Counted from the stretch's first letter, positions 1 through 28,273 are shown. The stretch is DNA of 28,273 nt from a virus (IMGVR_UViG_3300050821_010409:94160-122432), one strand, 5' to 3'. Program-made: numbers and translations. Notes: generated from the letters alone by a model not told the origin.

Positions 1-267
1 CAGGCCGCATTGCTCGCGGGTGGTTGCGGGTGAAGTGCTGGGTCGCGTCCCGGACGCACATGCCCCAAGAGCCGTACCTGCGATGGCTGGAGGAGGATTT
101 CTGTCCCGCTGTAGCAGAGCAATTGCGGGTACTTTCGCACGGTGCTGACCTCGACGGCGACGTGATGACGGCCGTGGCTGGTGATGGTGATGCCAGCTGA
201 CTTCTATCTGGCCCTGCGCGACGGCGAATTGCCACCGCTTTCGCCAGTGGCTGAAGGGCGTTGTCAT
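1..267 (-). pseudogene. Partial orphan gene at the left edge, with an apparent frameshift
   Basis: An ATG at 267 follows a good A/G-rich ribosome binding site that begins at the stop of the gene at 289-651. The first 22 or so codons have GC-rich third positions and read MTTPFSHWRKRWQFAVAQG. After about position 205 this frame becomes low-quality. The neighbouring frame, blocked upstream by a TAG at 204-206, becomes strongly protein-like (AGITITSHGRHHVAVEV and onward) and stays open to the window edge. One extra base near 196-205 would join the two. The phrase GITIT also occurs in the small protein at 939-1109. It could be a sequencing indel, a genuine broken gene or a programmed shift. The function is unknown. 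Confidence 0.5.
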
Positions 268-288
268 GGGTTTTCTCTTTTTCTCTTC

Positions 289-651
289 CTAGGGCGCGAG
301 CAGCAGGAGCAGGAGGACGGCGAGGAAGCAGGCCGCGATGATGACCACCAGGTGGGTGCCGTTCCAGCTGCTTGCCTCTGGGCGCGGTTCCGGTTCCCAC
401 TGGCGGATGCTGGTCGGCAGGTCGTGTATCAGCACCCAGAGGTGGTCTTCTGTCCGGGCGGCCAGCGCCTTAGCGGCCCGGTGCTCGTGCTCGGCCAGGC
501 TGAGGAAGCCTTCCGCGTGCGCGAGTGCCAGGAAGCTTGTCACGGCGTCCCGCTGGCGGTCGCCTACTCGCGCTGGCGCGTACCTGGCAACTGCCAGGAG
601 GTTCCTGCGGGCATATTCAAAGTGCGGCCTGCGCCGGCTGGCATAAGGCAT
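289..651 (-). CDS. Small tail-anchored membrane protein, unknown function
   Basis: The 120-residue product has a basic N-terminus, an alanine-rich, probably helical middle and one hydrophobic segment at about residues 99-118 ending two residues before the stop. That is the layout of a C-tail-anchored inner membrane protein with its body in the cytoplasm. The ATG follows a GAAAGAGAAAGAG binding site. The TAG stop abuts the binding site of the next gene, so the two are probably cotranscribed. No family is recognised. Confidence 0.75.
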   Translation of the reverse strand: MPYASRRRPHFEYARRNLLAVARYAPARVGDRQRDAVTSFLALAHAEGFLSLAEHEHRAAKALAARTEDHLWVLIHDLPTSIRQWEPEPRPEASSWNGTHLVVIIAACFLAVLLLLLLAP

Positions 652-681
652 GATTGCGCTCTCTTTCTCTTTCAGGTGCAG

Positions 682-915
682 TTACCTGACAGGCCCGGAC
701 AGGAACCACCAGCCGAGGAGCCCGAGGGGGATGATGGTCATGATCGTGAGGTACCACATGACGAAAGGCTTCCAGTTCTGCGGTTCCCTGGCCGGGTAGG
801 CGATGGCGAGGAACGCGCGAAGTTCTTGCAGTGCCCTTTCCCTGTCTTCGTCCGCCTGCGCGTTTTCTTCTGCGCGTGCTCCTGGGGTGGCATTTTCGTC
901 GTTTTCGCTCGTCAT
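682..915 (-). CDS. Small membrane protein with acidic N-terminus
   Basis: The 77-residue product has a highly charged, acidic first half (many Glu, Asp and Arg, likely helical) and one membrane segment at about residues 52-72, close to the C-terminus. It resembles its neighbour at 289-651 in layout but not in sequence. The ATG sits about 20 bases after the stop of the gene at 939-1109, with an AGAAAGAGAAGGGG binding site in between. It may be a membrane-anchored cytoplasmic peptide of the host-takeover type, but no function can be assigned. Confidence 0.75.
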   Translation of the reverse strand: MTSENDENATPGARAEENAQADEDRERALQELRAFLAIAYPAREPQNWKPFVMWYLTIMTIIPLGLLGWWFLSGPVR

Positions 916-938
916 GCTAATCTATTCCCCTTCTCTTT

Positions 939-1109
939 CTAGTCGTTCATCCCGGCGGCCTCGCGCAGCAGGCGTTGCCAGGCCGCGTTGTCAGTGATCG
1001 TGATGCCAGACGGCAGCGTCACGTTCGCGCCTGATGACCCTTGGGCCATCCGCAGGAAGCGCAGGTCATTGGCGCTCAGGTTCCAGGCGTGCAGCTCATT
1101 CAGGTTCAC
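939..1109 (-). CDS. Small protein (56 aa), unknown function
   Basis: A GTG start at 1109 is preceded by a GGAAAAAGAAAGAGGAAAAGGGAG-type site (a long A/G run), and the frame is open to TAG at 939-941. The product begins MNLNELHAWNLSANDLRFL and contains the phrase PSGITITDNAAWQRLL. It is soluble, without cysteines or membrane segments. The GITIT phrase is shared with the broken gene at the left edge, which hints at a common small domain. Codon third positions are GC-rich, as in the other genes here. Confidence 0.7.
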   Translation of the reverse strand: MNLNELHAWNLSANDLRFLRMAQGSSGANVTLPSGITITDNAAWQRLLREAAGMND

Positions 1110-1141
1110 GGGCCTTCTCCCTTTTCCTCTTTCTTTTTCCA

Positions 1142-1202
1142 GGCTGAGTGCCTGCGGCCACGGGCGGAAGGTAATTCCCGCGCGTGACCGCCAGTGCTCA
1201 GC
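1142..1202 (-). repeat. Type 1 intergenic hairpin, copy 1
   Basis: On the minus strand a CTGAG/CTCAG outer stem encloses the conserved CTGGCGGTC and GGCCGCAG arms and a variable inner stem rich in G and C. The TGA stop of the gene at 1198-1686 lies inside the 5' arm. An A/G-rich ribosome binding site for the gene at 939-1109 follows, with no U-tract. Confidence 0.85.
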
Positions 1203-1686
1203 GCCCCTTTTCCAGCTCCGCGAGCAGTGCCTGGATCAGAGTGGTCATCCGGTAGTCGTAGGCCGAGCCCGTGCCGTCATTGAGGTCGCAGTCCTCGTAG
1301 TAACGGTTAGCGACCTGTTCCCAGGCGGCCATGACCTGCTGGCGCGTCCAGGCTTCCGATAGCGGGGCTTGCGCGCCTGCGAGGGCTTCAGATAGCTGGG
1401 CTTGCGCGCCTGTGAGGGCTTCCTGGACGGAGTTGATGCCCGTTACCTGGAAGACGGAGGGCGTTTCCGGGGCATCATCCCGGATGACGGTGACGGTGTA
1501 GGCGTCAAGGCCACCGAGGAGGAAGCGCGCGGCAACCCGCATGAGCGGCGTCATGGATGCCCAGGACGGGAGCTTCCCGCCTGCCTGGATGGTGGCGATG
1601 ACCTGTTCTACCAGGGCGCGCTCGCGCGGGTCACCGATTTTCGCGGGCAGGGCTAGCGCCTCTGCCGGGTTCGGCTTCATCGCCAT
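1198..1686 (-). CDS. Orphan soluble protein with an 11-residue internal duplication
   Basis: The 162-residue, largely helical product has no membrane segment. Residues near 85-115 contain a tandem duplication in which ALTGAQAQLSE is followed by ALAGAQAPLSE. It is encoded by a 33-bp tandem repeat at 1351-1416, a recent slippage or duplication event. There are two candidate starts (ATG GCG ATG), and the first is closer to a usual spacing from GGAAGTGAGGA. The stop codon lies in the arm of a type 1 hairpin. The function is unknown. Confidence 0.75.
   Translation of the reverse strand: MAMKPNPAEALALPAKIGDPRERALVEQVIATIQAGGKLPSWASMTPLMRVAARFLLGGLDAYTVTVIRDDAPETPSVFQVTGINSVQEALTGAQAQLSEALAGAQAPLSEAWTRQQVMAAWEQVANRYYEDCDLNDGTGSAYDYRMTTLIQALLAELEKGR
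1351..1416. repeat. 33-bp tandem duplication inside a gene
   Basis: Two adjacent 33-bp units (1351-1383 and 1384-1416) differ at only a few positions and begin GGCTTC. The length keeps the reading frame and duplicates 11 residues of the protein at 1198-1686. Confidence 0.85.
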
Positions 1687-1689
1687 TCC

Positions 1690-1884
1690 TCACTTCCTTT
1701 CCGCGGCGTCCATGGCCGCGCGGACAGCCGGGAAAAGGCCCGGCGGGATGAAGACTTCCAGGTCCTGGTCACTGCCAGGGCAGCTGATGAGAACGGAATT
1801 GTCCTCGCGGCTGACCTCGACGTCCTCGGTGTTCCCGTCGTCATCGCCGAGCCAGATGGTGAGCCGCTTGCCGTAGCTGGTCAT
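1690..1884 (-). CDS. Small orphan protein (64 aa)
   Basis: The ATG at 1884 overlaps the stop of the gene at 1881-2129 in an ATGA, so translation is coupled. The product begins MTSYGKRLTIWLGDDDGNTE and alternates short charged strands (LTIWL, VEVS, SVLIS, LEVFI), which suggests a small beta-rich fold ending in a C-terminal helix. It has no cysteines or membrane segment. No family is recognised. Confidence 0.75.
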   Translation of the reverse strand: MTSYGKRLTIWLGDDDGNTEDVEVSREDNSVLISCPGSDQDLEVFIPPGLFPAVRAAMDAAERK

Positions 1885-2129
1885 GGCGCGAAGTGCCTCC
1901 TGTCCTCGTGCGGGCAGGCCACCAGCCGGAGGTCATCGGCGATGGCGAGCACGTTGATGCCGCGCGGGTAGTGCGGGAAGTGCACGCCCACGGCACCCGG
2001 GCGGCGCGGGCCTGCGTCCACGACGGTCCCGGCCTTCCCGGAGAACTTGCCGTTCGGGTGCCCCCGGCGGACGTAGCGGACGGTGTCGCCTTCATGGACT
2101 TCCCATTGGGCATCGGCGTAGATCCTCAT
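1881..2129 (-). CDS. KOW/SH3-like small protein
   Basis: The 82-residue product begins MRIYADAQWEVHEGDTVRYV. The pattern EGDTVRYVRRG, then KAGTVVDAGP, then VGVHFPHYPRGINVLAI resembles KOW/SH3-like beta barrels of small nucleic-acid or protein-binding proteins, seen in many phage orphans. The frame extends upstream to a GTG at 2198 that would overlap the stop of the previous gene, but those 23 residues are arginine/glycine-rich and unconvincing. The ATG at 2129, after GGGGAT, is preferred. The stop overlaps the next start (ATGA). The domain call is from pattern only. Confidence 0.7.
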   Translation of the reverse strand: MRIYADAQWEVHEGDTVRYVRRGHPNGKFSGKAGTVVDAGPRRPGAVGVHFPHYPRGINVLAIADDLRLVACPHEDRRHFAP

Positions 2130-2194
2130 GGCGCGATCCCCGTGTCCCAGGAATAGGTTTCCGGCCCGTCTGCGCCTGCCTGGTAGCGGGCGAC

Positions 2195-2542
2195 TCACGC
2201 GCCGTAGCCGTCTCCGGTCAGGGCCCGGACGGCCTGGTCAATGACCCAGGCCTTGTGGTGCGCGCCGTCATCCTGGCCGTATTCACTGATGAGGCCGAGG
2301 GCGAGCTGGACGCGCTCGGCATCCGTCTCGCCGAGGTGCCGGGCGTAGATGGCCCACGTGCGCACGCCCCCGGTTTGCGCAGGGTTCAGCAGCCAGCCGT
2401 CCTCGTGCGGGACGGGCTGCCAGGCCGGGCTGTCCGGGTGCCCGCTGACGTAGGCGGCCAGGGCGACGGACGGGTGCGAGCTGACGATGACGGCAGCCGC
2501 GTCCGGGTGCTCCCAGTGGTACAGGTCATAGGTGACCTTCAT
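2195..2542 (-). CDS. Orphan protein (115 aa)
   Basis: The ATG at 2542 overlaps the TGA of the upstream gene (ATGA). The product starts MKVTYDLYHWEHPDAAAVIV, continues with strands and helices typical of a small alpha/beta protein, and has many Trp and His. There is no signal peptide, membrane segment or cysteine. A longer frame upstream to 2584 runs inside the neighbouring gene and is not needed. It belongs to a coupled group with 2539-3099. The function is unknown. Confidence 0.75.
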   Translation of the reverse strand: MKVTYDLYHWEHPDAAAVIVSSHPSVALAAYVSGHPDSPAWQPVPHEDGWLLNPAQTGGVRTWAIYARHLGETDAERVQLALGLISEYGQDDGAHHKAWVIDQAVRALTGDGYGA

Positions 2543-3099
2543 GGCAGCCACCCCAGCACCCTGGTGGTGACCAGTTCGTTCCACCGCGGGCTGCCCTTGT
2601 CCGGCAGTCCTTCGCCCTCGTCCAGGTCACTGTCGTCCACTTCGACGTCGGTGTACTGGGCGGCGATGACCTCGTTCACGTCAGCACCCGGGTGGTCCAG
2701 CAGGTAGAGCGCGGCGTTGACGACCAGGTTGACGACGTCGTCTTGCGCGATGGTGTCCTCGTTCTCGTACTCGTGGTCGGGCAGCAGGTCAGCTCCGCCG
2801 TTCACGGCTGCGGAAACCTGGTCGCGGGTGTAGTGCCCGGGGCCACTGGGGCTGACGTCCACGACCGCGTAGCCGGCAGCGTCCAGCTGGAGGGTGATGA
2901 AGCCGGCCGCCTCCTGTACCGTCATTTCAGCCCGGTCGTCTTCCAGGAGCGCGTGCGCTATGACGTCTTCCGGGTTACGGGGCAGCGTGCTCTCATTCGC
3001 CTCCCGGGCGCGTTCCGCGAGCTCGTGAAGATAACCTTTCCATTGATCGCGCGTGCCGTCCGGGTGCGCGCGCTGCCATTGGGTGAATTCCATGGCCAT
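2539..3099 (-). CDS. Acidic orphan protein (186 aa)
   Basis: The product begins MAMEFTQWQRAHPDGTRDQW and is acidic, with an Asp/Glu-rich stretch at about residues 150-165. A GAGGAG binding site made by the last codons of the gene at 3106-3264 lies 8-10 bases upstream, so expression is coupled. The second ATG, two codons in, is an alternative start. Residues near 55-135 look helical with DDVVNLVVNAALYLLDH. No membrane segment is evident. No known family is recognised. Confidence 0.75.
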   Translation of the reverse strand: MAMEFTQWQRAHPDGTRDQWKGYLHELAERAREANESTLPRNPEDVIAHALLEDDRAEMTVQEAAGFITLQLDAAGYAVVDVSPSGPGHYTRDQVSAAVNGGADLLPDHEYENEDTIAQDDVVNLVVNAALYLLDHPGADVNEVIAAQYTDVEVDDSDLDEGEGLPDKGSPRWNELVTTRVLGWLP

Positions 3100-3105
3100 T
3101 GCCTT

Positions 3106-3264
3106 TTACTCCTCTTCTGCCGTGAAGTCCGACCAGGCCTTGTCCCAGCCGGCCAGGTCTGTGTTCTCGACGGCCCGGATGGCGTCTTCTGCGTCCTGGT
3201 CATCGCGCACGGTGACCCTTTCGCTGTACTCGCAGTTGACCCGGACGATGAATTCCCTGCTCAC
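3106..3264 (-). CDS. Small protein (52 aa), GTG start
   Basis: A GTG at 3264 after GTGAAAGGAAAAGAACC opens a frame reading MSREFIVRVNCEYSERVTVR and then an acidic helix ending FTAEEE. The Glu codons at its end serve as the GAGGAG ribosome binding site of the next gene. The first half looks like two beta strands and the rest helical, a small alpha/beta fold seen in many phage orphans. One cysteine only. The function is unknown. Confidence 0.7.
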   Translation of the reverse strand: MSREFIVRVNCEYSERVTVRDDQDAEDAIRAVENTDLAGWDKAWSDFTAEEE

Positions 3265-3301
3265 GGTTCTTTTCCTTTCACGTGTTGCCGGAATGCGGCC
3301 C

Positions 3302-3577
3302 TTATGCTGTTGCGATCACGATGAGGACCGCGAGCACGGCCAGGATGACGAGCGCCATGATGAGGACGCCCTTAGGGGGCTGCTGCGCTGCAGGCTGGCC
3401 GTTTCCGGAGCGCTGCTGAAGCTGCCGGGTCCGCGCGTTGTAGCTGGCGTGGCTGGCTGCCTCGGCGGCGGTGACGATGCCGCTCAGGCCACCGGTGACA
3501 GCGAAGGCAGCGGCGTGCGCGGCCTTATGGCGGATCTTCTTGTCCTTGCGGGTGATGACGACGGGTGGCGTGCTCAT
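3302..3577 (-). CDS. Basic membrane-anchored small protein
   Basis: The 91-residue product has a lysine-rich start (RKDKKIRHKAAHAAAF), a short Gly/Ala-rich amphipathic stretch near residues 23-45, a Gln-rich linker and a strong C-terminal membrane segment at about 72-90. It is probably another C-tail-anchored protein, like those at 289-651 and 682-915. A type 1 hairpin separates it from the gene upstream. Confidence 0.75.
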   Translation of the reverse strand: MSTPPVVITRKDKKIRHKAAHAAAFAVTGGLSGIVTAAEAASHASYNARTRQLQQRSGNGQPAAQQPPKGVLIMALVILAVLAVLIVIATA

Positions 3578-3608
3578 GGGGTGCTTGCTCTTTCCTTTTT
3601 TCGTTCAG

Positions 3609-3664
3609 GCTGAGTGCCTGCGGCCACGAACGGGAATGCCCGCTCGTGACCGCCAGTGCTCAGC
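3609..3664 (-). repeat. Type 1 intergenic hairpin, copy 2
   Basis: It has GCTGAG/CTCAGC outer arms, the conserved CTGGCGGTC and GGCCGCAG arms, and an inner stem CACGAGCGGG/CCCGTTCGTG. The element is followed on the minus strand by the A/G-rich binding site of the gene at 3302-3577. Confidence 0.85.
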
Positions 3665-3676
3665 AGGGCGCACTGG

Positions 3677-3889
3677 CTAGTCCTCTTTTTCAGGCAGCGG
3701 TGATACCGCGTCCAGGCCGTGCAGGCCGATGTCCTCCAGCTGCCACGACCCTGATGGACCCAGGTTCTCGTCAATGCAGTCCCGCAGCACGGTGATGACC
3801 TCCGTGCCCTTTGTCCCGGCAGGGACGGACACCATGCCGCAGAACTCCACGAGCAGCCGGCTTCTGGTGGCCAGGGGCTTGCCGTTCAT
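3677..3889 (-). CDS. Small orphan protein (70 aa), last gene of the coupled ATPase block
   Basis: The ATG at 3889 overlaps the stop of the membrane protein gene upstream (ATGA). The product begins MNGKPLATRSRLLVEFCGMV, with a beta-strand pattern (RLLVEFCGMVSVP, TEVITVLRDCI) and a charged C-terminus ending PLPEKED. There are two cysteines but no zinc motif. It closes the run of genes with stop/start contacts that starts at 6977. The function is unknown. Confidence 0.7.
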   Translation of the reverse strand: MNGKPLATRSRLLVEFCGMVSVPAGTKGTEVITVLRDCIDENLGPSGSWQLEDIGLHGLDAVSPLPEKED

Positions 3890-4608
3890 GAGGCCCTCCC
3901 CTTCATCATGAGCCGGATGGCGAGTGCGGTCAGGATCAGCCCGGGGAACAAGGTGAGCACGGTGAAGACAGTGATGGGTGCCGTGAAGAGGAGATGAGCG
4001 GACAGCCCGGTGAGCAGCACCCCTGCCGGGAGCAGGTTGCCGCCGACGGCGCGTGGTCCCGCATCGCGCCGCGGGGCGGCCGGAGGGCGTGGCTGCACGT
4101 CCTTGCGCAGGGGTGGTGAGCTCAGGGTGACGTAGCTGGCCAGCTCGTCCAGGTCAGCAGCCGCGCCGGTTTCCGTGAACTGGACGCGGGCAGCTAGCCA
4201 TTCCTTGTGCCATTTGGGTGACTGCGCGCCGAGCTTCGTGGCGAAGGCGCTGTCGTCATCGGGCACGGCTGCGATCAGGGCGCGCTCCCGGACGCGCAAG
4301 GCACGCTGGTGATCGTCATGGTCTGGCTTGCGGGCAGCTGCTTCCCGGGCCCGCGCGTGCTCTTCTAGAGCCTGCGCCCTCTCCCGGGCGAGCGCGCGCC
4401 CCTTCTCCTTGTTCGCCAGCTTCACGCAGGCCGCGCAGCCGCAGGGCGAGCCGTGATGCGCTGGCGCGCTGGCGGCCACTTCCCGTGCGCGGGCCCTTTC
4501 CTTGTTTACCTTCTCCTTGCTCGCCAGCATGACGCAGGCTGCGCAGCCGCTGCTGTACAGGTGCTGGGGGTCATACGGGCTGTGCTCGTGGTAGAACAGG
4601 AATTCCAT
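3886..4608 (-). CDS. Membrane protein with duplicated CxxC-helix modules
   Basis: The 240-residue product has two copies of a module: GCAACVMLASKEK at about residues 21-33 and GCAACVKLANKEK at 57-69. Each is followed by a long Arg/Ala/Glu helix likely to form a coiled coil. The paired CAAC motifs could bind one metal ion together or form disulfides. A Pro/Arg-rich linker precedes two membrane segments at about 191-235. A GGAGGAACGGCC site precedes the ATG. A longer frame to 4719 reads backwards through another gene and is rejected. A membrane-tethered metal- or redox-sensing role is only a guess. Confidence 0.75.
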   Translation of the reverse strand: MEFLFYHEHSPYDPQHLYSSGCAACVMLASKEKVNKERARAREVAASAPAHHGSPCGCAACVKLANKEKGRALARERAQALEEHARAREAAARKPDHDDHQRALRVRERALIAAVPDDDSAFATKLGAQSPKWHKEWLAARVQFTETGAAADLDELASYVTLSSPPLRKDVQPRPPAAPRRDAGPRAVGGNLLPAGVLLTGLSAHLLFTAPITVFTVLTLFPGLILTALAIRLMMKGRAS

Positions 4609-4627
4609 GGCCGTTCCTCCTTTCTCT

Positions 4628-4810
4628 TCATTCACCGTGCGGATGGTGCAAGATGGCCACGATCGCCAGCGCCTGCCAGCGGTGCAGCCCGGTGATCGCT
4701 GGCACCAGCCCGCGGTCACCGGTCAGCTCGCTGACGGCGTAGGAGCCGTCTCCGGTGGCGTTGCCATGCACGCGCCATTCACGCGCGCCTGGTGCCGGGT
4801 CCCTGGTCAC
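4628..4810 (-). CDS. Small orphan protein (60 aa)
   Basis: The GTG at 4810 overlaps the TGA of the upstream gene in a GTGA, which fixes the start. The frame itself extends further upstream but there runs inside the gene at 4807-5022. The product includes GDGSYAVSELTGDRGLVPAI and then a helical stretch WQALAIVAILHHPH. It has no cysteines. The function is unknown. Confidence 0.6.
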   Translation of the reverse strand: MTRDPAPGAREWRVHGNATGDGSYAVSELTGDRGLVPAITGLHRWQALAIVAILHHPHGE

Positions 4811-5022
4811 GATGGCTCCCGGTCCGGGTCGCAGGCTTGGCTCAGCAGGGTCAGCGCCAGGTCTGGCCGGGTTGCCAGCAGCAGGGACAGCGCCGTGCGG
4901 AGCTGGTGCTCGCTGGCGGTGTCCAGCAGTAGCTGCGCGCGGTCCTTCGCGTGCCGGAAGGACGTCCCTTTTTCCGGTGACTTCTGGCCTTTCGGCCACG
5001 CGTGCGGGGGCAGTGCGCTCAT
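4807..5022 (-). CDS. Small helical orphan protein (71 aa)
   Basis: The ATG at 5022 overlaps the stop of the gene at 5019-5180 (ATGA). The product begins MSALPPHAWPKGQKSPEKGT and is then mostly helical and leucine-rich (AQLLLDTASEHQLRTALSLL). It could be a small DNA- or protein-binding helical bundle. It sits three genes downstream of the ATPase block core and is translationally coupled on both sides. No family is recognised. Confidence 0.65.
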   Translation of the reverse strand: MSALPPHAWPKGQKSPEKGTSFRHAKDRAQLLLDTASEHQLRTALSLLLATRPDLALTLLSQACDPDREPS

Positions 5023-5180
5023 GACGGTTCCTTTCTCCCGTGACCGGTGATCCGGTAACAGTGGCAGCACAGCGCAGGGAGCTGGCCGCCGTCGTACTTG
5101 CGGATGCGCGCGCTGGGCCGGCAGTGCCACTGCAGGCGGCACGTGGTGGCCGCGCGCAGGCGGTGCCACAGTTCCGTCAT
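5019..5180 (-). CDS. Small Cys/His-rich protein, possible zinc ribbon (53 aa)
   Basis: The ATG at 5180 overlaps the TGA of the ATPase gene (ATGA). The product is basic and carries Cys and His in the order CRLQWHC then LCCHCY, roughly 20 residues apart, a spacing usual for small zinc ribbons. Directly downstream of a P-loop ATPase, a nucleic-acid-binding accessory is plausible but not shown. This gene is missed by length filters of 60 residues. Confidence 0.65.
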   Translation of the reverse strand: MTELWHRLRAATTCRLQWHCRPSARIRKYDGGQLPALCCHCYRITGHGRKEPS

Positions 5181-6334
5181 GACGGTTCTTTCCTTTCAGT
5201 CTCTCCCAGTATTACAGCAAGCTCCGCCTTGATGGCGCGTGCCTGCGGGGAATCCCAGCATGCGGTGGCCTCCAGGAACTGGCGGGCGGCACTGGCTGCT
5301 CCCGGGTCCGTGATCCGGCTCACGAGCATCAGCTTCTCCGCGAACGGCGCGGCTCCTGCTGGCGGCGCAGGCTGCGCGCGGATGATGTCGCCGGCGATGA
5401 CGAACAACGACCGGGGTGATGACGCGGCTTCTTCCTCCTTTTCTTTTTCCGGCACGGGCACGGGCGTGATGCCTGGCTCGCGCAGCCGCAACCGCGCCGA
5501 CCTGCTGCCGGGCAGCACGGCGTCCTGGGTCAGGAGCACGGCGTGCACGCCCGCTCCGGTTCCGGTGATCGAGAACCTGACGGGTGCCGCTGCCGCACGG
5601 TTGGTTTTCCAGGACGTCATCCGCCGTTCGCTCTCGCTGGCGGCCCCGAGCACGTACACGATGCGCAGGGCATCGGTCAGTGACTTGTTGCCGGCGATCT
5701 CGCCAGATTTCACAGTGTGGTGACTGATGATCATCGCCACCCCGGTCTCCCGGGTTACCGCCTGCAGTCCGTCAATGACGGTCCTGGCGGCGCGCGCGGA
5801 GCTGAGCGTGCTGCTGCACATCGCCAGCAGCGGGTCCAGGATCACCAGTCCCGCGGGCGGCCCGGCAGCATTCACCTCCGTGATGGCCCGCTTCAGCTCC
5901 GGGATGTTGTCCGGCAGCAGGAACGATGAGCCGTCCGGCAGCAGGGTCAGGTCGTGCACCAGGGACAGGTCCGCGCCCGCGGCCGCCAGCCGGAAGGCCA
6001 GGTCTTCATTAGCGTCATCCTCTGGCGCGATAATGATCACCGACTGCGGCTCGCGGCCAGCGGCCTCACCCGGGAACGGCTGCCCGCGGGTGGTGATCCC
6101 GGTGATCGCTGCCAGCAGCAGGCCCTTGCCTGTTCCTCCTGGCGCCGCGATCATCACCGGCGTGCGGTAGGGGATGACTCCCGGCCACAGGTAGCGAGCC
6201 GGGAGCGCGGGGATCTCGCTGAACGGGACGGCGAGCTGCCCGTCATCCCAGTGGGGGCTGGCTGCCTCCGGTGCCGTGGCATCGCCGCTGATCACGGTGA
6301 ACGGCGGGAAGCCCGGCACGTCCGGGATGCTCAT
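5177..6334 (-). CDS. RepA/RecA-like P-loop ATPase (AAA_25 type), probable DNA helicase or recombinase
   Basis: The 385-residue product has a Walker A motif PGGTGKG at residues 65-71, an acidic EDDANED strand end at about 105-111, a Walker B strand LVILDPLL at 163-170, and ISHHTVKSG at 203-211, followed by a KTNR motif near 243. This order matches the hexameric RepA/RecA-like ATPases of plasmids and phages, which act in DNA replication, repair or recombination in the cytoplasm. The ATG at 6334 overlaps the stop of the gene upstream (ATGA). The 75 residues further upstream in the frame lie within that gene and are not coding. It is the only replication-type gene in the window. The C-terminal part (about 265-385) has no recognised domain. 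Confidence 0.85.
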   Translation of the reverse strand: MSIPDVPGFPPFTVISGDATAPEAASPHWDDGQLAVPFSEIPALPARYLWPGVIPYRTPVMIAAPGGTGKGLLLAAITGITTRGQPFPGEAAGREPQSVIIIAPEDDANEDLAFRLAAAGADLSLVHDLTLLPDGSSFLLPDNIPELKRAITEVNAAGPPAGLVILDPLLAMCSSTLSSARAARTVIDGLQAVTRETGVAMIISHHTVKSGEIAGNKSLTDALRIVYVLGAASESERRMTSWKTNRAAAAPVRFSITGTGAGVHAVLLTQDAVLPGSRSARLRLREPGITPVPVPEKEKEEEAASSPRSLFVIAGDIIRAQPAPPAGAAPFAEKLMLVSRITDPGAASAARQFLEATACWDSPQARAIKAELAVILGETERKEPS

Positions 6335-6600
6335 GACGGCCGTGCTTCCTGCTGCGCCTCCTGCAGGGCCAGGGCCAGCTCGGCCTTGACGGCCCGCGCT
6401 CTTCGTCCCTTCTTGTGCTGCCCCTTCCAGCCCGCGGCGTAGCGCAGGAAAGCCGTGACGGCAGCCCTGCTGGCCGGGTCCGCTGGCCAGTCCGCGCAGG
6501 TCGTGGCCAGCATGCGGTCCACGAACGGCACCGCGCGCGGGTCCGGGTAGGGCCACCACTGGATGATCTCGCTGGCGATCACGCGAAGCGGGCGCGTCAT
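6331..6600 (-). CDS. Small basic orphan protein (89 aa) coupled to the ATPase
   Basis: Its start overlaps the upstream stop and its stop overlaps the ATPase start (both ATGA), so it is made in step with the ATPase. The product begins MTRPLRVIASEIIQWWPYPD, has a helical middle and an Arg/Lys-rich segment (KGQHKKGRRARAVKAELA). The tail contains a RARAVKAELALAL stretch that recurs as ARAIKAELAVIL at the end of the ATPase, so the two share a small C-terminal helix motif. It is perhaps an ATPase partner or loader, by position only. Confidence 0.75.
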   Translation of the reverse strand: MTRPLRVIASEIIQWWPYPDPRAVPFVDRMLATTCADWPADPASRAAVTAFLRYAAGWKGQHKKGRRARAVKAELALALQEAQQEARPS

Positions 6601-6977
6601 CGCCCGGCTGCCCTTTCCTCCATCCGGGTCAGCAGCGTGGCCAGGAAGTCCGGGCTGATGTCCCAGGTGCGGGTCATGCGGTGCAGCTCCGGGTCACCGA
6701 ACAGCTGGCCGGACATGACGTACGCCACGATCGTCATGCCTGCCTCGCCAGCCTCGTCAATGACCTTGTCGGCCAGTTCCCGGTCCCGGATCACGGCATC
6801 GATGTCCTGCTTCCGGTCACGCTCGGCGCGCAGGACCTTGATGATGTACTCCGGCGTGGAGATGCCCTCGTGCCTGGCGTACATGAAAGCCGACATCAGC
6901 TCTATGCTCGTGCCAGCGTTCCGTGCCCGGTCAGCGGCCTCCAGGTCCTCGTACGTGAACTTCTCATCGTCATGCAT
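6597..6977 (-). CDS. Acidic orphan protein (126 aa), first gene of the ATPase block
   Basis: The product starts MHDDEKFTYEDLEAADRARN and is helical and charged throughout, without cysteines or membrane segments. An AAAAGGAAGACC-type site precedes the ATG, and a type 1 hairpin lies just upstream. It opens the run of genes 6977 to 3677 in which seven consecutive stop/start junctions overlap or nearly touch. The function is unknown. Confidence 0.75.
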   Translation of the reverse strand: MHDDEKFTYEDLEAADRARNAGTSIELMSAFMYARHEGISTPEYIIKVLRAERDRKQDIDAVIRDRELADKVIDEAGEAGMTIVAYVMSGQLFGDPELHRMTRTWDISPDFLATLLTRMEERAAGR

Positions 6978-7014
6978 GGCGGTCTTCCTTTTCGTGGTGC
7001 CGTGTCATTCCAGG

Positions 7015-7068
7015 CTGGGCGCCTGCGGCCACGAACGGGAGTGCCCGCTCGTGACCGCCAGTGCCCAG
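7015..7068 (-). repeat. Type 1 intergenic hairpin, copy 3
   Basis: It has CTGGGC/GCCCAG outer arms, the conserved CTGGCGGTC and GGCCGCAG arms, and the inner stem CACGAGCGGG/CCCGTTCGTG. The GGGC/GCCC pair replaces the GAG/CTC pair of copies 1 and 2, a compensatory change. Confidence 0.85.
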
Positions 7069-7076
7069 GAGGCGGG

Positions 7077-8375
7077 TTAGCTGGCCTTGCCGTAGAAGCC
7101 GGCGCCATCGAAGCTGATGGCTGTCCAGTCCGCGTCTCGCAGCTCTTCGGCCGCGCCGTCCCAGTCGATCAGGTTCAGTGGCCACGCGGTCAGGTCCGCG
7201 CGGTTGCCGAGCGCTTCCAGGGCCTCGTCCTGTGCCCAGCTCTCGGTGAAGAAGCCTTCCTCGCGCAGGGTCCAGGTGCTGCCGCCGAGCTCGCTGGCGG
7301 CACGGCTGGCCAGGTCGCGCAGCAGCCGCAGTTCCCGGTCCAGCTCAGCCCCTAGCATGACGTGGCGGATGGTGAAGCGGGCCGGGTTGAGGTCCTCGTC
7401 ATCGAGGTACCGCGTGCACTCTTGCTCGCTGCCTGCCTCGGTGAGGACGGCCTCTCCGTCACGGTTGCGGACGATCTCGAACCCTTCCAGGTTTTCCAGG
7501 TCCGCGATCCGGGCGTTCACGGCAGCGCTGGTGATCAGCACGCTGCGGGGGGTGATGCCGATGGCGGCTCCGCTCTCGCTGTCCGGCTCAATGGCGCGGA
7601 CGGGAAGGATTGCTGTAGTGCTAGTGGCTGGCTCGGGCGTGGCCGGCTTGCTGGCAAGCGTGATGTTCGGGCTTGCCAGGTCCAGGTAGTGATTGAAGCC
7701 CGGGACGCCGTTGCTGCCTTCCGACCGGACGGCCGTGCCGTTCCCGGCGGTCAGCTTGGGCGTGGTGAACCCCCGTTCGCCCTGCTGGAGGAGGGTGGCC
7801 GTGAAGTTTACGGTGATCGTGTCGCCTTCAGCCAGCTTGAATGGCTTCGGCATGCCGGTGAGCCCTTTGTAGGATGAGTCCGCGCTCAGGTACAGGCGGT
7901 GCGTGAAGCCCTGGTCGTCCTTGACCTGCCAGGTGCCCAGTGGCTGCCCGAACGAGGCGTCGGTGATGACCCCTGTGAACGCGGCGCGCACTGTGGTGCC
8001 GGGCGGGAAGTCCCGGGTGCCTGGCGCTGGCACGGGCGTGATGGACGGCGAGTCAAGGTTCAGGTAGTGGTAGTACTGCTGCCCGGCGGGACTGTCGCGT
8101 ACCTCCACCTTCGTGAGGCCGTCCCGGATGATGACGGGCGTGCCCGGGATCGTGGTGAGGAAGCGGACCTTGATGAGCTCGCCGGGCTTTCCTGACAGGG
8201 GGTCTCCCAGGACCTGCTTCCGGGAATCAGCGGTGCCGAGGTACAGGCAGTGGATGGTGCCGTTGCCAGGGCCTCCTTCTTCCCGGACCCGGGTTGTGGA
8301 CAGGGGACCAGCTGTCTCGCTCAGGACCATGGCCGTGAAGGCCACCTCGATGTCCTGGCCAGCTGCATATGCCAT
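7077..8375 (-). CDS. Modular protein: two beta modules plus ArdA-like C-terminus
   Basis: The 432-residue product contains two copies of a beta-rich module of about 110 residues (about 1-112 and 123-250). Each has the pattern G-x-x-AFT, a LYL strand, a VxFxxT strand and a closing HYLxLxSPxIT. After a Ser/Thr/Pro linker comes a C-terminal domain (about 280-432) shared with the next gene, ending LIDWDGAAEELRDADWT and FDGAGFYG. This ending resembles the C-terminus of ArdA antirestriction proteins and related phage proteins (IDY/W, then AxxL, then a FDG-type turn). DNA mimicry or defence evasion is an inference. The acidic C-terminal half would suit it. Confidence 0.7.
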   Translation of the reverse strand: MAYAAGQDIEVAFTAMVLSETAGPLSTTRVREEGGPGNGTIHCLYLGTADSRKQVLGDPLSGKPGELIKVRFLTTIPGTPVIIRDGLTKVEVRDSPAGQQYYHYLNLDSPSITPVPAPGTRDFPPGTTVRAAFTGVITDASFGQPLGTWQVKDDQGFTHRLYLSADSSYKGLTGMPKPFKLAEGDTITVNFTATLLQQGERGFTTPKLTAGNGTAVRSEGSNGVPGFNHYLDLASPNITLASKPATPEPATSTTAILPVRAIEPDSESGAAIGITPRSVLITSAAVNARIADLENLEGFEIVRNRDGEAVLTEAGSEQECTRYLDDEDLNPARFTIRHVMLGAELDRELRLLRDLASRAASELGGSTWTLREEGFFTESWAQDEALEALGNRADLTAWPLNLIDWDGAAEELRDADWTAISFDGAGFYGKAS

Positions 8376-8403
8376 GACGTTTTTCCCTTTCTTCTCTTTC
8401 AGG

Positions 8404-8457
8404 CTGGGCGCCTGCGGCCACGGGCGGGAAAGCCCGCCCGCGACCGCCAGTGCTCAG
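8404..8457 (-). repeat. Type 1 intergenic hairpin, copy 4
   Basis: It carries the conserved CTGGCGGTC and GGCCGCAG arms and the inner stem GCGGGCGGG/CCCGCCCGT. The TGA stop of the gene at 8454-9482 is inside the 5' arm. Confidence 0.85.
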
Positions 8458-9482
8458 GCAGGCTGGCCGTAGTAGGAAAGGCCGTCAAAGGGCACGGGCG
8501 TCCAGCTTGCGTCCCGCAGCTCGAAGGCGGCGCGCTCCCAGTCGATGACCGACAGCGGCCATGCGTTCAGGTCGGCGCCCGCGCCCAGGATGGGGAGGGC
8601 CAGCCCCCGGGCCCAGCTCGCGTCGAAGTAATCGTCCTCGCGCAAGATCCACGAGCGCGTGCCCAGCCGGGCGAGGGCGCTCTCCTGCAGTGCCAGCAGC
8701 GATCCCAGTTCCGCGACCGTGTCCTCGTCCAGGTTCTCGCGGACGACGACGCGCTCGGGGTTCCAGTCCTCGTCCGTGATGAACGAGCGGCATGCTTCCT
8801 GGCTGCTGCCGGCGAAGAGCACCTCGCCCGTGCGGAGCCTGACGACCTCGTACCGCGAGACGGCAGTCAGCACGCCGATCCGGGCGCTGACGCCCGTGCT
8901 GGTGACTTCGGTGTCTTCATTGGTGATGGGGAGGCTCGCTGCCGTGGTGTACCCGGGTGGGGTCGCCGTCACCGTGCTCGTGCTGCCAGCGGCCCGGCGG
9001 GCGTCCAGGAGGGCTTGCGTGGCCACCATGGCCGGGCTGTCCGTTGTCAGTGCAGCCAGGAGGGCTGCTGCCTGTTCCCTGGTCGGTGCCGTCTCGGTGC
9101 CCGTGCTGTCCGGTTCTTCTGCGTCCGGCTTGCTGGCGACAGCCGTGATGAACGAGCTTGCCAGGTTCAGGTAGTGGAAGTAACCCTTGGACTCCACTTC
9201 CGTGGTCCCGGCGGGCGGGGTTTCCGTGGTTCCCTTGGGGGCGTCAGCGCGGGGGATGGTAGCCGTGAAGGACACCGTGACGCGCTCGCCGTCCCGTGGC
9301 TCGCGAGACAGCGGCCAGCGGTTCAGGACATCGTCCCGGGCCTCGAAGTCATCCAGGTACAGGTATTGCGTGAAGCCGTCAGGGTCCTTGACCGCGTAGG
9401 TGGCATTGATGAGATTGCCCGTGCTGTCGGTGATCTTTCCGGTGAACGCGACGCGGATCACGTCTCCTGGTTCATAAGGCAT
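8454..9482 (-). CDS. Modular protein: one beta module plus ArdA-like C-terminus
   Basis: The 342-residue paralogue of the product of 7077-8375 has one N-terminal beta module (about 1-112, with DVIRVAFTG, QYLYL, VSFTATI and FHYLNLAS) instead of two. It then has a Thr/Ala/Pro linker and the same C-terminal domain, ending VIDWERAAFELRDASWT and FDGLSYYG. The ATG at 9482 is used; 17 codons further upstream in the frame read through a hairpin and are non-coding. The pair arose by gene duplication with module gain or loss. A role in counter-defence is inferred from the ArdA-like ending only. Confidence 0.7.
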   Translation of the reverse strand: MPYEPGDVIRVAFTGKITDSTGNLINATYAVKDPDGFTQYLYLDDFEARDDVLNRWPLSREPRDGERVTVSFTATIPRADAPKGTTETPPAGTTEVESKGYFHYLNLASSFITAVASKPDAEEPDSTGTETAPTREQAAALLAALTTDSPAMVATQALLDARRAAGSTSTVTATPPGYTTAASLPITNEDTEVTSTGVSARIGVLTAVSRYEVVRLRTGEVLFAGSSQEACRSFITDEDWNPERVVVRENLDEDTVAELGSLLALQESALARLGTRSWILREDDYFDASWARGLALPILGAGADLNAWPLSVIDWERAAFELRDASWTPVPFDGLSYYGQPA

Positions 9483-9514
9483 GTGCGTGCCCTTTCGTTG
9501 TCTCTTCTTCCCAG

Positions 9515-9569
9515 GCTGGGTGCCTGCGGCCACGGGCGGGGCATCCCGTCCGTGACCGCCAGCCGTCAG
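9515..9569 (-). repeat. Type 1 intergenic hairpin, copy 5
   Basis: It has the conserved CTGGCGGTC and GGCCGCAG arms and the inner stem CACGGACGGG/CCCGCCCGTG. The outer arms pair less well than in other copies. The TGA of the gene at 9566-10936 lies at its 5' edge. Confidence 0.8.
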
Positions 9570-10936
9570 CTGCTGACCGCGCTCAGCATGGTGGCCAGGG
9601 CCGCGGTCCGGGGGCCGAGCCGGAACATCGCCACGCTGCTGGCGTCTTCTGCCGCGAGGCCCGCGGCGCGCTCGGCGTCGGTGAACCCGATGCCGGCGGC
9701 AGGCCCGATCCGGTAGGACTCGATGGGTGATGCTTGCGCTGCCAGCACCGGGCCATTACTGCTGCTGCGCCCGCGCCCGCGCCGGGGGCCATAGCTGAGC
9801 GAGTCGGTCAGCGCGGGCAGCATGTAGCCTGTGCACTGGATGGCCAGGTCGTAGGTGCGGTCATTGACCAGCACGCCACCGGGCACCGGCACCGGGTAGC
9901 CGGACTGCCCGGCCAGCCGCAGCCGGGTGCTCGGGCTGCTGGCGTTGCCTTCCAGGTACTGGGCCAGCCGCAGGTACCGGCCGCGCTTGCCCTCCCGGAA
10001 TTCGGAGCACGTCAGGCCGCTCAGGGCCGGCGCGTAGACGTCCACGCGCTGCACGCAGTCCAGTCCGATGGTGGAGGTGTGGCCAGGGGCGAGGCCCAGC
10101 AGGGACTCGGCAGCGCACAGCCCGCTGTTGCCGCCGCCGATGATCGCCACCTGAGCCAGCCCGCGCAGCGGGAACGGGGTGCCCATCCGGGCCATGAACT
10201 GCGGGAAGCTCAGTATCCGCTCGCCGTCGCCCTTGCTGGCCGGGTTGCCCAGGCCGCGCGCGTCCAGCACCCGGGCGCAGGAGAGGGTGCCTTCATTGGT
10301 GGCCAGCGTTATGGACTTGCCGCTGGGGCTGCTGACCCTGCCGCTGATGCTGGTGACGGTGACGCCCGGGGTCACGTCCGCGAATTGCGCCAGCAGCAGC
10401 CGGACCAGCCAGGCCACCAGGGCGTTGTCCGCGTACTCCTGTGAGGTGAGCATGGCCAGCGGCGGGAAGCCCGTCCCGGCCGGGAAGAAGTTCAGCCCCT
10501 TGTCCTGGTCAGGCAGCCCGGACGGGCCGGGCCGGTTGCGGGAGTTCAGCCAGAACACGGGCTGCATGCTCATCGCGAAGGCGCCCCCGACGCTCTCTGG
10601 CTCATTGCGCTCCAGGACGACGGGCTTGGGGAAGCCGGCCATGACGCGGCTGGCTGCGTAGACGGCCGCGTGGTAGCCGCCGCCGATGATGACCTCCCGG
10701 CCAGCCAGGTTCGTGAAGGCAGCTGCTGGCGGGCGCGACCAGTACTGCGTGAGCGCTGCCGTCATCAGCTGGCGCGCTTCGGGGACCATGGCGATCCCGG
10801 CCAGCTGCATTTCCGTCATGCTGGCGAAGTCGGCGGCGCGGGACGCGCACAGGGTGATCCCCTCCGACAGCCGCTTCTTGTCCAGGCACTGCTCGATCAC
10901 GTCCCGGATGACCGGGGCCAGTTCAGGCTCTGCCAT
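9566..10936 (-). CDS. FAD/NAD(P)-binding flavoprotein oxidoreductase
   Basis: The 456-residue product has two dinucleotide-binding motifs: GGGYHA at residues 85-90 (strand VIIGGG, then acidic VVLERN at about 106-111, for FAD) and GGGNSG at 267-272 (strand VAIIGGG, for NAD(P)H). It also has a QCTGY segment at 367-371, like the ATG motif of flavin monooxygenases and thioredoxin-reductase-like enzymes. A GIGFTD segment near 415 fits the closing FAD contact. The N-terminal 70 residues are helical and unassigned. The substrate is unknown. Such a complete two-Rossmann enzyme is unusual among small phage orphans. A type 2 hairpin lies just upstream, and its own A/G-rich binding site precedes the ATG at 10936. 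Confidence 0.8.
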   Translation of the reverse strand: MAEPELAPVIRDVIEQCLDKKRLSEGITLCASRAADFASMTEMQLAGIAMVPEARQLMTAALTQYWSRPPAAAFTNLAGREVIIGGGYHAAVYAASRVMAGFPKPVVLERNEPESVGGAFAMSMQPVFWLNSRNRPGPSGLPDQDKGLNFFPAGTGFPPLAMLTSQEYADNALVAWLVRLLLAQFADVTPGVTVTSISGRVSSPSGKSITLATNEGTLSCARVLDARGLGNPASKGDGERILSFPQFMARMGTPFPLRGLAQVAIIGGGNSGLCAAESLLGLAPGHTSTIGLDCVQRVDVYAPALSGLTCSEFREGKRGRYLRLAQYLEGNASSPSTRLRLAGQSGYPVPVPGGVLVNDRTYDLAIQCTGYMLPALTDSLSYGPRRGRGRSSSNGPVLAAQASPIESYRIGPAAGIGFTDAERAAGLAAEDASSVAMFRLGPRTAALATMLSAVSS

Positions 10937-10969
10937 TGCCGTGTTCCTTTCTTGTCGTGTCCGCTTGTC

Positions 10970-11034
10970 CTGGCCGGACAGCAAGAAGCCCCTTTCCTGC
11001 GGTCAGGAAAGGGGCTTCCGGGCTGACGGGCCAG
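10970..11034 (-). repeat. Type 2 intergenic hairpin, copy 1
   Basis: It has CTGGCC/GGGCCAG outer arms and a perfect 14-bp inner stem (10986-10999 with 11004-11017, AAGCCCCTTTCCTG). An A/G-rich binding site follows on the minus strand rather than a U-tract. Confidence 0.85.
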
Positions 11035-11047
11035 TGCTGCTTTCTTG

Positions 11048-11734
11048 TCAGCAGCCGAAATGAGAGCCTCTGGTCACGCGCGGCCCGAAGACCGGGTCGC
11101 TCAGCAGTTCTTCTATCGCGGCTGCCTGCTCATGGCGCTCCTTGTCCCGCGCGGTGCGCGCCCAGCCGTAGCCGTCTTGCTGGTGCTGCCGGGATGCGTG
11201 GGCTGCCAGCGTGCGGGCTGAGGTGAACTGGCCAGCTGCTGCGCCGCATGAGGGGCAGGTGAGCAAGGGCACCCTGACTAGGATGGTGTCCCTGACCGTG
11301 TCAGGGCACTGGCACAGTTCCGGCATCGTCACCGGGCAGGCGGCGGATCCCATGCCTGCGTGGCCAGTGCGCGAGTATGCCTCCAGGAAGCCTTCCTGTC
11401 CCCGGTAGGTGACCCGCCAGGAGGACCCGGCCTTGATGACCGCGTCCGGGAAGCGCTGGAAGGCCAGGGCCAGCACATCCCGGTAGGCGTGCCAGCAGGC
11501 CCAGGGCCCGTGCCGCCGGCTTCCTCGGCTGGTGAGGGCGGCGGCGGTGCGCGATCCAGGACCGCGCGGGTCCCGCACGGCCAGCCGTGCCCGGCAGTGC
11601 GGGACATGCCCCGGCACGCGCAGCACGTCCCCGGCGCGGTCCTGGTGCGTGATGAGGTTCGCGCCGTAGCGGGAGTAAGAGGCATCTCGCGTGCAGGCGC
11701 GGAACTCGCCGAGGCTCAGCCCGGTGATGTCCAT
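11048..11734 (-). CDS. C2H2 zinc-finger protein, unknown target
   Basis: The 228-residue basic product has a C2H2-type finger near the C-terminus: C160, C163, H179, H184 in CPSC ... TLAAHASRQH. This is the classical spacing with a 15-residue linker. Further cysteines (133, 141, 143) and an Arg-rich middle suggest a second metal site. Nucleic-acid binding is likely, and a regulator or nuclease accessory is possible. The upstream gene ends 4 bp before its ATG, so both are in one transcript. Confidence 0.75.
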   Translation of the reverse strand: MDITGLSLGEFRACTRDASYSRYGANLITHQDRAGDVLRVPGHVPHCRARLAVRDPRGPGSRTAAALTSRGSRRHGPWACWHAYRDVLALAFQRFPDAVIKAGSSWRVTYRGQEGFLEAYSRTGHAGMGSAACPVTMPELCQCPDTVRDTILVRVPLLTCPSCGAAAGQFTSARTLAAHASRQHQQDGYGWARTARDKERHEQAAAIEELLSDPVFGPRVTRGSHFGC

Positions 11735-11737
11735 GGT

Positions 11738-12046
11738 CTAGCCAGCCGTCTCTCGCGGGATGCGCTCGGCCAGCATGTCCACTAGCTCGCGGGTGCTGAG
11801 CAGGAGCGCCAGCCGCTTGACCAGGCCGCGCGGGCCGATCCGCCGGGTGACTTCCCGTTCCAGGTCCCGGGTGCTGATGCAGTCCAGCCCGGTGAACTCC
11901 CCGATCCGGAATACCGCCAATGGCGCCCGGGTGAGCTGCGAGGATTCCGTGCCGAGCGTGCTGAATTCCAGCGTCCCGTCATTCCTTACTTCTGCGTGAA
12001 CAGTCCCGTCCTTGCCTGCGTGCAAGTGCAGGTACATGAATCCCAT
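11738..12046 (-). CDS. Orphan protein (102 aa)
   Basis: The product starts MGFMYLHLHAGKDGTVHAEV, with several beta strands in the first half and helices in the second (VKRLALLLSTRELVDMLAER). It has no membrane segment. The ATG at 12046 follows AAAGAAAAGAGAAAGGG. The 27 codons upstream in the frame read through a type 3 hairpin and are rejected. Its stop is 4 bp before the zinc-finger gene. The function is unknown. Confidence 0.75.
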   Translation of the reverse strand: MGFMYLHLHAGKDGTVHAEVRNDGTLEFSTLGTESSQLTRAPLAVFRIGEFTGLDCISTRDLEREVTRRIGPRGLVKRLALLLSTRELVDMLAERIPRETAG

Positions 12047-12079
12047 GACTTTCCCTTTCTCTTTTCTTTCCGGTGCGTG

Positions 12080-12138
12080 GCGTAAGCCCGTGGCCAGCGG
12101 CCCCGCGATGAGGGAGCCGCTCGCCATCAGCCGGCGCT
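12080..12138 (-). repeat. Type 3 intergenic hairpin, copy 1
   Basis: On the minus strand the flanks GCGCCGGCT and CTTACGC match the two other type 3 copies. They enclose a stem with AGCGGC/GCCGCT pairing. It lies between the stop of the lipoprotein gene and the binding site of the gene at 11738-12046. Confidence 0.7.
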
Positions 12139-12142
12139 CGCG

Positions 12143-12586
12143 TCAGGAACGGCCGGAATAGGAACTGCGGAAGGTGCTGTGGTAGGAGCTGCCGGGGGCG
12201 CGGTAGATCACGCGGCCCTTGTTCACGTAGCTCATGCCCTGGTAGCTGCCACGGCTGCTGTTCGTGGTGAAGGAATGGGCGTGGTATACCACGTGGTAGA
12301 CGTCCGGTGCCCGGCGCAGCACGGCCGGGCGGGTGTAGGAGTACCGGCTGCCGGAGTAGGTGAGCACCGATCCGTAGTACACGGTGCTGTAGATGCTGAA
12401 CGGCACGAGGGCTGACGTGCCGTCGCTGTACTCCACGCAGTAATCGGGCTGCCCGGTCAGCGGGCTGGCGCAGGTGTAGGTGCCGACGACGTAGGGCGCG
12501 TAGTACTGGCCGTCAGTACAGGCTGCCAGGCTCGCCGCGAGCACGGCAGCCGTGATGGCGCTGCTGGCCCTGGTGATGATCTTCAT
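12143..12586 (-). CDS. Predicted lipoprotein, Tyr/Ser-rich
   Basis: The 147-residue product has a basic start (MKIITR), a hydrophobic stretch and a lipobox LAAC with the acylated cysteine at residue 23. The mature part is rich in Tyr, Ser and Arg, with VYHVVYHAHSF and repeated YS/SY pairs, and has two further cysteines. It should be exported and anchored on the outer face of the membrane. In a phage this would suit superinfection exclusion; in a plasmid, entry exclusion. Both are inference. Confidence 0.75.
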   Translation of the reverse strand: MKIITRASSAITAAVLAASLAACTDGQYYAPYVVGTYTCASPLTGQPDYCVEYSDGTSALVPFSIYSTVYYGSVLTYSGSRYSYTRPAVLRRAPDVYHVVYHAHSFTTNSSRGSYQGMSYVNKGRVIYRAPGSSYHSTFRSSYSGRS

Positions 12587-12616
12587 GAGCGGTCCTTTCT
12601 TGGTCCTTGCCTCAGG

Positions 12617-12670
12617 CTGGGCGCCTGCGGCCGTGCACGGGAAGGCCCGTGCACGACCGCCAGTGCCCAG
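12617..12670 (-). repeat. Type 1 intergenic hairpin, copy 6
   Basis: It has CTGGGC/GCCCAG outer arms, the conserved middle arms, and an inner stem in which CGTGCACGGG and CCCGTGCACG pair perfectly. The inner sequence differs from copies 1-5 on both sides of the stem. Confidence 0.85.
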
Positions 12671-12673
12671 TTG

Positions 12674-12853
12674 TCAGTAATGCCATTCCGTGCTGGACGT
12701 CAGCGCCATTGCCTTGCCGACGTCGGCTAGGGCTGCCTGGTAGGTTTCCTTGTAGGTAGTTGACTCGGGTGTGGTGAGGACGGCGCGGTTCAGCCGCGTG
12801 AGCGTTTCGGCTAGTACCCCCAGCTGGTAATCGGCGGTGTCAGCGATGCTCAT
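12674..12853 (-). CDS. Small helical protein (59 aa)
   Basis: The ATG at 12853 overlaps the TGA of the gene at 12850-13065 (ATGA). The product starts MSIADTADYQLGVLAETLTR and is predicted helical throughout, without cysteine or membrane segment. The stop lies four bases from a type 1 hairpin. One residue too short for a 60-residue filter. The function is unknown. Confidence 0.7.
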   Translation of the reverse strand: MSIADTADYQLGVLAETLTRLNRAVLTTPESTTYKETYQAALADVGKAMALTSSTEWHY

Positions 12854-13065
12854 TCACTTTTTCCTTTCTGCAAGTGCGGTGTAACGAGGCGCTCATACTG
12901 GCGTACGTGATCGTCCATTCCGGCGAACTGGGCGAGCCTGTACAGGACTTCGAGGATCCCGTTTTCGTTGTCATTGTCCAGGCATTCCAGCCAGTCGCGG
13001 AGCTCGTCGTCCCAGGCGTAGCTGACTACGTCCGTGATGGCGGACAGCAGTTCCGGGCCTGTCAT
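12850..13065 (-). CDS. Acidic small orphan protein (71 aa)
   Basis: The product starts MTGPELLSAITDVVSYAWDD and is acidic and helical, with conserved-looking Trp pairs (AWDDELRDWLECLDND) and a basic tail. It overlaps its downstream neighbour by 4 bp and follows the gene at 13095-13949 after 29 bp, with an AGGAAAAAGC-type site. The function is unknown. Confidence 0.75.
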   Translation of the reverse strand: MTGPELLSAITDVVSYAWDDELRDWLECLDNDNENGILEVLYRLAQFAGMDDHVRQYERLVTPHLQKGKSE

Positions 13066-13094
13066 GCTTTTTCCTCGTTCCTGGCGCGGTTGCG

Positions 13095-13949
13095 TTACTC
13101 ATCAGGGACTTGCGACAGCACGACGGCGAACAGCAGCCGCGCCTCCTCCAGGATTTCCTGCCATGCGGGCGCCACGTTCGCTGGGGCACGCCCGAGCAGC
13201 GTGTAGTGGGTGAAGGAATCCTGGCTGTACCAGTAGTGCTGGCTGTACTTGCCATCCGGCTTCTCCCAGTCCGCGGTGGGCCCGTAGGTCCTGGCCCGCT
13301 CGCCGTACTGGGCGCGGATCACTAGCAGCCTGGCCAGCTCGGCCCGTTCGCTATCGGCCATGTCCTGGAGGAACGGCTGTGCCTTCGCTTTTTCCTGGCA
13401 TTTCTGGTACCTCGACTCCAGCGTCCGGTAGTCCGGCTCGATGTGGCTGAACACCGACCGGATGTTCCCGTCGTCACCCCATTCGTAGCCGTTGCCGCCG
13501 ATGAGCAGCAGGTGGTGCAGCACGTCTGTCCGGGTGGGGAAGATCAGCGGGTGCCACCAGATGCTGGACGCGATGAACAGCTCAGGGTCCGTGGCAGGTG
13601 CCATCAGCTGCGTGCTCGGCGGCGCTGCCGCGATGGCCTGCGGTGTCATCCGCGCCGGGTCGGCGGGCAGGTCCTGCAGCGGCTGCGGGCTGCGGCGCGG
13701 TTCGTAGCCGTGCGCGGCCTGCATCTCGTCATCCAGGGCCTGCGCGGCGGCCTTGATCTCCAGGAACCGGGCGCGCGTGACGCTGATGCTGAATGCCTCG
13801 TCATACAGGGACCGGGCGACGGGCACGGGGTAGTGCTTCCGGCTGGCCGGGATCGCTCCCGTTCCGCCGCCGAGGCTGTGCCGCCAGCCATTGCGCATGC
13901 TGTGCACGGGCAGGCCGTCTCGCCAGCAGACGAATGCGCTGGTGCTCAT
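13095..13949 (-). CDS. Orphan protein (284 aa)
   Basis: The product starts MSTSAFVCWRDGLPVHSMRN. It has a helical segment at about 58-85 and a Pro/Ala-rich stretch to about 115. The domain from about 120 has repeated His and Trp (SSIWWHPLIF, LHHLLLIGGNGYEWGDD, HIEPDYRTLESRYQ) and a helical end. There are only two cysteines and no membrane segment. The strongly conserved-looking aromatic/His patches suggest an enzyme or ligand-binding fold, but no family is recognised. Confidence 0.75.
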   Translation of the reverse strand: MSTSAFVCWRDGLPVHSMRNGWRHSLGGGTGAIPASRKHYPVPVARSLYDEAFSISVTRARFLEIKAAAQALDDEMQAAHGYEPRRSPQPLQDLPADPARMTPQAIAAAPPSTQLMAPATDPELFIASSIWWHPLIFPTRTDVLHHLLLIGGNGYEWGDDGNIRSVFSHIEPDYRTLESRYQKCQEKAKAQPFLQDMADSERAELARLLVIRAQYGERARTYGPTADWEKPDGKYSQHYWYSQDSFTHYTLLGRAPANVAPAWQEILEEARLLFAVVLSQVPDE

Positions 13950-13983
13950 GGCAGCCTCCTTTCTTGCTCGATGTCAGTCCAGG

Positions 13984-14038
13984 CTGAGCGCCTGCGGCCG
14001 TGGGCGGGGAGTGCCCGTCCGCGACCGCCAGTACCCAG
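13984..14038 (-). repeat. Type 1 intergenic hairpin, copy 7
   Basis: The outer arms CTGGGT and GCTCAG pair with G-U wobbles. The conserved CTGGCGGTC and GGCCGCAG arms surround an inner stem of the CGGACGGG/CCCGCCC type. It is followed on the minus strand by the AAGAAAGGAGG binding site of the gene at 13095-13949. Confidence 0.85.
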
Positions 14039-14061
14039 TATCACCGAGTATGCAGGGTGCC

Positions 14062-15348
14062 TTATGCGGCCTGCTCGCCAGCGGGCCACGCAGCATGCTG
14101 GCTGACGCTCAGCTCCAGCGGCCGGCCGTCGTAGCGCGCCGTGAGCTCTTCGGGCGCGATGAGGTAGCTGCCTCCGGGGTTCACGTACATCGGGTCGCAG
14201 CTGAACGCGATCTTGCGGTAGGTCCAGCCCGCCAGGTGGGCCATGACCCGGGGCGCCGCGTAGCCTTCCAGCTCGCCGTACCCGTTGAACACGACGAAGG
14301 CGCTTGGTGCCAGGGTCTCGAATGTCGGCACCAGCTTTCCTGGCGCGTTGTACTGCAGGGGCAGTACCCAGGCGCGCCCGCTGACGTCTCCGTAGGAGCC
14401 GAACGTCAGCAGCCCGAAGCCGCCGTTGGTCTTCAGTGCGCAGCGGCTGTCCCGGTAGCTCGTCCACCAGCAGGATCCCTCATGGTAAAAGTCCCCGGGC
14501 GGCCGGTTCAGGTCCCGCGTGACGATGATCGTGACGTCCACGGGGTTGCTGTGGTCGCGGGCGATGCTGCCGATGCCCGACAAGTCGGCGGGCGCGAGCT
14601 TGAGGCTGTATTTCTTGTAGGCGAGGCTGCTCAGCCGCTTGGTGAAGTTTCCGGTCCTGGCCTGCCACTGGTTACCCAGCTCGTCCAGGGACCAGGCTAG
14701 TTCGCAGAGGAGGGCGCTTTCCTGCGCGCGCGCCTTGGCCATCAGGTAAGCCTGGATCTCCTTCAGCCCTTCGGGTGAGATGGCGCCCGCCGCCAGCGTG
14801 ATCGTGGCCTGCACGTCATTCGCCAGCAGTGCGCAGCCGTTATTGCGGAGGGTGAACGCGGGTTGCGGTGAGGAGCAGCAGGAGCCATCGTCCTCGTCCT
14901 CGTCCTCGTCCTCGTGGTCATGGTTGGCTTGGTCATTGTCGTGGTAGTGCCCCTCGCAGGGCTCGCAGTAGCTGTAGTCAGCGGCAAGGCACTGATCACA
15001 GACGTCCTCGGCGTCCAGCGTCCGGGTGAAGTGACCGCGGCTGACCGGGTACCGGTCGTCACAGAGGGAGCACGCTCCCCAGGAATCCCGGCACGAGTCG
15101 CAGACGTGCACGCTGGCGTAGGTGCGCACGGAGGTGAGCGCGTGTTCCCAGGCGGGAATGCCGCAGCCGTCACAGAAATCGACGTCATCGATGGCGGTGG
15201 GCTCGCTGGTGATCGTCTCCAGGTACTGGCGGAACTGGGCATTGCGGCTGCCCAGGAACGGGTCGTGCGTGAACCCGGTCCACAGCCCTTCTAGGTCCAG
15301 GTCGCCTGCAGCGACCTTGGGGACGGGGTCTTGCGCTTCTTGCGTCAT
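14062..15348 (-). CDS. Cys-rich zinc-ribbon protein, paralogous family member A
   Basis: The 428-residue product has an N-terminal region (about 59-133) with at least five CxxC or CxC-type pairs (FCDGC, VCDSC, CSLC, VCDQC, YCEPC) able to bind two or three zinc ions. A His/Asp/Glu stretch follows at 138-154, then a core of about 270 residues. The core carries GSIARDHSNPVDV, SCWW, SRCALKTNGGFGL, SGRAWV, FNGYGELEGYAAPRV, MAHLAGWTYRKI and FSCDPMYVN, all kept in its paralogues at 16487 and 17812. The ATG at 15348 is chosen over a frame running into a type 2 hairpin. I do not recognise the core family. Confidence 0.75.
   Translation of the reverse strand: MTQEAQDPVPKVAAGDLDLEGLWTGFTHDPFLGSRNAQFRQYLETITSEPTAIDDVDFCDGCGIPAWEHALTSVRTYASVHVCDSCRDSWGACSLCDDRYPVSRGHFTRTLDAEDVCDQCLAADYSYCEPCEGHYHDNDQANHDHEDEDEDEDDGSCCSSPQPAFTLRNNGCALLANDVQATITLAAGAISPEGLKEIQAYLMAKARAQESALLCELAWSLDELGNQWQARTGNFTKRLSSLAYKKYSLKLAPADLSGIGSIARDHSNPVDVTIIVTRDLNRPPGDFYHEGSCWWTSYRDSRCALKTNGGFGLLTFGSYGDVSGRAWVLPLQYNAPGKLVPTFETLAPSAFVVFNGYGELEGYAAPRVMAHLAGWTYRKIAFSCDPMYVNPGGSYLIAPEELTARYDGRPLELSVSQHAAWPAGEQAA
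14891..14914. repeat. 6-bp microsatellite encoding an Asp/Glu run
   Basis: Four units of TCCTCG (plus strand) encode alternating Glu and Asp between the zinc region and core of the gene at 14062-15348. Copy number could change the linker length without shifting frame. Confidence 0.8.
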
Positions 15349-15374
15349 GGCAGGGCCTTTCTCGGGTGAGGTGA

Positions 15375-15439
15375 CTGGCCAGGACAAGGCGAGCGCCCGT
15401 TTCCGTGACAGGAAACGGGCGCTCGCCTTCTGCGGCCAG
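15375..15439 (-). repeat. Type 2 intergenic hairpin, copy 2
   Basis: It has CTGGCC/GGCCAG outer arms and a perfect 17-bp inner stem (15388-15404 with 15411-15427). The inner stem sequence (GGCGAGCGCCCG type) differs completely from copy 1, yet pairing is kept. Confidence 0.85.
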
Positions 15440-15446
15440 GCGGGGG

Positions 15447-16430
15447 CTAGTCCTTGCTGAGCGAGCCTTCCTCGTCCTCCTCGTCACTGCCACCTGCCGC
15501 GGGCAGCAGCATGACCGGCGCGCTGGACAGTGCGCGCTCGGTGTAGCACGGGCAGTTCCTGAGGCTCAGGTAGCAGTCCTGGCAGCACCCGCACACGGTG
15601 CAGGAGTTCGAGTCGGGGTCGACGGCCGCCTGGGTTCGGCAGACCTCGCACTCGTCCTGGTCAGCACTGCCGAAGCGGTGGTAGCCCGGGATGCGCCACT
15701 CTGGCTCGTGCGGCATCGTCACGTCCGCGTTCTGCGCGTGGAACCGCTGGAACCGCCCCACCATGGCGAGCGTGTCATTGAGGTAGGCGTAGCCCTGCGG
15801 CGAGTGGTAGTTCCCCCGGTAGCCCACGCCCCAGTTGAAGCCCTTGACGCCCAGGTGGTCCAGCACGGCGATGTCGGAGAAGCTGCCCTTGCCCACGGTG
15901 GCGCCGCTGGCCCGCACCGCCCTCCGGCTGGCCTCGTTCTCGTACTGGTACATCACCACGTCCGTGCCCATGCGGTCGAACTCGATGATCCAGTCGTAGT
16001 CCTTGCCCGGCGTGAAGTAGGCAGCCGTGGACTCACACGATTCCTCGCCCACGCTGAGCAGCCAGTCGCAGGTGATGCCGAGCCGTGGCAGCATGCGCAA
16101 GATGACGTACGCGCCGAGCCGGTCATCCAGGGAGCCGCCGGTGACGACCGGGCCCATCTGGGTCATCCGGAAGTGCGGCGTGCGGCGGTCGTCCGTCACC
16201 ACGGTGTCCAGGTGCGCGACGGCCAGCACGCGCGAGCCGTTGTCGCGGAAGTGGTAGTAGTCGGGCTGCGCGTCCTTGGGCGCCCACCGGGAGCGCTGCT
16301 CCACGTAGGTGGTCTGCATCCCGAAGGCCGTGCCGAAGCTGGCTTCTGGCAGCGTGCAGATCCTGGCCAGTTCGCCTTGGTTGTAGGCGAACCGGGCCTG
16401 GCGGGTGAGGGAGTCCCTCTTACGGGTCAT
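15447..16430 (-). CDS. M20/M28-type zinc peptidase with Cys-rich tail
   Basis: The 327-residue product shows the five-ligand signature of co-catalytic zinc aminopeptidases and deacylases: HLD (H73, D75), SLDDRLG (D102/D103), GEE (E129/E130), EFDRMG (D152) and YHSPQG (H209). It is therefore predicted to be a cytoplasmic metallopeptidase or amidohydrolase of the M20/M28/M42 group. A tail at about 258-295 with eight cysteines (ECEVC, SCTVCGCCQDC, NCPC) may bind extra zinc. An acidic end follows. The ATG at 16430 follows AAGGAAGAGAAGGAAG. An in-frame ATG at 16490 overlaps the upstream stop (ATGA) but adds 20 Arg-rich residues read through that binding site. It lies between two members of the Cys-rich paralogous family. 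Confidence 0.8.
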   Translation of the reverse strand: MTRKRDSLTRQARFAYNQGELARICTLPEASFGTAFGMQTTYVEQRSRWAPKDAQPDYYHFRDNGSRVLAVAHLDTVVTDDRRTPHFRMTQMGPVVTGGSLDDRLGAYVILRMLPRLGITCDWLLSVGEESCESTAAYFTPGKDYDWIIEFDRMGTDVVMYQYENEASRRAVRASGATVGKGSFSDIAVLDHLGVKGFNWGVGYRGNYHSPQGYAYLNDTLAMVGRFQRFHAQNADVTMPHEPEWRIPGYHRFGSADQDECEVCRTQAAVDPDSNSCTVCGCCQDCYLSLRNCPCYTERALSSAPVMLLPAAGGSDEEDEEGSLSKD

Positions 16431-16486
16431 GGCTGGCTTCCTTCTCTTCCTTCTCGGGCGTGGTTCTTCTTCATGGGGGTTGCGGG

Positions 16487-17515
16487 TCATGGCGCCGTTG
16501 CCCCTGCCTGCAGGGCAGCTTCCGCGGCTCGCAGGGCAGCTTCCGCGGCTCGGGCCTTGCGCGTGGCGGCAGCCTTCTTGGCAGCTGCTGACCGGGCTTC
16601 CCGCCGGGCTGCCGGGTGCTCGTCATCGAATAGGGCAGAGTGCTGCAGGACGGACAGCCGGAGCGCCCAGCCTCCTGCGTAGGCTTCCGTGAGCTCTTCA
16701 GGCGCGACGAGGTAGCTGCCCCCGGGGTTCACGTACATCGGGTCGCAGCTGAACTCGATCTTGCGGTAGGTCCAGCCCGCCAGGTGGGCCATGACCCGGG
16801 GCGCGGCGTAGTCCTTCAGGCTGCCGTACCCGTTGAACACCACGAAGGCGTCTGGCGTCACGGTCTCGAATGTCGGGACTAGCTGCCTGCTCCCGGTCAT
16901 GCGCCGGCGTAGCGGCATCACCCAGGCACGGCCGGACACGGCCTGCTCATGCTTGTCCCGCCCCAGCGGGTTGCGCAGGCTGGGCGCAGCTGCCACGGCC
17001 ATTTCGGTGAAGGCCCGCAGCCCGAAGCCGCCATTGGTCTTCAGCGCGCACCGACTGTAGCTGTAGTTGCTCCACCAGCACGAGCCGGGGTTGCCGAAGT
17101 TCACGGAGGGCTGGTTCAGCTGCCGGGTGACCGCGATGGCGACGTCGACCGGCTTGCTGTGGTCGCGCGCGATGCTGCCGACGTGCGCCAGGACTTCCGG
17201 CGCGAGCTTGACCTGGCGGGTTTTGTACGCGTGGCTGCCCAGCCGCTTGGCGTAGTTTCCCTGGGGTGTCTGCCACTGGTTGCCCAGCGTGTCTTCCAGG
17301 GTGACGGCCATTACCTGGAGCTGGTAGCTCTCTTCTGAGCGGTACGGCATCACCCGGGCCAGCCCGACTAGGTATTCCCTGATCTTGCCCAGGCCGTCCC
17401 GGGTGATGAGGCCCTCAGGGAGGGTGATCGTGGTCAGGGCGTCGTTGGCCAGTGGCGGATGGCCGTCATGGCGGACCGCGAATTCCTTTTGCGGTGACCG
17501 GCAGCAGTAATTCAT
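16487..17515 (-). CDS. Core-only member B of the Cys-rich paralogous family
   Basis: The 342-residue product starts MNYCCRSPQKEFAVRHDGHP, which matches the junction (SCCSSPQPAFTLRN) at the end of the zinc region of members A and C. It therefore has the whole core but none of the N-terminal zinc ribbons. GSIARDHSKPVDV, SCWWSNY, SRCALKTNGGFGLR, SGRAWVMPL, FNGYG, PRVMAHLAGWTYRKI and FSCDPMYVN are all present. It has an extra insert after GLRAF and an Ala/Arg helix tail with tandem AAEAAL units. The core must work without the zinc region or together with A or C. The function is unknown. Confidence 0.75.
   Translation of the reverse strand: MNYCCRSPQKEFAVRHDGHPPLANDALTTITLPEGLITRDGLGKIREYLVGLARVMPYRSEESYQLQVMAVTLEDTLGNQWQTPQGNYAKRLGSHAYKTRQVKLAPEVLAHVGSIARDHSKPVDVAIAVTRQLNQPSVNFGNPGSCWWSNYSYSRCALKTNGGFGLRAFTEMAVAAAPSLRNPLGRDKHEQAVSGRAWVMPLRRRMTGSRQLVPTFETVTPDAFVVFNGYGSLKDYAAPRVMAHLAGWTYRKIEFSCDPMYVNPGGSYLVAPEELTEAYAGGWALRLSVLQHSALFDDEHPAARREARSAAAKKAAATRKARAAEAALRAAEAALQAGATAP
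16510..16551. repeat. 21-bp perfect tandem repeat in the tail of a gene
   Basis: Two identical 21-bp units (16510-16530 and 16531-16551) encode the repeated Ala/Glu helix at the C-terminus of the protein at 16487-17515. Confidence 0.85.
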
Positions 17516-17554
17516 GACTGCTGGCTTCCTTTCTTGGTTGCGCTTGCATCGCCT

Positions 17555-17630
17555 GCTGACGGCAGGCAGCGAAACGGCCCGCTTCCCCCCGTGGTGCAGG
17601 AAAAGCGGGCCGCTCGGGCTGCCTGGTCAG
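17555..17630 (-). repeat. Type 2 intergenic hairpin, copy 3
   Basis: It has CTGAC/GTCAG plus GCAGGCAG/CTGCCTG outer pairing and an inner GGCCCGCTT/AAGCGGGCC stem. The TGA of the gene at 17627-17815 lies inside the 5' arm. Confidence 0.85.
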
Positions 17631-17815
17631 GTGGCTGGCAGGGCCTGCCCGGTTCTTGCGGCATCGATCTTGGCCTTCATGGCGGCCTGCCAGTCAGTTA
17701 GGGGCCTGGTCCCGATGCCAGCGAGCTGCGCGTGCACCCACAGGTGGTGGGCGTGCGCGGTCCCGCATGCGGTGCAAGTACCGTCAGGCGCCAGCCAGTG
17801 GATCCCGTTCTTCAT
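17627..17815 (-). CDS. Small Cys/His protein (62 aa)
   Basis: The ATG at 17815 overlaps the stop of member C (ATGA), so the two are coupled. The product starts MKNGIHWLAPDGTCTACGTA and carries one CTAC pair followed by HAHHLWVH, enough Cys and His for a single zinc site. The rest is helical (LTDWQAAMKAKIDAARTG). It could be a small partner of the upstream zinc protein. The function is unknown. Confidence 0.7.
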   Translation of the reverse strand: MKNGIHWLAPDGTCTACGTAHAHHLWVHAQLAGIGTRPLTDWQAAMKAKIDAARTGQALPAT

Positions 17816-19077
17816 GCTGCTGCCCTGTCTCTTTTCTCAGCCTGCTCCTGGGCGAAGAGGCTCGCGTGCTGCCGCGTGCTCAGGATCAGGGACCTGCTGC
17901 CGCTGTACTGCGTGGCGAGGTCTTCAGGCGCGACGAGGTAGCCACTGTCGTTGTTCACGTACATGGAGCTGCAGCTGAACCCGATCTTGCGGTAGGTCCA
18001 GCCCGCCAGGTGCGCCATGACCCGGGGCGCCGCGTAGCCTTCCAGCTCGCCGTACCCGTTGAACACCGCGAAGGCGTCCGGTGCCAGGGTCTCGAATGTC
18101 GGCGCTAGCCTCCCGTTCCCGGCCCGGCGCAGTGGCATGACCCAGGCCCGGCCGGAGACCGATCCCCATTGGTCGAACGTCCGCAAGCCGAAGCCGCCGT
18201 TGGTCTTCAGCACGCACCGGCTTTCCCGGTAGTTGCTCCACCAGCAGGAATCCCTGTGGTAGAAATCCCCGGGCGGGCGGTTCAGGTCCCGGGTGACGTC
18301 GATCGTGACGGTCACGGGGTTGCTGTGGTCGCGTGCGATGCTGCCGACGTGCGACAAGTCAGCAGGCGCGAGCTTGTCGCCGAACTTCTTGTAGGCGAGG
18401 CTGCTCAGTCGCTTGGCGAAGTTTCCCGCCGGGGTCTGCCACTGGTTGCCCAGTGCCGGCAGGTCCCTGCTGAGGAGCCGGCGCCCGGCGTAGTCCAGGT
18501 AAGCGCGGATGTCTTCGAGCCCCTCGGCGGAGATGACGCCGCCGGGCAGCGCGACCGTGGTTCGCACGTTATTGGCCAGCGTCGCGTCGCCGTCATTGCG
18601 GATGCTGAACGCGCGCAGGGGGGAATAGCAGCAGGAACCGAGGTCGTCACCGTGCTCGTGGTGGTGGGTGTCGCCTGCGTCGTAGTAGCCGCCACAGTCA
18701 GCGCAGTGCTGGTAGTGGCGGCCCAGGCAGTCCAGGCAGACGTGGTTGCCGTCCAGCACCTGGGTGAACCCCGGGAGCCGGCTGGCGCACCGGGAGCACT
18801 CACGCCAGGCATTCCAGCAGGCCGGGCATGCCAGCCGGCCATTACCGTACGCGAGCAGTGAGTACCCCCATGCGGGAATGGTGCAGTTACTGCAGGACAC
18901 GAGGGTGTCCACCGCATCCGGGTCGCTGACCAGCGTCTTCAGGTACAGCTGGAATTCCGCGAGCGACCTTGCGTACGATACCCATGAGGTGCCCCAGAAG
19001 GGGGCCCACAGTGCGGGCAGGTCCAGTTCGCTGGCCGGTACCCGGGTGACGGCTGCCTCTTCACCTTCTTCTGCCAT
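17812..19077 (-). CDS. Cys-rich zinc-ribbon protein, paralogous family member C
   Basis: The 421-residue paralogue of member A has the same order: a zinc region at about 60-130 (SCSNC, ACPAC, CSRC, VCLDC, HCADC), a His-rich linker (THHHEHGDD) and the conserved core (about 148-421, with GSIARDHSNPVTV, SCWWSNY, SRCVLKTNGGFGLR, FNGYGELEGYAAPRV, MAHLAGWTYRKI). FSCSSMYVNND replaces the FSCDPMYVNPG of A and B. The ATG at 19077 follows AAGAAAGGAAGCGCC; 80 codons further upstream in the frame read through a hairpin and are not coding. The function is unknown. Confidence 0.75.
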   Translation of the reverse strand: MAEEGEEAAVTRVPASELDLPALWAPFWGTSWVSYARSLAEFQLYLKTLVSDPDAVDTLVSCSNCTIPAWGYSLLAYGNGRLACPACWNAWRECSRCASRLPGFTQVLDGNHVCLDCLGRHYQHCADCGGYYDAGDTHHHEHGDDLGSCCYSPLRAFSIRNDGDATLANNVRTTVALPGGVISAEGLEDIRAYLDYAGRRLLSRDLPALGNQWQTPAGNFAKRLSSLAYKKFGDKLAPADLSHVGSIARDHSNPVTVTIDVTRDLNRPPGDFYHRDSCWWSNYRESRCVLKTNGGFGLRTFDQWGSVSGRAWVMPLRRAGNGRLAPTFETLAPDAFAVFNGYGELEGYAAPRVMAHLAGWTYRKIGFSCSSMYVNNDSGYLVAPEDLATQYSGSRSLILSTRQHASLFAQEQAEKRDRAAA

Positions 19078-19117
19078 GACAGGCGCTTCCTTTCTTGGTT
19101 GCCGTGCGGGTGCGTCC

Positions 19118-19185
19118 CTGACCGGGACAAGGAAAGCGCCCGTTTCCCCTTGCCGGGAAAGCGGGCGCTTAGCTTCTGGGGTCAG
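19118..19185 (-). repeat. Type 2 intergenic hairpin, copy 4
   Basis: It has CTGACC/GGTCAG outer arms and an inner stem AAGCGCCCG...TTTCCC paired with GGGAAAGCGGGCGCTT. The TGA of the gene at 19182-19580 is within the 5' arm. Confidence 0.85.
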
Positions 19186-19580
19186 AAAGCAGCGCTGATT
19201 TTCTTCCAGATGGCGGGGAATGGCGTAGCCTGGTCGTTCAGCGTGGCGAGCGTGGTGTATTCCGGACGGCTGCTGCTCATCCAGATCCGGGGGTTGGGGG
19301 AAGGCAGCTGCGCCCATTCCACGATGGCCTGGGGCAGTACCTCGCTGTCGGCATCGGTGGCGTCCGTGACGCTGACATACTGGTAGATGTTGCTGCCCGG
19401 GATGAGCTCACGCCGCACGATTCCTGCCAGCACTCCCCGTTCGCACAGGCCGCCGAGGCAGCAAAATGTGTCATTGCTGCCATCGGTGGCAGCGCCTGCA
19501 TGGCGCAGCGCGCCGCCTCCTTGCCGGTTGGCGTTGGCGAGCAGCCATTCGCCCCACTCGGCCTTGATTTCCGGGTTCAT
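19182..19580 (-). CDS. Tandem triplicate copy 1: FCCLGGLCE-type phage protein
   Basis: The 132-residue product starts MNPEIKAEWGEWLLANANRQ. It has FCCLGGLCE at about 39-47, IVRRELIPG, YVSVTDATD, and an end TPFPAIWKKI. It matches the general form of a phage protein family with a W-x-x-x-L start, a CCLG-LC core and a late ND-x-x-x-F-x-x-I segment; the function is unknown. Copy 1 is the most diverged of the three adjacent copies, with an insertion (MSSSRPEY) before its LND segment. Confidence 0.8.
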   Translation of the reverse strand: MNPEIKAEWGEWLLANANRQGGGALRHAGAATDGSNDTFCCLGGLCERGVLAGIVRRELIPGSNIYQYVSVTDATDADSEVLPQAIVEWAQLPSPNPRIWMSSSRPEYTTLATLNDQATPFPAIWKKISAAF

Positions 19581-19629
19581 TTCCGGTTTTCCTTTCTTGT
19601 TTGCCGTGCCAGGCAGCCGGGGCTGCGAG

Positions 19630-20007
19630 TCAGAACGTGCTGTTGATCGCGTCCCAGATGACCGGGAAGGGGGTCTCGTTGTCGTTCATCCCGGCGAGCG
19701 TGCCCACTCTGACACAGGGGTCGTCGTTGGGCAGTTCCGCCCATTCCACGATGGCCCGAGGCAGCGTGGCCATGCTGAAGTCGGTGGCGTCCGTGACGCT
19801 GGTGTACCTGTAGCGGTTGTGGCCGGGGATCAGCTCACGGCGCACAATTCCTGCCAGCATTCCCAGTTCGCACAGGCCGCCGAGGCAGCAGAATGTGTCC
19901 TCGCTGCCATCCGGGGCAGCGCCGGCGCGGCGCAGCATTCTCTTTCCTTGCCTGTGGGCGTTGGCGAGCAGCCATTCACCCCAGTCAGCCTTGATTTCCG
20001 GGTTCAT
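19630..20007 (-). CDS. Tandem triplicate copy 2: FCCLGGLCE-type phage protein
   Basis: The 125-residue product shares NPEIKADWGEWLLANA, DTFCCLGGLCELG, AGIVRRELIPG, TSVTDATD, PRAIVEWAELP and MNDNETPFPVIW with its neighbours. The ATG at 20007 follows AAGAAAGGAAAACAGGAA. Eight further codons upstream in the frame are part of that leader. The spacers to copies 1 and 3 are only about 48 bp and lack the type 1 to 3 hairpins. Confidence 0.8.
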   Translation of the reverse strand: MNPEIKADWGEWLLANAHRQGKRMLRRAGAAPDGSEDTFCCLGGLCELGMLAGIVRRELIPGHNRYRYTSVTDATDFSMATLPRAIVEWAELPNDDPCVRVGTLAGMNDNETPFPVIWDAINSTF

Positions 20008-20055
20008 TTCCTGTTTTCCTTTCTTGCGCATTGCTTTGACGGCTAGGGCAGCGCG

Positions 20056-20436
20056 TCAGAAAGCGGCGTTGATCCTGTCCCAGATGACCGGGAAGGGGAT
20101 CGTGTTATCGTTCATCACGGTGAGCGTGTAACCCGAGGATGTCAGGGGGTTGACGGAGGGCAGCTCAGCCCATTCCACGATTGCCCGGGGCAGCCTGACC
20201 GTGCTGACGTCGGTGGCGTCCGTGACGCTGGTGTACTGGTAGAGGCGGCTGCCCGGGATGAGCTCACGCCGCACGATGCCGGCAGCCGCGCCTAGCTCGC
20301 ACAGGCCGCCGAGGCAGCAGAAGGTGTCATCGCTGCCGTCTGGGGCTGCGCCTGCACGATGCAGTGCGCCGCCCCCTTGCTTGCCGGCGTTGGCGAGCAG
20401 CCATTCGCCCCACCCGGCCTTGATGTCCTGGTTCAT
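20056..20436 (-). CDS. Tandem triplicate copy 3: FCCLGGLCE-type phage protein
   Basis: The 126-residue product starts MNQDIKAGWGEWLLANAGKQ and keeps every block of the family (DTFCCLGGLCELG, GIVRRELIPGS, YTSVTDATD, PRAIVEWAELPS, MNDN, PFPVIWDRI). It is the first of the three in transcription order. A type 2 hairpin lies upstream. The invariant Cys pair and the C-terminal ND...PFPVIW block suggest a conserved fold with diversified surfaces. The function is unknown. Confidence 0.8.
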   Translation of the reverse strand: MNQDIKAGWGEWLLANAGKQGGGALHRAGAAPDGSDDTFCCLGGLCELGAAAGIVRRELIPGSRLYQYTSVTDATDVSTVRLPRAIVEWAELPSVNPLTSSGYTLTVMNDNTIPFPVIWDRINAAF

Positions 20437-20463
20437 TGTGCTTTTTCCTTCCTTGCGCGTTGC

Positions 20464-20528
20464 CCTGCTGGACAGCAAAGCGCTCCGTTCCCGGCAGGCG
20501 GGAGCGGAGCGCTAGGGCTGCTCATCAG
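20464..20528 (-). repeat. Type 2 intergenic hairpin, copy 5
   Basis: The inner stem AGCGCTCCG and TTCCCG pairs with CGGGAGCGGAGCGCT. A CAGC/GCTG pair replaces the CAAT/ATTG and CAGT/ACTG pairs of other copies at the same place. Confidence 0.85.
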
Positions 20529-20538
20529 GAGGCTAGCG

Positions 20539-21066
20539 TTAACGAGCTTCGTTGACGTACTCTTGCGCAGCCAGGGCGATGTCTTCTGGCGCGATGATCT
20601 TCCGGGCGAGTGCGGCGGACGGCACGTGAACGGAGATGGTCACCCATTCCTCGCCGGCGGGCAGGCTGTCCTCCTTATTCACGGCTGAGATGGCGGCCCA
20701 TTCCTCGCTAGCTGGCTGCGTGCCCTCTTCCGCGGCGGGGTCGGTGATGAACAGGCTGTCGCTCATCAGGGCCAGGATTGCCGATACCGTCATGTTCGTC
20801 TCTCCGGTGGCGGGGCGCAGCTCGCCGGCCCACGTGCTGCTTGCGCTGGCATGCAGCGCGACCTTTCGCGTGCCGGTGACCGTGATGGTGGCGTAGCAGT
20901 CCCGGATGTCCGCGTTCCGCGTGCCGGTGACGGATACCAGGTTCCCGTAGGTCACCAGCGGGCCGCGCAGCCACGCTACGGGCGCGTTGCGCTGCGCGGC
21001 GTGCAGGATGTCTGCCAGCAGGGTTGCCTGCGTGATCATGAGCGGCGGGTAGTTGTCGTAGCTCAT
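20539..21066 (-). CDS. Orphan protein (175 aa)
   Basis: The product starts MSYDNYPPLMITQATLLADI. Residues 33-80 form a beta-rich stretch with two similar strands (LVSVTGTRN and ITVTGTRK). The rest is acidic, with a duplicated EEW motif (ASEEWAAIS and AGEEWVTIS), and ends in a helix. The ATG overlaps the upstream stop (ATGA). No cysteine cluster or membrane segment. The function is unknown. Confidence 0.75.
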   Translation of the reverse strand: MSYDNYPPLMITQATLLADILHAAQRNAPVAWLRGPLVTYGNLVSVTGTRNADIRDCYATITVTGTRKVALHASASSTWAGELRPATGETNMTVSAILALMSDSLFITDPAAEEGTQPASEEWAAISAVNKEDSLPAGEEWVTISVHVPSAALARKIIAPEDIALAAQEYVNEAR

Positions 21067-21326
21067 GTCAGCGTCACCTTCCCGGTCCGGCCGCTGATGG
21101 CGACGGTGGCGTACCAGGTCCGGGTGGCATACGGGTCAGGCCCGCATACGCTGAGCGTGCTCGTGCCGATGGTGGCCGGCGTGATGACCTCGCTGCCGCG
21201 CGGGCCGAGCGCGCTGGTGACGTCGAAGGTGACGGCCTCAGGCTCGTGCTCCAGCGCTCGCTTCAGGGCTGCCTTGGTCCTCGGGCGCGCGCCGTTGACG
21301 CGTGCCCCGGTATTGATCCAGCTCAT
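21063..21326 (-). CDS. Common phage-type small protein (MSWINTG family)
   Basis: The 87-residue product starts MSWINTGARVNGARPRTKAA, a beginning I know from many actinobacteriophage and other phage orphans. It continues ALKRAL, FDVTSALGPRG, TLSVCGPDPYATRTWYATV and ends in a short strand GKVTLT. The family is typical of phages rather than chromosomes, which supports a viral origin for the window. It is soluble, with one cysteine. The function is unknown. Recognition is from memory of the family pattern, not from a search. Confidence 0.75.
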   Translation of the reverse strand: MSWINTGARVNGARPRTKAALKRALEHEPEAVTFDVTSALGPRGSEVITPATIGTSTLSVCGPDPYATRTWYATVAISGRTGKVTLT

Positions 21327-21360
21327 GCTGAGCCCTTTCTTTCCCTCTCGTTTTCCGTGG

Positions 21361-21681
21361 TTAGCGGATGTCGCTGGCGTAGTGATAGTGGTTTGCTGCC
21401 TTGTACATCGCTTCGCCGGCTACAGCGGCCGTTGCGTCAGCAGTCAGCCGCACCCGGTCCAGGTCCTGCTCCAGGGCCAGCCTCGCGAGCTCCTCCACGA
21501 CAGCCTGGCGTGCGAGTTCTTCTCGCAGCTGCGTGACTGTGGCCTCTAGCGCTGCGATGCGCTGCTGCTCGCGCTTGAGGACGGTAGCAAATTGCTCTTG
21601 CTGGCTGGCTATCGCTGCCGCGCCGTGGCGCAGCCGGGAGGTGATTCCTTCCAGCTCAGACACGCGCTCGTCCAGGGTCAT
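21361..21681 (-). CDS. Coiled-coil protein (106 aa)
   Basis: The product starts MTLDERVSELEGITSRLRHG. Residues 1-80 show heptad spacing of Leu, Ile and Val (LEATVTQLREELAR, VVEELARLALEQDL), so one long coiled coil is likely. An Ala-rich helix and an aromatic/His end (AANHYHYASDIR) follow. It may be an oligomeric scaffold or tail-fibre-like adaptor, but nothing specific supports this. Confidence 0.75.
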   Translation of the reverse strand: MTLDERVSELEGITSRLRHGAAAIASQQEQFATVLKREQQRIAALEATVTQLREELARQAVVEELARLALEQDLDRVRLTADATAAVAGEAMYKAANHYHYASDIR

Positions 21682-21707
21682 GACGCTCTCCTTTCTTTTC
21701 CCGTTAT

Positions 21708-21775
21708 CCAGGCTGGGTGCCTGCGGCCGTGCACGGGGAGTTGCCCCCGTGCACGACCGCCAGTATCCGGGCTGG
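21708..21775 (-). repeat. Type 1 intergenic hairpin, copy 8
   Basis: It has CCAG/CTGG outermost pairing, the conserved CTGGCGGTC and GGCCGCAG arms, and an inner stem CGTGCACGGGG/CCCCGTGCACG that is perfect and distinct in its loop. Confidence 0.85.
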
Positions 21776-22102
21776 TTAAATGGCCGATGGTGCGCTGGCG
21801 ATCAGCTCCCGGAAATTCCGGAGCGTGGCCGCGTTGCCGAACGTGTCGCCGAAGGGAAGCCTTTCCTTGTCTTGCTCCGTGAAGCCGAGCAAGGCTTCCG
21901 CTTCCGTTCCGGCTTCCCAGCACAACAGCATGCTGCCGTCTGGCCGGGTGAACGTGGGGTGGTACTCTGCGTGATCGCAGCTGTAGCCGGAGAGCACGAG
22001 CGTGATGGCGGCCAGGCAGCGCGTCCAGTCGTTGGCGTTGTACTCCTCGGGGTGCGCTTCGGCATAGTCCGCGACCCTGGTAGCCAAGTCGGTGTTTCGC
22101 AT
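21776..22102 (-). CDS. Orphan protein (108 aa)
   Basis: The product starts MRNTDLATRVADYAEAHPEE, a helical opening, then WTRCLAAITLVLSGY, CDHAEYHPTF and GSMLLCWEAG. A charged helical end includes TFGNAATLRNF. Three cysteines are spread out, so there is no obvious zinc motif. It looks like a small alpha/beta protein of the phage orphan type. It follows a 39-residue membrane peptide gene in the opposite order of transcription and precedes a type 1 hairpin. The function is unknown. Confidence 0.75.
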   Translation of the reverse strand: MRNTDLATRVADYAEAHPEEYNANDWTRCLAAITLVLSGYSCDHAEYHPTFTRPDGSMLLCWEAGTEAEALLGFTEQDKERLPFGDTFGNAATLRNFRELIASAPSAI

Positions 22103-22136
22103 GGGTGACTTCCTTTTCCTGGTGGTTTCAGTATTC

Positions 22137-22256
22137 TCAGGACAGCCCGGGGGCGCCGGCGACCAGCCAGAAGAACAGGCCGAGGATGAGCAGCCCGGTG
22201 ATCTTCACCAGCGCCTCGGGCCATCCTGTCCGGTGGGTGCTGTCGTTGTCGTGCAT
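22137..22256 (-). CDS. Single-pass membrane peptide (39 aa)
   Basis: An ATG at 22256 follows GGAGAAAGGAAACGCC, a near-ideal binding site. The product starts MHDNDSTHRTGWPEALVKIT and continues into one hydrophobic segment (about 17-37) with little after it. It is small enough to be missed by annotation pipelines. It might act as a membrane effector or holin-like peptide, but that is speculation. Confidence 0.65.
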   Translation of the reverse strand: MHDNDSTHRTGWPEALVKITGLLILGLFFWLVAGAPGLS

Positions 22257-22280
22257 GGCGTTTCCTTTCTCCTGTGCAGG

Positions 22281-22334
22281 CTGGGTGCCTGCGGCCGTGC
22301 ACGGGAATTGCCCGTGCGCGACCGCCAGTACCCT
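22281..22334 (-). repeat. Type 1 intergenic hairpin, copy 9
   Basis: GGGT/ACCC pairing stands where other copies have GGGC/GCCC. The conserved middle arms are kept, and the inner stem is GCACGGG/CCCGTGC. It lies directly after the stop of the 15-codon ORF. Confidence 0.85.
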
Positions 22335-22336
22335 GG

Positions 22337-22384
22337 CTATTCGTCTTCTTCCTCCTCGCCCTCTTCAGGACCGTATTCCGTCAT
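22337..22384 (-). CDS. Very short acidic ORF (15 aa) with a strong ribosome binding site
   Basis: ATG at 22384 to TAG at 22337-22339 reads MTEYGPEEGEEEEDE. A consensus AGAGGAGGTGGCGACC site lies directly upstream, the best Shine-Dalgarno in the window, so translation is likely if the RNA is made. The TAG is two bases from a type 1 hairpin, like many full genes here. It may be an acidic micropeptide or a coupling/leader ORF. The longer frame upstream to 22702 only shadows the secreted-protein gene. Confidence 0.5.
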   Translation of the reverse strand: MTEYGPEEGEEEEDE

Positions 22385-22434
22385 GGTCGCCACCTCCTCT
22401 CCGTGCGCTGGCTCCAGCAGGCAGGCTGTCACGG

Positions 22435-22794
22435 CTAGCAGGTGCCGCCGCTGGTGTACGTGGTCCGGTTGCTGACGGTGCCCCGGGCGCTGACGCTGTG
22501 GGTGACCTTGACCTCGTTCCAGCAGCCCGCGTCGTCGTCCTTGTAGCTGTGGAACGTGCTGCTGGCCCCGGTGTAGCTGTGCGTCCAGCCGTGCTCCCAC
22601 TCGTCGTAGGTGCCAGTCCCGCAGCTGACCTTGGTCGTCCAGCGGTCGCTGACGGTCCCGCGGCTGGTGACGCTGTGGCTGTGGGCAGTGCTGGACGTGC
22701 ACGCGGCGGCTTGCGCGGTGCTGGCGCTGGCGGCCGTGGCCAGCCCGCCGAGCATGGCAGTGGTGATGATGGCCGTGGTGAGCTTGCGGATCAT
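22435..22794 (-). CDS. Secreted protein with internal repeat
   Basis: The 119-residue product has a classical Sec signal (MIRKLTTAIITTAMLGGLAT, then ASASTAQAAA with an Ala-x-Ala cleavage site near 29-30). The mature part is Ser/Thr-rich with two copies of a motif (HSVTSRGTVSDR and HSVSARGTVSNR) and about four cysteines for disulfide bonds, ending GGTC. It should be exported from the cell. No lipobox is seen. A phage-encoded exported protein might alter the envelope or block later infection. Confidence 0.75.
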   Translation of the reverse strand: MIRKLTTAIITTAMLGGLATAASASTAQAAACTSSTAHSHSVTSRGTVSDRWTTKVSCGTGTYDEWEHGWTHSYTGASSTFHSYKDDDAGCWNEVKVTHSVSARGTVSNRTTYTSGGTC

Positions 22795-22849
22795 GGTGAT
22801 GACCTTTCTCGGTTTCGTGCGTGGCCGTGACCGGGCAGGTGCCCGGGGG

Positions 22850-23116
22850 TCAGGAGCCGCCTGGCGGTGCCGTCAGCGCGGTGATGAAGGCAGGGATGAA
22901 GAATGACAGGGTGATCTCGACGGACGGGTTGCCGTCTGCGTAGTCAGCAATGGCCAGCAGGAGCATGACGGACAGCCCTTCGGGAGCTATCTGCTCTCCT
23001 GCGTGTGCTGCAATCTTCGGGTACAGGCAGCAGACGGCGCGTTGCTCCTCGAAGACGCTGCGCAGCCGTGCGACCATCTCCTCTTCAGCGGGCAGCGTGA
23101 TCCGGTTGCCGGGCAT
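22850..23116 (-). CDS. Small orphan protein with possible membrane segment (88 aa)
   Basis: The product starts MPGNRITLPAEEEMVARLRS and is helical, with EQRAVCCLYPKIAAHAGEQI and a hydrophobic C-terminal third (about 58-82, with a polar break at DGNPSVE). The adjacent cysteines at about 29-30 are notable. It may associate with the membrane; its signals are weaker than those of its neighbours. A type 2 hairpin lies upstream. The function is unknown. Confidence 0.7.
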   Translation of the reverse strand: MPGNRITLPAEEEMVARLRSVFEEQRAVCCLYPKIAAHAGEQIAPEGLSVMLLLAIADYADGNPSVEITLSFFIPAFITALTAPPGGS

Positions 23117-23147
23117 GATCGTTTCTTCTTTCCCTTTGGGTGCTTGC

Positions 23148-23215
23148 CCTGACCGGGCAGTGAAGCGCTCCGTTCCCGTGGACGGGGAGCGGAGCGCTCG
23201 GACTGGCTGGTCAGG
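23148..23215 (-). repeat. Type 2 intergenic hairpin, copy 6
   Basis: It has CCTGACC/GGTCAGG outer arms, then CAGT/ACTG, and the inner stem AGCGCTCCG with CGGAGCGCT. The CAGT/ACTG pair corresponds to CAAT/ATTG in copies 7-9, a clear compensatory change. Confidence 0.9.
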
Positions 23216-23228
23216 CGAGGGCGTGCGG

Positions 23229-23579
23229 TCAGGGCTTCACTGACGGGATGCTTGTGCGAGTGCTGCCCCTGTAGTGCCAGGCTGAGCCCATGCCCAGGCA
23301 GGACGTGCATGTCCTCGCGTTGGCGAGCGGCCCTTGGATGATGCCGTGGGCCTTGGCCGTGTTCGATCGCGTCCTGTAGAACGACCTGTGCTCCAGGGGG
23401 ATGGGAGACCCGTCGATCATGACGGCACCGCAGCCCTCGCAGGGCCCGCATTTCTTCCACAGGGGCTTTTCTTCGCTTGCCCAGAGCGTGTGCCTCACGT
23501 AGGCGCGGATGAGCAGGCAGCTCGCTAGCCCGCTTGTTCCCAGGAAGGCGATGCCTGCCAGGATAAGGTGCGTTTCCAC
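23229..23579 (-). CDS. Membrane-anchored zinc-ribbon protein
   Basis: A GTG start at 23579 follows GGAGAAGAAAAG. The 116-residue product has an N-terminal membrane segment at about 5-27. The rest holds CGPCEGCG and, about 45 residues later, CTSC in a Gly-rich turn, a layout able to form one zinc site resembling DnaJ-type or rubredoxin-like knuckles. The topology (short N-terminus out, zinc part in the cytoplasm) is predicted from the positive residues after the segment. The function is unknown. Confidence 0.7.
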   Translation of the reverse strand: METHLILAGIAFLGTSGLASCLLIRAYVRHTLWASEEKPLWKKCGPCEGCGAVMIDGSPIPLEHRSFYRTRSNTAKAHGIIQGPLANARTCTSCLGMGSAWHYRGSTRTSIPSVKP

Positions 23580-23591
23580 CTTTTCTTCTCC

Positions 23592-23825
23592 TCAGTGCAC
23601 ATCCGGCGTGCTGCGCAGCCATGCTGCTGTCGCTTCTGCCGCAATCAGCTCGCCGCTGTCGTTCACGAAGTCTTCCAGGATGGCGAGCGTCACCTCGTGG
23701 ACGGTCAGCTCGTCGTGGTACGTGTTCACGATCAGGGGCCAGTACGCCCGGTTCACGTCTGCTTCCCGGCCGCCCCTCCAGCGGTCGAATTCCTCCCGCG
23801 TGCTGGGAGGCTTGTGATGGTCCAT
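23592..23825 (-). CDS. Small acidic orphan protein (77 aa)
   Basis: The product starts MDHHKPPSTREEFDRWRGGR, a polar, basic opening, then a helical, acidic body (YHDELTVHEVTLAILEDFVN, SGELIAAEATAAWL). No cysteine, signal or membrane segment is present. An AAGAAAGGAGAGC site precedes the ATG. It lies 12 bp before the membrane zinc protein in transcription order and is probably cotranscribed. The function is unknown. Confidence 0.75.
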   Translation of the reverse strand: MDHHKPPSTREEFDRWRGGREADVNRAYWPLIVNTYHDELTVHEVTLAILEDFVNDSGELIAAEATAAWLRSTPDVH

Positions 23826-23866
23826 GCCGCTCTCCTTTCTTCTTGTGCGTGCGTTGCGGTTTCCGG

Positions 23867-24019
23867 TCAGCCCTGGCGGGATTCCAGGATGTCCAGCACG
23901 TGGCTGGCTTCTGTGTCCGTCAGCATGGTGTACAGCTTGCTGAATTCCTGCTTCGCGACGGCGTCTATCTCCTCAAGCTCCTGCACGAAAATGGTCGTGC
24001 CAGCGCGCGGGTCAATCAT
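23867..24019 (-). CDS. Small helical protein (50 aa)
   Basis: An ATG at 24019 with an AGAAAAGGGGC site opens a frame reading MIDPRAGTTIFVQELEEIDA, then KQEFSKLYTMLTDTEASHVL and an end ESRQG. It is acidic and helical, with no cysteine or membrane segment. It is shorter than usual annotation cut-offs, but codon third positions are GC-rich and the site and spacing are standard here. A type 2 hairpin lies upstream. The function is unknown. Confidence 0.65.
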   Translation of the reverse strand: MIDPRAGTTIFVQELEEIDAVAKQEFSKLYTMLTDTEASHVLDILESRQG

Positions 24020-24054
24020 GGCGTTGTGCCCCTTTTCTTAGCCCATCTGGTTTC

Positions 24055-24125
24055 GCCCGTGATCAGGCAATGAAGCGCTCCGCTTTCCTGCTCAGGGAGA
24101 GCGGAGCGCTCGGATTGCCGGGCCC
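24055..24125 (-). repeat. Type 2 intergenic hairpin, copy 7
   Basis: Outer GGCAAT/ATTGCC, inner AGCGCTCCGCT/AGCGGAGCGCT. A stretch of 68 bp (24055-24122) is identical to copy 9 (25046-25113). Confidence 0.9.
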
Positions 24126-24129
24126 GGGA

Positions 24130-24585
24130 TTACCAGCTGGGCTCCAGGAGTGACGGGATTTCAAAGGTTCCCGTTTCCGCGATGGCGTCCAGCGCCGCCA
24201 GGACCTGGGCTTCGGTGCGTGCCCAGTTGAACAGCCAGCAGGCGCGTGAGTACGTGAGGTCCAGAGCGTGCTGGGCATGGTCCAGGACTGAGGTGAGCGT
24301 GCCGTCTGGCATCCTGATGCGGTCTGCCCCGGACAGGATAATGGCGTCATTGGGCAGCGTGAGGATGGCCGCCCAGCCGCCGATGCAGGCAGTGGACGAA
24401 GTGCTCCACTCATTGCGAGTCAGGCGTACCCGGATGTGCTCGGCAGGGACGTGGAGGAAAGCCGTGCCGGTCCAGCTTTCCTGGTTCAGCCAGCGCTCGT
24501 CCTCCCGTATCAGTGTGGCGATGAACCGCGCCAGCGTGCGCGGCGTGAAGGTGGCCGGGATCTCTCGTGGTGCCAGGATGTTCAT
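24130..24585 (-). CDS. Orphan protein (151 aa)
   Basis: The product starts MNILAPREIPATFTPRTLAR. It mixes helices and strands (TAFLHVPAEHIRVRLTRNEW, AAILTLPNDAIILSG, PDGTLTSVLDH) and ends in a Trp-rich helix (ACWLFNWARTEAQVLAAL). The ATG at 24585 follows AAAGGATCACTGCCC. The upstream frame reads through a hairpin and is rejected. Type 2 hairpins flank the gene on both sides, so it is an isolated unit. The function is unknown. Confidence 0.75.
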   Translation of the reverse strand: MNILAPREIPATFTPRTLARFIATLIREDERWLNQESWTGTAFLHVPAEHIRVRLTRNEWSTSSTACIGGWAAILTLPNDAIILSGADRIRMPDGTLTSVLDHAQHALDLTYSRACWLFNWARTEAQVLAALDAIAETGTFEIPSLLEPSW

Positions 24586-24613
24586 GGGCAGTGATCCTTT
24601 CCTTGCGTGCATG

Positions 24614-24685
24614 CCCTGACTGGGCAATGAAGCGCTCCGCATCCCACGGCTAGGGAAGCGGAGCGCTCGGATTGCCGGGTCAGGG
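24614..24685 (-). repeat. Type 2 intergenic hairpin, copy 8
   Basis: CCCTGAC/GTCAGGG and GGCAAT/ATTGCC outer arms, and an inner stem AGCGCTCCGC/GCGGAGCGCT plus TCCC/GGGA. The TGA of the gene at 24680-25018 is in the 5' arm. Confidence 0.9.
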
Positions 24686-25018
24686 ATGGGTGACGCTGAC
24701 TGGCCCGTTCGTCGTCTGGATCACGACGGCAGGGTCCTTGCCGGAGCGGGTGACCCACTGGTAAGGCGTGCCGTTCTTCGGGCACTGCGGGTCATCGGGC
24801 GTGACGGTCGTGTTGCCGTCCCCCTGGTCCAGCAGCAGGCCGTCCGTGCCGAAGCACGCGAAGTACAGCGTGACGACCGATGGCGGAGTTTCCAGGCGGT
24901 GCCAGTGGACCACGATGTCCTGCTGCGGGTTGGGCGCGTCGTGGTTCGTGCTGGAGCATGAGCACATTCCTGCCATGAGGGCGGCAGCTGCGCTCCATCC
25001 GAGGATGGCTTTCTTCAT
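24680..25018 (-). CDS. Predicted lipoprotein (112 aa)
   Basis: The product starts MKKAILGWSAAAALMAGMCS: a Lys pair, a hydrophobic run and a lipobox-like AGMC with the likely acylated cysteine at residue 19 (C21 also follows). The mature part has two cysteines and beta-strand patterns (VVTLYFACFG, AVVIQTTNG). It would be anchored outside the membrane. A similar export signal appears in the proteins at 12143 and 22435. The function is unknown; superinfection exclusion is one possibility. Confidence 0.75.
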   Translation of the reverse strand: MKKAILGWSAAAALMAGMCSCSSTNHDAPNPQQDIVVHWHRLETPPSVVTLYFACFGTDGLLLDQGDGNTTVTPDDPQCPKNGTPYQWVTRSGKDPAVVIQTTNGPVSVTHP

Positions 25019-25045
25019 GGACGCTCTCTTTTCTCTTCTCCTGAT

Positions 25046-25116
25046 GCCCGTGATCAGGCAATGAAGCGCTCCGCTTTCCTGCTCAGGGAGAGCGGAGCGC
25101 TCGGATTGCCGGGTCA
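25046..25116 (-). repeat. Type 2 intergenic hairpin, copy 9
   Basis: Its first 68 bp are identical to copy 7. The TGA of the gene at 25114-25302 lies at the 5' edge, and an AAGAGAAAAGAGAG binding site for the lipoprotein gene follows. Confidence 0.9.
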
Positions 25117-25302
25117 GTGGCTTGCTACCTCGATGAAGTGCGCGGCCCCGTCCTTGGTGGAGTAATAGGCGAAGCGCGCGCTGCCGAGGAGGGCAAACGC
25201 TTCCCGGATGGTCGTTGCGTACATGTTCAGGGAATAGCCTGTTCCGTACGTGATGATGGCTGGCTCACTGGCGTGCTGGTCAGCCCATGCCTGGTCGGGC
25301 AT
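25114..25302 (-). CDS. Small orphan protein (62 aa)
   Basis: The product starts MPDQAWADQHASEPAIITYG and shows a pattern of strand (AIITYGTGYSLNMY), helix (TIREAFALLGSA) and strand (RFAYYSTKDG, AHFIEVA), a compact alpha/beta fold. The ATG at 25302 follows GAAAGGACTCCGGCA. The longer frame to 25458 reads through a type 3 hairpin and another gene. The function is unknown. Confidence 0.7.
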   Translation of the reverse strand: MPDQAWADQHASEPAIITYGTGYSLNMYATTIREAFALLGSARFAYYSTKDGAAHFIEVASH

Positions 25303-25342
25303 TGCCGGAGTCCTTTCCTCGTGGGTGGCTGTGCGCTTTCTT

Positions 25343-25404
25343 GCGTAAGGGACATGGCGAGTGACTCCGGTACCAGCGGAATCACTCGCCATGAGCCCGG
25401 CGCT
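25343..25404 (-). repeat. Type 3 intergenic hairpin, copy 2
   Basis: A perfect CATGGCGAGTGA/TCACTCGCCATG stem (25353-25364 with 25381-25392), with flanks matching the other type 3 copies. It lies between the stop at 25412 and the binding site of the gene at 25114-25302. Confidence 0.85.
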
Positions 25405-25411
25405 TGATGCG

Positions 25412-25660
25412 CTAGTGCACGGACAGGCCGCTGCTGGTGCAGGTGGCCGTGTCGCCATCAGGCAGCAGCACGGACTCGCCGGTGCTCAGGTCTACGTCCC
25501 AGGTGCCGACGTTCCGGTTATCGGTGGCGTACACCGGCTGCGTGACCTGGTAGCAGGCTGCAGGGGCAGAGGCGCGCACCAGCATGACCGTCACGATGAC
25601 GGCAGCCAGCACGCTGGCAATGGCGATCAGCATGGCTGCGTTCAGGGAACGGCGCGTCAT
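25412..25660 (-). CDS. Membrane-anchored or secreted small protein (82 aa)
   Basis: The product starts MTRRSLNAAMLIAIASVLAA: an Arg-rich start and one long hydrophobic segment (about 8-28), so either a signal anchor or an uncleaved signal. The outer part carries two cysteines (ACYQV and TCTSS) likely to form a disulfide, and beta-strand patterns (WDVDLSTGESVLL). The ATG overlaps the stop of the basic peptide gene upstream (ATGA). The function is unknown. Confidence 0.75.
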   Translation of the reverse strand: MTRRSLNAAMLIAIASVLAAVIVTVMLVRASAPAACYQVTQPVYATDNRNVGTWDVDLSTGESVLLPDGDTATCTSSGLSVH

Positions 25661-25785
25661 CGCCGGCAGCCCTTGCGGGAGGCGCGCGCCACGCGGCGGG
25701 CGGCACGGCGGCGGCGCGCGCTGGCGGAGCTGAGCTTGGGCGCGCTGCTGTGGTTGGAGCGGCCCTGCGTGAAGGGCTCGGTCAT
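25657..25785 (-). CDS. Very basic small peptide (42 aa)
   Basis: An ATG at 25785 follows GAAAGGACAAGGCC. The product starts MTEPFTQGRSNHSSAPKLSS; the second half is mostly Arg and Ala (SARRRRAARRVARAS), as in small nucleic-acid-binding peptides. Its stop overlaps the next start. The longer frame upstream covers the tRNA-like element and is rejected. It might bind DNA or RNA, but this is inference from charge. Confidence 0.6.
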   Translation of the reverse strand: MTEPFTQGRSNHSSAPKLSSASARRRRAARRVARASRKGCRR

Positions 25786-25830
25786 GGCCTTGTCCTTTCC
25801 CGTGAGCGGGAGCCTTTCTCCCGCTGCCGT

Positions 25831-25893
25831 GGCACGCGAGGGGATTGAACCCTCGTGCGGGCTGTAGCCTGCAAGCCTTGCCTGGCTCGTGCC
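25831..25893 (-). tRNA. Compact tRNA-like element (63 nt), identity unclear
   Basis: On the minus strand a GGCACG/CGTGCC acceptor-like stem and a perfect T-arm (GAGGG, loop TTCAATC, CCCTC) are clear. An AGCC/GGCT pair could be a short D-arm. The rest does not fold into a standard anticodon stem with a 7-base loop; the best stem (TGCAGG with CCCGCA) has a mismatch and a 6-base loop. A TGCA and a CTACAG both occur, so I cannot name an amino acid. The length is 63, well below the usual 73 or more, and no CCA is encoded (the end is GTGCCACGG). It may be a degenerate tRNA or an RNA-processing mimic. Confidence 0.5.
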
Positions 25894-26001
25894 GTTTCCC
25901 TGCATATGCGCGGTCCCTTTGCTACTCTGTCCCGCTTTCCGGTCTTCTCCGCTGCCAGGGCGGACTCTGCCGAGCTTTCATTTTCGCGGGCGTCCGTGCG
26001 T
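25894..26001 (-). other. Spacer between two tRNA-like elements
   Basis: These 108 bp contain no supported gene. A 19-codon frame begins at an ATG near 25980 on the minus strand, but it lacks a clear binding site. I see no convincing -35/-10 promoter. Together with the two tRNA-like elements this makes the longest gene-free stretch (about 270 bp) between ordinary genes. Confidence 0.5.
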
Positions 26002-26047
26002 GGCACCCAGCGGAGTCGAACCGCTGCGCGTGCTTTCCCCCGGTGCC
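26002..26047 (-). tRNA. Minimal tRNA-like element (46 nt) without D- and anticodon arms
   Basis: A GGCACC/GGTGCC acceptor-like stem and a perfect T-arm (AGCGG, loop TTCGACT, CCGCT) are separated on the 5' side by only 15 or so bases (GGGGAAAGCACGCGC). This leaves no room for an anticodon or D-arm. The 5' end is fixed by the stop of the upstream gene about 8 bp away. It is an acceptor/T-arm minihelix like those recognised by tRNA-processing enzymes. It could be a remnant or a deliberate tRNA mimic. Confidence 0.5.
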
Positions 26048-26054
26048 GTTACTG

Positions 26055-26267
26055 CTAGCTTTTCCTGATCCTGATCGTCATGTGCGACCGGGAGAATTCA
26101 TCACTCGGCGCGGCGTAGACGGTCCCGGATTCCTGTGGCCGGTTGCCCTTGACTGCTGATTCCGGGAGCCAGCAGTGCTCTTGTGGCTTAGTGCGGAACA
26201 CGCAGCCGTCTCGCCATTCCGTGACCAGGAATGGCTGCACGTACACCTCGTACTCGCGTTCTGGCAT
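26055..26267 (-). CDS. Small orphan protein (70 aa)
   Basis: The ATG at 26267 shares a base with the TGA of the upstream gene (TGATG). A GTG at 26270 just before it would overlap in a GTGA and add one residue. The product starts MPEREYEVYVQPFLVTEWRD, with beta-strand patterns, HCWLPESAVKG, and a basic end ending RIRKS. A minimal tRNA-like element begins about 8 bp after its stop. The function is unknown. Confidence 0.7.
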   Translation of the reverse strand: MPEREYEVYVQPFLVTEWRDGCVFRTKPQEHCWLPESAVKGNRPQESGTVYAAPSDEFSRSHMTIRIRKS

Positions 26268-26509
26268 CACCGCGTGACTGTCCTGATCTCGGTGGCGTGC
26301 AGGGCGAAGTCGCGCAGCAGGGCACCGTAATCCCAGTAGCAGGACTGGCCGATGGGCAGGTTTTCGCCATCGAATGCTTCGAATGCCATGAAGCGTGCTT
26401 TCTTGAAACAGTAATCACAGCTATGACGCCAGCGGCGCAGGGGATTGGGCTTGGCGTGCTTGCTGCGCTTGATGACCCGTTTCCTGAGCAGGATGATCAG
26501 CAACTTCAT
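26267..26509 (-). CDS. Basic small protein (80 aa) with CxxC
   Basis: The product starts MKLLIILLRKRVIKRSKHAK: a short hydrophobic opening, then Arg/Lys-rich. Later come CDYC and GQSCYWDYG, three cysteines that with His could form a zinc site. The ATG at 26509 overlaps the stop of the upstream gene (ATGA). The opening might be a short amphipathic membrane contact. The upstream extension to 26608 only shadows the neighbouring gene. The function is unknown. Confidence 0.7.
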   Translation of the reverse strand: MKLLIILLRKRVIKRSKHAKPNPLRRWRHSCDYCFKKARFMAFEAFDGENLPIGQSCYWDYGALLRDFALHATEIRTVTR

Positions 26510-26892
26510 GACGTGGCCTGCCCTTCGCGCCGTTCCAGTTCCTGGAATTCCGCGATGGCTTGCGCCCACGCCTGCGGGAACGTGACCTTGATGTAGCCAG
26601 TCAGCCACGCGAGCGCGTGCAGTTCGCTGACCGTGACGTCAGGGCAGCTGGCGATGTGCGGCCTGCTGTGGCACTCGTACAGTCCTGAGAGCGCGTCGTG
26701 CATTCCCCTGCTGAACGCTTCAGGTCCTGGCTGCGCTTGCGCGCCTGCGTACCGGTCAGCGATGGCGTCAAGGTGGCGCCAGTTACCCTGGCTGATGATG
26801 CACTCGACGGTGCGGGCTTTCTCGTCATCGGTGCCCGTCCAGGCATAGCACAGCAGCCAGCGCCGGACGACATCTTCTGAGAGCGTGCTCAT
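26506..26892 (-). CDS. Orphan protein (128 aa), first of a coupled trio
   Basis: The product starts MSTLSEDVVRRWLLCYAWTG, predicted helical. It has four cysteines (CYAW, CII, CHS, CPD), histidines in the middle, a helical domain (VSELHALAWLTGYIKVTF) and a C-terminal helix (AIAEFQELERREG). It has no membrane segment. Its binding site (GAAAGGAGAAAACACC) directly follows a type 3 hairpin region. The three genes 26892 to 26055 overlap in series. The function is unknown. Confidence 0.75.
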   Translation of the reverse strand: MSTLSEDVVRRWLLCYAWTGTDDEKARTVECIISQGNWRHLDAIADRYAGAQAQPGPEAFSRGMHDALSGLYECHSRPHIASCPDVTVSELHALAWLTGYIKVTFPQAWAQAIAEFQELERREGQATS

Positions 26893-26938
26893 GGTGTTTT
26901 CTCCTTTCTCGTGTTCCTTGCGTGCCTTGTTTCCTGCG

Positions 26939-27005
26939 GCGTAAGGTCATGGCCAGCGATTTCCCTGTGCTGTCCTTGGGAGATCACTGGCCATGAGCCG
27001 GCGCT
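26939..27005 (-). repeat. Type 3 intergenic hairpin, copy 3
   Basis: The stem CATGGCCAGTGAT/ATCGCTGGCCATG (with one wobble) and the flanks GCGCCGGCT and CTTACGC match copy 2. The arm change GGCGAGTGA to GGCCAGTGA is matched on the other arm. Confidence 0.85.
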
Positions 27006-27030
27006 GCTGGTCATCGGTGAAGCGGCAGCC

Positions 27031-27558
27031 TCACCACGACTCCTCGGCAACGATTGTCCACGTGAACAGGTAGCGCGGGTCATAGTGCCTGCTGCATTCC
27101 GCGCAGCTCATGGTCTTGGCTGCTCGCGTTAGCCGGTGGCGTCGCAGGACGTGGCCGTTAGGGCAGGTGCCCCGGTACGTGCCCGCGATGGCGAGCTCAT
27201 CATCAAAGCACCGCTCCGGGTTCGCGCCGATCAGCACGCACATGTGCCGCCATTCCTGGTCATGGCCGCCGGTGGTGAGCGCGTGCGCGATCTCGTGCAG
27301 GATGACGTCCTTGATCATGGCGTAGTTTCCGGCACGCTGCCATTTCGTCATGATTGGCGCGCTCAGTCCGATCACCGGGATTTCCCGGCGGCACACGCCG
27401 GCCCGCTGCTTGCTCTCGTCAAACGCCAGCGTCCAGTCGCCGATGTCGTGCACGATCATGAGTGGCTCTGCCATCTCGCGGACGCCGCGTGGTTCTGGCG
27501 TCGTCCCGGTGACGAGGGTCGCTCCCATGCTCGCCAGGAAGTCCGGCATTGCCGCCAT
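27031..27558 (-). CDS. SprT-like zinc metalloprotease
   Basis: The 175-residue product has HEIAH at residues 88-92 followed by GGHDQEWRHMC, the third ligand being His99 or nearby. After a spacer comes a C-terminal zinc ribbon (CPNGH at 132-136, CAEC at 152-155). This order, HExxH protease plus treble ribbon, is that of SprT/Spartan-type domains, which cleave DNA-bound proteins. It is probably intracellular. GAGGTGAATCACG before the ATG at 27558 supports the longest start; Met29 is an alternative. In a phage it could clear DNA-protein crosslinks or host DNA-binding proteins. Confidence 0.85.
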   Translation of the reverse strand: MAAMPDFLASMGATLVTGTTPEPRGVREMAEPLMIVHDIGDWTLAFDESKQRAGVCRREIPVIGLSAPIMTKWQRAGNYAMIKDVILHEIAHALTTGGHDQEWRHMCVLIGANPERCFDDELAIAGTYRGTCPNGHVLRRHRLTRAAKTMSCAECSRHYDPRYLFTWTIVAEESW

Positions 27559-27603
27559 CGTGATTCACCTCATTTCCTTGGTTCCTGCGTTGCCAGTACC
27601 GGG

Positions 27604-27661
27604 CTGAGTGCCCGTGGCCGCACGCGGGAGCGTTTTCCCGCGCGCGACCATGGATGCTCAG
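27604..27661 (-). repeat. Type 1 intergenic hairpin, copy 10 (variant)
   Basis: It has CTGAG/CTCAG outer arms but a diverged middle (CCATGGTCGC with GCGGCCACGG) and a GCGCGGGAAAACGCTCCCGC inner stem. The TGA of the gene at 27658-27807 is inside the 5' arm. Confidence 0.75.
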
Positions 27662-27807
27662 ATGTACTCGGCAACCCAGCCGTCAGGCAGGGCCGCTTCA
27701 AGCTCGTCAAGCTGCGCGTCTGTCAGCAGGATTGCCTCGCCCTGCTGTGTCCCGTTATCGTCCAGGACCTTGACCTGGTAGGTGGTCTCGCCCGTTTCGG
27801 CGTTCAT
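27658..27807 (-). CDS. Small protein (49 aa)
   Basis: An ATG at 27807 follows AGAAAGGAAAACTGTC. The product starts MNAETGETTYQVKVLDDNGT, with two beta strands then a Glu-rich helix (LTDAQLDELEAALPDGW) and an end AEYI. The pattern VxVLDDxGxxxGEAILLTDAQL is of a kind seen in phage orphans. It is too short for usual filters. The function is unknown. Confidence 0.7.
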   Translation of the reverse strand: MNAETGETTYQVKVLDDNGTQQGEAILLTDAQLDELEAALPDGWVAEYI

Positions 27808-27836
27808 GACAGTTTTCCTTTCTCGTCACCGGTGGC

Positions 27837-27986
27837 TTACGACAACGGCCTCAGGTCACTGCTGAAGTAGTTGCCGGTACTGCCGTCTGACCATTCCACG
27901 GCGTAGAGCCCGTTGGGGTGCTGGCGGCGGATGACGCCATAGGCCCATGGGGATTTCCGGTGCGTGACGATCTGCGCGATGCTCAT
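27837..27986 (-). CDS. Small SH3-like phage-type protein (49 aa)
   Basis: An ATG at 27986 follows AAGAAAGGAAAGGACTGTC. The product starts MSIAQIVTHRKSPWAYGVIR and continues RRQHPNGLYAVEWSDGSTGNYFSSDLRPL, a small beta-barrel pattern (G/V-x-W-x-D-G, then D-L) common in phage orphans and reminiscent of Tudor/KOW-like folds. The overlapping frame to 28068 reads through the hairpin and is a shadow. The function is unknown. Confidence 0.7.
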   Translation of the reverse strand: MSIAQIVTHRKSPWAYGVIRRQHPNGLYAVEWSDGSTGNYFSSDLRPLS

Positions 27987-28014
27987 GACAGTCCTTTCCT
28001 TTCTTGGATTCCTG

Positions 28015-28072
28015 TTGAATCCTCGCAGCCACGGACAGGAAGAATCGCCTGCCTGTGACTGCCAGCATTCAA
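28015..28072 (-). repeat. Type 1 intergenic hairpin, copy 11 (variant)
   Basis: The outer stem has become TTGAAT/ATTCAA, fully replaced on both arms relative to other copies. The middle CTGGCAGTC and GGCTGCGAG and a CAGGCAGG/CCTGTC inner stem keep the layout. This is the clearest covarying copy. Confidence 0.8.
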
Positions 28073-28080
28073 GCTGGACG

Positions 28081-28226
28081 GCTTTCTCTTTTCAGCCGTT
28101 CGGGTCAAGTCCGGAGTGGTTACCGTTTGCCCGGTGCTGACGTCGGCTATGATGGCAGCTCGTTCATCTACGTCAGCACCCTTGTGCTCATTTCTCGTGG
28201 CTTTCCGGAGTCATTTTCCGGTAGTT
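28081..28226 (-). promoter_or_regulatory. Gene-poor leader with an 11-bp hairpin and three mini-ORFs
   Basis: No ordinary gene is visible. A perfect GGTGCTGACGT/ACGTCAGCACC stem (28133-28143 with 28170-28180) has a 26-base loop with a possible inner GATG/CATC pair. On the minus strand three mini-ORFs (8, 7 and 6 codons) run in series from 28214 to 28147, linked by ATGA and TAGATG contacts. It lies just downstream of the terminal tRNA-like element. A leader/attenuator role is speculation; I see no clear sigma70 promoter. Confidence 0.4.
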
Positions 28227-28235
28227 CCCTCGCGT

Positions 28236-28273
28236 GGCACCGGGCGGAATTGAACCGCCCCCCCCCCCCCCCC
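28236..28273 (-). tRNA. 3' part of a third tRNA-like element, cut off by the window end
   Basis: Minus-strand GGCGG, loop TTCAATT, CCGCC (T-arm) is followed by CGGTGCC and A, the same 3' end layout as the other two elements (GTGCCACGC). The 5' part is missing because the window runs into a poly-C tract. Whether this one is a full tRNA cannot be seen. Confidence 0.5.

Follow-up and report, generated by a model that had tools for sequence, protein, structure and literature searches.

What are the three short tRNA-like elements near the right end of a phage genome, and what might elements of this kind do between genes? The window analysed here, a whole stretch of 28,273 nucleotides, covers positions 94160-122432, the right end, of an IMG/VR virus record 122,432 bases long. 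A preliminary description of this sequence had reported three minus-strand elements, each with a T-arm beside a GTGCC end and then ACG(C/G), and sequence inspection confirmed that all three are present as described. They are referred to below as E1, E2 and E3, in window coordinates:

25830..25893, minus strand: E1, tRNA-like element of 63 nt plus discriminator A (inspection, scans, covariance model)
25888-25893 with 25831-25836, minus strand: E1 acceptor stem, 6 bp
25874-25887, minus strand: E1 D-like arm
25856-25873, minus strand: E1 anticodon-like arm, poor
25837-25855, minus strand: E1 T-stem, 6 bp, loop TTCAATC
26001..26047, minus strand: E2, bare minihelix of 46 nt plus discriminator A (inspection, scans, covariance model)
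26042-26047 with 26002-26007, minus strand: E2 acceptor stem, 6 bp
26027-26041, minus strand: E2 linker, 15 nt, containing GGGGG
26008-26026, minus strand: E2 T-stem, 6 bp, loop TTCGACT
28235..28273, minus strand: E3 (partial), T-arm with loop TTCAATT and 3' acceptor strand GGTGCC plus A, then CGC

Read along the minus strand, E1 runs from GGCACG at 25893 to CGTGCC at 25831 and is followed by A(25830)CGG, while E2 runs from GGCACC at 26047 to GGTGCC at 26002 and is followed by A(26001)CGC; the T-stems are CGAGGG/CCCTCG and CAGCGG/CCGCTG, respectively. Both helices comprise 6 acceptor and 6 T-stem pairs (12 bp), as opposed to the 7+5 typical of tRNAs, and E3 shows the T-arm side of the same arrangement. 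The T-arm and GGTGCC+ACGC of E3 occupy 28235-28260; its 5' half is missing, beyond the record end, where positions 28258-28273 form a run of 16 C that is probably an assembly artefact. With only 15 nt between acceptor and T-stem, E2 is a bare minihelix, in keeping with the earlier remark that 46 nt are too few for D- and anticodon arms. When E2 is folded alone, its minimum-energy structure (-22.5 kcal/mol) differs from the T-arm fold (-19.5 kcal/mol). The further suggestion that a normal anticodon arm is lacking holds for E1 insofar as its anticodon-like arm is poor (loop CTACAG, one A.C mismatch), but E1 is not without a middle, as its minimum-energy fold also contains a D-like arm, AGCC-AGGCAA-GGCT.

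Elements of this form rarely arise by chance. A strict acceptor plus T-arm scan of the 122-kb record returned 5 matches, compared with 0.075 per Markov-generated genome, and a 6+6-bp scan that included the acceptor returned 4, all ending in ACG, compared with 0.05 expected by chance. Scanning also revealed cluster A, a non-coding stretch (record positions 14,290-15,030) of three tandem units (A1-A3). Acceptor strands of the GGGCAG/CTGCCC type, a T-arm and ACG are present in every unit, along with long hairpins that vary at the tip from one unit to the next. Full-length tRNAs at the three places, a check proposed from the outset, were not returned by ARAGORN, nor did Rfam identify a canonical tRNA (RF00005) or any other family at E1-E3, although the same tools detect ~29 tRNAs elsewhere in the phage. 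These ~29 ordinary tRNA genes are carried by two further assemblies of the same phage (99.99%), which add 52 kb on the left and do not cover E1-E3; the phage is therefore actinophage-like and rich in tRNAs, from which E1-E3 are set apart. Two other identities were rejected: tmRNA, for which ARAGORN gave no support in either the window or the other assembly of the same phage, and bacterial Y RNA (YrlA), which lacked Rfam support.

Identity searches returned no counterpart of these particular copies. BLASTN of the E1-E3 region against phage and plasmid records gave no match, the exact 26-mer around E3 was absent from any other contig, and no close relative spanning the right genome end with E1-E3 was found, nor were relatives recovered through the SprT-like protein and polymerase of the phage. 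Around the SprT gene of Streptomyces phage Muntaha, the annotation shows one tRNA and nothing resembling E1-E3. As a search pattern, a T-arm with GTGCC proved too general, its matches being mostly real tRNAs and some fragments resembling attachment sites. Fragments of the latter kind, in which a T-arm and 3' acceptor strand copy the 3' end of a host tRNA for integration, are common in temperate phages, and some of our pattern matches (e.g. L039, L058, L127) look alike. For E1-E3 this origin is nevertheless extremely improbable: in both E1 and E2 the 5' acceptor strand is present and pairs, the three elements differ from one another, and a search of 84,980 bacterial and archaeal genomes gave no exact match to the 3' sequences (24-25 nt) of E1 and E2.

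Instead, E1-E3 are divergent representatives of a class of acceptor/T-arm minihelices that lies between cistrons and lacks annotation. When IMG/VR was scanned for a compact acceptor/T-arm unit bearing GGCAC or GGGCA acceptors, many elements of 41-69 nt were recovered at which ARAGORN gave no tRNA. Raw counts alone prove nothing here, because a scrambled control gave as many loci (23) as the complementary pattern (22); only extended pairing and T-stems separate the two, with a 7-bp acceptor and perfect T-stem outside ARAGORN tRNAs found in 7 of 18 unique complementary matches and in none of 17 with a scrambled 5' strand. One IMG/VR locus corresponded to mycobacteriophage Konstantine, and BLAST from it led to Predator and to Streptomyces phage Endor1, the sequence common to all three being the minihelix itself. 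Konstantine, Predator and Endor1 are, like D29, isolates that infect laboratory hosts. In the class form, an acceptor and a T-stem, each of 5-6 bp, stack into a helix of 11-12 bp; a short linker, in most cases with GG, a TTCRANN loop, and A-C after the helix complete it. In a first alignment of six members of 43-44 nt, which was not fitted to a model but in which, for two of the six sources, the pattern used to pick the members dictates some of the stem positions, 97% of cells were paired and both sides had changed in 8 of 12 pairs. A second alignment of 36 distinct members, fitted to the first model and thus leaning towards that structure, was 94% paired and covaried at 11 of 12 pairs; none of 500 shuffles reached its score, and slid controls scored far lower.

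Members were found both in high-GC actinophages and in phages of 32-35% GC. Across whole records, a covariance model of the class (R2) matched Endor1 nine times and Konstantine and Predator eight times each at E<=0.1, in every case on a single strand per phage and within 5-6 kb. Linker types vary among the copies of one genome. One copy in Predator consists of a continuous 12-bp hairpin with a T-loop cap and no linker, which points to helix length and the T-loop as the recognised feature. Bare minihelices are unannotated even in these well-studied mycobacteriophages, and no description of the class was found in the open-access PMC papers checked.

Membership of E1-E3 was assessed with R2, which had been built without them. 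Run unfiltered on the terminal 5.4 kb of the record, the model placed E2 (21.2 bits, E=6e-4), E1 (19.9) and the partial E3 (13.2) as its best three matches, the next scoring 8.7. Core members reach 50-66 bits, and E1 and E2, at 20-21, are accordingly diverged; under default filters on the whole record at E<=0.1, R2 listed only E1 of the three, and another model, R1, gave E1-E3 poor scores under default filters. E1 and E2 have the 11-12 bp helix of acceptor and T-stem, of which E3 shows the T-arm side, and all three have the TTCRANN loop and the A-C of the class. A linker core (ATGGTCGNAG or TGGCAGA) that is frequent but not universal among members is absent from E1 and E2. The E2 linker, GGGGGAAAGCACGCG, has only its G run in common with the ATGGTCG/TGGCAGA core, and E1 has a longer, structured middle in its place; other members, such as the linker-less Predator copy, also lack the core.

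The surroundings of the elements were also compared with those of other members. E1-E3 all lie on the minus strand, as do the genes, and the following features adjoin them:

25657..25785, minus strand: gene 3' of E1, open reading frame of 42 aa (MTEPFTQG...)
25805..25825, minus strand: 8-bp hairpin AGCGGGAG-AAAGG-CTCCCGCT, just 3' of the ACGGC of E1 (p=0.008 against shuffles)
25922..25981, minus strand: candidate 19-aa open reading frame MKARQSPPWQRRRPESGTE between E2 and E1, putatively coding (sequence)
26055..26270, minus strand: gene 5' of E2, open reading frame of 71 aa
28205..28221, minus strand: 5-bp hairpin CCGGA...TCCGG, 3' of E3 (p=0.056 against shuffles)

E2 starts 7 nt past the TAG of the 71-aa frame, the candidate 19-aa frame begins 19 nt past the E2 discriminator base, and the ATG of the 42-aa gene, preceded by the Shine-Dalgarno-like stretch GGGAAAGGAC, lies 44 nt past the E1 discriminator base. 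Neither the 42-aa gene nor the 71-aa frame has a match in Pfam. An earlier in-frame ATG of the 42-aa gene, at 25905, would entail reading through E1. A downstream hairpin is a feature of the GC-rich members and is absent from the AT-rich ones; it is significant after E1, while those after E2 (p=0.09 against shuffles) and E3 are not significant alone.

In Endor1, 7 of the 8 elements that could be measured start 6-15 nt past a stop codon, and the distance from the element to the next start is 30-49 nt. Most elements of Predator and Konstantine end 42-48 nt ahead of an ATG, with a hairpin almost directly 3' of the element that is significant in 10 of 10 tested. In several phages of 32-35% GC, the element lies 10-45 nt past the stop and 15-22 nt ahead of the start, with no hairpin. 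These distances depend on gene calls that were either automatic or deposited, and in Predator one copy overlaps an annotated gene start. The class occupies one repeated intercistronic, sense-strand position in several unrelated phages, usually just past a stop codon and about 30-49 nt ahead of a start, with which the 7 nt at E2 and the 44 nt at E1 agree; this layout resembles tRNA punctuation.

This regularity bears on whether E1-E3 are simply decaying tRNA genes, in which internal deletions within a large tRNA array have left a T-arm and an acceptor. The ~29 tRNA genes elsewhere in the same phage and the D- and anticodon-like arms retained by E1 would be in keeping with such an origin. Decay, however, would not preserve stems, A-C and intercistronic position, and the spacing of the elements from stop and start codons is regular; furthermore, the compact covarying form recurs in phages without an ARAGORN tRNA in the element regions, and E1-E3 are the best matches of an independently built model. 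We therefore regard decay as unlikely. The covarying intercistronic family in unrelated phages, together with those R2 matches, instead gives good support to the initial proposal that E1-E3 could be processing signals and not translating tRNAs.

How might such signals be read? Enzymes of tRNA maturation read an 11-12 bp helix, its T-loop cap and the A-C after it, and acceptor/T-arm minihelices are known substrates of RNase P and tRNA-modifying enzymes. Based on knowledge of such substrates, we name RNase P and tRNase Z, and consider it fairly probable that these host enzymes cut at the minihelix, dividing polycistronic mRNA, and that E1-E3 belong to the class so treated. The structure, its covariation, the layout and the recurrence in unrelated phages are observations; we infer the transcription, the cleavage, its enzymes and its benefit as follows. 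The minihelix would be transcribed inside a polycistronic mRNA and taken by the host tRNA-maturation enzymes, with RNase P cutting on the 5' side of the acceptor, and the cut after the discriminator A made by tRNase Z or a different 3' nuclease, such that the message would be split into single-gene mRNAs. In GC-rich phages the hairpin would then stand almost at the new 5' end, where it may protect the downstream mRNA; excision of E1 would likewise bring the hairpin 3' of it close to the start of the downstream mRNA. The GG of the linker could dock on the T-loop, as G18-G19 of the D-loop do.

The stop-start placement and the conserved linker motif would also fit minihelices that are never cut, acting instead by binding a protein of phage or host, or as RNA elements for transcription (antitermination) or translation, and the variation in linker type among copies of one genome is compatible with this. 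We nevertheless judge an uncut regulator site to be somewhat improbable, given that the constant parts of the class (11-12 bp, T-loop, A-C) are those read by tRNA-maturation enzymes, that the continuous Predator hairpin is without the linker motif, and that no candidate protein was identified.

Processing by RNase P and tRNase Z would have several precedents. In mitochondrial tRNA punctuation, and at the t-elements of plant mitochondria, intergenic tRNAs or tRNA-like structures are cut by RNase P and RNase Z, which frees the mRNAs. The phage minihelices are likewise tRNA-like units between the genes of a polycistronic RNA, but are short, lack decoding arms and are often followed by a hairpin that would start the downstream message, cleavage being in their case a prediction. 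Host RNase P also acts on the C4 antisense RNA of P1/P7, the CI RNA of P4 and the M3 RNA of phi80, as well as between genes of E. coli operons, which provides precedent for its action on tRNA-like phage RNA or between cistrons; these cases are single loci, whereas the minihelix is a repeated, covarying element in many gaps of many phages. Finally, the acceptor-TPsiC minihelix is a biochemical model substrate, usually a laboratory construct, with which the phage version has in common a 12-bp helix with a T-loop cap while being naturally encoded and conserved through covariation. If the proposed processing holds, phages would have evolved tRNA punctuation independently of mitochondria, by means of very small natural tRNA mimics; it would also supply a compact tag for processing and would account for the unexplained 80-120 nt gaps in actinophage operons.

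A larger relative was identified in L5/D29-type phages, where the 3' end of the right-end transcript carries a tRNA-like RNA. Across 14 aligned phages this structure, of ~92-111 nt, combines an acceptor of 6 bp with a covarying T-stem of 5 bp and A-C, and is predicted by RNAalifold to form a four-arm cloverleaf; in D29 it lies at 47981-48084. The right-end RNA is the most abundant phage transcript, is stable, and is processed from ~500 to 100-400 nt (PMC5712189). Its region is toxic, deletions in its left part could not be purified, and it is reported as apparently needed for lytic growth (PMC5712189); its function was still called unknown in 2024 (PMC10986025). The term tRNA-like is not used for it in PMC5712189, and no such structure is described in PMC10986025 or in another paper checked. 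In L5, the abundant RNA extends from 51,672 to 51,140-51,190, i.e. 482-532 nt (PMC5712189). From the 3' end of the tRNA-like part to the predicted start site we obtained ~522 nt in D29 and ~538 nt in SWU1, an approximate match to L5, since these start sites are promoter guesses and the comparison was made via published coordinates. The smaller L5 RNAs have a common 5' end, and termination at 51,140-51,190 is favoured by the authors (PMC5712189), so that these RNAs are no demonstration of a cut at the tRNA-like part.

The Cluster A right-end ncRNA (L5, D29, StarStuff, Kampy, SWU1; PMC5712189) thus resembles the minihelices in its end structure of acceptor, T-stem and A-C, but forms a four-arm cloverleaf in an early non-coding transcript, whereas E1-E3 lie between genes. 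E1-E3 were rejected as copies of this ncRNA itself: they lack the conserved D-like arm sequence of the 14-phage alignment and are alike in end structure only. We regard it as evenly balanced whether acceptor/T-arm minihelices are widespread, unrecognised phage 'commas' that hand polycistronic mRNA to tRNA-maturation enzymes, with the same module, grown into a cloverleaf, ending the L5/D29 right-end RNA; if so, this would offer a testable reading of that RNA.

The abundance and stability of this RNA (PMC5712189), together with the variable hairpin tips of the cluster A units, could also be taken to mean that minihelices are set free as stable small RNAs and act as decoys or sponges, either for host defences that target tRNA or for tRNA-modifying enzymes. 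Bare minihelices, however, have no anticodon arm, and their distribution as single sense copies over gene gaps is not needed by a sponge; we consider such a role very unlikely, and neither the decoys nor the modification-enzyme substrates envisaged in the preliminary description gained specific support. With its D-like and anticodon-like arms between acceptor and T-stem, E1 falls between the bare minihelix on the one side and, on the other, the larger relatives found in cluster A of the same phage and in L5/D29-type phages.

Cluster A (whole-record coordinates 14290-15030, minus strand; locus L004) consists of three non-coding units in tandem, each about 190 nt long, and every unit combines tRNA-like ends with two hairpins whose stems are kept while their tips vary freely from unit to unit. 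The stretches ATAACTGAAT and GGAGAACAA are common to these units and the right-end RNA of D29, a non-coding transcript with a tRNA-like 3' end. Two of five perfect 30-nt single copies of a CRISPR repeat flank cluster A; the repeat belongs to an array located elsewhere in the record (locus L007). Among the five, one supplies the first codons of an open reading frame and one is internal to an open reading frame.

CRISPR-related features, whole-record coordinates
75401-76987, plus strand, compact Cas12f/TnpB-like effector (PADLOC Cas12f, E=2e-20; Pfam Cas12f1-like TNB)
about 77120-78680, CRISPR-like array following the effector gene
14146 (minus), 15364 (minus), 47474 (plus), 49464 (plus), 53101 (minus), lone repeat copies

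The phage genome carries both a compact effector of this type and a CRISPR-like array, the latter comprising at least 20 repeat copies with a period of about 72 and a repeat end of ATGCCTGCGCAGAGGCAAGAGAACTGCGAC. The plus-strand open reading frame at 47474-49327 looks like an intein inserted in a nuclease-like protein, its LAGLIDADG match being weak.

A second repeated intergenic element, CACTGGCGGTC...hairpin...GGCCGCAGGC on the minus strand, lies ahead of several genes and is possibly another punctuation element.

Example gaps holding this element, window coordinates
3578-3676, minus strand
6978-7076, minus strand
8376-8453, minus strand
13950-14061, minus strand
22103-22434, minus strand

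Unusual tRNA-like genes were also identified. In the tRNA-Ile-like gene (record 10284-10356, plus strand), A replaces U33 and the T-loop reads CCCGAAA rather than the usual TTCGAAA. ARAGORN misses odd tRNA-like genes in the main tRNA array of contig G001 (93219-93295, 93449, 96077 and 96210), one of which has an unusual middle. A further tRNA-like gene, shared by two diverged phage loci (L013, 2170, minus; L043, 4372, plus), has a non-canonical middle of 65-66 nt, and its 7+5 stems are perfect.

Near contig ends, a 16-C run (window 28258-28273) and a 23-G run (G001 106791-106813) are likely sequencing artefacts that break assembly. The window also encodes a SprT-like metalloprotease (27031-27558, minus strand), genes for which are frequent among actinophages.
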